From Methylocaldum szegediense (lineage in GTDB: Bacteria; Pseudomonadota; Gammaproteobacteria; Methylococcales; Methylococcaceae): a DNA stretch of 64,000 bases. Below the pieces are notes generated by a model that saw only the letters and a list, made by a program, of their open reading frames with translations, was not told the DNA's origin and searched no databases. Made by a program: the position numbers and the translations under genes. Of this stretch, positions 1-64,000 are shown in pieces (within the stretch, counting starts at the first letter, position 1; every line of letters begins with the position of its first letter). The stretch covers positions 4,064,001 through 4,128,000 of the forward strand of contig NZ_OX458333.1 in the NCBI RefSeq assembly GCF_949769195.1, in the 5' to 3' direction.

Positions 1-34
1 GCCTGCCGAAGACGGTACCGGCGGGCGGATTGTT

Positions 35-520
35 TCAAGTTTTTGTGATGCTGCGAAACAGCCACTCCCTCAAACGCCCGCTGGCACCGAGAACCAGGCC
101 AGCGACCAAAGCGGCAATCACGATGTCACTGGCTTTGATGTTAGACGCGCCGAGTACGTCGCTGACGGTCGCCCGCACTGCCTCGGGTACGGACCCGGAA
201 GGTTGATGCGCCGCGGCAAGAGTGGACGTCGAAGCCGAGGGCAGCGTTTCCGGACGACCTTGCTTGGTGAACAAACGCATGATGATCCATAACGCGATGA
301 CGGCGATCAGGATCATGGTGCAGCCGACGATCACCCCGGCAAGCCACGGCTCCATCACGGTTTCCAACGATAAATAAATACCGAGCAGCGCGAAAACCAA
401 GCCGCCGAAAGCGGCTAATGTGGCGAAAATCGCCAGGGCAAGCAGCACCGCTGATCGACCTAGCGAATGCCAGAGCTTCGCTTTTTCCGCAGCAACAAGG
501 TCAGTGAACGAACGAATCAC
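35..520 (-). CDS. Phage-holin superfamily III / YqjE-like membrane protein
   Basis: Predicted inner-membrane protein of 161 residues. Two strong hydrophobic segments lie at about residues 22-46 and 57-82, and a third, weaker Gly/Ala-rich segment at about 132-147. A Ser/Thr/Ala-rich linker follows residue 90. The size and two-helix N-terminal half fit the holin-III/YqjE family, whose members usually sit beside a DUF883 (YqjD/ElaB) gene, as here. The start is GTG at 520, 15 bases after the stop of the DUF883 gene, so the two are probably co-transcribed. The biochemical role of the family is not settled; despite the holin name there is no phage context. Family assignment is moderately secure. 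Confidence 0.72.
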   Translation of the reverse strand: MIRSFTDLVAAEKAKLWHSLGRSAVLLALAIFATLAAFGGLVFALLGIYLSLETVMEPWLAGVIVGCTMILIAVIALWIIMRLFTKQGRPETLPSASTSTLAAAHQPSGSVPEAVRATVSDVLGASNIKASDIVIAALVAGLVLGASGRLREWLFRSITKT

Positions 521-535
521 GGCCGAGACCCGTCG

Positions 536-814
536 TCAGCGGCGAGAGGCCAGCAACGTACCTATTGCGAAGCCTGTGCCGAAGGCCACCAGCAGACTGG
601 TCAAGGGACGCGCCTCGATATAGTGTTCCACGCTTTCCTGTGCGGCCAGCGCATGACCGCGGGCGCGTTCGCCGACGTCGCGCGCACGCTCATAAGCGGT
701 TCGTCCGTGCTCTACGCCCAAATCCTTCATCGCGGCCATGAGGTTGCCTACATCGGCTTTGAGTGTGGCCAAGTCCTGTCTCAGATCCTTGGTAATGTCT
801 TCCGTAGTTGCCAT
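536..814 (-). CDS. DUF883 family (ElaB/YqjD-like) membrane-anchored protein
   Basis: Small protein of 92 residues. The N-terminal two thirds are charged and amphipathic, with a likely helix running from the start through 'LRQDLATLKADVGNL' to about residue 65. The C-terminus is a single hydrophobic anchor ending in basic residues ('LLVAFGTGFAIGTLLASRR'). This is the organisation of E. coli YqjD/ElaB/YgaM, C-tail-anchored proteins linked to stationary phase and ribosome association. The ATG at 812-814 is preceded by a good GGAGG ribosome-binding site, so it was preferred over a longer upstream reading frame. It is the first gene of a pair with the YqjE-like gene at 35-520. Confidence 0.82.
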   Translation of the reverse strand: MATTEDITKDLRQDLATLKADVGNLMAAMKDLGVEHGRTAYERARDVGERARGHALAAQESVEHYIEARPLTSLLVAFGTGFAIGTLLASRR

Positions 815-1593
815 CGCTGACCTCCATCTTCCTTTTCCAGCGGAAACTGCCGATCTCGGGACGGCTTCGTTGCAAGTTAACCTTCGTCCGACCCGACCGG
901 CAATTAGAAAAATCAACGACCGGCGGCATTCTGCGCCTGCCGTGCCGATTGCATTATGTTAGCGTCCCCCCGGATCGTGGAGAAACGGCAGAAGGACCAA
1001 CCGACCGACCTGTGTACGCGGGATTCGCAAGTCGAAAGACCGATCGGCTGTCTGTAGTTGGACTCGAAGATGAAGGGGAAAGTTGCTTTAGAGGGCGCGT
1101 ACTCGAGTTGTCGACGTATAGCTTTATTTATGATAAAGAGAGCGATCCCGAAACCGGTCCGGCTCGGTTTTACCGGCGAGAGCGAGACCGAAGTCGTTCA
1201 AAACGGTTGTGCTCAGTAGAATATGTAAACAACAAGAAGTTCTATTGTGATTGTTTTGAATATTGTGCATTAACGAAATTTGTGTTTGTAGGCTTCTTTG
1301 TCACTATTCCGATGTTTGTAAACATCTGAATCTCTTCGGCTCGCTAACACTCCCACTTGCTATGTCGCTGCGAAACGTTGTTGTACTAGGTGTCCCTCCT
1401 ATGGCTTCGCGTCAAGTCGCAACCACAAATGTGCGATTTGCCTGGGTGGAGTTACCACCCCCTAAGGCGCAGCAAGGCGCCAAAAGCACAAGACTGCATA
1501 AGCATAAAGCCTATGCTTCAAACAGCAACTCCTACACATTCTGCATCGGATTAATATCTCGTCTTAAGTAAGAACTACTTCTCAACGCTAAAC
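815..1593. other. Intergenic stretch with no recognised gene
   Basis: About 780 bases separate the DUF883 gene from the acyltransferase. Open frames occur on the plus strand (for example 808-1329 and 1263-1571), but their translations are Arg/Ser-rich, low-complexity and unlike any family I know, and they lack convincing ribosome-binding sites. Composition shifts from GC-rich to AT-rich near 1200, which may mark the left edge of the accessory block. The part around 1330-1520 could be the remnant of a repeat or insertion element; this is a guess. Confidence 0.4.
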
Positions 1594-3689
1594 GTGATTA
1601 CACTACCTACTCCAAATCTATCACACCCAAAGTACCGTCCGGACATAGATGGCTTGAGGGCCATAGCAGTTTTATCTGTTGTTACCTTTCATGCATTTCC
1701 AACTTGGATTAAAGGTGGATTCATCGGCGTTGATGTGTTCTTTGTAATTTCAGGCTTTCTGATTTCGACAATTATCTTCGAGAGCTTGGATAAGGGAACG
1801 TTCAGCTTTGCAGAATTCTACGTAAGGCGTATTCGAAGGATTTTTCCGGCGCTCATTTTAGTTTTGTCTGCCTGCTTAGCATTCGGCTGGATGGTATTAA
1901 TCGCAGACGAGCTAAACCAACTCGGCAAGCACATCGTCGGTGGCGCTTTATTTGCTTCCAATTTTGTTTTATGGAGTGAGGCTGGTTATTTTGATAACTC
2001 TGCAGAGACTAAACCACTTTTACATCTTTGGAGCTTAGGAATCGAAGAGCAGTTTTATATTTTATGGCCTTTCGTCCTTTGGTTTTTTTGGAAAAGAAAA
2101 TTCAATCTAATTACGTTAACGTTTTTGATTGCTGCTTGTTCTTTTTATCTAAATTTACGAGGAGTTAAAAAGGACCCTGTTGCCACTTTTTATTTGCCAC
2201 AAAACAGGTTTTGGGAGTTATTATGTGGGAGTATATTGGCGTGGGTTGTGCTTTATAAAAAAATGCATGTAAAAGCATTAGACTAAAACTTGATGGCTGG
2301 CTTGCCAAAGTCATCTATAGAGATAACGTAGATACGGATGGCAAGACTATTTCGAATGTTACTTCCTTTGTCGGATGCTTGCTTCTTGCATATGGTATTT
2401 GGAAAATAAATAAGGATATTAGGTTTCCTGGTAAATGGGCAGTTTTTCCAGTAATGGGTACTGTCTTGGTAATTTTGGCTGGCCCTCAAGCTTGGATTAA
2501 TAAGAAGATATTATCTAAAAAGATTGCTGTTTGGTTTGGTTTAATTAGCTTTCCTCTATATCTTTGGCATTGGCCGTTGCTTTCCTTTGCGAGAATAATT
2601 GAAAACGAGCCTCCGGGTCATGAGATTTGCACGGCGGTGATTATTATTTCAATTCTTCTTGCCTGGCTTACGGTAAGGTTTTTAGAAAAGCCATTCAGGT
2701 TTTCAAGTCAGAGGAGTGTTCTTAAGCTAAACATCCTTGTTGGGTTAATGATTGGGACCGGTTTCTTAGGATTTTTTGTAAGCAAAGGAGATTTTGAAAA
2801 CTCTCATGGATATGAAAAATTATTAATTAAACGTAAAGGATTTGAGCATGCGTTGGGCTCATCCCTTTCTTGGTATAAGGGCAAGGAAGACTGGTTGTTT
2901 TTAGGTAATGCTCATGCTAATACTGTTGCGAAACTTAAACTCGCTATCACACCCAGCTATTCTGAATTAAGAAAAAGTAAAGAAATTTTTTCGAAAATTT
3001 CCAGGGCGGCATCTGATAGGGGAATAAAAGTTGCTTTGATTATAGGTCCAAATAAGTCGAGCATCTACCCAGAGTATTTGCCTAGTAAAATTATCCCTTC
3101 GTCCAAAAGATACATTGATTTTTTTATAGATGAACTCAAAGGAATTCCTAATTTAATTGTTTACGATCCAACTAATGATTTGCTTAATGCAAAAGAATCT
3201 GAGGGTATTCTTTATTATAAGACTGATACCCATTGGAATAAGAAGGGAGCATTCCTAGCATACTCCGGCCTCTCTAAGTTGCTTGGAACTCCAATTCCCG
3301 AAGTCCATTTTAAATTGGGGCAAGCGCGCCCTGGCGATCTTATAGGCATATCTAAGTTGAAGAATTTTCCTTTATGCAAAGAAGACAATTGGGATATTTG
3401 GTTTAAAGAGAATTCTGCCTGGCAGGAGGAAAAGATTCCCGACGAGCAAATCACTTCCTTTGGTGCGGCCAGCGTTTCCGTTAATAAAAACCCGCTATCA
3501 GAGAAATATGTTTGGGTTTTAGGAGATTCATTTACTGTAGCATTAAAGCCATACTTTAATTCCGCTTTCAAAGAAGTGCGATATATTGGTCACTGGGCGC
3601 AAAAGATTAACGATTTACCCACTGAACTGGCTAAAGCAAAGAGAAAGCCTGACCTGGTAGTGATTGTTAGAGTTGAGCGTTCTTTCTAA
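1594..3689 (+). pseudogene. AT3 O-acyltransferase with AlgJ/AlgX-like C-terminal domain, split by a frameshift
   Basis: The first part (GTG at 1594 to stop at 2286) is the N-terminal half of an acyltransferase-3 (OafA/YrhL) membrane protein. It has 'PDIDGLRAIAVLSVVTFHA' with the conserved His, 'GVDVFFVISGFLIS', and 'YVRRIRRIFPAL'. The second part (same strand, next frame to 3689) continues the membrane helices ('PLYLWHWPLL') and ends in a periplasmic domain with 'DTHWNKKGA' and 'GDSFT', as in AlgJ/AlgX SGNH-like domains. The two frames join without loss if one extra A is read in the seven-A run at 2257-2263. Such proteins acetylate surface polysaccharides. The region is distinctly AT-rich compared with its surroundings, suggesting transfer. 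It could be a pseudogene, a slippage-dependent gene, a phase variant or a sequence error. Confidence 0.78.
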
Positions 3690-3868
3690 ATGTAGGTATG
3701 CATTCTATTTAGGAAATTTTTTGGAAAGTTTAGTTTCTTCACATTAAAGTAAATAAAGATTAAGAGCGATACTCGCTACGTAGAACATGATTCTTACCAG
3801 CTTCGGGTCAGAAATAGGCGATTTTTTTAATAACGTTGTCTGCAATATTCTTCGGTCTGCCCTCTACA

Positions 3869-4933
3869 TGTCGCGTCTCGTGTGATTATTTACCGAGAAG
3901 GAGTTATGCTTGGTTCGAAGCCCGGAGCCTTCTCCAGGAGATATTCGGTTCGTCCAAGTGAGGTTTCTCTCCATGCAGATTCGTCTTCATAAGAACGCCC
4001 GTACCACCCCGGCCGTTCGGCAGGCCATTCAAGCGTCCACGTTGAGCGAGCGCGCCTTGGCCCAAAAGCATGGCATTAGCCGAACGACCGTCCGCAAGTG
4101 GAAACACCGCTCCTCGGTCGAAGATGCCTCACACCGGCCCCACACCCTCAGAACCACGCTCACGCCCGCCCAGGAAGCCATCGTGGTCTACCTCCGCCAA
4201 GCTCTGCTCCTCCCCTTGGATGATCTCCTGGCCGTGACCCGGGAATTTCTCAATCCCGCCGTGTCCCGTTCCGGGCTAGACCGCTGCCTGCGCCGCCACG
4301 GGGTGGCGTCCCTCAAGACCCTGCTTCCGCCTACAGAGAAGGCGAAGGTCAAACCCTTCAAGGCCTATGAGCCCGGCTTCCTTCACCTGGATGTTAAGTA
4401 CTTGCCCGCCATCGACGGCGAACCCCGCCGATACCTGTTCGTCGCCATCGACCGCGCCACCCGCTGGGTCTATGTCGCCCTCAAGCCCAACCGCTCCGCC
4501 TTAAGCGCAAAGGACTTCCTCAAAGCGGTGATTCAGGCCGCGCCTTTCCGCATCCAGAAATGCCTGACCGACAACGGCTCGGAGTTTACCGACCGTTTCC
4601 TGACCCGAACTCGGCAGCCCTCGGGGACGCATGAGTTTGACCGCCTCTGTACTGAACAAGGCATCGAACATCGCCTGATTCCGCCGGGACGGCCCCAAAC
4701 GAATGGCCTGGTGGAACGATTCAACGGCCGCATCGAGGAGGTGTTGCAAACCCATCACTTCGATTCAACCGCCGATCTGGACACCACCTTGCACCGCTAT
4801 GTCGAGCTGTACAATCATCACATTCCCCAAAAGGCCTTAGGCCATCTCACCCCGATCCAGGCTCTCAAAAACTGGCAACTGTCCCATCCTCATCTTTTTC
4901 GAAAGAAGGTTTACGATCTTGCGGGACTTGACA
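3869..4933 (+). mobile_element. IS481-family insertion sequence
   Basis: The element is defined by imperfect terminal inverted repeats: TGTCGCGTCTCGTGTGAT at 3869-3886 matches the reverse complement of 4916-4933 at 12 of 18 positions, and similarity continues a little further inward. It carries one full-length transposase gene. No target duplication is obvious (left flank ctaca, right flank attaag), so a flanking rearrangement or degenerate duplication is possible. The ends are inferred from these repeats rather than from a reference element. Confidence 0.68.
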
Positions 4934-4938
4934 ATTAA
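3973..4938 (+). CDS. IS481-family transposase
   Basis: DDE transposase of 321 residues. The N-terminus holds a helix-turn-helix ('LAQKHGISRTTVRKWKHR', about residues 31-48) for end binding, followed by the RNase-H-like catalytic core. The three acidic residues are visible: Asp in 'FLHLDVKYL', Asp in 'CLTDNGSEF', and Glu in 'NGLVERFNG'. I chose the ATG at 3973 because 'MQIRLHKNARTTP' is where family homology begins; the upstream in-frame extension from 3910 looks like leader sequence. The last codon is only partly inside the element and the TAA at 4936-4938 lies just outside the proposed right inverted repeat, so the stop comes from the insertion site. The gene looks intact. Confidence 0.9.
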   Translation: MQIRLHKNARTTPAVRQAIQASTLSERALAQKHGISRTTVRKWKHRSSVEDASHRPHTLRTTLTPAQEAIVVYLRQALLLPLDDLLAVTREFLNPAVSRSGLDRCLRRHGVASLKTLLPPTEKAKVKPFKAYEPGFLHLDVKYLPAIDGEPRRYLFVAIDRATRWVYVALKPNRSALSAKDFLKAVIQAAPFRIQKCLTDNGSEFTDRFLTRTRQPSGTHEFDRLCTEQGIEHRLIPPGRPQTNGLVERFNGRIEEVLQTHHFDSTADLDTTLHRYVELYNHHIPQKALGHLTPIQALKNWQLSHPHLFRKKVYDLAGLDN

Positions 4939-4939
4939 G

Positions 4940-5526
4940 CCCACCACCGGTTATTGCAGTATTTAGAGCATTGACGCGTCCATTACGTGATGGTAAGCGC
5001 GCTGCGTTTCGCGCGAAAGCTGCTTTTTTTAATGTGAATGCATCAGCGAATTGCTTATGCTTAAAAAGTGCTTGACGAGTGTATTCCGCAGAAATACTAG
5101 CCTTTATAGCTGCAATCGAGGTGTCCCAGGTGAGCTTACCTTGCCAACAGCAGTCCAAGACGTAAAGGCGGATTGCTCGCCTTCCTGTTGGGCTTCGGCT
5201 TGCTCCAAGTGAGACGCCCGTTGAATATCTGTCAATTTAACAACGGTCTCCCGCAGGGATTTCCGGTTGCTCAAGAAGGGCAAGCAGTTGCGTGCAGTGC
5301 TCCAATGTTTGCCGCTGATGAGCAACCCACCGTGATGCGCCACATGTATCTTCACGCTCGGCTTCCACGGCCTTTTAAAGCAATTGCTCTGTTTTAATTT
5401 TTTAATTTTGAAACAACGGAGATTCGGCGTCTTCCCGTTAGCGCCGTTGACACATACCAGTTCGTTGTAATTCAGGCAATCTCGATGAATCTGGCAAGAC
5501 GACATTGCTTGGTCATGGGTGCACAT
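4940..5526 (-). pseudogene. Decayed coding debris, family not recognised
   Basis: Protein-like stretches appear in more than one minus-strand frame. From 5158 down to about 4950 there is a 70-residue helical stretch including 'WDTSIAAIKASISAEYTRQ' and 'KHKQFADAFTLKKAAFARN', which then runs into the IS481 right end. From 5526 down, another frame starts with a Cys/His-rich segment ('CQIHRDCLNYNELVCVNG') that resembles the zinc-ribbon start of some transposases. A third frame between them reads 'LEHCTQLLALLEQPEIPAGD', which also looks coding. I infer a frameshifted gene, perhaps a transposase or island gene, possibly truncated by the IS481 insertion. I cannot name it. Confidence 0.32.
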
Positions 5527-5968
5527 GCCGTAGTTGGTGATATACGCGGAACTGGGGATGAGTCTGCCGTCCTCGCCTCGGCGTGCTATATCGCTTGAAG
5601 GATAAGCGCAAGCCGGGCCAACGCCGACGGGAACAACGGTCGTTAACTAACCCTTCAGCCTCAAGCCGGTCAATTTTTCGTCAGCAATAAATCCTCAAAA
5701 GGGGCACTTTTCAGTCGGCGTTGACACTTTCGTTTTGCCCAGAAACCAGCAAGAAGCTTTATTTGTCCTGCGGAAAGCGCGCCGACGGGCGCATGTTCTC
5801 GCCCTGTCAGACCTACGGTCTGAAGGGCTTCCACCAAGCTTGCAAGCAAAAAACAAGCCATTGGGTAAGCGAGAGACGCAGATTTTCCTTTACGGAAAGA
5901 TCCCCTTTTAACCCCAATTTTTGGCCGAAATACGCGACTTCGGAAAGATTGAGGTAAGCAGGAAAAAG
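5527..5968. other. Mobile-element scar without a recognised gene
   Basis: No convincing gene. A minus-strand frame (5670-5978) and a plus-strand frame (5721-5957) overlap each other and neither resembles a known family. The position between the decayed debris and the IS3 remnant suggests leftover island or transposon sequence. Confidence 0.35.
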
Positions 5969-6175
5969 TGGACACCAAAGTTTCAAACTATGAGACGGAT
6001 GAGTTGCCTGGAAACGTTACCGAAAGGAACCTATACCCAAGAATTCCGCGAGCGGGCGGTGAAACTGGTGTTGGAAAAGAAGGCTTGTCGTGGGGGACGC
6101 CGGCCAACGGCTCTCGCTATCGCCTAAGACCCTGCAGAACGGAGTGATGGCCGCGCGGAAAGTCCTGCGGAAGGC

Positions 6176-6185
6176 CATCGGGCCA
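6176..6185 (+). repeat. Left target-site duplication of the ISAs1 element
   Basis: The ten bases catcgggcca lie immediately before the left inverted repeat and recur exactly at 7213-7222. Removing 6186-7222 restores the OrfA reading frame of the host IS3 remnant. Confidence 0.95.
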
Positions 6186-7212
6186 CAGGGCTGTTCAATG
6201 CTTGATGCCTTTATAACTCAAGACGCGCTCCAGCTCCGTCCCGTTATCGTAAAGGGCGGTGTGAATATTGGATTGGCCGTTCTGACTTAGGAGGTTCAGC
6301 GCGAGATGGCGAAGATGAGCGAATATACCGGGGTTCTTGCGGATGCGGCTCGCATCCTCGCCAAGTGCGGTGTCCAGCATGTAGTAGAGCCGGTTTTCGA
6401 TTTCCCAGTGACCGCGAATAACCTCGGCCAACGTGGCCGTCGAGGCGTCGGGGTGACGAGATAGTAAGCGATGGGTGCCTGACGCGGCGCAAAACAGCGG
6501 TGACGAGGAGTGAATTCCGCCACGTGATGGGGGACCTCGACCACGGCTTTGAAGTGGTCGTGCCAGGGTTCTGGACCGGTCCCTTCGGGCAGAGGGCAGA
6601 CCCATGCCGTGCGTTGTTCGATGCGATTACGCCGGCCCAGGTCTACCGTGTAGGTTTGCTCGGCGTGAGGCTGCGTCTGACAAACCGCCTGTACGGCTGC
6701 GTATAGCTTGGGATGATTGCCTTTGAGTTGGACCAACAGATCGCTTCCGGTGGCGATCGCGGCCTCAACTGTTTTTTGAAGATGGAGGACGTCGAGCGTG
6801 TACAGCCGCCCGGCTAGTCCCAGGGTTTCGATGAGCCGCTGGGCGGCCTGGATGTCATGGTCCTTGCCGGCATCCTCGATCAGCACCTGGCCCAGCACGA
6901 TCCGCTCTCCAACGGCGAAAGCGCTCACCACCTGGGCGGCCCGGCGGTCCTCGAAGCGATTTAGGCTGCCGCGCAAGGTCTTGCCATCGCGCCTGATGGG
7001 TGTGGATGAGCTGATGAATCCGGCCGTACGAGGTCGCTCCGCTCATTACCGCCAGGATACTAAACAGCCGCAGGTGAGGGAGATCGTACCGCTTCCATTG
7101 CGCACAACGGTGATCCGCAATCGGCAGCAGGCTTTGTTTTACGGGGACAACGGTTCACTCCCTCGGCAAATCAAAACCGTTTACCCGAATTCATAAGAAT
7201 TGAACAGCCCTG
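6186..7212 (-). mobile_element. ISAs1-family insertion sequence (internally deleted)
   Basis: Both ends carry a perfect 14-bp inverted repeat: cagggctgttcaat at 6186-6199 and its complement at 7199-7212. A perfect 10-bp direct repeat flanks the element, a length typical of this family. The internal transposase gene is on the minus strand and is broken. The element is inserted in orfA of an IS3-family remnant. At 1027 bp it is shorter than a usual ISAs1 element, in agreement with an internal deletion near 6988. Confidence 0.93.
6195..7046 (-). pseudogene. ISAs1-family transposase, deleted and frameshifted
   Basis: The N-terminal start 'MSGATSYGRIHQLIHTHQA' runs from 7046 and breaks near 6988, where the sequence jumps to the catalytic-domain motif 'DGKTLRGSLNRFEDRRA' in another frame; the intervening part of the family is absent. 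The middle reads 'TLDVLHLQKTVEAAIATGS' and 'LLVQLKGNHPKLYAA'. A second frame change near 6480 leads into 'GHWEIENRLYYMLDTALGED' and 'LRHLALNLLSQ', the conserved ISAs1 C-terminus, ending at 6195. With at least one deletion and a frameshift the protein is almost certainly inactive. Confidence 0.88.
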
Positions 7213-7222
7213 CATCGGGCCA
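7213..7222 (+). repeat. Right target-site duplication of the ISAs1 element
   Basis: Exact copy (catcgggcca) of 6176-6185, directly after the right inverted repeat. It marks the junction where the IS3 OrfA reading resumes. Confidence 0.95.
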
Positions 7223-7569
7223 AGCCAGCCGCCTCTAACCGAGCTGGAACTGGGGATGGTTCGATTGAAGCGAGAGCTCGCCGGGGCAAGCTGGAGCGCG
7301 ATGTGTCAAAAAGCGGCGGCGTACCCTTCGACTTCGTTCAAGACAGGCTTTGCGAAGGAAGAGCGAAGCGAAGGATGCCGCTGCAACGTATGCGTTAATG
7401 GAAACGTTGCGACTTGAGGATCCGGTACGGCTGATGTGCCGGGTGTTCGATGTGTCCCAGAGTGGGTTCTATGCCTGGCTCAAACGGCCTCTGTCACGGC
7501 TGCCACCGACGAGACCCGGTTGGCGGTGGAGATCCAGGCTGCCCACCAGCGGACCCGGGAAACCTATAA

Positions 7570-7800
7570 GGAAAGCAACTCATTACGCCTGACACGTTCC
7601 AGCAGGTCAATGCCGCTAGCGAACAAGATTTCGTACAGCTGTTGTACTGACCGAAGGGTCTGCCCGAGAGTATTCACCACACGTCCGCGTGAGCGCAGGT
7701 GCAACGCATAACTTGTTGGCTTAAAGAGTCCTAAACCAGATTGGGATTCACAAATAAGAGGCATACGTTCACCGGCCTCTATCTCCACCATAACAACCAA
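7570..7800 (-). pseudogene. N-terminal stub of a tyrosine recombinase/integrase
   Basis: Starting at 7800, the frame reads 'VEIEAGERMPLICESQSGL', then 'LRSRGRVVNTLGQTLRSVQ' and 'LYEILFASGIDLLERVR', after which it stops. This resembles the SAM-like N-terminal domain of integrases found on mobile islands ('LRSRGxAxNTL...LxxLY..L...GID'). The catalytic domain with the Arg-His-Arg-Tyr residues is missing. The break coincides with the end of the IS3 remnant, so the two were probably joined by one deletion. I take it as a remnant of an older island integrase; the identification rests on pattern similarity only. Confidence 0.5.
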
Positions 7801-7924
7801 AAAAGTAGAGATTGTTTACACTTCTTTTGACTGCGTTATAACTTACAACGCCTGCCAAAGAAAAAGTTTAAAAGATAACAATAACTTGGGAGGGTTTGTT
7901 TGGTAAATTCAGGTTGACTGGGTC

Positions 7925-8392
7925 TCAAAACGGAATATCGTCGTCGAAGTCGTCTATGCTGCCGAATCCCGGTTCGGGCTTCGATTCCGACGAGGGTGGC
8001 GCATAACGGTCGGCCTCCCCGCCCCGCGCGTTTGCTCCGGCAGGAGCGCTGCCGACACGGTCCAGCATTTGCATCTGATCGGCGATGATTTCGGTCGTGT
8101 AGCGATCTAGGCCATTTTTGTCCTGCCACTTACGCGTGCGCAGGCTGCCCTCGACATATATCTTGCTGCCTTTCTTCAAATATTCTCCGGCGATCTCGGC
8201 TAGTTTCCGATAGCACACGACCTGGTGCCATTCCGTGCGTTCCTGTTGTTGGCCGGTTTGCTGGTCCTTCCAGGTCTCGGTAGTGGCTAGGCGTAACGTG
8301 GTGACTGCGCCTCCGTTGGGCATGTAACGGACTTCCGGATCGGCGCCGAGGTTGCCGATGAGTATGACTTTGTTGACGCCGCGACTGGCCAT
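7925..8392 (-). CDS. ssb: Single-stranded DNA-binding protein
   Basis: SSB of 155 residues. The OB-fold occupies residues 1 to about 110: '[19 protein letters not shown]' near the start, then '[19 protein letters not shown]' and '[20 protein letters not shown]'. A Gly/Ser/Pro-rich linker follows. The C-terminus is the acidic tip 'DDFDDDIPF', which recruits replication and repair partners such as RecQ, PriA and Exo I. The protein coats single-stranded DNA as a tetramer during replication and recombination. It lies close to uvrA and the MFS gene, a common gammaproteobacterial arrangement, and is transcribed in the same direction as the MFS gene upstream of it. Ordinary length and complete. Confidence 0.97.
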
Positions 8393-8534
8393 ATCAAGGT
8401 GTCTCCGATCGGTGGTACGGTTGAGAGTTTAAACGTATATTAGACCTGGTTCAGGTCTCGAGGTTCTAAAAAATGTATAAGCGAAAACGTTATGCCTCGC
8501 GGGCTTTGACACCAGCCGAAAAGCGCCTGGAGTT

Positions 8535-9926
8535 TCACGCCGCCAACTCCTGTAACAATCCATTGAGCGCCATGCGGTCGAGTTTCTCTTTGTCGATCTT
8601 CAGATAAGCGACTCCATCTTCCGCCAGGACTACGGCTTCGGCAACCCCCGGTATTTGAAGCAGTCGCCGGGACAGGCTGGAAGCTTGGTCTTGAGTCAAT
8701 CCCCGTACGTTGACCATGAGACTACTCAATCCGCGCGGGGCCTTCATACCTAGCGCAACCATAAACCATAGCAAAGCGACGGCGGCGCAAAACAAGAAGA
8801 CGTACGGTATCCCATAATGGCCGTAGACCCAGCCGCCACCGGCTCCGCCCACAAAAGCGCCCAGAAACTGTGCCGTGGAATAAACGCCCATGGCCGTGCC
8901 TTTGAGATCGAGCGGAGCGACCTTCGAGATCAGCGACGGGAGCATGGCCTCGAGGAGGTTGAATCCGGTGAAGAACAGGTAAAGCAGCCCGAACACGCTC
9001 CAGAAATCGTGCTGAAGCCAGGCAAAGCCGACATTCGAAACGGCGACCAGCCCGATGAAAGAGACAAATACCACTTTCATCTTGTGTCGTTTCTCCGCAA
9101 GGACCACGAAGGGGACCATGCTGGCGAGGGCAAGCGCGAATACAGGCAGATAGATGTGCCAATGCTTAGCTGTTTGGAGCTGCAGCGTATCGCGTAAAAT
9201 CAAAGGGAGAACGACGAATGTCGCGGTCAGGACCAGATGTAGGCAGAAGATGCCTAGGTCCATGCGCAACAGCTCACGGTTTGCCAGAACCTCTTTCAAA
9301 GAGGCCGGTCGCACTTCCGTATCCCGGTGAAATCGGCTCACGGCGGGCGTCGGCACGACGGCGTACAGCACGACGATACTGAGCATGGCCAGGGCTGTGA
9401 TGATCCAGAAAAGACCGTGGAGTCCCAGCCAGCCAGACAAAACCGGACCGATTACCATGGATAGCGCGAAGGATATTCCGATGCTGACACCGATCAAGGC
9501 CATGGCCTTCGTGCGGTGTTCTTCACGGGTAAGATCGGCGACCAGAGCCATAACGACTCCGGCAACCGCCCCGGCGCCTTGAAGAGCCCGGCCGGCGATG
9601 ATGCCGTAGATTGAATCGGACAAGGCGGCCAGCGCACTGCCTGCCGCAAAGAGTAACAAGCCGAGCACGATCAGGCGTTTCCGCCCGTAGCGGTCCGACC
9701 AGAGGCCAAACGGAATTTGAAAGATCGCTTGGGTCAAACCGTAAGCGCTGATGGCGAATCCAACCAATTGTGGTGTAGCGTCCGGAAGCTCGCGGGCGAA
9801 TACCGAGAGCACCGGCAGGACCAGAAACATGCCCAGCATTCTCAGCATGTAAATGGCGGCCAGCGACAAGCTGGCGCGCGTCTCGGCGCGGGTCATCGGT
9901 GTGTCTATCTGCAAAGCTGGATTCAA
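8535..9926 (-). CDS. YajR-like MFS transporter with C-terminal cytoplasmic domain
   Basis: Major facilitator of 463 residues with twelve predicted transmembrane helices. The family signature between helices 2 and 3 is clear ('[14 protein letters not shown]', about residues 72-85). After the last helix there is an extra soluble domain of about 65 residues (from '[20 protein letters not shown]' onwards) with a ferredoxin-like pattern, ending in 'LQELAA'. This organisation matches YajR, an MFS drug/proton antiporter-type protein with a YAM domain. The substrate is unknown. It diverges from uvrA with a 71-bp gap, the usual neighbourhood for this family, and shares its strand with ssb. Confidence 0.88.
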
Positions 9927-9997
9927 GCGATATGCTCCTTTGCGAGTCGCAGGAATCCACTTATAGTAACAGGTTCTATTTTGCGCTTGAATTTTGC

Positions 9998-12895
9998 ATG
10001 GATACGATTCAAATCCGTGGAGCCCGCACCCACAATCTTAAAAATATCGATCTGGACCTGCCCCGTGACAAGCTGATTGTCATCACGGGCTTATCCGGGT
10101 CCGGTAAATCGTCGCTAGCGTTCGATACCATTTACGCCGAAGGGCAGCGGCGGTATGTGGAGTCGCTTTCCGCGTACGCCAGGCAGTTCCTGTCGGTGAT
10201 GGAAAAACCCGATGCCGATCACATCGAGGGTTTGTCGCCGGCTATTTCGATCGAGCAGAAGTCGACATCGCACAATCCCCGTTCAACCGTCGGCACGATT
10301 ACCGAGATTTACGATTATCTGAGGCTGCTCTATGCACGCTGCGGCGTGCCGAGGTGTCCGGAGCACGGCATTTCGTTGGAGGCACAAACCATCAGCCAGA
10401 TGGTGGACCATGTTCTAGGCCAGCCAGAGGACAGCCGCTGGATGCTGCTCGCTCCGGTTGTCAGTGAGCGCAAGGGAGAACATGCTCAGGTGCTGGACGA
10501 CTTACGCGCTCAGGGTTTCATCCGTGCCCGCATTGACGGCGAGATCTACGAACTGGACGAGCCGCCGAAGCTTGATCTCCGCCGCAAGCACAGCATCGAG
10601 GTGGTGGTCGACCGATTCAAAGTGAGGCCGGATTTAGCTGTGCGCCTCGCGGAATCGTTCGAAACGGCGCTGCGGCTCGCCGACGGCATCGCTTTGGTCG
10701 TTTCCATGGATGATCCCAAAACCGAACTGGTTTACTCAGACAAATACGCCTGCCCGCATTGCGGCTATTCGCTGAGCGAGTTGGAGCCTCGGATCTTTTC
10801 CTTTAACAATCCCAAGGGCGCGTGCCCCAGTTGCGACGGACTGGGCGTCAAACAATTCTTCGATCCAGAGCTCGTGGTCCAGAATCCGCAGTTGAGTCTG
10901 GCGGGTGGCGCGGTGCGGGGCTGGGACCGTCGAAACGCCTATTACTACCATCTGGTTCAGTCGCTGGCCGCGCACTACGGTTTCGATCCGGAGCAACCGT
11001 TCGCTCAATTGCCGAAATCGGTTCAGGATATCGTTCTATACGGAAGCGGCACCGAGACGATCCCGTTCAAAGTGCCGACGGCACGCGGCGATACGCTGGT
11101 CCACAGGCACCCTTTCGAGGGGATCATTCCGAACATGGAGCGACGCTATCGCGAAACCGATTCGATGATGGTGCGCGAAGAGCTGTCCAAATATCTTTCC
11201 AGCAAGCCTTGTCCGGAATGTGAGGGGACCCGCCTAAACCGTTCGGCACGGCACGTGTTCGTGGCCGATTGCTCCTTGCCGGAGCTGACCGCCTTGCCGA
11301 TCAGACGCGTACTCGAATTTTTCGGCGGATTGACGCTTGCCGGGCGGCGCGGCGAAGTGGCGGCCAAGATCGTCAAGGAAATCACAGCCCGTCTCCAATT
11401 TCTGGTCAACGTCGGACTCGATTATCTGACTCTGGCCCGCAGTGCGGATACCTTATCGGGCGGCGAAGCTCAGCGGATTCGTTTGGCGAGTCAAGTCGGA
11501 GCCGGCTTGGTGGGCGTGATGTATGTTCTGGACGAGCCCTCGATCGGTCTGCATCAGCGCGACAACCAGCGCCTGCTCGACACTTTGCTGCGACTGCGCG
11601 ACTTGGGTAATACCGTCATCGTTGTGGAGCATGACGAAGACGCGATTCGGACTGCCGATCATGTCGTGGATATCGGGCCGGGGGCGGGGGTTCACGGCGG
11701 GCGAGTCGTAGCCGAGGGGCCGCCGGAAGCGATCATGGCCAATGAAGACTCTCTCACCGGCCAATATCTCTCCAACCGTCTCGAGATCGCCGTACCGGAG
11801 CGGCGGACTCCACCGGATCCGGAGCGTCTGCTGCGGATTCGGAATGCCCGCGGCAACAATCTGAAAGGTATCGACGTTTCGTTTCCAGTGGGGCTTTTTA
11901 CCTGCGTGACGGGCGTGTCGGGTTCCGGCAAGTCCACTTTAATTAACGATACATTGTTCCGCCTCGTGGCGCGCGAGCTGAACGGTGCCGCCACAATGCC
12001 CGCGCCATGCGACGGCGTCGAAGGATTGGAGCACTTCGACAAGGTGGTGGACATCGATCAGAGCCCAATCGGCCGTACACCGAGGTCCAATCCAGCGACT
12101 TATACAGGGCTGTTTACGCCGATTCGGGAACTCTTCGCGGCGACTCCGGAGGCGCGATCGCGCGGCTATTCGCCTGGGCGGTTCAGCTTCAACGTCAAAG
12201 GAGGGCGTTGCGAAGCTTGTGCCGGCGACGGTGTGATCAAGGTGGAGATGCATTTTCTGCCGGATATTTTCGTCCATTGCGATGTTTGCAAAGGCAAGCG
12301 CTATAACCGTGAGACTCTGGAAATCCGCTATAAGGGCAAGACTATACATGAAGTCCTGGAAATGACAGTGGAAGAAGCCCGTGAGTTCTTTTCCGCGATA
12401 CCGGCCGTGGCCCGCAAGCTCGATACCCTGATGGAAGTGGGATTAGGTTATATCTGCCTGGGACAGAATGCGGTGACGCTTTCCGGCGGCGAAGCTCAGC
12501 GGGTGAAACTGGCCAGGGAGTTGTCGAAACGGGACACTGGCAGAACGCTCTATATTTTGGATGAGCCGACGACCGGGCTGCATTTTCATGACATTCGGCA
12601 ACTTCTGGGCGTTTTGCACCAGCTGCGGGATCACGGCAACACGGTGATTGTCATTGAGCACAATTTGGATGTGATCAAGACCGCCGACTGGGTCATCGAT
12701 TTGGGACCGGAAGGCGGTGATGGCGGCGGTCTTGTCGTGGCGGAGGGGACCCCCGAGCAGGTTGCCGAAAACGAGGTGTCCTACACCGGAGTATTTCTTA
12801 AAAAGATCTTGTCGCGGCGGCCAGCCTCAGACCGAGGATCCAGCGATGCGGCCAACCGAGTCAGTCGGAAGACTGCTCGGTCGTCACCGTGGTGA
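9998..12895 (+). CDS. uvrA: Excinuclease ABC subunit A
   Basis: Damage-recognition ATPase of nucleotide excision repair, 965 residues, acting with UvrB and UvrC. Two ABC modules are complete. Walker A 'GLSGSGKSS' is at residues 31-39, and the first signature '[14 protein letters not shown]' near 485. The second Walker A 'GVSGSGKST' is near 639, and '[15 protein letters not shown]' near 828. Both zinc modules are present: 'CPHC...CPSC' at about 252-280 and 'CEAC...CDVC' at about 738-766. The ATG at 9998 starts exactly at the family N-terminus ('[17 protein letters not shown]'); an upstream frame extension was discarded. The C-terminus carries a Ser/Arg-rich tail of about 25 residues that is poorly conserved. 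I see no clear LexA box in the short divergent intergenic region. Confidence 0.98.
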
Positions 12896-13061
12896 TGATG
12901 TCCATCTCAGGATCGCTCGCGATAGAAGATAACGACGGCGATGAGGTCAGAGATGATGCTGTCGTAGGAGTCCTAGGATCGGAAGCGATCAGCCAAAATA
13001 TGATCGCGCCTAAGGCTAAAGCTGTTACGACAACCATATGCTTTTCGGTAATGGCGTTCAC
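12861..13061 (-). CDS. Small single-pass membrane protein antisense to the uvrA tail
   Basis: Candidate 66-residue protein. After a short polar start it has one hydrophobic helix ('[17 protein letters not shown]', about residues 10-26) and then a Thr/Ser/Pro-rich tail presumably outside the membrane. The start is GTG at 13061, preceded at suitable distance by AGGGAGA. Its last 35 bases overlap the 3' end of uvrA on the opposite strand. No family recognised. The helix, ribosome-binding site and length support a real gene, but an overlapping plus-strand frame exists and short Ser/Thr-rich frames arise by chance. Confidence 0.48.
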
Positions 13062-13085
13062 TTATCTCTCCCTTTCTATGACTTA

Positions 13086-13131
13086 GAATCCGTGGCAAAG
13101 CTTACTGAGAATCCGTGGCAAAGCTTACTGA
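13086..13131 (+). repeat. Tandem duplication, 2 x 23 bp
   Basis: The 23-base unit gaatccgtggcaaagcttactga occurs twice without gap or mismatch (13086-13108 and 13109-13131). It lies upstream of both the small antisense membrane gene and the DUF2959 gene, in DNA that otherwise shows no coding signal. Probably a recent slippage or recombination duplication; it may alter spacing of upstream promoter elements. Confidence 0.95.
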
Positions 13132-13272
13132 GCTTGTGGGACGGTGTGGTGAGACGGAATTTGTGTAAGCTTTGCGGAGCGAAATGATAACGCCGACGCG
13201 ACAAGCTTACAAACGGTTTTACGCGGATAAAATAGCGGCTGTCTGCCTTTTCCAAATAATGACGTTTGCGCC

Positions 13273-13977
13273 ATGAGTAAGACCTCGAGTACGAATCCGA
13301 TCACCTTTGCGGCGGTATGTCGCCACCTCCTAAGTCCCTTGGCTCGGTATCTGATGTCCAAATTTCAAAAGATTTATTTCCGGGCCGTGGAATCGGCGGG
13401 ACATCACAAGCGGGACATTTTGGTCAGCCGCGTGGAAAGCGCGCGGGATAGTTTGGAAGAAGCCAAGGAGCAATTTCAGAGTGCGCTGGACAAGTTCAGT
13501 GCGCTCACGGCGTTTCATGGCGGCGAACTCGAGGACATGTATCGGCAAATCAAGGTTGAGTTCGACTACAGCAAAGCGAAGGCCTTGGCGGTCAAGGATC
13601 GGATTGCCGCAGTGCAGGATGTGGCCGAGGCTCTTTTCACGGAATGGGAAGGCGAACTCGAGTTATACAGCAACAGAAGCTTGAGAAGTGCCAGTCGGCA
13701 AAAGCTGAAGCTCACGCAGCAGCATTATGGACAACTGATTTCGGCGATGCGTCGAGCCGAGAGCAAAATCGAGCCGGTGCTGAGCGTATTTCAGGATCAG
13801 GTTTTGTTCCTGAAGCATAACCTCAACGCAAAAGCAATCGCTTCGCTCGAGCACGAATTGGCGGCAATGAGCGTCGGGGTCGCTGGTCTAATCACGGCTA
13901 TGGAGCGATCCATACATAGAGCCAACGATTTCGTGCATTCCCTGAACGGTCAAAAAGCGCTCCCGGCGGGGGGCTAG
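13273..13977 (+). CDS. DUF2959 family protein
   Basis: Predicted 234-residue, mostly helical coiled-coil protein. The core begins at 'YFRAVESAGHHKRDILVSRV' and continues with 'ARDSLEEAKEQFQSALDKF' and 'VKDRIAAVQDVAEALFTEW', which match the DUF2959 pattern. Members are usually small secreted or lipoprotein-like; here the N-terminal 25-30 residues are only weakly hydrophobic and have no clear lipobox. The start at 13273 gives the longest frame; an alternative ATG at 13354 ('MSKFQKIYFRAVESAG') would start right at the domain. Function is unknown. The gene appears monocistronic, with a GC-rich hairpin 60 bases downstream. Confidence 0.8.
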   Translation: MSKTSSTNPITFAAVCRHLLSPLARYLMSKFQKIYFRAVESAGHHKRDILVSRVESARDSLEEAKEQFQSALDKFSALTAFHGGELEDMYRQIKVEFDYSKAKALAVKDRIAAVQDVAEALFTEWEGELELYSNRSLRSASRQKLKLTQQHYGQLISAMRRAESKIEPVLSVFQDQVLFLKHNLNAKAIASLEHELAAMSVGVAGLITAMERSIHRANDFVHSLNGQKALPAGG

Positions 13978-14038
13978 CCGGACCCTTTTGCTTATACCGC
14001 GCCGGGTATGAACGCCTAAAAGCCTGTCCAAATGTTAA

Positions 14039-14070
14039 AAACCCCGAATGCGCTCCTTGCATCCGGGGTT
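14039..14070. terminator. Hairpin, probable intrinsic terminator
   Basis: Arms aaccccgaatgc and gcatccggggtt form a 12-bp stem with one mismatch and a 7-base loop. On the minus strand it is followed by five T residues; on the plus strand it ends in TT only. It lies downstream of the DUF2959 gene and is the likely end of that transcript, although the T-run favours the minus direction. Confidence 0.55.
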
Positions 14071-14191
14071 ATCGCCTGCTTGGTTGGCTATCAAGTGGCG
14101 TCCTTGCGGTCGACCTTAGAGATTCGGCAATCCTTACCTCCTTGTCGGCGACTGGATGAGTGTCGCAGAAAATCCGCTTAGAACTAAGTCA

Positions 14192-14246
14192 GAAAAAGCT
14201 GAAAATCGTGTAAGCTTTTTCCTACACACGGAACAACCTGTTGTTC
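14192..14246 (+). promoter_or_regulatory. Two inverted repeats upstream of hisB
   Basis: A perfect 9-bp inverted repeat (gaaaaagct at 14192-14200 with agctttttc at 14213-14221) is followed by a perfect 7-2-7 dyad, GAACAAC-CT-GTTGTTC, at 14231-14246. The second looks like an operator half-site pair and ends 80 bases before hisB. The first resembles a terminator or attenuator stem followed by pyrimidines. No His-rich leader peptide was found. Regulatory role is inference. Confidence 0.35.
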
Positions 14247-14326
14247 AGGGGAGATCGGGCTTAGCAAGGTAGACGGGTCGTTATATCATTTAGCGCGGAT
14301 TCACTCAGAAGCGTTCTCGATTGTTC

Positions 14327-14920
14327 ATGACTAGCCGTATTGCCGACGTAGATCGCAACACATTGGAAACCCAGGTCCGGGTTTGTCTTAATTTGGACGG
14401 AGTCGGCAGGGGAGTTTTCGAGACCGGCGTTCCATTCCTCGATCATATGCTGGATCAAGTGGCGCGACATGGCTTGATCGACCTTGAGGTACGCGCAAAA
14501 GGCGATCTGCATATCGATGCGCACCACACGGTGGAAGATATCGGGATCACGCTAGGGCAGGCCGTGGAAAAAGCCTTGGGCGACAAAAAGGGCATACGGC
14601 GTTACGGCCACGTCTATATCCCTTTGGATGAAGCATTGTCACGCGTCGTGATTGATTTTTCCGGGCGGCCAGGTTTATCTTACAACGTGAGTTTTCCGCG
14701 TGACCGGATAGGCGAATTCGATGTCGATTTATTTCTTGAATTTTTCCGAGGATTCGTCAATCACGCCAAAGTGACTTTACATATCGACAATCTTAAGGGA
14801 CAGAATGCCCACCATATTGCCGAAACCGTTTTCAAGGCTTTCGGCCGTGCTATGAGAATGGCCATCGAACCGGATTCCAGGATGCAGGATCTTGTCCCGT
14901 CCACTAAAGGGATGATTTAA
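14327..14920 (+). CDS. hisB: Imidazoleglycerol-phosphate dehydratase
   Basis: Sixth step of histidine synthesis: dehydrates imidazole glycerol phosphate to imidazole acetol phosphate in the cytoplasm, using a di-manganese centre. At 197 residues this is the monofunctional form, without the phosphatase domain fused in enterics. The conserved metal-binding His/Glu motifs are present twice, as in the family: '[13 protein letters not shown]' and '[16 protein letters not shown]' in the first half, and '[15 protein letters not shown]' in the second. The ATG at 14327 was preferred over the TTG two codons upstream. It heads the cluster hisB-hisH-hisA-hisF-hisI-hisE; hisG, hisD and hisC are not in the window. 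Confidence 0.97.
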
Positions 14921-14959
14921 AAAGATTTATACGGAACGTTTACTCGGCCGCGTTTACTC

Positions 14960-15604
14960 ATGTCGTCCGTTGCAGTCATCGATTATGGAATGGGAAATCT
15001 ACATTCCATTGCCAAGGCCCTTCAGCACGCCCATTCTGAAACATCCGTCATCGTTACGGATAATCCCGAAACCATTCTGGGCGCCGACCGGGTAGTATTT
15101 CCAGGTGTCGGGGCAATTCGGGATTGCATGAATGCGCTGGCCGACCGGAACCTCATCAGGACTATCGAGAGTGTGGCTGCTTCGAAGCCGCTTCTGGGCA
15201 TTTGTCTAGGAATGCAGGCTTTGCTAAACGAGAGCGAGGAAAACGGAGGGACGGCTTGCTTGGGGTTGATTCCTGGCCGGGTCCTACGTTTTGCCGACGA
15301 CATAACCGACGCTGCGGGCCAGCCTCTGAAAATTCCGCACATGGGATGGAACCGTGTCAAGCCAGAAGTCAGCCATCTGTTATGGCGCGGCATCCCTCCC
15401 GGCAGTTGGTTTTATTTCGTCCACAGTTATTTCGCGAGGCCGGACGATTCCCGGAACGTTGCGGCGACCACCGATTATCCGGAACCCTTCGCCTCGTCAC
15501 TGGTGCGAGAAAACATCTTTGCCGTTCAATTTCATCCTGAAAAGAGCCAAGAAGCCGGATTGCGCTTGCTGGCCAATTTTCTAAACTGGGACCCGGGGCG
15601 ATAA
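14960..15604 (+). CDS. hisH: Imidazole glycerol phosphate synthase, glutaminase subunit
   Basis: Class I glutamine amidotransferase of 214 residues that supplies ammonia to HisF. The nucleophilic Cys is in '[11 protein letters not shown]' (about residue 81), and the His-x-Glu pair of the triad is in '[11 protein letters not shown]' (about residues 191-193). The start '[21 protein letters not shown]' is the normal family N-terminus. It lies 39 bases after hisB and 41 bases before hisA, and is separated from its partner gene hisF by hisA, the common proteobacterial order. Confidence 0.97.
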
Positions 15605-15645
15605 GGCACCGTTCATTCACTCTTTCCGTAGTTGAGGACGTTCCT

Positions 15646-16377
15646 ATGTTGTTGATACCTGCTATCGATCTGAAAGATGGCAAGTGTGTCCGTTTGCGGC
15701 AAGGCCGCATGGAAGACGATACGGTTTTTTCCGATGACCCGGTGACAATGGCGGGAAAATGGGTATCCGAGGGCGCGAAACGCCTGCATCTGGTCGATTT
15801 GGATGGTGCCTTTGCCGGTATCCCTCGCAACGCAGAAGTTATCCATGCCATCCGCGAGGCTTATCCGGATGTACAAATCCAGGTAGGAGGCGGCATTCGG
15901 GACGAAGAAACGATCCAGGGATACCTGAACGCCGGTGTCGACTACGTGATCATCGGTACCAAGGCGGTCAGCGCGCCGCATTTTGTGCGTGAAGTCGCAG
16001 CGGAGTTTCCCAACCACATTATCGTTGGTTTGGATGCAAAGGATGGCAAGGTGGCTATAGACGGCTGGTCGAAGCTGTCACATCACGACGTGATCGATAT
16101 GGCACAAAAATTCGAAGACGACGGTGTGGAGGCGATTATTTATACCGATATCAGCCGGGATGGCATGATGGAAGGTCTCAACGTCGACGCGACAGCAAGG
16201 CTGGCGCGCTCCATACGTATTCCAGTGATCGCTTCGGGCGGAATCCGGAGCATCGAGGATATTCACGCGTTAGGCCGGGTGGTCGGCGAGGGTGTCATGG
16301 GTGCCATTACCGGCCGGGCGATCTATGAAGGCACGCTTGACTTCGCGGAAGCGCTAAAAGTCGCGGAAGAGTACTGA
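15646..16377 (+). CDS. hisA: ProFAR isomerase
   Basis: Phosphoribosylformimino-5-aminoimidazole carboxamide ribotide isomerase, 243 residues. This TIM barrel opens the ribose ring of ProFAR by an Amadori rearrangement. The first catalytic Asp is in '[15 protein letters not shown]' (residue 8) and the second lies in '[14 protein letters not shown]'. Phosphate-binding Gly-rich loops are seen at '[11 protein letters not shown]' and '[11 protein letters not shown]'. Normal length, no anomalies. It is followed by hisF after only 5 bases, so the two are probably translationally coupled. Confidence 0.97.
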
Positions 16378-16382
16378 TCGCC

Positions 16383-17147
16383 ATGCTGGCCAAGCGTATT
16401 ATCCCGTGCCTAGATGTCGATAACGGGCGCGTGGTTAAGGGTGTTCGCTTTGTCGACATCAAAGATGCCGGCGATCCTGTCGAGATCGCTCGGCGTTATG
16501 ACCAGGAGGGCGCGGACGAATTGACGTTTCTCGACATCACGGCGAGCGCGGACGATCGCGAAACGATGGTACATGTCGTCGAGCAGGTCGCGGGTGAGGT
16601 GTTCATTCCGCTTACGGTGGGAGGTGGTATCCGAACTCTCGACGATATTCGCCGCATGCTGAATGCGGGTGCCGACAAGGTCAGCATCAACACTGCCGCG
16701 GTTGCCCGGCCGGAGTTCGTACGCGAGGCGGCGGAACGTTTCGGCTCCCAGTGTATCGTTGTCGCTTTGGATGCCAAACAGGTGTCGGAAAATCCTAAAC
16801 GATGGGAGATTTTCACCCATGGCGGACGCAAGCCGACCGGTTTAGATGCCATCGAATGGGCGCGCCGTATGGTAACTTTTGGAGCGGGTGAAATTCTCTT
16901 GACCAGTATGGACCGGGACGGCACCAAACAAGGCTTCGATCTGGAATTGACTCGGGCCATCAGTGAAGCGGTGACGGTACCCGTGATTGCTTCCGGCGGC
17001 GTAGGCAATCTGCAGCATCTGGCCGACGGGATTTTGCTGGGCAAAGCCGATGCGGTATTGGCGGCCAGTATATTTCACTTCGCCGAATACACCATTCGCC
17101 AAGCCAAGGAGCACTTGGCCGCTCAAGGCATCGAGGTGCGGCTGTGA
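16383..17147 (+). CDS. hisF: Imidazole glycerol phosphate synthase, cyclase subunit
   Basis: 254-residue TIM barrel that uses HisH-derived ammonia to convert PRFAR to imidazole glycerol phosphate and AICAR. The N-terminus '[20 protein letters not shown]' carries catalytic Asp11, and the second Asp is in '[16 protein letters not shown]'. The Gly-rich phosphate loops '[11 protein letters not shown]' and '[11 protein letters not shown]' are intact. Its TGA overlaps the hisI start by one base (TGATG). Confidence 0.97.
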
Positions 17148-17536
17148 TGACGCCGGCGTGGCTCGACGAAATCCGTTGGACCTCCGACGGGCTTGTTCCG
17201 GTCATTACCCAGGAAGCTTCCACCGGGCAGGTCCTCATGTTCGCCTGGATGAATCGCGAGGCGCTGCGGCTTACTGCCGAGGAAGGTTATGCGGTCTACT
17301 GGTCGCGTTCGCGGAACCGGCTTTGGCGAAAGGGCGAGGAATCCGGGAATCGGCAAAAGGTACTGGAAATTCGCCTGGATTGCGACGAGGATGTGATTTT
17401 ACTCAGAGTGGAGCAGGCCGGCGGTATCGCCTGTCACACTGGTCGCCATCATTGTTTTTTCCGGCTATTACGGAACGAATCCTGGGAAACGGTGGAACCC
17501 GTCCTGAAATCTCCGGAGCTTATGTACAAACATTGA
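17147..17536 (+). CDS. hisI: Phosphoribosyl-AMP cyclohydrolase
   Basis: 129-residue zinc enzyme for the third step of histidine synthesis, opening the purine ring of PR-AMP. Zinc and magnesium ligands are visible in '[17 protein letters not shown]' and the Cys/His cluster '[13 protein letters not shown]'. It is the monofunctional form; hisE is a separate gene directly downstream. The ATG at 17147 overlaps the hisF stop (TGATG), and an in-frame GTG three bases earlier is an alternative start. The stop is followed after one base by the hisE start. Confidence 0.97.
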
Positions 17537-17537
17537 T

Positions 17538-17867
17538 ATGGACGTGTTGAAAGAGCTTTCCAGAGTGCTGGAAGAGCGAAAATCCCAGGATCCGCAAAAA
17601 TCCTATGTCGCAAGCCTATACACGAAAGGGCTGGACGCCATCTTGAAGAAGATTGGCGAAGAGGCTACTGAGACCGTGATGGCCGCCAAGGACGGAAATC
17701 CGGACAAAATCGTTTATGAAATCGCCGACCTGTGGTTTCACTGCCTGGTGTTGCTCGCTCATCAGGGGTTGTGTGCAGATCAGGTTATGGCCGAATTGCA
17801 GAGGCGGTTCGGTCTTTCGGGATTGGAAGAAAAAGCGAGTCGCGGCAGCAAGACGGGACAAGGATAG
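17538..17867 (+). CDS. hisE: Phosphoribosyl-ATP pyrophosphatase
   Basis: 109-residue all-helical pyrophosphohydrolase that converts PR-ATP to PR-AMP, the second step of the pathway. The characteristic MazG-like motif is present: '[16 protein letters not shown]' followed by '[18 protein letters not shown]'. It follows hisI by a single base and closes the his cluster. The stop is 66 bases from the convergent GIDE-domain gene, and I see no strong terminator hairpin in that gap. Confidence 0.95.
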
Positions 17868-17933
17868 AGAATTTTCCGGTTCAGCAGTACAAGGTTGGGG
17901 TCGGCAAGCCCGTACCGACACGCCGCAAACCGT

Positions 17934-18878
17934 TCAAAGGATCGAGCCGAACCGCAGCTGCAACGCCCAAGCCGCCAAACTGCCCGCGCTCAGGAAGCCC
18001 AGCGCCGCAAGCCAGGCGTTGCGCCGATAGCGTCCAGTCAGCACAGCCTGTGGAACGACCGATAAGATGTAAGGCCGGCCATAATCCGGTTTTTTCATCA
18101 GATGAAACTCGGTTTGACTCGCTCTTTCGCGCCAAGAGGCCAAGACTTCGCGTTCGGCTTGTTGTCGCACGGTTTCCCACTCTTCAGCATTGATCTCGCC
18201 GTCGCCATCCGCGTCGAAGCGCCGGATGAGCTCCGCACGATTTCGCTTCCATCGGTTCAACAGATCGCCCACCTCGGTGTGTAGGTTGACGCGTTCGGGG
18301 CCGCCGAGCGACACGAACTGGCCTATCGCGTAAAGCGGATCGTTCGGCTGAATCCGGTATTCCGTATAGCGATACGGCCCGGATGAAAAAAAACAATCCC
18401 AAAAACGGGTCTTGGGCGGAGCGTATCCCGGCCGCGCTAAGCGGCCGTGCCATCGGAGCCGAACGGACGGTATGACCTCAGCGCCCTCCGGATCGACGAT
18501 GCACCGTCCGGTGTCGTCCTCCAAGTGGAAGATCGCTTCGCTTACCCCGCTCTCAATCGTTTGCCACCGGGTTGTCCTACGGCCGTATTCGTGATTCGTT
18601 TCTCGTTTTTCGACTTTATAGCTGTACCAAACGCAACTCGCGCCGCTCAGGGGTGCGTGGATCGGCTCACCATCCATCAGCTTGGCGCGTCCTTCCAGTT
18701 CGACATAGCCCTGGGCAGCCGAGCGAATCTTGGCCGGTGGTGTGTCGGCGATCAGCCGCGCACGATGGAGCCAACGGAACGCGAGGAAGAAGGCGGACGC
18801 TGCGGCCAGAACGATTAGTCCTATCGCCAGCCAGAAGTGTTGGGGAGGCAAATGAAGAACGAGATCGCGAAGCTGCAC
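17934..18878 (-). CDS. GIDE-domain membrane protein with an EF-hand-like loop
   Basis: 314-residue protein with a hydrophobic helix near each end (about residues 15-35 and 288-308) and a long cytoplasmic or periplasmic part between. The central region ('GYVELEGRAKLMDGEPIHAP', 'LSGASCVWYSYKVEKR') matches the GIDE domain of eukaryotic MUL1/MAPL-like ubiquitin ligases, which bacteria carry without the RING finger. An additional segment, 'DADGDGEINAEEW' at about residues 221-233, has the Asp/Asn/Glu spacing of a calcium-binding EF-hand. It directly follows a lemA gene 10 bases upstream, the usual partner of this family. Function is unknown; the EF-hand is inferred from the motif alone. Confidence 0.82.
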   Translation of the reverse strand: MQLRDLVLHLPPQHFWLAIGLIVLAAASAFFLAFRWLHRARLIADTPPAKIRSAAQGYVELEGRAKLMDGEPIHAPLSGASCVWYSYKVEKRETNHEYGRRTTRWQTIESGVSEAIFHLEDDTGRCIVDPEGAEVIPSVRLRWHGRLARPGYAPPKTRFWDCFFSSGPYRYTEYRIQPNDPLYAIGQFVSLGGPERVNLHTEVGDLLNRWKRNRAELIRRFDADGDGEINAEEWETVRQQAEREVLASWRERASQTEFHLMKKPDYGRPYILSVVPQAVLTGRYRRNAWLAALGFLSAGSLAAWALQLRFGSIL

Positions 18879-18888
18879 GACTCAGAGC

Positions 18889-19461
18889 TCAGCCAAAGAG
18901 TGCTTTCATGTCCACGTCGCGTTTCTCGTCTTCCGAAAATTCGAGCAACTCGAACGGCCTGAAATTGAATAGCCGAGCAATGATGAGGTCGGGAAATTCC
19001 TCCAGCCGGACATTGTTGTTGTTCACGGTCTGGTTATAGAACTCGCGGCGGTCGGCGATCGCGTTTTCGAGGCCGATGATCCGGGACTCTAAAGTGCGGA
19101 AGGAAGCATCCGCCTTCAGGTCGGGATAACGTTCTGCGACTGCAAAGAGCTGCGTCAAGCCCTGTCTTAGCTGGGTTTCCGCCGCACCGAGCGCATGCAG
19201 GTCAGAAATTTCCCGAGCTGCAAAGATGCCGGCGCGGGCCTGCATGACCTTTTCCAGCGTTTCTCTTTCATGTTGCATATACTGCTTACAGGTTTCGACC
19301 AGCTTCGGCAATTCATCGTGACGTTGTTTGAGCAGCACGTCGATGTTGGACCACGCTTTTGCGGTATCATGCTTCAGATTGACTAGCCGGTTGTAAATCA
19401 GAATGGCATACACGACCGCGAACAGGATCGTGCCGACTAGAATGAAACCGCCAACGCTCAT
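18889..19461 (-). CDS. lemA: LemA family protein
   Basis: 190-residue protein. Residues 5-24 form an N-terminal membrane anchor ('GFILVGTILFAVVYAILIYN'), followed by a long helical bundle with the family motif 'RLVNLKHDTAKAWSNIDVLL' and 'QRHDELPKLVETCKQYM'. The C-terminus 'RLFNFRPFELLEFSEDE' is the conserved end. LemA proteins are membrane-anchored with mostly unknown function, and the gene is usually paired with a GIDE-domain or TPM-domain gene, as here. Start at the ATG 19461 gives the normal family N-terminus. Confidence 0.93.
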   Translation of the reverse strand: MSVGGFILVGTILFAVVYAILIYNRLVNLKHDTAKAWSNIDVLLKQRHDELPKLVETCKQYMQHERETLEKVMQARAGIFAAREISDLHALGAAETQLRQGLTQLFAVAERYPDLKADASFRTLESRIIGLENAIADRREFYNQTVNNNNVRLEEFPDLIIARLFNFRPFELLEFSEDEKRDVDMKALFG

Positions 19462-19555
19462 ACGCTCACCTCGTGCCTGTGAAATCGAATCGGGGATGGG
19501 AAAAGTATAGACGGCGGGGCCGGCGAGTCGTTTGGTATCAATTGGAGTGTCATAA

Positions 19556-20104
19556 GTGGCGATTCAGATTTACAACGGTATCGAGCCGAAATTGGGAGCC
19601 AGGGTTTATATTGCGGACAGCGCACTGGTGATCGGCGATGTGACTCTGGGGAACGACGTCTCAATTTGGCCGACGACAGTCGCGCGGGGCGATGTACACC
19701 GCATCGAGATCGGCGACGAGACCAATATTCAGGATGGCTGCGTGCTACACGTCACCCAACGAAGCCGCTATAACGAGGAGGGCAATCCTTTGATTATCGG
19801 GCGTGGCGTCACCGTAGGGCATCGAGCCGTTTTGCACGGCTGTACGATTGGTGATCTTTGCCTGATCGGCATCGGTGCCGTAGTTATGGACGGGGCCGTC
19901 GTGGAGAACCAGGTCATGATTGGCGCGGGCGCTTTGGTGCCGCCAGGCAAGCGCCTGGAAAGCGGTTTCCTTTACGTGGGGGCTCCGGCGAAGCAAGCCC
20001 GTCCGCTCAAGGAGGCCGAATTGGAATACCTCAGTTTCTCCAAGGACGGTTACATTCGCTTGAAAGATCAATATCTGGCCGACGCTGGGTTGCCCGGTGC
20101 TTAG
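19556..20104 (+). CDS. Gamma-class carbonic anhydrase family protein (YrdA-like)
   Basis: 182-residue left-handed beta-helix protein made of hexapeptide repeats ('LVIGDVTLGNDVSIWPTTV', 'VMDGAVVENQVMIGAGALV'). The three His residues expected to bind the metal appear in 'CVLHVTQRS' and 'VGHRAVLHGCTIG'. The closest known type is E. coli YrdA/PaaY. Carbonic anhydrase activity has been shown for some members but not all, so the reaction remains unproven here. The start is GTG at 19556 with GGAG upstream. It is convergent with aroE; the stop codons are only two bases apart, a neighbourhood also seen in other Gammaproteobacteria. Confidence 0.88.
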   Translation: MAIQIYNGIEPKLGARVYIADSALVIGDVTLGNDVSIWPTTVARGDVHRIEIGDETNIQDGCVLHVTQRSRYNEEGNPLIIGRGVTVGHRAVLHGCTIGDLCLIGIGAVVMDGAVVENQVMIGAGALVPPGKRLESGFLYVGAPAKQARPLKEAELEYLSFSKDGYIRLKDQYLADAGLPGA

Positions 20105-20106
20105 CG

Positions 20107-20943
20107 TCAGCAGGGATGCTCCCGGCTCTTCAGAGCATCGATCACCGGACGGGTCTCCGGCCGAATTCCTCGCCAAATTTGAAATGCCTCGGCCGCTTGC
20201 TCGACCAGCATGCCCAAGCCGTCGACGCTGACGGCGGCGCCCGCGTCTCGTCCCCACAAGACGAAGGGGGTGGGTTCGGAACCGTAGGCGAGGTCGTAGC
20301 AATATCCGCCGGTCTGTAGGATATTCTTCGGTAGCGCGGGAACTTCGCCGGCCAGACTGGCGGCGGTTGCGTTCAGAATGAGATCGAAGGACTCTGTGCC
20401 GAGGTCCGAAAAGCCGCATCCTTTAATCAGACCGAGATCGCCGAATTCGTCCGCAAGCTGGAAGGCTTTTTCGGGGGTGCGGTTGGCGATTACTAGATGA
20501 GCCGGGCCGTGTTCTAACAGCGGCTTGATCACGCCGCGGCTCGCGCCGCCCGCACCTAACAGAAGGATTCGGAGGCCTTTCAAAGTAAGTCCGAGGTTGA
20601 CTGTAAGGTCTCGTACCAAGCCGATCCCATCGGTGTTGTCGCCATAAATCGTGCCATCCGGACGCAAGGCTAAAGTATTGACGGCTCTGCTGAGTTCTGC
20701 CCGCTGGCTTCTATGGTCGGCGATTTTCCAGGCGAGTTCCTTGAGAGGAACAGTGCAATTCAAGCCCTTCCCGCCTCCGGCAAAAAAAGCCCGAACCTCG
20801 GTTTCGAAGGTTTCCGGTGGAACGTCTTGTGCCGTGTAGGTTAGGCGTTCTCCGGTCTGTTCCGCGAACAGGGTGTGAATAATAGGCGATTTACTGTGAG
20901 CAATGGGGTGGCCGAAGACGGCATAGCGATCTGCTGAGGACAT
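20107..20943 (-). CDS. aroE: Shikimate dehydrogenase (NADP+)
   Basis: 278-residue enzyme of aromatic amino acid synthesis, reducing 3-dehydroshikimate to shikimate. The substrate-binding motif 'GHPIAHSKSPIIH' is at the N-terminus, the catalytic Lys lies in 'NCTVPLKELAW', and the NADP-binding loop is 'LLLGAGGASRGVIKPL', with the adenine-phosphate motif 'NRTPEKA' after it. It is separated by 38 bases from the upstream hemB gene on the same strand, so co-transcription is possible. Confidence 0.97.
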   Translation of the reverse strand: MSSADRYAVFGHPIAHSKSPIIHTLFAEQTGERLTYTAQDVPPETFETEVRAFFAGGGKGLNCTVPLKELAWKIADHRSQRAELSRAVNTLALRPDGTIYGDNTDGIGLVRDLTVNLGLTLKGLRILLLGAGGASRGVIKPLLEHGPAHLVIANRTPEKAFQLADEFGDLGLIKGCGFSDLGTESFDLILNATAASLAGEVPALPKNILQTGGYCYDLAYGSEPTPFVLWGRDAGAAVSVDGLGMLVEQAAEAFQIWRGIRPETRPVIDALKSREHPC

Positions 20944-20981
20944 GGGTTAAATAAAATCGGCTCTTTAGTTTTTTGAAGCGC

Positions 20982-22052
<1,071 letters not shown>

Positions 22053-22110
22053 TTAGTGCATGCCGCCGAGTTATGATAAGAATACAAATAATGTGAGCAG
22101 GAGTTTTTAG

Positions 22111-23769
<1,659 letters not shown>

Positions 23770-23965
23770 TTATACGATCTTATACGACGGACGAGATTGT
23801 AGCACGGAGGAATGCGGGATGTTTTTGCCTCAAAAACATTTAGTCTCGCTAAGTAGGCGATGCGGGACCGAATCCTTAGCCTATCCGGTTGCTTCGAAAG
23901 TCCGTCGGTAAGCCCAGGATAAGCGATCTTTTAGGCTCCAACAGAAGACAAATCCTTGAGCCAGC

Positions 23966-24955
23966 ATGTCTCATCTTGATGTGATTGGCACAGTTTATTC
24001 CGGTCTCTTCTCGAGACCTAGCCAACCGCGATTGCGTCCCTGGTTGGAGCGTTTACCGTCGCAGTTGAACGAGGTTTTTGATGTCGCGAGGAACGGCAAT
24101 TGGCCAGCTTGGCGGTCCGTGCTCGCTGACTTGCCTGAAATCTCTGCGTCCGAAGTCGATCTGAATGCCGATTGTATTTTTATCGACGGAGGGTGCAGTG
24201 AGGAAGTGCGAACGCGAATCGAGCAATTGCTGCGCCGCCTTCATCCGTGGCGGAAAGGGCCGTACACCATCCACGGCATTCATATCGATACCGAGTGGCG
24301 TTCCGACCTGAAATGGAACAGGCTCAAAGACCACATACAGCCGCTTGAAGGTCGGACGGTGCTGGATGTGGGCTGCGGGAACGGGTATCACGCCTGGCGG
24401 ATGGTCGGGGGCGGTGCCGAGTTGGTGATCGGCATCGACCCAACGCTGCTGAGTGTCGTGCAATTTCTGACGGTCCGCCACTTTGCTGGCGATTTCCCGG
24501 TTTATGTGCTTCCTCTGGGTATCGAGGATGTTCCGCAGGGCCTTCGGGCCTTCGATACAGTTTTCTCGATGGGGGTGCTTTACCATCGACGTTCGCCTTT
24601 GGATCATCTTCTGGAACTCAAGGCTTGTCTTCGATCCGGCGGTGAATTGGTGCTGGAGACTTTGGTCATCGACGGCGGAGCGGGGCAGGTTTTGGTGCCA
24701 GAAGATCGCTATGCTCAGATGCGCAATGTATGGTTCATTCCGTCATGCCCTACCTTGCTGTCGTGGCTGAAACGATGCGGTTACCGGAATGGCCGGGTTG
24801 TCGACATCAGCAAGACCACTGCCGCCGAACAACGCTCCACAGACTGGATGCGTTTCCAGTCGTTGCCCGATTTTTTAGATCCGGTCAATCCGGCACTGAC
24901 GATCGAGGGCTTGCCGGCTCCGATTCGGGCAGTGTTTATCGCGGAGAGCCCATAG
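23966..24955 (+). CDS. cmoB: tRNA uridine-34 carboxymethyltransferase
   Basis: 329-residue methyltransferase-fold enzyme that uses carboxy-SAM to make 5-carboxymethoxyuridine at the wobble position of several tRNAs. The SAM-type loop is 'VLDVGCGNGYHAWRM' (from about residue 131), preceded by 'IDTEWRSDLKWNRLKDHI'. Further family motifs are 'FSMGVLYHRRSPLDHL' and 'NVWFIPSCPTLLSWLKRCG'. cmoA, which makes carboxy-SAM and is often adjacent, is not in the window. The start at 23966 gives a normal N-terminus. Confidence 0.95.
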   Translation: MSHLDVIGTVYSGLFSRPSQPRLRPWLERLPSQLNEVFDVARNGNWPAWRSVLADLPEISASEVDLNADCIFIDGGCSEEVRTRIEQLLRRLHPWRKGPYTIHGIHIDTEWRSDLKWNRLKDHIQPLEGRTVLDVGCGNGYHAWRMVGGGAELVIGIDPTLLSVVQFLTVRHFAGDFPVYVLPLGIEDVPQGLRAFDTVFSMGVLYHRRSPLDHLLELKACLRSGGELVLETLVIDGGAGQVLVPEDRYAQMRNVWFIPSCPTLLSWLKRCGYRNGRVVDISKTTAAEQRSTDWMRFQSLPDFLDPVNPALTIEGLPAPIRAVFIAESP

Positions 24956-25027
24956 GATCGAAAACCAGCGCTGGGGTAAAATAGTTTAAATCGCCTTCGA
25001 CCCTTCTTAATAGATTCCTTCTCCTTC

Positions 25028-26344
25028 ATGAAAACACCCCGTATTGGTTTTGTCAGCCTTGGATGTCCAAAGGCGCTGGTAGATAGTGAGCGCATTTTGA
25101 CCAAGCTGCGCGCCGAAGGTTATAGCCTCGTTCCAACCTATCAAGACGCCGATCTTGTTGTCGTAAACACTTGCGGGTTCATCGATGCCGCGGTCGAGGA
25201 ATCGCTGGAGGCAATAGGCGAGGCTTTGAGAGAGAACGGAAAAGTCATCGTGACGGGTTGCCTGGGCGTTAGAGAGAGCGAGATTCGCGCTCGTCATCCT
25301 CAAGTGCTGAAAGTGACGGGAGCCCATGCCTATGAGGAGGTCGTCGAGGCGGTGCATGAGCATCTGCCGCCGCTTCACGATCCCTTTGTCGATCTGCTGC
25401 CGCCAGAAGGCATTAAGCTGACGCCTCGCCATTATGCGTACCTCAAGATTTCCGAGGGCTGCAATCATCGCTGTACGTTCTGCATCATTCCGAGCCTGCG
25501 CGGCAATCTGGTTAGCCGCCCTATTGGTGAGGTGATGGCTGAGGCGGAACGCCTGGTCGCGGCAGGGGTGAAGGAACTGCTCGTGGTGTCTCAGGATACC
25601 AGCGCTTACGGAGTCGATTTGAAGCATCGGACCGACTTTTGGGGCGGGCGTCCGCTCAAGACTCGTTTTTACGATCTGGCCAAGGCCTTGGCGGAACTCG
25701 GGGTTTGGGTGCGCATGCACTATGTGTACCCGTATCCGCATGTGGATGACGTCATTCCGCTCATGGCCGAAGGGAAAATCCTGCCGTATCTGGATATTCC
25801 GTTCCAGCACGCCAGTGCTCGAATTCTGAAGCTGATGAAGCGCCCGGCGGCGGCCGAGAATATTCTGAGCCGGATCGCAGAGTGGCGGAGAATATGCCCG
25901 GAACTCGTGCTTCGCAGCACGTTTATCGTCGGTTTTCCCGGGGAAACCGAAGCCGATTTCGAGCAACTCCTCGCTTTTTTGCAGGAAGCGCAACTCGATC
26001 GGGTTGGCTGTTTTACCTATTCACCGGTCAAGGGCGCGGCCGCCAACAATTTGCCCGATCCAGTGCCAGAAGCCGTGAAGGAAGAACGTCTCGCTCGGTT
26101 TATGGCGGCGCAGGCCGAAATCAGCGCTAGCCGACTGCAATCCAAAATTGGACGGCGGGAAACGGTTCTAGTCGATGAAGTCGTGGAAGAAGGCGCGGTC
26201 GCTCGCAGCCGGGCCGATGCGCCGGAGATCGACGGTCAGGTGTTTATCGACGGTGCGACTCATCTGAAAGTCGGGGACTGGGCGGAAGTGATTTTCGAGG
26301 AAGCCGATGACCACGATTTGTGGGCCCACCTGGCCGATCATTAA
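25028..26344 (+). CDS. rimO: Ribosomal protein S12 methylthiotransferase
   Basis: 438-residue radical-SAM enzyme that adds a methylthio group to an Asp of ribosomal protein S12. The N-terminal MTTase domain has '[18 protein letters not shown]' and further cluster Cys residues in 'NTCGF' and '[10 protein letters not shown]'. The radical-SAM motif is '[11 protein letters not shown]' (about residues 147-157), and a C-terminal TRAM domain starts near residue 372. It is distinguished from MiaB by the RimO-type start and lack of the MiaB tail. A perfect 11-bp hairpin directly downstream ends the transcript. Confidence 0.97.
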
Positions 26345-26348
26345 TTTC

Positions 26349-26380
26349 GGGCGGCTATCTTCCCGGCCGGATAGCCGCCC
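26349..26380. terminator. Bidirectional intrinsic terminator between rimO and slyD
   Basis: Perfect 11-bp inverted repeat, gggcggctatc at 26349-26359 with gatagccgccc at 26370-26380, and a 10-base loop. It lies between two convergent genes and is followed by T-containing sequence on the plus side (tcgatttgtc). Confidence 0.85.
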
Positions 26381-26397
26381 TCGATTTGTCAATCGAA

Positions 26398-26883
26398 CTA
26401 GCTGTGGTGGTGTCCACCCGGGCCATGGACATGGCCGTGATCCAGCTCCTCGGGTGTGGCATCGCGGATCCCAGTGATTTCGACCTCGAAATTCAAGGTC
26501 AGACCGGCCATCGGATGATTGCCGTCTAGGATAACCTCATCGTCATCCACGCCGATCACCGTCAGCAGCTGAAGCCCTTCCGGAGACTGGGCATGGAATT
26601 GCATGCCCGGCAATATCTCCTGACCTTCTTCAAAAGCGGTTTTCGGTACCGACTGTACGAGATCGTCGTCGCGCAGGCCGTACGCTTCTTCAGGCGGGAT
26701 GCTGACTGTGAACTTGTCGCCCACAGATCGACCGGTCAAAGCGTTTTCCAGCCCGGGAATGATGTTGCCCATTCCGTGAATATAGGCCAAAGGACCTTGA
26801 CCCCTTGAGCTGTCGAGGATGTCGCCGTCATCACTGGTGAGGGTGTAGTGGATATGAACCACTTTGCGGGGTGAGACTTGCAT
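26398..26883 (-). CDS. slyD: SlyD-type FKBP peptidyl-prolyl isomerase
   Basis: 161-residue prolyl isomerase and chaperone. The FKBP domain is split by an insert-in-flap region, as in SlyD: 'VVHIHYTLTSDDGDILDSS' and 'GMGNIIPGLENALTGRSVGD' are followed by the flap ('ALEDGQ'-like region 'AFEEGQEILPGMQFHAQ') and 'DGNHPMAGLTLNFEVEI'. The C-terminal tail is His-rich ('DHGHVHGPGGHHHS'), the metal-binding tail that hands nickel to hydrogenase in E. coli; it is short here. It acts in the cytoplasm. Confidence 0.95.
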   Translation of the reverse strand: MQVSPRKVVHIHYTLTSDDGDILDSSRGQGPLAYIHGMGNIIPGLENALTGRSVGDKFTVSIPPEEAYGLRDDDLVQSVPKTAFEEGQEILPGMQFHAQSPEGLQLLTVIGVDDDEVILDGNHPMAGLTLNFEVEITGIRDATPEELDHGHVHGPGGHHHS

Positions 26884-26967
26884 GAGATACCCTTGCTGTC
26901 GCGGTGGTTGAAATTCCCATCATAACGAGTTTTCTCGACGATAGACAGGGTTGTTCGCATTTAGATA

Positions 26968-27165
26968 TCAAGCGATGAAGTGATAAGGGGATTTTTGTGG
27001 CTTCCGGATGGTTTTGCGTTGTTCTTTATAGAGAAGGTATACAAAAACTCCCATCAATGCTGTCAGCAGGCCGCACTTTACACGCAACAAAAAATCCAGT
27101 TTCGCAATCCAATGCGGATGGGACAGGATGTAAGCATTCATGTGAGCAAACCAGTTCTCGAACAT
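26968..27165 (-). CDS. Small membrane protein, unknown function
   Basis: 65-residue candidate. It starts 'MFENWFAHMNAYILSHPHW', has one hydrophobic helix ('CGLLTALMGVFVYLLY', about residues 31-46) and then a basic tail rich in Lys/Arg ('KEQRKTIRKPQKSPYHF'), which predicts the C-terminus in the cytoplasm. The ATG at 27165 is preceded by AAGGAG at good distance. No family recognised. It stands 84 bases from the slyD start on the same strand. The ribosome-binding site and the positive-inside pattern make it more convincing than a random frame. Confidence 0.6.
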   Translation of the reverse strand: MFENWFAHMNAYILSHPHWIAKLDFLLRVKCGLLTALMGVFVYLLYKEQRKTIRKPQKSPYHFIA

Positions 27166-27310
27166 GACCTCGGCTCCTTGAAAAATCCCGTGCGAGCGTA
27201 CCTAAAGTTCTTAGAATCAATTTTACGTGTTTGAATCCCCACTTTGCCAACAAATCCGTGTCATCGTTGTCCCTGCCTTGCAAAAACGGATCGGGCGCCG
27301 GGCGCATTGA

Positions 27311-28738
27311 GTGTGTTCGCCGCCTAAGGTAACATTCCGAGTTCTTTCTGGTCTAACAGCGAAAGATACTCCTCTGCTAATCCTCAACTTCGTCAAAAGG
27401 TTGTTCAAATTGCCGCGGCCTAAGCCGGAGGCAGCGGTGAGTGCCAGGATTTATCCGCGATCCGAACACATGATTTCCCGCTCGATGATCAGCGGTAACG
27501 CACTAAAGGTGCTGTATCGCCTAAAGAAATCGGGGCATCAGGCGTATTTGGTCGGCGGTTGCGTGCGCGACTTACTTTTGGGGCGCGAGCCGAAGGATTT
27601 CGACGTCGTCACCAGCGCACATCCCGAAGAGATTAGGACGATCTTTCGTAATTGCCGTTTGATCGGGCGGCGCTTTCGCCTCGCGCATGTGCACTTCGGG
27701 GATGAAATTATTGAAGTGGCCACCTTTCGAGGACTAGCAGGTGAGGATAGCTCTGAGGGGCGCGTCATAGAGAACGGCCGCATTTTGAGGGACAACGTCT
27801 ACGGAACCATCGAAGAAGACGCTTTCCGCCGAGATTTTACGGTCAACGCGTTGTATTACAACATCGCCGACTTTTCTGTAGTTGATTACGTCGGCGGCAT
27901 GGAGGACCACAAGGCCGGTGTGCTGAGACTGATCGGTGATCCGGAACAGCGGTATCGGGAAGATCCGGTGAGGATGCTTCGAGCGATACGTTTCTCGGTC
28001 AAACTTGGTTTCACCATTCATCCCAGTTGCGCCGAACCGATCAGACGGCTCTCCCATTTGCTGCGAGAAATCCCACCAGCCCGTCTTTACGAAGAAGTTC
28101 TGAAGCTGTTCTTATCCGGATACGCCGTACAGACTTTCGAACAGCTCCGGCAATTCGGGTTGTTTGCGGTGCTGTTTCCAGAGACGGAGACATGTCTGGC
28201 CAAGGAGCAGCAGGGTTTTCCTCTGACCTTTTTGGCGAAAGCCCTGGAGCGTACCGACCAGAGAATTCAGGAAGGCAAACCGGTGGCGCCGTATTTTCTG
28301 TTCGCGGCTTTACTGTGGGAGCCTGTGCGGTCGAGGGCCCAAGCCCGAGTCGACGCAGGTGAAAACGATATTATGGCTTACCAAGAAGCCGCAGGCGAGG
28401 TGATCGGAGCTCAAGTCCGGCATACCGCTATGCCGCGGACCGTCAGCCAGCCAGCACGCGAGGTATGGGCGCTGCAGCCGCGGTTTGAGCGGATTCTCGG
28501 TTCAAGGCCGTTCCGCTTGCTGAGTCACCCTCGTTTCCGTGCTGCGTATGATTTTCTGTTAATCCGGGCGGAGACGGGCGAAGCCGAGCCTTCGCTCGCT
28601 CAGTGGTGGACTCGATTCCAACAGGCGGACGAAGCCGAACGCAAGGCCATGACGAGTCCGGGTCGGCGTCGCTCTGGCCGGTCGCGGTCACGCAAACGCA
28701 GGGTTCGTACTGAACCTCCCGCCAATGTGTCCGTCTGA
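27311..28738 (+). CDS. pcnB: Poly(A) polymerase I
   Basis: Nucleotidyltransferase of up to 475 residues that adds 3' poly(A) tails to RNA and promotes its decay. The polymerase-beta-like catalytic motif is 'AYLVGGCVRDLLLGREPKDF' with the Asp pair in 'KDFDVVTS'. The RNA-binding regions follow ('DAFRRDFTVNALYYNIADF', 'YREDPVRMLRAIRFSVKLGF'). The C-terminus is a basic tail ('RRRSGRSRSRKRRVR'), normal for bacterial PAP. The N-terminus is uncertain: GTG at 27311 has no clear ribosome-binding site, and TTG at 27401 or ATG at 27470 are alternatives, since homology to E. coli PcnB begins around residue 27. The stop overlaps folK by 14 bases. Confidence 0.93.
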   Translation: MCSPPKVTFRVLSGLTAKDTPLLILNFVKRLFKLPRPKPEAAVSARIYPRSEHMISRSMISGNALKVLYRLKKSGHQAYLVGGCVRDLLLGREPKDFDVVTSAHPEEIRTIFRNCRLIGRRFRLAHVHFGDEIIEVATFRGLAGEDSSEGRVIENGRILRDNVYGTIEEDAFRRDFTVNALYYNIADFSVVDYVGGMEDHKAGVLRLIGDPEQRYREDPVRMLRAIRFSVKLGFTIHPSCAEPIRRLSHLLREIPPARLYEEVLKLFLSGYAVQTFEQLRQFGLFAVLFPETETCLAKEQQGFPLTFLAKALERTDQRIQEGKPVAPYFLFAALLWEPVRSRAQARVDAGENDIMAYQEAAGEVIGAQVRHTAMPRTVSQPAREVWALQPRFERILGSRPFRLLSHPRFRAAYDFLLIRAETGEAEPSLAQWWTRFQQADEAERKAMTSPGRRRSGRSRSRKRRVRTEPPANVSV

Positions 28739-29246
28739 TTGTTCAAAGCGGCTCAGCAAAGTGGTGGCCTATATTGGTCTAGGGGCCAATTTGGGTGACC
28801 CCGTGATGACCATCGAGTCGGCGCGGTCGGCCGTGAGTCGGATTGCAGATGTTCGGGAATTGGCTTTTTCAAGCCTATACCGCAGTACGCCGATGGGGCC
28901 TGCCGATCAACCCGACTATGTCAATGCCGTGATGGCGGTCGAGACAACATTAGCACCCCTGGCATTGTTGCGCGAACTCCAGATCATAGAAACCTCCTAC
29001 GGACGGGTACGCACGGGTGAGCGCTGGGGACCTCGTACGCTGGATTTGGATCTCTTGCTGTACGGCGACGAAACCATAGTGAGCGATGTGTTGACCGTAC
29101 CTCATCCGGGGATCGCGGACCGCGAATTCGTGCTCTATCCGCTCGCGGAGATCGCGCCGGACCTCGATATTCCCGGCCGGGGACCGCTGGCCGATCTGGT
29201 TAGCAAATGTCCGCAACGAGGATTGAAGGTGATTGAGCATGCCTGA
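28725..29246 (+). CDS. folK: 2-amino-4-hydroxy-6-hydroxymethyldihydropteridine diphosphokinase
   Basis: 173-residue pyrophosphokinase of folate synthesis. Family motifs: 'AYIGLGANLGDPVMTIESA', 'YRSTPMGPADQPDYVNAVM' and the ATP/metal loop 'WGPRTLDLDLLLYGDETIV' with its two Asp residues, then 'VPHPGIADREFVLYPLAEI'. It overlaps pcnB at its start and panB at its end, so the four genes pcnB-folK-panB-panC form one unit, a frequent proteobacterial order. Confidence 0.97.
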   Translation: MCPSDCSKRLSKVVAYIGLGANLGDPVMTIESARSAVSRIADVRELAFSSLYRSTPMGPADQPDYVNAVMAVETTLAPLALLRELQIIETSYGRVRTGERWGPRTLDLDLLLYGDETIVSDVLTVPHPGIADREFVLYPLAEIAPDLDIPGRGPLADLVSKCPQRGLKVIEHA

Positions 29247-30042
29247 CGCGCTCAAGGCTTTGACGATTCCGGACCTGGCGGAAATGAAGGCGAATGATAA
29301 GAAAATCGTCGCGCTTACCGCATACGATGCCAGTTTTGCCAGGATTCTGGACGAGGCCGGGGTCGATCTTGTATTGGTCGGCGATTCCTTAGGGATGGTT
29401 GTGCAAGGCCAGCCGACGACACTGCCGGTGACCCTGAGCGACATGGTTTACCATACCCGGTGTGCGGCGCGCGGCGTCCGCCGCGCGATATTGGCGGTGG
29501 ATATGCCGTTTGCCAGTTATTCCGGGCCAGCGCAGGCGATCGATAGTGCCGCTCGTCTGATCCGGGCCGGAGCGCATATGGTTAAGCTCGAGGGGGGGCA
29601 AAAACGGGCGGAGACCGTTCGTGCCCTGGTCGAACAGAGTATCCCGGTGTGCGGGCATTTGGGATTGCTGCCCCAATCGGTCCATCAGGTCGGCGGCTAT
29701 CTGGTACAGGGAAAGGACGAGAAAGCCGCGCAAGCGATCCTTCAGGATGCCATTGTTCTTCAGGAAGCCGGTGCCAGCCTTTTGGTGCTCGAATGTGTGC
29801 CGGCGACCTTGGCCGCCGAGATTACCGCGGCTCTCGATATTCCAACGATCGGCATAGGGGCTGGTCCGGACTGCAGCGGTCAGATTCTCGTGTTATACGA
29901 CATGCTCGGGATTACGCCGGGTAAGCGGCCTAGGTTTTCTCGAAACTTTCTTCAAGGCGTAGAAGATATTCCGTCGGCTATCCGCGCTTATGTGGAGGAT
30001 GTGAGAGCGGGTCGGTTCCCGACCTCGGAACACAGTTTCTAG
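29239..30042 (+). CDS. panB: 3-methyl-2-oxobutanoate hydroxymethyltransferase
   Basis: 267-residue TIM-barrel enzyme that forms ketopantoate from ketoisovalerate and methylene-tetrahydrofolate, the first committed step to pantothenate and CoA. Motifs: 'LVGDSLGMVVQGQPTTLPVT' with the metal-binding Asp, 'DMPFASY', 'VKLEGGQKRAETVRAL' and 'GHLGLLPQSVHQVGGY'. The ATG at 29239 overlaps the folK stop; a TTG two codons earlier is possible. Its neighbour folK contributes to the folate cofactor it uses. Confidence 0.97.
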   Translation: MPDALKALTIPDLAEMKANDKKIVALTAYDASFARILDEAGVDLVLVGDSLGMVVQGQPTTLPVTLSDMVYHTRCAARGVRRAILAVDMPFASYSGPAQAIDSAARLIRAGAHMVKLEGGQKRAETVRALVEQSIPVCGHLGLLPQSVHQVGGYLVQGKDEKAAQAILQDAIVLQEAGASLLVLECVPATLAAEITAALDIPTIGIGAGPDCSGQILVLYDMLGITPGKRPRFSRNFLQGVEDIPSAIRAYVEDVRAGRFPTSEHSF

Positions 30043-30073
30043 AGGTTTTGCAGCGGAAAATTCAAAGCTCAGC

Positions 30074-30934
30074 ATGCTGATTATCGACTCTGTCGCTGCT
30101 CTGCGTGAAACCGTTCGGGGGTGGCGTTTGAAAGAACTTTCGGTGGCTTTCGTGCCGACGATGGGAAACCTGCATGAAGGGCATTTGCATCTGGTTCGTG
30201 AAGCAAAGCGACTCGCCGATCGCGTGGTGGTGAGCGTTTTCGTCAATCCAACACAATTCTCTCCGGGCGAGGACTTCGATGCCTATCCGCGTACGCCCGC
30301 AGCAGATGCGGAAAAGCTTCGCGGCGTTGCGACCGATCTCTTGTTCATGCCTTCGGCAGGCGAACTGTATCCGGCGGGTTTGGGTGCGACGACGTTCGTC
30401 GAGGTGCCGGTATTATCGGATGAGCTCTGCGGACGTTTCAGACCGGGGCATTTCCGGGGCGTCGCCACCATCGTCTGTAAGCTTTTTAACCTGGTGCAGC
30501 CAGATGTCGCGCTGTTCGGCGAGAAGGACTACCAGCAGTTGTTGATCATTCGGCGCATGGCGGCGGATCTCGATTTTCCCGTGCGAATTCACGCTGTCCC
30601 GACCGTTAGAGAGGCCAGCGGCTTGGCGCTGAGTTCTCGAAATACGTATCTCACGACTGAGCAGAAGGAGCAGGCGGCTCTCCTATATCGCTGTCTGTGC
30701 CGCGCAGCTGAGGCCATCCGTCGTGGAGAACTGGATTTTGAGCGTATCGAACGGCAGCAGATCGAGACCTTGCAAGCGGCCGGATTTCGCCCCGATTATT
30801 TCAGCGTCCGCCGCGAAACCGATCTGGCGCCAGCAGGACCGGAGGATTCTTGTCTCGTTATTCTGGCCGCAGCTTGGCTGGGTAAAGCTCGCCTAATCGA
30901 TAACGTCCGGTTGACTCGTGAGCTGAGTCGGTAA
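30074..30934 (+). CDS. panC: Pantothenate synthetase (pantoate-beta-alanine ligase)
   Basis: 286-residue ATP-dependent ligase joining pantoate and beta-alanine. The HIGH-like motif is in 'PTMGNLHEGHLHLVREA' (about residues 28-44), the second conserved block is 'FGEKDYQQLLIIRRMAADL', and the KMSKS-like region is 'GLALSSRNTYL'. It starts 31 bases after panB. Its 3' end overlaps, tail to tail, the last 42 bases of the LysR-type regulator gene on the other strand. Confidence 0.97.
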   Translation: MLIIDSVAALRETVRGWRLKELSVAFVPTMGNLHEGHLHLVREAKRLADRVVVSVFVNPTQFSPGEDFDAYPRTPAADAEKLRGVATDLLFMPSAGELYPAGLGATTFVEVPVLSDELCGRFRPGHFRGVATIVCKLFNLVQPDVALFGEKDYQQLLIIRRMAADLDFPVRIHAVPTVREASGLALSSRNTYLTTEQKEQAALLYRCLCRAAEAIRRGELDFERIERQQIETLQAAGFRPDYFSVRRETDLAPAGPEDSCLVILAAAWLGKARLIDNVRLTRELSR

Positions 30935-31879
30935 AGCCGGAGAAGACTGCTTGCCGACCAAGGCAGCCTTGATGATATCACTTTTAACAAAGCGCTCGGC
31001 TTCGGTTCGGACGAATGCCTCGAACTCTCTTGCCACGGCCGACAGACGCTTGCCGGCCCGATGCACGATGTACCATTGGCGCATGATCGGAAACGATTCG
31101 ACATCCAAAACGACGATCCGTCCGTCTTCCAGTTCGCGCTCTACAGTATGTATCGATACGATGCCTAGGCCGAGACCTTCTTCGACGCCTTGTTTGATGG
31201 CGCTATTTGTGTTCATTTCCATGCTGGCCGAAATCTGCACGCCTTTTTCCGCCAGGAAGCGCTCGACGGCATCGCGGGTGCCGGAACCTTTTTCCCGCAT
31301 AAGAAAGGTCTCCTGGCTGAGTTCGCTTAAGGGTATGCTTTTTTTCCCAGCCAAGGGATGATTGGCGGCGGCGACCATGACCAACGGATTGACCATAAAC
31401 GCTTCCGCCACCAAGTCTTGATCTTCCGGTGGTTGTCCCATGAGCACAATATCAGCCTCGTTATCGTCCAGTTGCTGCAGCAACCCTTTACGGTTGGTGA
31501 CCTTAAAACGGACTTTTACCTTCGGATAGCGCCGGCAGAAATCGGCAAGAAGGCGAATTGCAAAATAATGGACGGTACTGGCGACAGACACCGCCAAGTG
31601 TCCACCTTCCGTGCCTTTCAATTCTTCGATCAGCTGTTCCGCTTCCTCTAATTGCAAGGAGATCGTTCGACTCAGCCGATACAACTCCTCCCCAGCTCGG
31701 GTCAGGTAAATTTTCTTTCCCAACCGCTCAAATAAGGGTAAACCGACGGCATCTTCGAATTGTTTGATTTGCATCGAAACAGCGGGCTGGGTTAGATAAA
31801 GTTCTTCCGCTGCTCGGGTGAAGCTCAAGCAGCGAGCCACCCTTTCGAAGACCTTTAATTGCCGAAGCGTAATATTCAT
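30893..31879 (-). CDS. cbbR: LysR-type regulator, CbbR-like
   Basis: 328-residue transcription factor. The N-terminal winged helix-turn-helix is 'FTRAAEELYLTQPAVSMQI' (about residues 20-38); the rest is the two-lobed effector-binding domain ('LAVSVASTVHYFAIRLLADF', 'ADIVLMGQPPEDQDLVAEAF'). The sequence and the divergent neighbour, phosphoribulokinase at 32258, point to CbbR, which activates Calvin-cycle genes in response to metabolites such as NADPH. A second related paralog cannot be excluded because this window lacks RuBisCO. The gene end overlaps panC by 42 bases. Confidence 0.85.
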   Translation of the reverse strand: MNITLRQLKVFERVARCLSFTRAAEELYLTQPAVSMQIKQFEDAVGLPLFERLGKKIYLTRAGEELYRLSRTISLQLEEAEQLIEELKGTEGGHLAVSVASTVHYFAIRLLADFCRRYPKVKVRFKVTNRKGLLQQLDDNEADIVLMGQPPEDQDLVAEAFMVNPLVMVAAANHPLAGKKSIPLSELSQETFLMREKGSGTRDAVERFLAEKGVQISASMEMNTNSAIKQGVEEGLGLGIVSIHTVERELEDGRIVVLDVESFPIMRQWYIVHRAGKRLSAVAREFEAFVRTEAERFVKSDIIKAALVGKQSSPALPTQLTSQPDVID

Positions 31880-32257
31880 GCTCTTGGATCGACATGCGAA
31901 TATAAAAAATATTTATTTTGAAAGTATGGACTCAATGCTTCTTCTTATGCAATATCCTCGAACTGAAGCTGGCCTTGACTTTGATCGCGAGCAAGTAGTA
32001 GTGCAATGGCCGATTCAGGGCTAGGCGTGAGAAGTTCCATCGTAGTTTCGGATACCATAATTTACTTAGGCTTTTCCAGGGAGCCATTGGCACCGAGATT
32101 GCCGATCGACCTCGTTTTGCCTGGTGCCACGTCTTCGTGGCGGTTTTTCGGCGTTTTTAGCTTCGCGGCAACGCGATCCGCCAAGAATTTCGACGTGTTT
32201 TGCGGTTCGCGGTTACGCTTGTGCGGTTAAAATAACGAATTAAGGAGGAGGTATCTC
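31880..32257. promoter_or_regulatory. Divergent cbbR-prkB control region
   Basis: 378 bases separate the two divergent starts and contain no gene. Close to cbbR the sequence is AT-rich. At 31902-31916 there is a dyad ATAAA-N5-TTTAT, which fits the T-N11-A core of LysR-type binding sites; it lies about 22 bases before the regulator gene, a usual place for an autoregulatory site. The match is short and could be chance. A strong ribosome-binding site (aaggagga) precedes prkB. Confidence 0.4.
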
Positions 32258-33136
32258 ATGTCCAAGAAACATCCTGTCATAGCAGTCACCGGTTCGTCCG
32301 GTGCGGGTACGACTACCGTCAAGCAGGCATTCGAGCGTTTATTTTTCCGCCTGAATATCAACCCGGCGGTGGTCGAGGGTGACAGTTTTCATCGCTACGA
32401 CCGGGAGGAGATGCGCGCACTGATCGCCAAAGCGCAAGCGGAAGGACGGCACTTCAGTCATTTCTCGATAGAGGCGAACCTGCTCAAGGAGCTAGAGTAT
32501 TTGTTCCGGCAGTACAGCGAGACCGGCACTGGAAAGCGCCGTTATTACATCCATAACGAAGAGGAAGGTCAGCGTCTCGGAGGCTACAAACCGGGGACCT
32601 TCACGCCGTGGATCGATATTCCTGAGGGAACGGATTTGCTGTTTTACGAGGGTTTGCACGGCGCGGTGAAAAACGAGTTCGTGGATATTCCACGATACGC
32701 GGATCTCTTGGTCGGTGTCGTTCCCATCGTCAATCTAGAATGGATACAAAAAATCCACAGGGATACCGCAGAGCGCGGCTATAAGCCCGAGGATGTCACC
32801 GATACGATCCTCCGCCGCATGTACGATTATGTGAAGGTCATCACGCCTCAATTCTCCCAAACGGACATCAATTTTCAGAGGGTGCCTCTGGTCGATACCT
32901 CAAATCCGTTCATCGCCCGCGACATTCCCTCGCCGGACGAGAGCCTCGTGATCATCCGGTTCAAAAATCCGCGCAAGTTCAACGTGGATTTCCAGAACCT
33001 TTTGGCGATGATCAAAGATTCATTTATGTCCCGCTACAACTCAATTGTCGTGCCGGGTGGCAAGATGGGACTCGCCATGGAAATCATTTTCCGCCCCATT
33101 CTGGAGCGGATGATGGAAGAGAAGAAAAGTGCCTGA
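32258..33136 (+). CDS. prkB: Phosphoribulokinase
   Basis: 292-residue kinase that makes ribulose-1,5-bisphosphate for RuBisCO. It is the short proteobacterial octameric type. The P-loop reads 'VTGSSGAGTTTVKQAFERLF' (about residues 10-29), with substrate-binding 'EGDSFHRYDREEM' and 'HFSIEANLLKELEYLF'. Further family segments are 'YKPGTFTPWIDIPEGTDLLF' and 'YEGLHGAV'. The gene has a strong ribosome-binding site and diverges from the cbbR-like gene, implying CbbR control. No RuBisCO or carboxysome genes are in the window, so the cycle is inferred rather than shown. Confidence 0.96.
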   Translation: MSKKHPVIAVTGSSGAGTTTVKQAFERLFFRLNINPAVVEGDSFHRYDREEMRALIAKAQAEGRHFSHFSIEANLLKELEYLFRQYSETGTGKRRYYIHNEEEGQRLGGYKPGTFTPWIDIPEGTDLLFYEGLHGAVKNEFVDIPRYADLLVGVVPIVNLEWIQKIHRDTAERGYKPEDVTDTILRRMYDYVKVITPQFSQTDINFQRVPLVDTSNPFIARDIPSPDESLVIIRFKNPRKFNVDFQNLLAMIKDSFMSRYNSIVVPGGKMGLAMEIIFRPILERMMEEKKSA

Positions 33137-33169
33137 TCAATCGTGAGGCTCGTGTCGATACGGTCTTTT

Positions 33170-35335
33170 TTAAGCCGGCTGTAAATTGGCGTAGGCAAGC
33201 ATTAGCCATTTAGTGCCAGCCTCGGCGAAGTTCACCTGAACCCTGGCTTGGTTGCCTTCTCCCTCATACTGAAGAATTACGCCCTCGCCGAATTTCGCGT
33301 GCCGGACGCGCTGTCCGAGTTTATAGACGCTGGCACGCTCGCTCACGCCTGATGAAACGTGCGAGGACATCATCGGCCGTCCGATGCTTCCGCGCATGCG
33401 TACCTCTTGAAGATACTCGGACGGAATTTCCCGCAGGAACCGGGAAGGGCGGGGATAGGTTTCTTTGCCGTAGAGGCGGCGGGTCTCCGCGTAGGTAAGA
33501 AAAAGCTTGCGCTTCGCACGGGTGATGCCCACATAGCAGAGGCGGCGTTCTTCTTCCAGGCGCCCGGGCTCTTCCAAGGACTGCAGGCTAGGAAACAGTC
33601 CTTCCTCGAGTCCGACAATGAATACCAGGTCGAATTCCAGCCCTTTGGCCGCGTGTAGGGTCATGAGCTGCACGCAGTCCTCGAACTCGTCGCTTTGATT
33701 CTCTCCGGCCTCCAGTGCAGCATGGGATAGAAACTGGTCGAGTTTCGACAGTTCCATGTCCAGTTGCGGTTCGTATTCGAACTGGCGTGCGGCGTTGATC
33801 AGCTCGTCCAGGTTCTCGATTCGCGCTTCGGCTTGCTCGCCTTTCTCCTTTTCATAATGGGCGCGGAGACCGGAAGCCAAAACCACATGTTGCACCTGTT
33901 CCCAAAGCGTATGTTCCGCCGTGTCCCGGGCCATGGCTTCGATCAGCTGCAGAAAGCCGGTCAGTGGCGTTCGAGCTCGGGCCGGCAACGCAGAGTCGCG
34001 GCACAAAGCTTCGGCCGCCTGCCAGAGGGAGCAGCGCTCGGCGCGGGCAACGTCGCGGATCAAGTCGATTGTCTTGGCGCCAATTCCACGTACGGGCGTA
34101 TTGACGACGCGCTCGAAAGATGGATCGTCGTGGCGGTTGGCGATCAGGCGGAGATAGGCGAGCGCGTCTTTGATTTCCGCACGTTCGAAGAAGCGAAGTC
34201 CGCCGTAGACCCGGTACGGTATCCCCATGGCCAGAAATTTTTCTTCGAACTGTCGGGACTGTGCGTTGGAACGGTAAAGAATAGCGGCGTCTCGACGGGC
34301 ATTGCCCTCCTGAGCCCACTGTTTGATCCGCTCGGCGACGAAATAAGCCTCGTCCTGTTCGTTGAAAGCGGCGTATACGGAGATCGGCTCCCCGATGCCG
34401 CCCTCGGTCCATAAGGTCTTTCCGAGTCTACCCTCGTTGTTTGCGATCAGAGCGTTCGCCGCGTTCAAGATGTTGCTGGTGGAACGGTAATTCTGTTCTA
34501 GCCGGATGAGCCGGTGGCTAGGATAGTCTTTCTGAAAGCGGTGGAGATTTTCCACTTTGGCTCCGCGCCAACTGTAGATGGACTGATCGTCGTCGCCCAC
34601 GACGAACAAGTTTTCGCGTTCCTGGGTCAAGAGTCGCAGCCATGCATACTGAATCCGGTTGGTGTCCTGGAATTCATCTACCAGTACGTGGTGAAAGCGG
34701 CGCTGATAATGCTCCAGCACCTCCGGCGTGTCGCGGAGAAATTCGTGGGCGCGCAGCAGCAATTCGGCAAAATCCACTAGCCCGGATCGTTCGCAGGTTT
34801 CCTCGTAGGCGAGATAGATGCGTTGCATCTGCTTTTGGTATGGATCGTACGATTCCGGGAGATGGCGGGCCCTGCGGCCTTCTTCTTTGTGCGCATTGAT
34901 GAACCATTGCACTTGACGGGGCGGCCAGCGCGCTTCGTCCAGATCAAGGCTCTTGAGCACGCGGCGAATGAGCCGATGCTGATCGTCGGAATCAAGGATC
35001 TGAAAAGCGTCGGGTAGTCCTGCTTCCTTGGCATGACGCCGCAATAGGCGGTGTGCGAGACCGTGAAAGGTGCCGACCCATAGGCCCTGGGCGGAGATAT
35101 TCAGAAGCTGTTCAATGCGACCTCGCATTTCGCTCGCGGCTTTGTTGGTAAAGGTAACCGCCAAAATTCCGTGCGGTGAAATACCCTCCATTTGCATGAG
35201 CCAGGCAATGCGGTGTACAAGCACGCGGGTTTTGCCGCTTCCGGCGCCGGCCAATACCAAGAGAGCTGGGGTAGGTGACGTGACCGCCTCCCGCTGCGCA
35301 GGATTTAGAGGACCGATGATAGGGGTAATGTCCAT
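33170..35335 (-). CDS. uvrD: DNA helicase II (UvrD/Rep superfamily)
   Basis: 721-residue superfamily 1A 3'-5' helicase. Motif I is 'LAGAGSGKTRVLVHRIAWL' (about residues 28-46), then Ia 'AVTFTNKAASEMRGRI', II 'VDEFQDTNRIQYAWL', III 'VGDDDQSIYSWRGA', IV 'QNYRSTSNILNAAN', V 'TLHAAKGLEFDLVFIVG' and VI 'LCYVGITRAKRKLFL'. UvrD removes UvrC and nicked strands in excision repair and acts in mismatch repair; it pairs functionally with uvrA in this window. The C-terminus has the Tudor-like 'LGQRVRHAKFGEGVIL' segment that separates UvrD from Rep. Confidence 0.96.
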   Translation of the reverse strand: MDITPIIGPLNPAQREAVTSPTPALLVLAGAGSGKTRVLVHRIAWLMQMEGISPHGILAVTFTNKAASEMRGRIEQLLNISAQGLWVGTFHGLAHRLLRRHAKEAGLPDAFQILDSDDQHRLIRRVLKSLDLDEARWPPRQVQWFINAHKEEGRRARHLPESYDPYQKQMQRIYLAYEETCERSGLVDFAELLLRAHEFLRDTPEVLEHYQRRFHHVLVDEFQDTNRIQYAWLRLLTQERENLFVVGDDDQSIYSWRGAKVENLHRFQKDYPSHRLIRLEQNYRSTSNILNAANALIANNEGRLGKTLWTEGGIGEPISVYAAFNEQDEAYFVAERIKQWAQEGNARRDAAILYRSNAQSRQFEEKFLAMGIPYRVYGGLRFFERAEIKDALAYLRLIANRHDDPSFERVVNTPVRGIGAKTIDLIRDVARAERCSLWQAAEALCRDSALPARARTPLTGFLQLIEAMARDTAEHTLWEQVQHVVLASGLRAHYEKEKGEQAEARIENLDELINAARQFEYEPQLDMELSKLDQFLSHAALEAGENQSDEFEDCVQLMTLHAAKGLEFDLVFIVGLEEGLFPSLQSLEEPGRLEEERRLCYVGITRAKRKLFLTYAETRRLYGKETYPRPSRFLREIPSEYLQEVRMRGSIGRPMMSSHVSSGVSERASVYKLGQRVRHAKFGEGVILQYEGEGNQARVQVNFAEAGTKWLMLAYANLQPA

Positions 35336-35413
35336 GATGCTATTCTAATCGGCTTGCGTGAACGATATGAAGCTTGCACAATCGCAATCTCTTTCTGAGA
35401 GAGGAGGTTAGCG

Positions 35414-35671
35414 ATGAGTTTCGATATAAAAAAAATGACTAAACGCGAGCTTAATGTTGGGCTCAAGGATCAAAAAATTCGCTACGGCGTCGGCGCCGCA
35501 CTGGCGCTGCTTTCGGTATTTCTGGCCAACATCCCGCTGTTGATTATCGGCGGTCTTTTACTGGGATCTGCCCATCTCCGTTGGTGCCCAGTTTATTCCG
35601 GGCTTGGCCGGAGTACAGTGGAACCAGGAGAAGAGCAATCCGGTTCCACCGGGCCTCAGACCAATCATTAG
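35414..35671 (+). CDS. DUF2892 family membrane protein
   Basis: 85-residue protein with the DUF2892 hydrophobic region: 'IRYGVGAALALLSVFLANIP' followed by 'LLIIGGLLLGSAHLRWCP', two closely spaced helices. The family ends with 'CPVYSGLGRST', present here, and is the transmembrane part seen in YgaP-type rhodanese proteins. The role of standalone copies is unknown; the conserved Cys may matter. The ATG at 35414 is preceded by GAGGAGG. It diverges from uvrD with a 78-base gap. Confidence 0.85.
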   Translation: MSFDIKKMTKRELNVGLKDQKIRYGVGAALALLSVFLANIPLLIIGGLLLGSAHLRWCPVYSGLGRSTVEPGEEQSGSTGPQTNH

Positions 35672-35984
35672 ATCGCATTTCTTGGAACGGATTCTGTCGG
35701 TTTCAATCCAACATGGCGCAGGGAGGCGCCGAGTACCCGTCGCCTCAAACTTTTTATCTGTCAAGCTAACCCCTTTTTCGGCTTTGCCGCTGTCCTCTCC
35801 AGAGCCTCCTTCGTCGCAAAGAATAGAGCCACCAACGCAATCGTCCACTTGGGTCGGTTCTTGCAAAAAGTTTCCTATAAAGAAACAATATTTATATTAT
35901 ATGGATAATTGTAAACAATAAGTTGTTAGATAAGATGAGGCTGTAAGCGATCATGAGTCGGTTAACGTCCGAAGGGAGGTTCAG
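35672..35984. other. Non-coding spacer with no recognised gene
   Basis: Just over 300 bases without a credible gene. The 3' part (about 35865-35935) becomes markedly AT-rich and probably holds the promoter of the microprotein at 35985. An 11-codon frame (35953-35988) overlaps that start by its TGA, but it may be coincidence. Confidence 0.4.
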
Positions 35985-36122
35985 ATGATTGCGATGACTT
36001 GGGTTGAATTGTTGCTAACTGGTCTGCTTGTAGCTTCCATTGCTTTCTCGGTTGGGTTCTGCGTCAGCAATTACGCAAAAGCCGACAAAGACGATGTAGG
36101 TTTTTTTAAGAAAAGCGGTTAA
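35985..36122 (+). CDS. 45-residue single-pass membrane microprotein
   Basis: Short gene that reads MIAMTWVELLLTG..., a single hydrophobic helix at about residues 6-28 ('VELLLTGLLVASIAFSVGF') and a charged tail ('NYAKADKDDVGFFKKSG'). The ATG at 35985 is preceded by a near-perfect ribosome-binding site, GAAGGGAGG, at ideal spacing. Two hairpins follow the stop, one with a T-run that resembles a terminator, giving a complete small transcription unit. No family recognised. Its size excludes it from routine gene calling, so relatives may be unannotated. Function unknown. Confidence 0.62.
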   Translation: MIAMTWVELLLTGLLVASIAFSVGFCVSNYAKADKDDVGFFKKSG

Positions 36123-36126
36123 ATAG

Positions 36127-36165
36127 GTCACCGTCATAAGGTTCCTTTTGGGACCGTGGTGATGA
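36127..36165 (+). other. Hairpin after the microprotein gene
   Basis: Nested inverted repeats: outer TCACC with GGTGA and inner GGTTCC-TTTT-GGGACC (one G-T pair). It lies 5 bases after the stop and could protect the 3' end of the transcript or form part of a structured RNA. Confidence 0.4.
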
Positions 36166-36194
36166 GATCTGACGTTTTCATGATAGGTTTTTGT

Positions 36195-36245
36195 AGCTTT
36201 TTCCGGGGGAGCCGCCGACCGGTTTTTTCCCGGAAAAAGCTTTTG
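36195..36245 (+). terminator. Strong hairpin with T-run
   Basis: Perfect 13-bp inverted repeat: agctttttccggg at 36195-36207 and cccggaaaaagct at 36229-36241, with a 21-base loop, followed by TTTT. Reads as a terminator for the microprotein gene on the plus strand. Confidence 0.6.
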
Positions 36246-36635
36246 CCCTCCGAATCGTCTCGTCTTTGGTCATAGCGGCTTTCGGTATCGACTTCATTCC
36301 TTTTGGCTGCTCTTGACCGATCGATAGGGGTGAACGCCCTTTTCCGCGACAAGCGTCCTATTTCCGGACACTGCACTTTTCCAGCAGTTGAACGAGTGTG
36401 AGCTGCTAGGCGGCTAGCAGTTTCGGCTCGTGAAATGACCGTTATCCGACTTCCCGGCTTTGCGGTACCCACGATGTGGCTTGCGGTTGACGCACACTCC
36501 TCGCTGCGCTCGCGGGGCTCTGCTGGGGTATTGTCTTAAGTTATTGGTTTAAAAAAGAAAGAATCCTGTCGAAGCAGCTCTGCCGGAGCTTGTCTTAAGT
36601 ACGTCATCACCTCGAAAAAATAATCGGGATCTCGC
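36246..36635. other. Non-coding stretch upstream of the mraZ promoter
   Basis: About 390 bases with no credible gene. A minus-strand frame (36134-36472) translates to an Arg/Ser/Thr-rich sequence without family resemblance or ribosome-binding site. The words ttgtcttaag recur near 36532 and 36592. It may hold a small RNA or old repeat; nothing can be supported. Confidence 0.4.
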
Positions 36636-36664
36636 TTGACTTGATAGCGGATGATTTCTATATT
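36636..36664 (+). promoter_or_regulatory. Sigma70 promoter of mraZ and the dcw cluster
   Basis: TTGACT at 36636-36641, a 17-base spacer and TATATT at 36659-36664: near-consensus boxes at ideal spacing. Transcription would start near 36671, immediately before the MraZ repeats and about 50 bases before the mraZ start codon. Confidence 0.75.
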
Positions 36665-36673
36665 CCATTCAAG

Positions 36674-36708
36674 TGGTAAGAAGTGGAAAAAAATGGATCC
36701 CGATGGAA
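36674..36708 (+). promoter_or_regulatory. MraZ operator: four TGG(T/A)A repeats at 10-base period
   Basis: TGG occurs at 36674, 36684, 36694 and 36704, each followed by T/A and A, exactly 10 bases apart. E. coli MraZ binds TGGGN repeats with 5-base spacers (10-base period) just upstream of its own gene and represses the cluster. The same geometry lies here, between promoter and start codon. Binding itself is inference. Confidence 0.78.
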
Positions 36709-36721
36709 GTAGGGGGATTTC

Positions 36722-37180
36722 TTGTTTCGAGGCGTTAGCTCGATCAATCTCGACGAAAAGGGTCGATTGACCATGCCCACCCGTTATCGGGCGGAACTGC
36801 ATGAAACTTGTGATGGCCAGTTGGTGGTTACCGTCGGTTTGGATAAATGCCTCATGCTCTACCCGCTTCCCGAGTTTGAAGAAATCGAACGTAAGCTGGT
36901 GAAGCTTCCTTCCCTGAATAGGCAAGCCAAGCGGCTGCAGCGTTTGCTGATCGGCCATGCTACCGAGTGCGAGATGGATGGCCAGGGACGCTTCCTGGTT
37001 CCGGAGCCTTTGCGAAAGTTCGCCGGGCTGGAAAAGCGTGTGGCGCTGATCGGTCAAGGCAATAAGTTCGAGATCTGGGACGAGGACTTATGGAGCGCCT
37101 CTCGCGATGAGTGGATACAAGAAGAGCGCATGGAAAGTCTGGAAGACCTCTCGCCCGAGCTGGGATCGTTGGCACTGTGA
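36722..37180 (+). CDS. mraZ: MraZ transcriptional regulator
   Basis: 152-residue DNA-binding protein with two SpoVT/AbrB-like swapped-hairpin halves. The first starts 'MFRGVSSINLDEKGRLTMPT' and the second centres on 'GQGRFLVPEPLRKFAGL' and 'VALIGQGNKFEIWDEDLW'. MraZ forms a ring that binds repeated TGG motifs and represses the dcw cluster in E. coli. The start codon is TTG at 36722, preceded by AGGGGGA; no in-frame ATG lies nearby upstream. The last bases overlap the rsmH start (GTGA). Confidence 0.95.
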   Translation: MFRGVSSINLDEKGRLTMPTRYRAELHETCDGQLVVTVGLDKCLMLYPLPEFEEIERKLVKLPSLNRQAKRLQRLLIGHATECEMDGQGRFLVPEPLRKFAGLEKRVALIGQGNKFEIWDEDLWSASRDEWIQEERMESLEDLSPELGSLAL

Positions 37181-38112
37181 GCCAGGAGGGTCGCACCCAC
37201 CGGCCGGTCATGCTGCGTGAGGTGCTCGATGGTCTGGCTCTGAGGGCTGACGGTTTATATGTCGACTGCACCTTCGGGCGTGGTGGGCATAGCGCGGCGA
37301 TTCTCGAACATTTGGGCGCGGAAGGACGGTTGCTGGCGCTCGACAAAGATCCGGAAGCCGTGGCTTCCCAAGAAGCGAGACGTCTTTGCGCGGATCCACG
37401 GTTTGCGCTTGACCACGGTAGTTTCGCAAATCTGCGCGAGTTCGTGGAACGGCGCGGGTGGTTGGGGCATATCGCCGGTGTGTTGATGGACTTGGGCGTA
37501 TCGTCGCCCCAACTGGATGAAGCCGATAGAGGATTTAGCTTCATGCGAGAGGGTCCTCTAGATATGCGCATGGATACCACACAAGGCATGACAGCGGCCG
37601 AATGGCTTGCGGGCGTATCCGAAAGGGAGTTGGCTAGCGTGCTTCGAGATTACGGGGAGGAACGTTATGCGCGGCGTATTGCCCGGGCAATCCTTGAAGA
37701 GCGATCGAAGCACCCGATCCTTTCTACGCGCGAATTGGTCGAGATCATCGAGAACGCCGTCCCTACCCGAGAAAGGAGTAAGCACCCGGCCACGCGGAGT
37801 TTTCAGGCAATACGCATTTTTATCAACAGAGAGCTGGAAGAGCTTGAGCGGGGACTACGGCAGGCCGTGGACGTACTTAAGCCCGGTGGGCGGTTGGTGA
37901 TCATAGCTTTTCATTCTTTGGAGGATCGGATCGTGAAGCGATTTATGCGCGACGAGGAGCGTGGCGGAGCGTCACTCCCGCATTTGCCCTTGCAGGCGAC
38001 CGAGCCCGGAAGGCTGAAACGCATCGGCAAAGCCCGCATGCCGGGACCAGAAGAAGTTCGAGACAATCCGCGTGCTCGCAGTGCGGTCCTGCGTGTGGCG
38101 GAGCGCCTCTAG
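37177..38112 (+). CDS. rsmH: 16S rRNA m4C1402 methyltransferase
   Basis: 311-residue SAM enzyme (formerly MraW) that methylates N4 of C1402 in 16S rRNA. The SAM loop is 'DCTFGRGGHSAAILEHLG', with 'LLALDKDPEA' following; the conserved middle is 'GVLMDLGVSSPQLDEADRGF' and 'RIFINRELEELERGL'. GTG at 37177 overlaps the mraZ stop as GTGA and gives the expected N-terminus ('VSQEGRTHRPVMLREVL'); an upstream ATG at 37111 would add 22 unrelated residues that lie inside mraZ. Confidence 0.95.
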   Translation: MSQEGRTHRPVMLREVLDGLALRADGLYVDCTFGRGGHSAAILEHLGAEGRLLALDKDPEAVASQEARRLCADPRFALDHGSFANLREFVERRGWLGHIAGVLMDLGVSSPQLDEADRGFSFMREGPLDMRMDTTQGMTAAEWLAGVSERELASVLRDYGEERYARRIARAILEERSKHPILSTRELVEIIENAVPTRERSKHPATRSFQAIRIFINRELEELERGLRQAVDVLKPGGRLVIIAFHSLEDRIVKRFMRDEERGGASLPHLPLQATEPGRLKRIGKARMPGPEEVRDNPRARSAVLRVAERL

Positions 38113-38114
38113 CC

Positions 38115-38372
38115 ATGAGGGTTCTTCTAGTTTTACTCGTGGTCGCGGTGGCTTCCGCCTTGGGCGTCGTTTACACCAAGTACCGTTCGCGACTGTTGTT
38201 TGCCGAGGTTCAGCGACTCGAACAGGAGTTGGACGCGTATGACGAGGAATGGGGACAGTTACAGCTCGAGCAGAACACCTGGGCCGAACATAGCCGTATC
38301 GAACGGATGGCGCACGGCCGCTTGGGCATGCTTCTGCCGCCAAGAGAATCGATTATTTATATCAAACCTTAG
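38115..38372 (+). CDS. ftsL: Cell division protein FtsL
   Basis: 85-residue bitopic membrane protein. The N-terminal transmembrane helix is 'MRVLLVLLVVAVASALGVVY' (the cytoplasmic tail is almost absent), followed by a periplasmic coiled coil ('FAEVQRLEQELDAYDEEWGQ') and the family end 'ERMAHGRLGMLLP'. FtsL forms the FtsQLB complex that activates FtsWI in the divisome. Sequence conservation is normally low, so position between rsmH and ftsI is important support. Confidence 0.92.
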   Translation: MRVLLVLLVVAVASALGVVYTKYRSRLLFAEVQRLEQELDAYDEEWGQLQLEQNTWAEHSRIERMAHGRLGMLLPPRESIIYIKP

Positions 38373-38393
38373 ACGTAGACGTCGCGTCGAAAT

Positions 38394-40127
38394 ATGTTGA
38401 TTATCCAACCCAGGCCGGTAAATGAGGCAAATTACAACGGGCGCTGGTATTTTCTGCTGGCCGTCATGCTGATGGCCATGGTGGTTTTGATCGGACGCGC
38501 CGTTCACCTACAGGTGCTGGACCGGCAGTTCCTCAAGCGCCAGGGTGATTTGCGCCATATCGGCATACTGCCGGTCCCGGCGCACCGCGGTCGAATTCTC
38601 GATCGTAACGGAGAGTTGCTGGCTATCAGTACACCGGTCAAATCGATCTGGGTTAACCCGAAAGAGTTCCGCGCGGCGGAGATCCCAGCGGGTAAGCTTA
38701 GGCTGCTGGCCGAGCTTCTAGGTCTAGCCCCGAAAGCGCTTGAAAAACACATTGGACGCAATGAGAACCGCAGCTTCGCTTATCTGAAGCGCCGGATCAA
38801 TCCCGAGTTGGCCGACCAAGTTTTGGCTCTAGGTATCCCGGGCGTTTATGCGGAGCGGGAATATCGTCGCTACTATCCGACGGGGGAAGTGGCCGCCCAC
38901 CTGGTCGGCTTCACCAATATCGATGACAAAGGTCAGGAGGCGATGGAACTCGCCTACGACGACTGGTTGAAAGGTGTGGATGGGGCGAAACGGATTCTTC
39001 GCGACGGCAAGCGGCGTATCATCGAAGACTTAGAATCTATCAGGCCGCCTGTGCCCGGCAGGGATCTCATTCTGAGCATAGATCAGCGTCTGCAATACCT
39101 CGCTTATCGGGAACTCAAGAAGGCCGTACTCCAGCATCAGGCGCGCTCCGGTTCTTTGGCGCTGCTGGATGCCCAGACAGGCGAAGTGTTGGCGATCGTC
39201 AATCAACCCTCTTATAACCCTAACAGCCGCATTCAGGTGAAGGGAAGCGCATCGCGTAATCGGGCGATAACCGATGTGTTCGAGCCGGGGTCGACGATGA
39301 AGCCGTTCGTCGTGGCCCTGGCCTTGGAACTCGGACTCTATCGTCCCGACACCGTGATCGATACCACGCCGGGTACGATGCGCGTGGGGCGCAATGTCGT
39401 CAAGGATATCCATAACTATGGGGTCCTTGATGTGGCGCATGTCCTTCAAAAATCGAGCAACGTGGGTGTTACGAAGATCGCGCTTAACTTGCCGGCGAGG
39501 AAGCTCTGGGCTTTCTACAATAATCTAGGCTTCGGCCAGCCTTTGGAGACGGGGTTTCCCGGCGAAGCAAACGGCCGCCTTCCCGATTATCAAGGCTGGA
39601 GCCCGTTCGAACAGGCAACTCTCTCGTTTGGTTATGGCATGTCGGCCTCGACGTTGCAGTTGGCGCGAGCTTATCTAGCGCTCGCCAATGACGGGGTGAT
39701 GCCCATGGTAAGTCTCGTCAAGCGAGACAAAGCCCCCGAGTCGCATCGCATCATGTCAGACCATACGGCCGTCAGCGTACGCAGGATGCTCGAGCGGGTC
39801 GTTAGCCGCGAAGGTACGGCACTGAAGGCCGCGATTCCGGGCTTCCGAGTCGCCGGCAAGACCGGGACAGTGAAGAAAAGTGCCGTCGGTGGCTATTCAT
39901 CTTCTCAATATCTATCGGTATTTGCTGGGATGGCGCCAGCAAGCAAGCCGCGTTTGGTTATGGCGGTCATGATTGACGAGCCATCGGCCGGAGAGTATTA
40001 CGGCGGTGCCGTGGCCGCACCGGTTTTTTCACGTGTCATGGAGGGAGCTTTGCGGTTACTGAACATCGCTCCGGATCAGGAGGAGACCATGCCTATCCTT
40101 GCCGCGCAGCAGGATGAACCGGCATGA
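38394..40127 (+). CDS. ftsI: Septal peptidoglycan transpeptidase (PBP3)
   Basis: 577-residue class B penicillin-binding protein that cross-links septal peptidoglycan with FtsW. One transmembrane helix is at about residues 19-38 ('YFLLAVMLMAMVVLIGRAV'). The active-site Ser is in 'EPGSTMKPFVVALALELG' (about residue 301), SSN at about 354 ('LQKSSNVGVTK'), and KTG in 'RVAGKTGTVKKSAVGGY' (about residue 488). The stop overlaps murE as ATGA. Confidence 0.96.
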   Translation: MLIIQPRPVNEANYNGRWYFLLAVMLMAMVVLIGRAVHLQVLDRQFLKRQGDLRHIGILPVPAHRGRILDRNGELLAISTPVKSIWVNPKEFRAAEIPAGKLRLLAELLGLAPKALEKHIGRNENRSFAYLKRRINPELADQVLALGIPGVYAEREYRRYYPTGEVAAHLVGFTNIDDKGQEAMELAYDDWLKGVDGAKRILRDGKRRIIEDLESIRPPVPGRDLILSIDQRLQYLAYRELKKAVLQHQARSGSLALLDAQTGEVLAIVNQPSYNPNSRIQVKGSASRNRAITDVFEPGSTMKPFVVALALELGLYRPDTVIDTTPGTMRVGRNVVKDIHNYGVLDVAHVLQKSSNVGVTKIALNLPARKLWAFYNNLGFGQPLETGFPGEANGRLPDYQGWSPFEQATLSFGYGMSASTLQLARAYLALANDGVMPMVSLVKRDKAPESHRIMSDHTAVSVRRMLERVVSREGTALKAAIPGFRVAGKTGTVKKSAVGGYSSSQYLSVFAGMAPASKPRLVMAVMIDEPSAGEYYGGAVAAPVFSRVMEGALRLLNIAPDQEETMPILAAQQDEPA

Positions 40128-41638
40128 CAAACGTCGAAAAACCGGTTCAAGGATACAAGCTTGATTCCTTGGTATCCGGATTTATCGATAATCCCGTTCC
40201 GTTGTCGGTTGACGTCACCGGGCTTTGTCACGACAGTCGGCGCGCTCGTCCCGGTGATCTTTTCGTGGCATTGGCAGGACACCGTTCGCATGGTATGCGC
40301 CACGCCGAGCAGGCGGTTCGGCATGGTTGTTCGGCCATCATTTACGATCCTGCCGGAGACGGACATCTCTTCGCGAGCGGTATTGCCGGCATACCCTGTA
40401 TTCCGGTCGAGGCGCTGAGTCAAAAGCTGGGGTTCATCGCCGACCGTTTTTTTGGCACGCCTTCCGCATTTCTGGATGTCATCGGGATTACCGGCACGAA
40501 CGGCAAGACGTCGTGCAGTCACTTTCTCGTCCATGCACTTTCGGCCAGAGCGACTGCGGCCGTAGTGGGGACCTTGGGTTTTGGAGCTCCGGGTGCGCTC
40601 GAGGTGACGCACCATACCACGCCGGACGCCATCGAGGTTCACCGACTCTTGGCTCGTTTGCGCGGTCAGGGCGTCAAAACCGTGGCGATGGAGGCATCGT
40701 CCCACGGTCTGGTGCAGGGCCGTCTCAACGGTGTGCGTTTTAAAGGCGCGTTGTACACGAATTTCGGCCGCGATCATCTCGATTACCACGGCACCATGGA
40801 AGCTTATTTGGAAGCCAAGCTAAGTCTTCTCACCTGGCCGGGGCTGGAGTTCGCGGTCTTCAACGCCGATGACCCGATCGCGGACGCCATTTTGAGGCGA
40901 GCACCGTCTCAATTAAAATTGATAGGTTTCAGCTTGAGCGAGCGATCCATCGAGTCGGCGCCCGTGGTTTCTGCGGAAGCCGTACGTCAAGATGCACAGG
41001 GAATCTCTTTTCGGGCGCGATATCATCAACAACTCGCTAATGTATCCGCCCCGGTTTATGGCGATTTCAACGTAGAAAACCTTGCCGCCACATTGGCGGT
41101 TTTGGTCGCTTTAGGATACGGGTTGCCCGAAGCGGCGGAATTGCTCAAGAATGTTCAGCCCGTTCCGGGACGGATGGAACGGTTTTCACGGCTGGGACGC
41201 ACGGCCGTCGTGGACTATGCCCATACCCCCGATGCATTGGCTAGCGTATTGCGCAGCTTGCGCCGACATTGCGAAGGCAGACTATGGGTGGTCTTCGGGT
41301 GCGGCGGCGACCGCGACCGTGGTAAACGCCCGCTGATGGGGGCCGTCGCCGAGGAACTGGCCGATGTCGTCATATTGACCGATGACAATCCCCGCTTCGA
41401 GAATGGAGACGCGATCATCAGGGATATTCTGTCTGGCTGCCGTCAGAATAAAGCCGCCACTATTCGAAATCGCCGCGAAGCCATCGTCTGGGCGCTGGAG
41501 CGGGCGGGGGCGGGCGATATCGTTCTTATAGCCGGAAAAGGACACGAAGATACCCAAGAAATTCAGGGACAGAAATATCCTTTCCGTGATCGCGACGTCG
41601 TAATGGAAACTCTTTCGGTACTGGAATTGCCGAGATGA
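40124..41638 (+). CDS. murE: UDP-MurNAc-tripeptide ligase, meso-DAP-adding
   Basis: 504-residue Mur ligase that adds meso-diaminopimelate to UDP-MurNAc-L-Ala-D-Glu. The ATP loop is 'GITGTNGKTSCSHFLVHAL' (about residues 121-139). The amino-acid selectivity motif is 'TDDNPRFENGD' near residue 421; DNPR is the signature of meso-DAP enzymes, as opposed to Lys-adding ones. The central domain motif 'YTNFGRDHLDYHGTMEAYLE' holds the carbamylated-Lys region nearby. ATG overlaps the ftsI stop, and its stop overlaps murF. Confidence 0.97.
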   Translation: MTNVEKPVQGYKLDSLVSGFIDNPVPLSVDVTGLCHDSRRARPGDLFVALAGHRSHGMRHAEQAVRHGCSAIIYDPAGDGHLFASGIAGIPCIPVEALSQKLGFIADRFFGTPSAFLDVIGITGTNGKTSCSHFLVHALSARATAAVVGTLGFGAPGALEVTHHTTPDAIEVHRLLARLRGQGVKTVAMEASSHGLVQGRLNGVRFKGALYTNFGRDHLDYHGTMEAYLEAKLSLLTWPGLEFAVFNADDPIADAILRRAPSQLKLIGFSLSERSIESAPVVSAEAVRQDAQGISFRARYHQQLANVSAPVYGDFNVENLAATLAVLVALGYGLPEAAELLKNVQPVPGRMERFSRLGRTAVVDYAHTPDALASVLRSLRRHCEGRLWVVFGCGGDRDRGKRPLMGAVAEELADVVILTDDNPRFENGDAIIRDILSGCRQNKAATIRNRREAIVWALERAGAGDIVLIAGKGHEDTQEIQGQKYPFRDRDVVMETLSVLELPR

Positions 41639-43008
41639 AGATGCACCTTTCCGAGTTTAGCGCGATCGTCGGCGGTGAGTTGCGGGGCGACGATGTGGCA
41701 TTTGAGTGTCTGAGCATCGATACGCGCACTATGAAGCCGGGCGATGTTTATCTGGCAATCCGAGGCACTCGGTTCGACGGCAACGATTTCGTTGCTCAGG
41801 CGAAAGCTGCGGGCGCGCCTGCGGCGGTGGTGGAACGCTGGGTAGATTGCGATTTGCCCCAGGTGCGGGTTGAAAACGGGCGAATGGCGCTCGGACGATT
41901 TGCGGCGGCTTGGCGCGATCGATGGAGTGGCCGTTTGGTCGGCATCACCGGCAGCAACGGGAAAACCACGGTCAAGGAAATGATTGCGGCGATTCTGGAG
42001 GTCGCGGCACCGGTGCTCAAGACGCAGGGCAATCTCAACAACGATATTGGCGTTCCATTGATGCTGTTGCGGCTAACGGACGAATACCGTTTCGCCGCTA
42101 TCGAAATGGGAGCGAATCATCCGGGCGAGATCGCTTATGTTGCTGGATTGGCGAAACCCGATGTTGCTGTGATCTCGAATGCCGGTGCAGCGCATTTGGA
42201 AGGATTCGGTTCGCTCGAGGGGGTCGCGTCCGCGAAAGGTGAATTGATTTCATCGCTGAGACCGGGCGGTACGGCGGTGCTCAATGCCGAGGATCGTTTC
42301 TTTGATTTTTGGCGTGATATGGCTGGCAGTCGAGCGGTGATCAGTTTCGGATTCGGCCCCGGTGCCGTTGTGCGTGCCGACAAAGATTCCATACGGATGG
42401 GATTGAGTGACGGCAAATTCCGCACGTCTTTCGATCTTCTCTATCAGGGCGGGCGGTATCCAATAGCTTTGGCCTTGGCTGGAGATCACAATGTCGTCAA
42501 TGCCTTGGCGGCGGCGGGTGTGGCTTGCGCCCTGGGGCTCGACATTGAGCAGATCCGGGTGGGGCTTTCCCGTGTAACTCCCGTGTCGGGACGTTTGGAG
42601 CCGCTGACCGGCGTTCGGGGATCCTTGGTGATCAATGATGCCTATAACGCCAATCCCAATTCCTTTCGGGCCGCGCTGAGCGTTTTAACGCAACTTCCGG
42701 GCGAGCGCTGGGTTGCCTTAGGTGCGTTTGGCGAGTTGGGCGATGCGAGCGCGGAATTGCATGCCGAGATCGGTCGTCAGGCGAAGGCGATGGGCGTCGC
42801 GCGACTGTTCGCCGTGGGGCCGAACGCGGATCGAGCAGCGGAGTCCTTCGGCGAGGGCGCCATGTACTGTCGCGGGCAGGATGAATTGATTGAACGAATA
42901 CAACAGCAGATTAACGAGAACGTTGTGTTATTGATTAAAGGTTCACGCAGTCAGCGTATGGAACGGGTGGTGGAAACCTTGCGCGAGCGGAGCGGTTTAT
43001 GCTGCTGA
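41635..43008 (+). CDS. murF: UDP-MurNAc-tripeptide D-Ala-D-Ala ligase
   Basis: 457-residue Mur ligase that completes the pentapeptide by adding D-Ala-D-Ala. The ATP loop is '[19 protein letters not shown]' (from about residue 102), then '[15 protein letters not shown]' and '[19 protein letters not shown]', typical of MurF. The C-terminal domain begins after '[13 protein letters not shown]' and includes '[16 protein letters not shown]'. Its start overlaps murE (ATGA) and its 3' end overlaps mraY by 10 bases. The substrate dipeptide is made by ddlB further along the same cluster. Confidence 0.97.
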
Positions 43009-44081
43009 TAGTCGCGGAGGCGCTCCAGAAGTACTTCGACGTTTTTCGCGTCTTTCAGTACCTGACTTTTCGCGCCATTCTGGGCGTGCTGACCGCCCTG
43101 ATCATTTCGTTCATCGTCGGTCCGGTGATGATCCGCCACCTCAGCAAATACAAAGTCGGACAGAACATCCGGAGTGACGGGCCGCAAAGCCATTTTTCCA
43201 AGGCCGGAACCCCAACCATGGGCGGGGCTCTCATTCTGGTCTCGATCGCGATCAGCACCGTGCTCTGGGCTGATCTCGGTAACCGCTACGTGTGGGTTGT
43301 CTTGCTGGTTACGCTGGCGTTCGGGCTGATCGGCTTCGTCGACGATTACAAGAAGCTTGTGCTGGGCAATAGCGATGGCCTCGCCGCGCGACACAAATAT
43401 TTCTGGCAGTCCGTCGTAGGCACGTTGGCGGCGTTATTTCTCTATGGTACTGCCACGGTTGCCGCTGAAACTCAGTTCATCGTTCCCTTTTTCAAGCAGG
43501 TTGTGCTGAATCTGGGGGTCGCTTATCCGATTCTGGCCTATTTCGTGATTGTGGGTTCGAGCAACGCGGTGAACCTCACCGACGGTCTCGATGGCCTCGC
43601 CATCATGCCGACGGTTATGGTGGGCGGTGCGCTAGGCATTTTCGCGTATGCCTCCGGCAACGTGAACTTTGCGGAATATCTGGGCATTCCATTCATACCC
43701 AAGGCCGGCGAGTTGGTGGTCTTTTGCGGCGCATTGGTGGGTGCGGGGCTCGGGTTTCTCTGGTTCAACGCATATCCCGCCCAAGTTTTCATGGGGGATG
43801 TCGGCGCGCTGGCCCTTGGCGCCGCCCTCGGAACGCTCGCCGTACTTGTTCGGCAAGAAATCGTATTAATGATCATGGGCGGCGTGTTCGTCATGGAGAC
43901 GGTTTCGGTGATGCTTCAGGTCATTTCCTTCAAGCTCACCGGACGTCGGATTTTTCGCATGGCACCTATTCATCATCATTTCGAGCTAAAGGGATGGCCG
44001 GAACCCCGTGTGATCGTCCGTTTTTGGATTATCACCGTGATTCTGGTCTTGATTGGACTCGCGACCTTGAAGTTGAGGTGA
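42999..44081 (+). CDS. mraY: Phospho-MurNAc-pentapeptide transferase
   Basis: 360-residue integral membrane enzyme with ten transmembrane helices that forms lipid I from UDP-MurNAc-pentapeptide and undecaprenyl phosphate. Conserved cytoplasmic motifs: '[11 protein letters not shown]', '[17 protein letters not shown]' with the catalytic Asp pair, '[17 protein letters not shown]' and '[18 protein letters not shown]'. Standard length. It shares its first 10 bases with the murF end. Confidence 0.97.
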
Positions 44082-44084
44082 AAA

Positions 44085-45470
44085 ATGGCGGCAAACGCAG
44101 AAGCTCATCTTGATGCCGAAAATCCATTGGACAAACTCGGATTGGACCGGCGCACCTCGCGTGTGCTGATCTTCGGACTGGGCAAGACGGGGCTTTCGGT
44201 AGCGCGTTTCCTGAAAAGCCAAGGTATTGAGTTTGCAGTGACCGACACACGCGACTGGCCACCTGGTTTGGCCGAGTTCCGGGAGACCTGTCCCGACGCC
44301 GGAGTGTTTTTAGGAGGGCTTCACAATGCGGCGTTTTCGGCCGCTACCCATTTGATCGTCAGTCCTGGCGTGCCGTTGGACCAACCGAAGATTAAGGAGG
44401 CGCGACGGCGCAAGATACCGGTATTTGGCGATCTCGATCTTTTCGCCTGTATGGCCAAGGCACCTGTCTTGGCGATCACCGGGGCGAACGGCAAGAGTAC
44501 CGTAACGACTCTGGTCGGTTTGATGGCCGAGGCCGATGGCAGGAACGTGAGGGTAGGGGGGAATCTCGGTACGCCAATGCTCGATCTTCTAGACGATCAG
44601 GCGGACCTTTATGTTTTAGAGCTGTCGAGTTTTCAGCTGGAGCGTTCTTCGCTTCTTCAGCCCGCCGCGGCGACCGTTCTCAACATCAGTCCCGACCATA
44701 TGGATCGCTATCCGGATATTCAGGCTTACGCCGACGCTAAGCGGCGCATCTTCCGAGGGTATGGCGTGATGGTGCTGAATCGCGATGATCCTATGGTCGC
44801 GGCGATGGCAGAACCGGACAGACGTTGCGTATGGTTCGGATTGAAAGAGACTGAAGTCGACTATGGTGTTTCGGTCATCGATGGGACGGAATGGCTCACC
44901 TGTTGTGGCGAGCCTCTGATGAGGACCGACCAGATCGGGATTCAAGGTAGCCATAATGTGGCAAACGCTCTTGCGGCCGTTGCATTAGGAGAAGCGATCG
45001 GTTTGTCGCGCGCGGCAATGGTCAGTGCGCTCGAGCGCTTCGATGGGTTAGCGCATCGCATGCAGAAGGTGGCGGAAATCGATGGCGTCACATGGATCAA
45101 CGATTCCAAAGCAACCAATGTGGGTGCCTGCATGGCGGCCTTATCCGGTTTGCACAACAAAGCGGTGCTGATCGCAGGGGGAGACGGGAAGGATGCTGAG
45201 TTTTCCGTACTCAGGCCTGTGGTTGCGGAAAAGGTTAGGGCGGCGGTGTTGATGGGCAAAGACGCCCCTCGGTTGGAACAGGCGTTAAGGGACGTGGTTC
45301 CTACGGTATGCGTCCAAAACATGCGCCAGGCGGTTCAAGCGGCGAAATCTCTGGCGCAGCGCGGGGATTCCGTACTGCTTGCGCCGGCGTGTGCCAGTCT
45401 CGATCAGTATAAGGACTATCAAGAGCGAGGCCGCGTGTTCACTGAAGAAGTCATGGGCCTCTTGCCATGA
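44085..45470 (+). CDS. murD: UDP-MurNAc-L-alanine:D-glutamate ligase
   Basis: 461-residue Mur ligase that adds D-glutamate. The N-terminal Rossmann part starts at 'RVLIFGLGKTGLSVARFLKS', and the ATP loop is 'AITGANGKSTVTTLVGLMAE' (from about residue 127). 'ELSSFQLERSSLLQP' and 'NISPDHMDRYPDIQAYADAK' belong to the central domain, and 'ALERFDGLAHRMQKVAEIDG' with 'WINDSKATNVGA' to the C-terminal part. The N-terminus is about 20 residues longer than in E. coli MurD. Its stop overlaps ftsW by ATGA. Confidence 0.96.
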   Translation: MAANAEAHLDAENPLDKLGLDRRTSRVLIFGLGKTGLSVARFLKSQGIEFAVTDTRDWPPGLAEFRETCPDAGVFLGGLHNAAFSAATHLIVSPGVPLDQPKIKEARRRKIPVFGDLDLFACMAKAPVLAITGANGKSTVTTLVGLMAEADGRNVRVGGNLGTPMLDLLDDQADLYVLELSSFQLERSSLLQPAAATVLNISPDHMDRYPDIQAYADAKRRIFRGYGVMVLNRDDPMVAAMAEPDRRCVWFGLKETEVDYGVSVIDGTEWLTCCGEPLMRTDQIGIQGSHNVANALAAVALGEAIGLSRAAMVSALERFDGLAHRMQKVAEIDGVTWINDSKATNVGACMAALSGLHNKAVLIAGGDGKDAEFSVLRPVVAEKVRAAVLMGKDAPRLEQALRDVVPTVCVQNMRQAVQAAKSLAQRGDSVLLAPACASLDQYKDYQERGRVFTEEVMGLLP

Positions 45471-46666
45471 GAGCGAAAGTAGCGCTCAGAGGACAAGGTT
45501 TAGTTTTGCGGCGAGGCCACCGGCGTTTTTACGTGGACACGCTCTTGCTGATCACGTCATTGGGACTTTTGCTCCTCGGTTTTGTCATGGTCGCCTCGGC
45601 CTCGCTGCACCTGGGCGAAAAGATCGCTGAGGACAGCTTCTATTTTTCGAGGCACCAGCTCATCCACATCGCTCTCGGCCTATGCGCTGGTTGTGCCGTT
45701 GCCGCGATCAAATTAGAGGTGTGGCAGAAATTGTCGTTACCCCTATTCCTGTTTGGGCTTGCTCTGTTGGCTGTGGTTTTGATACCCGGAATAGGCAAGA
45801 CCGTCAACGGGAGTTCGCGATGGATCGATTTGCTCGGCCTCCGGGTTCAGGTTTCCGAAATCTTCAAGCTCATCGCCGTGATTTACATGGCGAGCTACAT
45901 TCACCGTCATCTCCATACAGTGCGCGATTCGGTTCAGGGAATGATCCGCCCCTTGGCTTTGCTGTCCGTAGGCGGGGTGCTCCTGCTGATGGAACCCGAT
46001 TTTGGTGCGACAGCGGTCATCATGGCGACGGCGCTGGGCATGTTATTTCTGGGCGGCGCGAGACTTTGGCAGTTTGGCGTACTGATCGGCCTGATGATTG
46101 TTGCGGGGATCGGATTGATTTGCAGTGCAGAATACCGTCTGCAGCGCGTACTCAGTTTCACTAATCCCTGGGAACACCCGCTCGACACCGGTTTTCAGCT
46201 AACCCAGGCACTGATCGCTTTCGGCCGCGGGGAATGGACGGGGGTTGGCCTGGGTTCGAGCGTGCAGAAGCTGTTTTATCTTCCCGAAGCGCATACCGAT
46301 TTTCTCTTTTCCATCATAGGTGAGGAATTGGGTTTGGTCGGGACGACGACCGTCATCGTACTGTTCATGATGGTTGTTTGGCGTGCGCTCGTGATCGGCC
46401 AACTGGCTGAGCGGGCCGAGCATCGGTTCGGCGCATTCGTTGCTTACGGAATAGGCATTTGGTTCGGCTTGCAGTCTTTTATCAATATGGGAGTGAATAT
46501 GGGCATGTTGCCCACGAAAGGACTGACCTTGCCGCTGATGAGTTACGGCGGTGGAAGCATGTTGGTGATGTGTGCGGCATTGGGGCTTTTATTTCGGGTT
46601 CGGAGCGAAGCCCTCGAAGCTTATGCTGCGGCACCCAGGGTTAGAGCCAGATGGGCGCACGTGTGA
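45467..46666 (+). CDS. ftsW: Septal peptidoglycan polymerase FtsW
   Basis: 399-residue SEDS-family glycosyltransferase with about ten transmembrane helices that polymerises lipid II at the septum, in complex with FtsI. Conserved features: 'VMVASASLHLGEKIAEDSFY', the catalytic-region motif 'LMEPDFGATAVIMATALGML', 'AHTDFLFSIIGEELGLVG', and 'TLPLMSYGGGSMLVMCAALG' near the end. The 3' end overlaps murG by 16 bases. Confidence 0.96.
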   Translation: MRAKVALRGQGLVLRRGHRRFYVDTLLLITSLGLLLLGFVMVASASLHLGEKIAEDSFYFSRHQLIHIALGLCAGCAVAAIKLEVWQKLSLPLFLFGLALLAVVLIPGIGKTVNGSSRWIDLLGLRVQVSEIFKLIAVIYMASYIHRHLHTVRDSVQGMIRPLALLSVGGVLLLMEPDFGATAVIMATALGMLFLGGARLWQFGVLIGLMIVAGIGLICSAEYRLQRVLSFTNPWEHPLDTGFQLTQALIAFGRGEWTGVGLGSSVQKLFYLPEAHTDFLFSIIGEELGLVGTTTVIVLFMMVVWRALVIGQLAERAEHRFGAFVAYGIGIWFGLQSFINMGVNMGMLPTKGLTLPLMSYGGGSMLVMCAALGLLFRVRSEALEAYAAAPRVRARWAHV

Positions 46667-47727
46667 TGATCATGGCCGGCGGTACCGGCGGTCACGTGTA
46701 TCCCGCCCTTGCGGTTGCCCGGGAATTGTTGTCCCGCGGACACGAGGTGGTCTGGATGGGGACACGGCAAGGGTTGGAAGCGCGGGTCGTGCCGGCCGCT
46801 GGCATACCCGTGGAATGGTTGTCGGTATCGGGTTTGCGCGGCAAAGGGTGGATGGCAACGTTGAGATTTCCATTCATGTTGACAAAAGCTTGTCTGCAGG
46901 CTTTGCGCATTTTGCGCCGCGCCAAGCCCGACGTGGTCCTCGGAATGGGAGGGTTCGTATCGGGCCCGGGCGGACTCATCGCGCGTTTACTGGGTATTCC
47001 TTTAGTATTGCACGAGCAAAACCGTATCCCAGGAACTACCAATCGCTGGCTCGCTCGGAGGGCACAAGCGGTTCTGGAAGCGTTTCCGGAAAGCTTCGGA
47101 CCTAAGATAGCCGCACACTGCACAGGAAATCCGGTACGGGAGGAAATCGTCACGCTAAGACGGGAAGTCGGTGCAAGATGGGACGAGCCGCTAAAGATTT
47201 TGGTCCTCGGCGGCAGTCAAGGCGCTAGGGCATTGAACGAGATCGTACCGGAGGCTCTTGCGCGGGTTGACATGCCCATTCGCGTTTTTCATCAGACCGG
47301 GGAGGCTATGCGCGCCAAAACGGCAGTTCGCTATGCACAGTTAAGAATTTCGGCGCGCGTAGAGGCCTTTGTCGAGGACATGGCCGAGGCTTATGCCTGG
47401 GCGGATCTGGTGGTCTGCCGCGCAGGGGCGATGACCATCAGCGAACTAACCGCCGCGGGTTTGCCGTCGATCCTGGTGCCGTATCCGTACGCCATAGACG
47501 ATCATCAAACTCATAACGCCCGATACTTGGTCGATAACGGTGCGGCCATCATGATCCCGCAATCCGAACTGTCCGCCGAGCGTCTTGCCAACGAAATCAC
47601 TGCGCTGATGCGGGATCCGGTCCGGCTGAAAACGATGGCCGAGCATGCCGCGGCTCTGGCGAAACCGGAGGCGGCCCAAGCGGTTGCCGAGATTTGCTTG
47701 AATGAGGCGAACCGTGAAGCTGCCTGA
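46651..47727 (+). CDS. murG: Lipid II synthase (UDP-GlcNAc transferase)
   Basis: 358-residue GT-B glycosyltransferase on the inner face of the membrane that adds GlcNAc to lipid I. The first Gly-rich loop is '[20 protein letters not shown]', and the second '[20 protein letters not shown]'. The UDP-GlcNAc site includes '[20 protein letters not shown]' and '[16 protein letters not shown]'. The start at 46651 lies within the ftsW tail; a later ATG at 46666 ('[10 protein letters not shown]') is possible. The end overlaps murC. Confidence 0.96.
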
Positions 47728-49159
47728 ACAAATCGCTGGACAGTACGGTATGAACCGCATCCGCCGCATTCACCTCGTCGGGATCGGCGGAACCGGCATG
47801 TGTGGCATTGCCGAAGTTCTTTTGAATCTGGGATATCAGGTTTCGGGGTCGGATCTCAACGAAAACGCCAATACACGCCGTCTGGCCGAACTCGGCGCAA
47901 AAATATTTCTCGGTCACTCGCCTGAGCACGTCGCGGAATCCGAAGTCGTGGTCGTTTCCAGTGCCGTCAGTCGATCCAATGTCGAAGTCGTTTCCGCGCG
48001 TTCCCAGAAGATTCCGGTCATTTCGCGGGCGGAGATGCTCGCCGAATTGATGCGCTTCCGGTACGGCATCGCCGTCGCCGGCACTCACGGCAAAACCACG
48101 ACCACCAGTCTGGCGGCGAGTGTACTTGCGGAAGCCGGGCTCGACCCGACTTTTGTTATCGGTGGGCGTCTCAACAGCGTTGGCACCAACGCCCAGCTCG
48201 GGAAAGGCTCGTATCTGGTCGCTGAAGCAGACGAAAGTGATGCCTCGTTTCTCTACCTGCAGCCAATGATCGCCGTGGTCACGAATATCGATCGGGACCA
48301 CATGGAAACCTATAGCGGCGACTTTGGCAAAGTGAAGAAAGCTTTTGTCGAATTCCTGCATCATGTGCCTTTTTACGGTCTGGCCGTGCTGTGCCTGGAC
48401 GATCCGGGCGTTAGGGACATTCTTCCCGAAATCAGCAAGCCGATGAGAACCTACGGTTTTAGCGAAGAAGCCGACGTACGCGCCGTGAATATCCGTCAAG
48501 ACGGCTTGCGTTCGCACTTTACCGTGCTGAGGCCCGGTCATGACGAGCCGCTGGACGTGAGTCTGAATCTTCCGGGACGCCACAACATACTGAACGCCCT
48601 ATCCGTGATCGCGGTGGGGGCAGAGTTGGGAATCTCCGACGAAATCATCCAGCGCGCTTTGCGGGGATTCCGGGGGATCGGACGGCGTTTTCAGATCAAC
48701 GCCGAGGTGCCTTTCGGCGGTTCCGTGGTCACCTTCGTCGACGATTACGGGCATCATCCGCGGGAGATAGCGGCGACACTCGATTCTGCCCGGCAGGCCT
48801 GGCCCAACCGTCGACTGGTATTGGTTTTTCAACCCCATCGTTACACGAGGACTCGTGATTTGTTCGAGGATTTCGTGGAGGTTCTCTCCCGGGCCGACGT
48901 GCTGGTGTTGCTCGACGTTTATGCCGCTGGCGAAGCACCGTTGATCGGTGCGGATGGGCGTGCGCTATCTAGAGCGATCCGGGTGCGGGGCCAGATCGAT
49001 CCGGTGTTTGTCGGAAACATGAACGATTTGACGGAAGTTCTGCCGGGCATCATTGAACCAGGCGACGTGGTTTTGACTTTGGGGGCCGGGAGCGTCGGGC
49101 AAATTGCGGTCGAACTGCCTCTTTGCTTGACCGGAACGCCGGTCGGGGCAATCCAGTGA
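47702..49159 (+). CDS. murC: UDP-MurNAc-L-alanine ligase
   Basis: 485-residue Mur ligase that adds the first L-alanine. The N-terminal Rossmann loop is '[20 protein letters not shown]', the ATP loop '[20 protein letters not shown]', and '[20 protein letters not shown]' and '[20 protein letters not shown]' follow. The C-terminal domain has '[20 protein letters not shown]' and '[17 protein letters not shown]'. ATG at 47702 lies in the murG tail, and GTG at 47714 is an alternative. The TGA overlaps the murB GTG start. Confidence 0.97.
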
Positions 49160-50091
49160 CCGCTGTTTGCAATGACGGAGTGAGCGCATCCCGTCCGGTA
49201 GGGCTGAGGGGCGAACTGCGCTTTAACGAGCCGCTGGCGAACCACACCTCTTGGCGTGTTGGCGGACCAGCCGATCGTTTTTATTTGCCGGCAGATGCAG
49301 ACGATTTGATTCTGTTTTTACGCTCGCTTCACCCCGATGAGCCGGTTTTTTGGTTGGGTTTGGGCAGTAATCTACTGGTCCGAGATGGGGGAATCAGAGG
49401 TACGGTCATTTGTACCCGAAACCGGTTGAGACAGCTTCGGCGCAAAGACCACCAATCCATTTATGTTGAGGTAGGCGTGCCTTGCGCTCACGTTGCCCGG
49501 TTCTGTTTGGAACAGGCGTTAACCGGTGCCGAATTCTTGGCGGGGATTCCGGGGACCATGGGTGGTGCTTTGGCGATGAACGCAGGGGCGTTCGGGGGCG
49601 AGACATGGTCGCTGGTGCAACGGATATTGACGGTCGATCGTACCGGCGTGTTGTGGGACCGCGAGCCGGCTGATTTTGTCATCGGCTACCGTAGTGTGAA
49701 GAAGCCAGAAAATGAATGGTTTCTGGCCTGTGAACTCCGGCTTCGGTCCGGCGACACGGCGGTCGGCCGCAAGCGAATCAGAGATTTGTTGGCGAAACGG
49801 AACGCATCGCAGCCCATTAATTTGCCGAGTTGTGGTTCAGTGTTCCGGAACCCGCAAGGTGATTACGCGGCGCGTCTCATCGAAGCCTGCGGGTTAAAGG
49901 GGTATCGTATCGGAGGCGCTTATGTTTCCGAGAAGCATGCCAATTTCATTATCAACTCCGGCGCGGCCACGGCAGCGGATATCGAGGCACTGATATTGCT
50001 CATCCAGGCAAGGGTAGAAGAGAAATTTGGGCAGCGCTTGGTTCCGGAGGTTCGGATCGTAGGCGAAAGATCGCGAGGAGAGAGTGAATGA
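49156..50091 (+). CDS. murB: UDP-N-acetylenolpyruvoylglucosamine reductase
   Basis: 311-residue FAD enzyme that reduces enolpyruvyl-UDP-GlcNAc to UDP-MurNAc. FAD motifs: '[17 protein letters not shown]', '[18 protein letters not shown]' and '[20 protein letters not shown]'. The catalytic region is '[19 protein letters not shown]', with Ser as proton donor, and '[18 protein letters not shown]' near the end. The length and last motif resemble the shorter type II MurB rather than the E. coli type I. GTG at 49156 overlaps the murC stop; an upstream start at 49123 would extend into murC. Confidence 0.94.
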
Positions 50092-51044
50092 ACAAGCGAA
50101 TCCAGAATCCGGCCGAATTCGGACGTGTCGCCGTATTGATGGGTGGAGCCGCCGCCGAGCGCGAAATTTCCTTGAAGAGCGGTCAAGCGGTACTGGCAGC
50201 TTTGTTGAATAACAACATTGATGCTGTAGGTATCGACGTTGGGGAAAACCCGATCGAGCCGCTTCTCGGACAAGGTTTCGATCGCGTGTTCAACATCATC
50301 CATGGCCGTGGCGGTGAAGACGGTGTCCTACAGGGCGCATTGGAAGCCTTAGGATTGCCCTATACCGGCAGTGGAGTGCTGGCTTCTGCCCTGAGCATGG
50401 ACAAGCTCAGGACTAAGCTGTGCTGGCTCGGAGCCGGGTTGCCGACGCCACGCTGGATGAAGCTTCGGGGTCCCGAGGACGCGGATCGGTGCGCGGATTT
50501 CCTGGGGTTCCCGGTGATTGTGAAACCCGCTCAGGAGGGATCCAGCATCGGTATGGGGCGGGCCGAAAACAAGAATGAACTGTTAGAAGCGTGGGAACGC
50601 GCTTCACACTATAATTGCGCGGTTTTTGCCGAGACTTGGATCGTCGGTCAGGAATATACCGCGAGCATACTCGATGGCGAGGCCTTACCGCTGATTCGCT
50701 TGGAAACGCCGCGTGCCTTTTACGATTTCGATGCCAAATACCGCGCTGAGACGACTCGCTATCATTGCCCCACTGGACTTCCGCTCGAAAAGGAGACGGC
50801 GCTTCAGCAACTGGCTTTGCAAGCTTGCGACACACTGGGTGTTACCGGCTGGGCTCGGGTGGACTTTCTGGTCGATCAAAATGATCAGCCGTGGTTGATC
50901 GAAGTCAATACGGTCCCCGGCATGACCGATCACAGTTTGGTTCCGATGGCGGCCAGGGCGGCCGGCTTGTCGTTCGAGGAATTGACTTGGCGGATATTGG
51001 AAACGAGTTTTCGGCGCGGCGGAGAGGGCGATGCCGCGGTCTAG
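50088..51044 (+). CDS. ddlB: D-alanine-D-alanine ligase B
   Basis: 318-residue ATP-grasp ligase that joins two D-alanines for MurF. Motifs: 'VAVLMGGAAAEREISLKSGQ' (N-terminal), 'FNIIHGRGGEDGVLQGALEA', 'GFPVIVKPAQEGSSIGMGRA', 'GWARVDFLVDQNDQPWLIEV' and the C-terminal metal motif 'NTVPGMTDHSLVPMAARAAG'. It lies in the usual dcw position before ftsQ, with an ATGA overlap upstream and a 14-base overlap with ftsQ. Confidence 0.97.
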   Translation: MNKRIQNPAEFGRVAVLMGGAAAEREISLKSGQAVLAALLNNNIDAVGIDVGENPIEPLLGQGFDRVFNIIHGRGGEDGVLQGALEALGLPYTGSGVLASALSMDKLRTKLCWLGAGLPTPRWMKLRGPEDADRCADFLGFPVIVKPAQEGSSIGMGRAENKNELLEAWERASHYNCAVFAETWIVGQEYTASILDGEALPLIRLETPRAFYDFDAKYRAETTRYHCPTGLPLEKETALQQLALQACDTLGVTGWARVDFLVDQNDQPWLIEVNTVPGMTDHSLVPMAARAAGLSFEELTWRILETSFRRGGEGDAAV

Positions 51045-51813
51045 AAAATTGCCCGTCAGGGTGTCGTACTTCTTGGGGCTTTCGGCTCTTTGCACATTTG
51101 CGGCGATCAGCAACGATTTCAGCGCGCTCAAAGGGCTTATGCCTATACGTTATGTGCGTGTCGAGGGCGAGATCCGAAATCTCGATGTGGAGGCGTTCGA
51201 AAGGACGCTGCTGCCGTTGACCCAAGTCGGATATCTTCAAGTCAATTTGCGTGGCATAGAAGATGCCGCGAAATCATTTCCCTGGTTGGATCGCGTGCAG
51301 GTGACGCGGCTTTGGCCCGATACCCTGGTGTTGAAAATCGTTGAGCAAAAACCGGTTGCCCGAACCCACGACGGCAGTTTGATCAATGATCGCGGAACGC
51401 GGTTTTCGCCTGGAAACATTCAAGCGTACGCAAGCTTGCCTATGCTCGACGGTCCGCCAGGGCAGGAGAAGCAGCTTTTGAACACGCTTTATCGATTGAA
51501 CAGAACGTTGAAACAGAAAGGGATGCGGGTCGATGCTCTCAGGCTTACGGGGCGGAGGGCGTGGAGCGCTCGTCTGACGAGCGGCATGGAGATCGAGTTC
51601 GGAAAGCAGGATCCCGTCCGTGCTTTGGAGCGCCTTTTGGGCCTGTTGCCGCGCCTGGGCGAGGCGCGTACTGCGGCGCTCCAGAAAGTGGACTTGCGCT
51701 ACCCGAACGGATTCGCAGTGATTTTCCGGCCGCAATCCGGAGCGGATCAGGTTTCCCTGATGCGGTCGGACCGCTTGGAGCGAAGCCGAATTCGGAGCAG
51801 GGCGTATTCCTGA
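51031..51813 (+). CDS. ftsQ: Cell division protein FtsQ
   Basis: 260-residue bitopic protein. After a short basic N-terminus comes a membrane helix ('VSYFLGLSALCTFAAISNDF', about residues 9-28), then a POTRA domain ('MPIRYVRVEGEIRNLDVEAF', 'LDRVQVTRLWPDTLVLKIVE') and the beta domain ('PVARTHDGSLINDRGTRFSP', 'KVDLRYPNGFAVIF'). FtsQ scaffolds FtsL and FtsB in the divisome. The order ddlB-ftsQ-ftsA-ftsZ is standard. Confidence 0.94.
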   Translation: MPRSRKLPVRVSYFLGLSALCTFAAISNDFSALKGLMPIRYVRVEGEIRNLDVEAFERTLLPLTQVGYLQVNLRGIEDAAKSFPWLDRVQVTRLWPDTLVLKIVEQKPVARTHDGSLINDRGTRFSPGNIQAYASLPMLDGPPGQEKQLLNTLYRLNRTLKQKGMRVDALRLTGRRAWSARLTSGMEIEFGKQDPVRALERLLGLLPRLGEARTAALQKVDLRYPNGFAVIFRPQSGADQVSLMRSDRLERSRIRSRAYS

Positions 51814-51838
51814 CTTGAATTGAGAAAAGATTCATCCA

Positions 51839-53074
51839 ATGGCTAGAAAATCAGATCGAAATCTCATCGTCGGTTTGGACATCGGCACCTCCAAGGTCGC
51901 TTGCATTGTCGGCGAGCTGAACGAAGACGGTGAAATTGAGGTGGTGGGCATCGGAACGCACCCGTCCCGTGGCTTAAAAAAAGGGGTGGTGGTCAATCTA
52001 GAGACTACGGTGCAATCGATCCAGCGGGCCGTCGAGGAAGCCGAACTGATGGCGGGTTGCCGGATTCAGTCGGTCTATGCGGGGATCGCGGGTAGCCATA
52101 TCAACAGCATGAATTCGCACGGCATCGTTGCCATCAAGGATAAGGAAGTCACTCAGAGCGACGTGGATCGCGTGATCGATTCGGCGCGCGCGGTGGCCAT
52201 TCCGGCGGATCAGAAGATCCTTCACATTCTGCCGCAGGAGTTTGTCATCGATCGTCAGGAAGGGATCAAGGAGCCCGTCGGCATGTCCGGGATCCGTCTC
52301 GAAGCCCGTGTGCATATCGTTACCGGGGCGGTCAGTGCGGCACAAAACATCGTCAAGTGCATTCGACGCTGTGGTCTCGAAGTCGAAGACATCATTCTGG
52401 AACAGCTCGCGTCTTGTACAGCTGTGTTGACAGAGGACGAGAAGGAGCTCGGGGTTTGCTTGGTGGATATCGGCGGCGGCACAACCGACGTCGCGGTATT
52501 CACCGACGGAGCGATTCGCCATACGGCCGTCATTCCCATTGCCGGCGATCAGGTGACGAACGATATTGCAGTCGCGCTTAGAACGCCAACCCAGTTTGCC
52601 GAAGAAATCAAGATCAAACACGCCTGTGCGTTAACCCAATTGGCCAAGCTGGAGGACACGATCGAGGTACCCAGCATCGGCGATAGACCGGCGCGCCAGA
52701 TTTCCCGCCTGAATCTCGCTGAAATTGTCGAGCCGCGTTACGAGGAGTTGCTGTTGCTAGTGCAGCAGGAACTGCGCCGGAGCGGTTTCGAGGATTTGAT
52801 CGCGGCCGGGATCGTGCTGAGCGGTGGTAGCGCCAAGGTCGAGGGATTAGTCGAGTTAGCGGAAGAAATTTTTCACATGCCGGTACGCTTGGGTTTGCCG
52901 CAATACGTCACCGGTCTGACCGATGTGATTCGCAATCCGATTTATGCGACCGGCGTCGGATTGCTTTTGTTCGGCAATCAGCACCAGGCGCTGGCAGGGA
53001 GATACATGCCTTTGGGAACCGGCATCAGAGGGTTGTTGGCAAGGATGAAAAATTGGTTCACGGGGAATTTTTAG
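51839..53074 (+). CDS. ftsA: Cell division protein FtsA
   Basis: 411-residue actin-like ATPase that ties FtsZ filaments to the membrane. The start has 'LIVGLDIGTSKVACIVGEL'; phosphate loops are 'LVDIGGGTTDVAVFTDGAI' and 'IAAGIVLSGGSAKVEGLVEL'. The SHS2/1c domain includes 'AGCRIQSVYAGIAGSHINSM' and 'VDRVIDSARAVAIPADQKIL'. The C-terminal amphipathic membrane-targeting helix is 'GLLARMKNWFTGNF'. Gene start 25 bases after ftsQ. Confidence 0.97.
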   Translation: MARKSDRNLIVGLDIGTSKVACIVGELNEDGEIEVVGIGTHPSRGLKKGVVVNLETTVQSIQRAVEEAELMAGCRIQSVYAGIAGSHINSMNSHGIVAIKDKEVTQSDVDRVIDSARAVAIPADQKILHILPQEFVIDRQEGIKEPVGMSGIRLEARVHIVTGAVSAAQNIVKCIRRCGLEVEDIILEQLASCTAVLTEDEKELGVCLVDIGGGTTDVAVFTDGAIRHTAVIPIAGDQVTNDIAVALRTPTQFAEEIKIKHACALTQLAKLEDTIEVPSIGDRPARQISRLNLAEIVEPRYEELLLLVQQELRRSGFEDLIAAGIVLSGGSAKVEGLVELAEEIFHMPVRLGLPQYVTGLTDVIRNPIYATGVGLLLFGNQHQALAGRYMPLGTGIRGLLARMKNWFTGNF

Positions 53075-53119
53075 GATTGAAAATTCGAGTGGAAGTGAGT
53101 TTAAAACGGGGTGGAAACA

Positions 53120-54265
53120 ATGCAATTCGAATTAGTGGATTCTTATAGCCAAAATGCGGTAATCAAGGTTATCGGGGTCGGTGGTGGTGGCGGAAACGCC
53201 GTAAATCATATGGTCAACAGCCATGTCGAAGGGGTCGAATTCATATGCGCCAATACCGATGCGCAAGCATTAAAGAGTATTAAGGCAAAATCGGTGATTC
53301 AATTGGGAAATGCGCTGACCAAAGGATTAGGGGCGGGAGCGAACCCGGAAATCGGTCGGCAGGCGGCATTGGACGACCGCGATCGCATCATGGAAGTTCT
53401 GGAAGGAGCCGACATGGTTTTCATTACGGCCGGTATGGGGGGCGGAACCGGGACGGGAGCGGCGCCTGTGATTGCCGAGATTGCCAAGGAGGCCGGTATT
53501 CTTACGGTTGCTGTTGTAACCAAACCGTTTCCATTCGAGGGTAAGAAACGCCGCAGCGTGGCCGAAAAGGGCATTGAGGAACTCGGGCAGTTCGTCGATT
53601 CGCTGATTACGATTCCGAACGAGAAGCTTCTGACGGTGTTGGGTAAAGACGTCAGTCTGATCAACGCATTTGCCGCAGCGAACGACGTTTTGCTTGGCGC
53701 TGTGCAGGGCATTGCCGATCTCATCACCCGCCCAGGGCTCATCAACGTGGATTTTGCCGACGTGCGTACGGTAATGTCCGAGATGGGGATGGCCATGATG
53801 GGTACTGGCGTCGGGACAGGCGAACACCGCGCGCGCCAGGCTGCGGAAAAGGCCATCGCCAGCCCCTTGCTCGAAGACATTAATCTGCAAGGTGCGCGCG
53901 GCGTTCTGGTCAATGTGACCGCATGCCAGACGCTCTCCATAGGCGAATTCAACGAAGTGGGCGACGCGATAAGAGACTTCGCTTCGGATGATGCGATCGT
54001 CGTGATCGGTACCGCCATCGATCCGGAGTTGGATGACGAAGTGAGGGTTACAGTGGTTGCTACGGGTTTGAGCAACCAGCGCCAGACCAACGAGGCGCCG
54101 ATCAAATTGGTGCATAAGCACACCGGTGAAATCGATTATGACCAGTTACAGCGTCCGACGGTAATCCGCAAGCAACCCAAGCACGATGTACGCGCGGAGA
54201 CGAAGAAAGATATGGACCTTGATTATTTGGATATCCCGGCATTTTTGCGGCGCCAAGCCGACTGA
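53120..54265 (+). CDS. ftsZ: Cell division protein FtsZ
   Basis: 381-residue tubulin homologue that forms the Z ring. The N-terminal 'FELVDSYSQNAVIKVIGVGG' is followed by the nucleotide region 'GNAVNHMVN', the tubulin signature 'GMGGGTGTGAAPVIAEIAKE', and the T7 synergy loop 'PGLINVDFADVRTVM'. The C-terminal conserved peptide that binds FtsA and ZipA is present ('LDYLDIPAFLRRQ'). The linker is short. I chose ATG at 53120; GTG at 53111 in the same frame would add three residues. A 45-base gap separates it from ftsA. Confidence 0.97.
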   Translation: MQFELVDSYSQNAVIKVIGVGGGGGNAVNHMVNSHVEGVEFICANTDAQALKSIKAKSVIQLGNALTKGLGAGANPEIGRQAALDDRDRIMEVLEGADMVFITAGMGGGTGTGAAPVIAEIAKEAGILTVAVVTKPFPFEGKKRRSVAEKGIEELGQFVDSLITIPNEKLLTVLGKDVSLINAFAAANDVLLGAVQGIADLITRPGLINVDFADVRTVMSEMGMAMMGTGVGTGEHRARQAAEKAIASPLLEDINLQGARGVLVNVTACQTLSIGEFNEVGDAIRDFASDDAIVVIGTAIDPELDDEVRVTVVATGLSNQRQTNEAPIKLVHKHTGEIDYDQLQRPTVIRKQPKHDVRAETKKDMDLDYLDIPAFLRRQAD

Positions 54266-54400
54266 AGAAGTTAGTGGGGACGTTTCGGTCCGCCCCGTCG
54301 CTCCTTTCTGCCCTGCAGGTTGTCCCGCCTAAGCAGCTTGACTATGCAGGGCTGTATGAAGGATTTTTGGGGGATAATTAGAACAAGACAGGTGAATCGA

Positions 54401-55315
54401 ATGATCAGGCAAAGAACACTTAAAAATGTCATCAGAGGTACCGGCGTCGGGCTGCACACCGGGGAGAAGGTTTATTTGACCCTTCGTCCAGCTGCTCCGA
54501 ACGTTGGTATCGTATTCCGCCGCGTGGATTTGCCTGAACCCGTCATAATCGAGGCGAGACCGGAAAATGTCGGCGAAACCACCCTGTCAACGACCCTTGT
54601 CAAGGGTGATGTGAAAATTTCCACCGTCGAGCACCTCTTGTCTGCCTTCGCGGGGCTGGGCATCGACAATGCCTACGTCGATGTCAGTGCCCCGGAAGTC
54701 CCCATCATGGATGGTAGCGCAGGGCCGTTTGTATTTCTCATTCAATCGGCCGGCGTCCAGGAACAAAACGCACCGAAGCGCTTCATCAGGATCAAACGCA
54801 AACTGAAGGTCGAAGACGGCGACAAATGGGCTAGTTTTGAACCATACGAAGGCTTTAAAGTCACTTTCACGATCGACTTCGAGCACCCCGCGTTTCGCAA
54901 GGAGGTACAGACAGCCAGCATCGACTTTTCTTCTACGTCTTTCGTGAAGGAAGTGAGCCGCGCGAGAACCTTCGGTTTCATGCGCGATATCGAAGCCCTG
55001 CGCAAACGGCGATTGGCCTTGGGCGGCAGCATGGATAACGCTATCGTGGTGGATAATTATCGTGTTTTGAACGAAGATGGTTTGCGTTGCGCGGATGAAT
55101 TTGTGAAACACAAGATTTTGGATGCGATTGGAGACCTTTATCTTTTGGGGCACAGCCTTATCGGTTCGTTTACCGGCCATAAATCCGGGCACGGTCTGAA
55201 CAATCGCTTGCTTATGGAGTTGCTCAAGCAGAAAGATGCTTGGGAATTGGTGACTTACATGGAAGATGACGTGTTGCCGATTTATTTCATGAGAGCAGCC
55301 CAGGCCGCCGGTTGA
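54401..55315 (+). CDS. lpxC: UDP-3-O-acyl-N-acetylglucosamine deacetylase
   Basis: 304-residue zinc deacetylase, the committed step of lipid A synthesis. Zinc ligands: His in '[20 protein letters not shown]', and His/Asp in '[20 protein letters not shown]'. The catalytic His follows in '[19 protein letters not shown]'. ATG at 54401 with AGGTGA upstream gives the normal family N-terminus ('[20 protein letters not shown]'); a longer frame from 54320 is leader sequence. A gap of 135 bases after ftsZ probably holds its own promoter. It closes the dcw cluster. Confidence 0.97.
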
Positions 55316-55617
55316 TTCACGTTTAGTTCCGAGCCTTTTCTGGGCTCTATGATCAATCGAAACCGAATCCTAAACGGAACTGTGGCAGCGAGGCCGATGT
55401 CGAATTATCCGCCGCACCGCTCGTTTCCCGAGCAATCCTAATTCCCTGGGGCTGGGGAGCTTATCATCGGCGTGTTATTCGCCCTAAAACGGCATTTTGG
55501 TCAAAAATTTCTTCCTTGTTTCACGAGCGTAAGGTGAGCGCGCAGATTCGGCTTCTCCGGCATAGTTCGTTGACCGGGCGAGTCCGGGCCTGTCATGGCA
55601 CCAGCCGCCGTTTTGGT
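55316..55617. other. Intergenic region lpxC / dciA-like gene
   Basis: About 300 bases between convergent genes. A small GC stem (gagcc with ggctc near 55336-55352) could be a weak terminator for lpxC. Nothing else recognised. Confidence 0.4.
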
Positions 55618-56082
55618 TCAATCGATTTCTTGGGACGGCGAGTTCCTTAGCGTAAGCACCGTTTGGCTCAGCCGTAATAGCGCGTCCTTGAGTTCCCCAG
55701 ACGGCGATGACAATGCGCAATCTTTCAAGAGTTTGGCCACGAATCCAGGCGACGAGACGCCGATAGGTTTGCGCCGCGGCTTTGTAGTGACGGGAAAAGT
55801 GTTACGGGTTACCAAGTCCTGAAACCGATGGCCGGTCGACTGTTGGACCGTGGATAAGAGGTGCGGTGCGTAGAATCGAATTTGTGCGGCCCAAGCCGGC
55901 GAGTCTACGTAGAGAATCAGCCGGTCCGGCTTTATGACGCAATCTATGCAATGGTCGGCGAGAAACTTCGGCAGTGCCTTTCTGGCTGCATCGAGTATCT
56001 GACGGTGCTTTTCGATCTGAGCGCGGATCAGTTGAAGCGCGGCCCCTTGGCAGAGCCCCGCAACGGGTTCGGGGCGGTGCAT
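55618..56082 (-). CDS. DUF721 / DciA-like protein
   Basis: 154-residue protein. The N-terminal half carries the DUF721 core: 'IEKHRQILDAARKALPKFL', 'CVIKPDRLILYVDSPAWAAQ' and 'IRFYAPHLLSTVQQ'. DciA proteins with this domain help load the replicative helicase DnaB in bacteria lacking DnaC. The C-terminal half is basic and variable. The ATG at 56082 is preferred over a TTG four codons upstream. It diverges from secA and converges with lpxC, the position DUF721 genes occupy in many Gammaproteobacteria. Family call is good, the DciA role inferred. Confidence 0.82.
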   Translation of the reverse strand: MHRPEPVAGLCQGAALQLIRAQIEKHRQILDAARKALPKFLADHCIDCVIKPDRLILYVDSPAWAAQIRFYAPHLLSTVQQSTGHRFQDLVTRNTFPVTTKPRRKPIGVSSPGFVAKLLKDCALSSPSGELKDALLRLSQTVLTLRNSPSQEID

Positions 56083-56260
56083 TTTAGACTTCAATCCGGT
56101 GACGGCCCGGTGGTTTGCCGAATCGAACCCACCTTTGCTGAGGGCTCTTTCCTTCGACTCCTGATAAAGCTCGATGAGACTCTGAACTCATTATAAATAC
56201 TGTGGATTTGCGGTATCATCGTTTGATTGTTTATTCGTTTGGACTCGGAATTAAACCGCA

Positions 56261-58984
56261 ATGCTTGGCAAGCTGGTAAAAAAAATCGTTGGCAGTCGCA
56301 ACGAAAGAATCATCAATAGAAAACGCAAACTCGTCAAGAAGATCAATGCCCTGGAACCGCAGTTCCAGAGTCTGTCGGATGATGCGTTACGGCAAAAGAC
56401 CCAAGAGTTCAGGCAACGTCTGAACGAAGGCGAAACGCTCGACGATTTGTTGCCAGAGGCTTTCGCCGCCGTCAGGGAGGCGTCTTCGCGCGTTTTAAAT
56501 ATGCGCCACTTCGATGTTCAGCTCATCGGCGGGATGGTTCTCCACGACGGCAAAATCGCGGAAATGAAGACCGGCGAAGGTAAGACGCTGGTCGCCACCT
56601 TGGCGGCGTACCTGAATGCACTGCCCGGTAGAGGCGTGCATGTCGTGACCGTCAACGACTATCTAGCGCGCCGCGACGCCGAGTGGATGGGAAAGATCTA
56701 CAATTTTCTCGGACTATCTGTGGGTGTCATCATAAGCGGCCTTAGCGCGGAGGAGCGTCGTGCATCCTACGCGGCCGACATCACCTATGGCACCAACAAC
56801 GAGTTCGGTTTTGATTACCTCCGGGACAATATGGCGTTTTCCCGGGATCAAAGGGTACAGCGAGATAGGTATTTCGCGATCGTCGACGAAGTTGACTCCA
56901 TTTTGATCGACGAGGCACGGACGCCCCTGATTATTTCAGGACCGACCGAGGACCGTAGCGACCTGTACCACAAGATCAACGCGCTCATACCTCACCTTAA
57001 GCGCCAGGAAAAGGAAGGCGCCCACGGCGATTACACCGTCGACGAAAAATCCCGGCAGGTTTATCTCACTGAAGAGGGCCACGAGCGCATCGAGAAGTTG
57101 CTGGTTCAGCAAGGGCTGATCAATGCGGATGAAAGTCTGTACGACGCGGTTAATATCCGGCTCATGCATTACATCAACGCGAGTCTGAGGGCGCATGCGC
57201 TGTTCCAGCGGGACGTCGACTATATCGTTCGGGACAATCAGGTCATCATCGTAGATGAGTTTACCGGTCGCGCGATGCCGGGACGTCGGTGGTCCGAAGG
57301 TCTGCATCAGGCCGTTGAGGCGAAGGAGAACGTGCCGGTCCAAAACGAAAATCAGACGCTGGCTTCCATCACGTTTCAGAATTATTTCCGGCTTTACGAC
57401 AAACTGGCAGGCATGACCGGTACGGCCGACACCGAGGCGGCCGAATTTCATCAAATCTACGGCCTGGAAGTCGTCGTCATCCCAACCAACCGTCCCATGA
57501 TTCGGCAAGATCTCGGCGATCTGGTTTATCTGACCGTTCGAGAGAAATACAACGCCATCATCGAGGATATCCGCGGGTGTGTGAAACGCGGCCAACCGGT
57601 ACTGGTGGGAACCACATCCATCGAAAACTCGGAGTTTCTCTCGGGGCTGCTGCGTAAAGAGGGTATTCCACATCAGGTACTGAACGCTAAACATCACGAG
57701 AAGGAGGCCCACATCATCGCGCAGGCCGGCAAGCCCGGTGCGGTGACTATTGCGACTAATATGGCTGGGCGCGGTACCGATATCGTTCTCGGAGGCAGCC
57801 TGGAAGAGGATTTGGCGTCAGTCGATCCCAACGATCAGGCAACTGTGGCCCGCTTGAAAGAAGAGTGGAAAGCCCGTCATGCCCAGGTCGTAGAAGCCGG
57901 GGGGTTGCATGTCATCGGGTCGGAGAGACACGAATCGCGGCGTATCGACAATCAGTTGAGGGGAAGGTCCGGACGGCAGGGTGACCCCGGTTCGTCACGA
58001 TTCTATTTGTCCCTGGAAGATCCTTTGATGCGCATTTTTGCTTCCGACCGGGTGGCGGTTCTGATGCAGAAGCTGGGTATGAAGGAAGGTGAGGCGATCG
58101 AGCACCCGTGGGTGACACGGGCTATCGAGAGCGCGCAACGTAAGGTGGAGGCGCGCAACTTCGACATTCGCAAGCAGTTGCTGGAGTATGACAACGTCGC
58201 CAACGATCAGCGCAAGGTGGTGTACCACATGCGTGACGAACTGATGGAGGCTGACGATATTTCCGAGGCGATTACCAACATGCGCCGCGATGTCCTTGGC
58301 CAGATATTCACCCAGTTCATTCCGCCGCATACCTTGGAAGAGCAGTGGGACGTCAAAGGACTGGAGGAAACACTGTTGCGGGAATTCGGGGCGAAGTTGC
58401 CTGTGCAGCAATGGTTGGATGAGGATTCGCGCCTGGACGAGAACCGTTTGCTAGCGAAAATCATCGACCAGATGGAAACGATTTACCGGGAAAAAAGTGC
58501 CGCGATCGGCGAACCGGTCATGCGCCATTTCGAGAAAACGGTCATGCTGCAAGTTCTCGATAACGCCTGGAAAGAGCATCTGGCAGCCATGGACCACTTG
58601 CGCCAAGGCATTCATCTGCGAGGTTACGCACAGAAGGATCCGAAACAGGAGTACAAACGCGAGGCGTTCGAGATGTTCACCTCGATGCTGGATGGCATCA
58701 AACACGAGGTGATCGGTATTGTGTCTAAAGTCCAGGTGCACAGCGAGGAGGAAGTGGTCGTTATGGAGGAGCAGCGCCGTGCCGTACCGCAAGAAATGCA
58801 TTTCGAACACGCCGAGGCGCACGCGCTGACTGCTGAACCCGAAGAAGCGGAAATCGTGGAAAAGCCGGTCAAACCCCGGCCCGCACAGCCTTATATCCGG
58901 GATGTTGCAAAAGTCGGGCGCAACGAACCTTGTCCTTGCGGTTCCGGGAAGAAATTCAAGCATTGTCACGGCAAACTGGATTGA
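56261..58984 (+). CDS. secA: Preprotein translocase ATPase SecA
   Basis: 907-residue motor that drives proteins through SecYEG. Walker A is in '[20 protein letters not shown]' (from about residue 101), followed by '[20 protein letters not shown]' and the Walker B/DEAD-like '[20 protein letters not shown]'. NBD2 has '[20 protein letters not shown]' and '[20 protein letters not shown]'. The C-terminal zinc tail '[18 protein letters not shown]' binds SecB and ribosomes. Length and domain order are normal. No secM-like arrest gene lies upstream. Confidence 0.98.
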
Positions 58985-58995
58985 AATAGCGGCGC

Positions 58996-60207
58996 ATGAG
59001 CGTAGCAAGCGAAGAATTGAATGTGCGGAAAGTAAAGGGGGTTCGGCTTGGCTCGGCGTGCGCTGGTATCAAGCGGAATGATCGCGACGATCTCGTGGTG
59101 ATCGAAGCGGCCGAGGGGTCTATTTGTGCTGCGGTTTTTACCCAAAATGCCTTTTGCGCCGCTCCTGTCATCGTGGCAAGGGAACACCTCGGCCACCACC
59201 CGCGCTGGCTTTTGGTGAATTCCGGCAATGCCAATGCCGGCACCGGCCAACGGGGACTGGACGATGCTCGCCGCACCTGCCGGGCATTGGCGCGTTTGAC
59301 CGGCAGTCCTGCCGAGCGAGTGCTCCCTTTTTCGACGGGCGTTATCGGCGAGTATCTTCCTGTAGAAAAGATCGAATCGGCTTTACCCGAAGCCTTAAGC
59401 GCCTTGGACGAAATGGGGTGGGCTCGGGCTGCGCGCGCGATTATGACAACCGACACTCGACCGAAAGGCGTGAGCCGTACCTTCGATTTGTCGGGTGTGC
59501 CCGTGACCGTCACCGGTATTGCCAAAGGCGCCGGTATGATTCATCCCAATATGGCCACCATGTTGGCTTTCATCGCTACCGATGCGAACGTCGAGCAGGC
59601 AAGCTTACAAGCTTGTTTGAGCGAGGCCGTGGACAGCTCTTTCAATCTGATCACAGTGGATGGCGACACCTCGACCAACGACGCCTGCGTGTTATTGGCG
59701 ACAGGCGCGGCCGGCAATCCGTTGCTGAACCAAGAGAGCGCGGATTTTCAACTCCTGTCCCGAGCAGTACGGGAGGTTTGCGAGGCGTTGGCCGAAGCCA
59801 TCGTACGGGACGGCGAGGGTGCTACCAAGCTGATGCGGATAGAGGTCGAGCAGGCCCGTAACGAGGCCGAGGCGCGCCAAGTGGCCAAGACCATCGCCCA
59901 TTCGCCCCTGGTCAAGACCGCTTTTTTTGCCAGTGATCCGAATTGGGGACGTATTTTGGCCGCGATTGGTCGGTCGGGTTGCGTTGATCTCGATATTTCC
60001 CGTGTGTCGATCTGGCTCGGGGACGTGCTGATCGTGGAAAACGGCGGACGCGCCGCGAGTTACAGCGAGGAAGCCGGACGTTCCGTGATGTCTGAAAACG
60101 ATATTCTGATTCGGGTTGCGCTGGGAAGGGGGAGCGCGCGTCAACGCGTACTAACCTGTGACCTCTCTTACGATTACGTCCGCATCAATGCGGAATATCG
60201 AACCTGA
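58996..60207 (+). CDS. argJ: Bifunctional ornithine acetyltransferase / N-acetylglutamate synthase
   Basis: 403-residue Ntn-type enzyme of the arginine pathway that recycles the acetyl group. The autocleavage site and nucleophilic Thr are in '[20 protein letters not shown]' (Thr at about residue 189). The start region has '[20 protein letters not shown]' and the oxyanion pair lies in '[17 protein letters not shown]'. The C-terminus '[15 protein letters not shown]' is the conserved ending. The gene starts 11 bases after secA and is followed by the MutT gene after 21 bases, the common gammaproteobacterial order secA-argJ-mutT. Confidence 0.96.
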
Positions 60208-60228
60208 ACCAACCTCATTGTCGGACGC

Positions 60229-61176
60229 GTGAGCGATTGCTCAGAGCTACATGTTGCTGCCGGCGTTATTCGTAACGACCGTGGCGAAATTCTCATTGCG
60301 AAGCGTCCAGCCCATGTCCACCAAGGCGATCTCTGGGAGTTCCCGGGCGGCAAGCTGGAACCCGGTGAGACGGCAAGGGAAGCTTTGAGCCGGGAGATCT
60401 ACGAAGAACTCAACCTCAAGGTTATCGACACATCGCCTTTGATCCGAATTCGCCACACTTATCCGGAGCGGCGCGTTCTGCTTGACGTGTGGCGGGTGGA
60501 CCGGTTTGACGGTACGCCCGTGGGCATGCAGGGACAACCGATTCGTTGGGTTTCGCCCGACGATCTGCCTCGGTTTGTGTTTCCTGCGGCGAATCGACCC
60601 ATTGTCACGGCCGCGAGGCTTCCCGATCGATACGCGATTCTGGACGATGAATCGGGCGATGAAGCGGTCTTGCGCGAGCGCCTGTACCGTATCGTTTCGC
60701 AAGGCATAGAGCTGATCCAATTACGGGCGCGGCGCTTAGCTGTGCACCGATATGAGGCATTGGCTGAATTCGCTGAGGACTATTGCCGGGCCCGGGGCGT
60801 AACCTTGTTGCTGAACGCGGATCCCGAATGGGTTTCCAGAACATCGGCTGCAGGTGTACATCTCACGGCAGAGAGGCTCATGCGTCTGAATGGACGGCCA
60901 TTAGAGCAGGATCGTTGGGTTGCCGCATCTTGCCACGATCTGCGTGAGCTGAGACATGCGGAGCGGATCGGCGTCGATCTGGCCGTTCTTGCCCCGGTGC
61001 TGCCCACGCCCACGCACCCGGCAGCCAAGCCGCTAGGATGGAAACGTTTCGCCGAACTGGTGGATCAGGTAAACCTCCCGGTCTTCGCTTTAGGGGGGCT
61101 ATCGCCAGCAGATATTGAGGTCGCGAGATGGCATGGCGCTCAAGGCGTGGCGGCTATCCGAGGTTTTCTTCGATAG
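60229..61176 (+). CDS. mutT: MutT-type Nudix hydrolase fused to a ThiE-like domain
   Basis: 315-residue fusion. Residues 1-130 are a Nudix domain that, as in MutT, should hydrolyse 8-oxo-dGTP; the Nudix box reads 'GGKLEPGETAREA' with 'REIYEEL' after it. Residues 145-315 resemble thiamine-phosphate synthase ('GIELIQLRARRLAVHRYEAL', 'LAPVLPTPTHPAAKPLGW', 'LPVFALGGLSPADIEVARWH'), but the pyrophosphate and metal-binding positions are changed ('LLLNADPEWV' in place of the usual NDR motif). Such fusions occur in many Gammaproteobacteria, and the ThiE half is probably not a thiamine enzyme. Start GTG at 60229. Confidence 0.9.
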   Translation: MSDCSELHVAAGVIRNDRGEILIAKRPAHVHQGDLWEFPGGKLEPGETAREALSREIYEELNLKVIDTSPLIRIRHTYPERRVLLDVWRVDRFDGTPVGMQGQPIRWVSPDDLPRFVFPAANRPIVTAARLPDRYAILDDESGDEAVLRERLYRIVSQGIELIQLRARRLAVHRYEALAEFAEDYCRARGVTLLLNADPEWVSRTSAAGVHLTAERLMRLNGRPLEQDRWVAASCHDLRELRHAERIGVDLAVLAPVLPTPTHPAAKPLGWKRFAELVDQVNLPVFALGGLSPADIEVARWHGAQGVAAIRGFLR

Positions 61177-61178
61177 GA

Positions 61179-61214
61179 TGCACCGTAAAAGGTCAGGTGC
61201 ACCAAAATAGGTCA
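61179..61214 (+). promoter_or_regulatory. Two tandem NtrC-like sites upstream of glnA
   Basis: Two 17-base boxes of the form TGCACC-N5-AGGTCA lie at 61179-61195 and 61198-61214 (19-base period). The first half equals the NtrC consensus half-site (TGCACC-N5-GGTGCA) and the second half is degenerate. They lie about 65-100 bases before the sigma54-like promoter, enhancer distance. Binding is inference. Confidence 0.6.
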
Positions 61215-61276
61215 TTTAGTTTAGTGCCAGCGTCGTCGCACTAATGTAATTTCGGAGAATCAAAGCATTTTTTCGC

Positions 61277-61292
61277 TGGTATGGTTTTTGTT
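61277..61292 (+). promoter_or_regulatory. Sigma54-like promoter of glnA
   Basis: TGGTAT-N5-TTGTT at 61277-61292 fits the -24/-12 pattern (consensus TGGCAC-N5-TTGCA) in spacing and with the GG at -24, but the -12 GC is GT. It lies 49 bases before the glnA ATG. Confidence 0.5.
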
Positions 61293-61340
61293 AGTTAATC
61301 CGCTTGAGATTTATACCACCCTAAAATTCGGGAGAAAAAA

Positions 61341-62750
61341 ATGACGCCAAAAGATGTACTCCAGCTGATGAAGGAAAAGGAGGTCAAATATGTCGATTTG
61401 AGATTTGCCGATACCCGCGGCAAGGAACAGCATGTGACGGTTCCGGCGAATACTGTCGACGAAGACTTATTTGAAGACGGCAAGATGTTTGACGGTTCGT
61501 CTATCGCGGGCTGGAAAAGCATCAACGAGTCGGACATGATTCTTATGCCCGACCCGACAACGGCGGTTATGGATCCGTTCTTGGACGATCCAACCCTGAT
61601 TCTTCGCTGTGACATCGTGGAACCGGCGACGATGCAGGGATACGATCGCGACCCACGGTCGATCGCGAAGCGCGCCGAAGCTTACCTGAAATCCACCGGA
61701 ATCGCGGACACGGCCTTATTTGGGCCGGAAAACGAGTTCTTCGTTTTCGACGACGTGCGCTGGAGCGTTTCCATTCAGGGTGCCTTCTACAAAGTCGATT
61801 CCGAAGAAGCCAGCTGGAATACCGAGAAAGTTTACGAAAACGGCAATATCGGTCATCGCCCGAGCGTCAAAGGGGGATACTTCCCGGTGCCGCCCGTGGA
61901 TTCCATGCAGGATTTGCGCTCAGCGATGTGCAATACGCTGGAAGATATGGGGCTGACGGTCGAGGTTCATCACCACGAAGTGGCGACCGCCGGGCAATGC
62001 GAGATCGGCGTCAAGTGTAATACGCTTGTAAAGAAAGCCGACGAAGTTCTCATTCTCAAATATGTGGTGCAGAATGTCGCCCACGCTTATGGTAAGACGG
62101 CCACATTCATGCCGAAACCATTGGTCGGTGATAACGGTAACGGCATGCACGTTCACCAATCCCTGGCTAAAGAAGGGGTGAACCTATTCAGCGGAGACTT
62201 GTACGGCGGTCTCTCCGAATTGGCCCTGTTCTACATCGGTGGCATCATCAAGCACGCTAGAGCCTTGAATGCCTTCTGCAACGCGTCGACCAACAGCTAT
62301 AAGCGCCTGGTCCCCGGTTTCGAAGCGCCGGTTATGCTGGCCTACTCCGCGCGCAATCGTTCGGCGTCCATCCGGGTGCCGTATATCATCAATCCGAAAG
62401 CACGCCGTATCGAGGTTCGCTTCCCGGATTCCACCGCGAATCCGTATTTCGCCTTTGCGGCTATGTTGATGGCTGGGCTGGACGGTATTCAGAACAAGAT
62501 CCATCCGGGCGATGCCATGGACAAGGACCTTTACGATCTGCCGCCGGAAGAAGCAAGGGAGATCCCGCAGGTTTGTCATGCGCTCGATATGGCGCTAGAA
62601 GCACTGAGCGCGGACCGCGAGTTCCTGACCCGCGGGGGGGTGTTTACCAACGATGCGATCGATGCTTACATCGACCTCAAAATGCAAGAAGTTACCCGCC
62701 TGCGTATGAGCACGCATCCGGTCGAATACGATATGTATTACAGCCTCTAG
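61341..62750 (+). CDS. glnA: Glutamine synthetase type I
   Basis: 469-residue dodecameric enzyme that makes glutamine from glutamate, ammonia and ATP. The beta-strand '[19 protein letters not shown]' is near the N-terminus; the metal and glutamate-binding motifs are '[13 protein letters not shown]', '[20 protein letters not shown]' and '[10 protein letters not shown]'. The ATP-binding region has '[20 protein letters not shown]'. The adenylylation Tyr is in '[15 protein letters not shown]' (about residue 398), so it should be regulated by GlnE. Upstream NtrC-like sites and a sigma54-like promoter imply nitrogen control, and a terminator follows the stop. Confidence 0.98.
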
Positions 62751-62771
62751 GGCTCGTTCGACTCGAGACTC

Positions 62772-62799
62772 AAAACGCCCCTTTTTGGGGCGTTTTTTT
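62772..62799 (+). terminator. glnA intrinsic terminator
   Basis: Stem AAAACGCCCC (62772-62781), loop TTTTT, stem GGGGCG then seven T residues (62793-62799). A strong, textbook rho-independent terminator 22 bases after the glnA stop. Confidence 0.95.
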
Positions 62800-62918
62800 G
62801 CGCCTAAATCCCGGCGGATCGGAAGACATCGTAGCGGAGTACGAGCCTTTCGGCGGGATTTATTATTCGCTAAATCTGAACCATGCCTCATCCGGAACAG
62901 ATTTTCCGGTAAACTGGT

Positions 62919-62947
62919 CCAAAATGCACCACGATGGTGCATTTTGG
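62919..62947 (+). promoter_or_regulatory. Perfect NtrC operator palindrome upstream of ntrB
   Basis: A 29-bp perfect palindrome with arms ccaaaatgcacc and ggtgcattttgg around acgat. Its core at 62925-62941 is TGCACC-N5-GGTGCA, the exact NtrC consensus dyad. It ends 110 bases before the ntrB start, and enteric glnL-glnG also has an NtrC site in front, used for autoregulation. It lies in the region between the glnA terminator and ntrB. Confidence 0.85.
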
Positions 62948-63057
62948 GTTCGTGCGGAGCGGTCGCTTGATGTTCGCGTTCATAGGTACCCATACGCTCC
63001 TGCTCAAAATAGCTTCTTCGAAAAATCGTTGGCCCTTATCTTGCTTTGCAAGCGGTA

Positions 63058-64000
63058 ATGAATAATCCAGATCCGGTCGCGCTTTATCAGCGCATTCTCG
63101 ATCATCTAACCGACGCTGTATTGGTCTTCGATCCCGGGTACCGTTTGATTTACATCAACGTCGCGGGAGAAATGCTGCTGGCCGTGAGTTCGCGACAGGT
63201 TCTCGGTACAAGCGCGAAAGAACTATTCTTTCTGTACGATCAGAATATTGAGCGTGATCTAAAACGGACCTTGCAGCAAGGGGAATCGTTGACCAAACGA
63301 AATCTAGCCTTGGGTCTTCCATCTCAGGCCATTACCGTAAACTTTACAATCACGCCGATGCTGGAACAGGACAAGCCGGTTGCTGCGCTCGTGCAGATCG
63401 AACAGGTGGACCGGCACCTCCGTATATCCATGGAAGAACAGCTTCTCGCGCAGCAAAACGCCGCCCGTATGCTGCTGCGCGGCTTGGCCCATGAGATAAA
63501 GAACCCGTTGGGCGGTTTGCGCGGCGCGGCTCAGTTGCTCGACAGAGAGTTGGTCGAAGAAGAGCTGCGGGAATATACGAAAATCATCATGGATGAATCC
63601 GACCGGCTACAGTTACTTATCGATCGGATGCTCGAGCCCAACAAACCGCCTCGGAAAAGCCGGCTCAATATCCACCAGGTGCTGGAACGGGTTCGCCAAT
63701 TGGTGCAAGTGGAAGCACCGCCAAGCGTCGTCATCGAAAGAGACTATGACCCGAGTATACCCTTGGTGAATGGCGACAACGATCAGCTGATTCAGGCGAT
63801 CTTGAACATCGTGCGCAATGCCGCACAGGCGGTAGGACAGAAAGGGCATATCCTTATCCGCACGCGGATTCACCGCCAGGTTACGATCGGCCACCGCCGC
63901 AACCCAATGGCCGTAAAGATCGACATAATAGATGATGGACCGGGCATCAAGCCGGAACTGCTCGGCCAGATTTTCTACCCGATGGTGACCGGGCGCGCTG
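63058..64000 (+). CDS. ntrB: Nitrogen regulation sensor kinase NtrB (partial, runs off the window)
   Basis: First 314 residues of NtrB/GlnL, the cytoplasmic kinase that phosphorylates NtrC when nitrogen is limiting and is inhibited by PII. A PAS domain occupies about residues 7-115 ('QRILDHLTDAVLVFDPGYRL'). The H-box with the phospho-His is 'LLRGLAHEIKNPLGGLRGA' (about residues 140-158). The ATPase part has the N-box 'AILNIVRNAAQAVG' and the G-box 'DIIDDGPGIKPELLGQIF'. Start ATG at 63058; the frame is open to the end of the window. ntrC is expected just beyond. Confidence 0.96.
   Translation, partial: MNNPDPVALYQRILDHLTDAVLVFDPGYRLIYINVAGEMLLAVSSRQVLGTSAKELFFLYDQNIERDLKRTLQQGESLTKRNLALGLPSQAITVNFTITPMLEQDKPVAALVQIEQVDRHLRISMEEQLLAQQNAARMLLRGLAHEIKNPLGGLRGAAQLLDRELVEEELREYTKIIMDESDRLQLLIDRMLEPNKPPRKSRLNIHQVLERVRQLVQVEAPPSVVIERDYDPSIPLVNGDNDQLIQAILNIVRNAAQAVGQKGHILIRTRIHRQVTIGHRRNPMAVKIDIIDDGPGIKPELLGQIFYPMVTGRA

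Follow-up and report, generated by a model that had tools for sequence, protein, structure and literature searches.

The window analysed here, 64,000 nucleotides of the Methylocaldum szegediense chromosome (positions 4,064,001 to 4,128,000 of contig NZ_OX458333.1), contains an acyltransferase gene that is split between two reading frames at a run of seven adenines. This raises the question of whether the gene is switched, leaky, miscalled or recently broken. Frame 1 is open from window position 1555, with a GTG at 1594 that aligns with the starts of relatives. From this GTG, the 5' part of the gene (1594-2286, plus strand) encodes 230 aa, the first 223 of which are homologous, and ends at the TAA at 2284-2286. 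The -1 frame opens directly after an in-frame TAA (2256-2258) and extends to 3689, forming a 3' part of 476 codons (2259-3689, plus strand) that encodes the remainder of the acyltransferase and an AlgX-like SGNH domain. Alignment with relatives showed that the reading frame is lost at the A7 run (2257-2263, plus strand), where the sequence is TAT AAA AAA ATG. Homology in frame 1 stops at LYKK (2262) and starts in the -1 frame at N-A (NACK...), continuing as AAT GCA. Because the alignment leaves frame 1 after LYKK and picks up with NA in the -1 frame, the shift falls within the A run itself; relatives carry YKKNAF (L028) and YKKNSF (L030) across this site. Joining the aligned parts gives 223 + 475 = 698 residues. 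Frames and alignment therefore agree with the original prediction, made from the sequence alone, which had placed the frame change at the A7 with the stop following it and expected a continuous acyltransferase of about 700 residues once the halves were joined.

The Acyl_transf_3 profile (326 positions) is covered by two pieces, positions 3-182 by the 5' part (E 3.5e-23) and positions 194-325 by the 3' part. The latter piece alone scores below the Acyl_transf_3 cut-off, and the ALGX match of the 3' part is above cut-off (E 1.8e-15). Both Pfam domains, Acyl_transf_3 and then ALGX, are found in order across a gene without a single continuous reading frame. Its kind of acyltransferase is one that acts on surface polysaccharides, as the original prediction had supposed. 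The SGNH part weakly matches PatB1 of Bacillus cereus (E 3e-8), and HAFP, TDTHW and GDSF are all present in the split gene; we take these to be catalytic-type motifs, which would fit active enzymes of these families. The 3' part ends in VERSF, a C-terminus common to nearly all relatives. Judged from its sequence, the split gene is by descent a broken member of the Acyl_transf_3 + ALGX O-acyltransferases, and its product is predicted to be an O-acyltransferase that probably acetylates surface sugars. Its domain order, motifs and C-terminus are those of other Acyl_transf_3 proteins with an AlgX/PatB-like SGNH domain, whereas the two-frame split occurs in the M. szegediense genome only. No other ALGX-domain gene was found in this genome, and the three Acyl_transf_3 genes elsewhere in it are all in open frames. 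Two separate functional proteins are unlikely: the membrane domain is interrupted by the split, and the 3' part is unlikely to be translated on its own, since its first candidate start is a TTG at 2379 and neither ATG nor GTG occurs close to its 5' end. Promoter and terminator scans gave signals no better than those in shuffled sequences. At L040:2342-3670, a sequence 62% identical to the SGNH part was also observed, in a locus without a matching acyltransferase first half.

All 19 full-length close relatives, which are 47-61% identical over the 3' part, consist of one continuous ORF of ~680-756 codons. Across the family, 102 of 105 loci are continuous at the break site and the three exceptions are not splits at that site, so that no off-state relative (0/105) was found at the A run. 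Two of the 19 relatives carry A8 at this position and the remainder carry interrupted AAG/AAA codons. All residues invariant among the relatives (157/157) are retained in the split gene, and the alignment revealed neither a second inactivating change nor a query-specific gap. The two halves are thus full and collinear, as had been proposed, and the further inactivating mutations that the original prediction named as evidence against a switch were not found. Runs of at least seven A or T are touched by 5.4% of the 31-bp windows of the gene, and the fall of the frame shift in such a run is mildly non-random, as a slippage hotspot would give. The gene contains three such runs, and shuffling its synonymous codons gives an expectation of 2.7; neither the length nor the number of runs is unusual for its codon content.

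The gene also looks horizontally acquired, as a GC-poor import. Its GC content is 38.7%, that of the M. szegediense genome is 57% (PMC10868220), and the foreign origin is suggested because a relative of the gene is absent from three congeneric genomes. No close DNA relative was found in the plasmid collection.

We consider it fairly probable that slippage in the A run recently deleted one base from this imported two-domain O-acyltransferase gene, which would now be inactive. The ancestral run would have been one base longer, and the slip would have taken place at replication. Ribosomes reaching the site would end at codon 231, leaving a presumably inactive product that lacks the SGNH domain altogether and roughly half of the membrane domain, and the gene would in effect be a young pseudogene in this strain. 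A disrupted frame in the presence of intact relatives is what characterises a pseudogene; the additional decay expected of an old but not of a young one is absent. With no second inactivating change and no invariant position lost, the event must be young, and an older pseudogene was rejected. Isolated frameshifted genes usually reflect an indel mutation or a sequencing error according to the authors of GeneTack (PMC3711429). Their singletons likewise show one frame change in one genome with continuous, intact relatives elsewhere; the M. szegediense gene differs in being free of any further decay, as a very young event would be. The original prediction had left a switch, decay and sequencing error side by side; a recent inactivating slip is the best fit among them, with switching as a minority reading.

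The undamaged state of the gene, with 157/157 invariant residues, implies that the break is recent, miscalled, reversible or partly suppressed, and the last three cases need to be weighed against a recent slip. A base-calling or assembly error, the true gene being continuous, is improbable on balance. Such errors typically show up as a lone homopolymer indel in a gene that is perfect elsewhere, the absence of further damage is equally expected of an error and of a very recent break, and Nanopore reads were used in the assembly (PMC10868220). However, the Norfolk genome (chromosome of 4,869,648 and plasmid of 25,724) is a hybrid assembly in which Illumina reads were also used and whose coverage is 173x (PMC10868220); the sequence that we analysed comprises 4,895,372 bases in two contigs, the first of 4,869,648, and its completeness score is 100%. 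In a 464 kb sample (the window and 400 kb of other stretches) we counted 83 runs of at least seven, some of them eight or nine long; 47 lay in open frames that had 200 codons or more. A frame change at a run of six or more was found in just one other place, an IS630 transposase. Base quality looks good by a reference-free frameshift scan that was tuned to host codon usage and is insensitive to breaks in AT-rich imports, having missed the acyltransferase itself. With a hybrid genome and other tracts intact, a sequencing error is less likely than a recent slip. Phase variation, in which the tract would slip between A7 (off) and A8 (on) during replication and so switch surface O-acylation, we regard as similarly doubtful. 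The full lack of other damage to the gene is its strongest point, and surface-glycan O-acetyltransferases can phase-vary through repeats, as in meningococcal pglI, where a phase-variation change was seen in 41% of paired isolates (PMC5445459). Both genes carry a repeat tract in the coding region of a surface-glycan O-acetyltransferase. The pglI frame, however, changes between paired isolates (PMC5445459), whereas the tract here is a short A7 in one strain, neither kept in relatives (A8 in 2/19) nor longer than chance, and the number of runs is explained by codon content. What stood of the proposed switch is a frame lost at an A run in an otherwise whole gene; the switching itself gained no positive support and is a minority reading.

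Leaky expression is likewise unlikely, although it has a parallel in the same genome. RNA polymerase might add an A, or ribosomes might slip by -1, at the A7 to yield some full-length enzyme, as in insect symbionts. In five near-identical IS630-type copies (L118:10000-11060, minus strand, genome C1:590000-591060; copies L136-L140) an A7 of the same phase divides the transposase between two frames. The IS630 and acyltransferase sites share NNN AAA AAA A, a -1 shift, and KK followed by N (Asn codon). The IS630 split is probably genuine programmed -1 recoding of a known kind (PMC5009743), because a 78% identical copy has kept the A7. Rescue of homopolymer frameshifts in otherwise intact genes has also been described for Blochmannia and Buchnera (PMC3017870). 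That work stressed poly-A tracts of at least nine in extremely AT-rich genomes, in contrast to the A7 here in a genome of 57% GC, and in many bacteria selection against slippage-prone runs becomes apparent once they reach about nine nucleotides (PMC1088944). In the acyltransferase family neither the frame change nor the slippery site is conserved and full-length relatives are continuous, the opposite of what a programmed frameshift would show. From the sequence, a -1 shift would leave the P-site codon poorly paired (AAA to UAA), and a stimulatory RNA structure was rejected as the fold around the A7 is unremarkable (z -1.47).

On present evidence the locus is simply a further young frameshifted import, of interest chiefly for getting the annotation right. 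There is a small chance that a free-living thermophilic methanotroph controls the O-acylation of its surface polysaccharide through a poly-A tract, by A7/A8 DNA slippage or by IS630-like -1 recoding. Were either true, envelope modification in a methane-oxidising bacterium would be governed by a contingency locus, whereas such loci have mostly been studied in host-associated bacteria.

The surroundings of the gene are rich in mobile elements, which counts in favour of a recently broken import. Directly downstream lies an IS481-family insertion sequence (3869-4938, plus strand) with an intact transposase, whose ORF spans 3910-4938 and was matched as 3976-4938. The genome has about 40 copies that are 99% identical, which points to a recent burst. 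Close to the acyltransferase, 5970-7600 (no strand assigned) holds broken transposase remnants from several families, nested in one another, including an IS3 orfA-like fragment, an H-repeat-like transposase (6296-6976, minus strand) and more fragments, all called by reading the sequence. Four apparent frame changes were also seen within 1.3 kb of strongly coding sequence at L128:3606-4933 (minus strand), possibly a decayed long gene.
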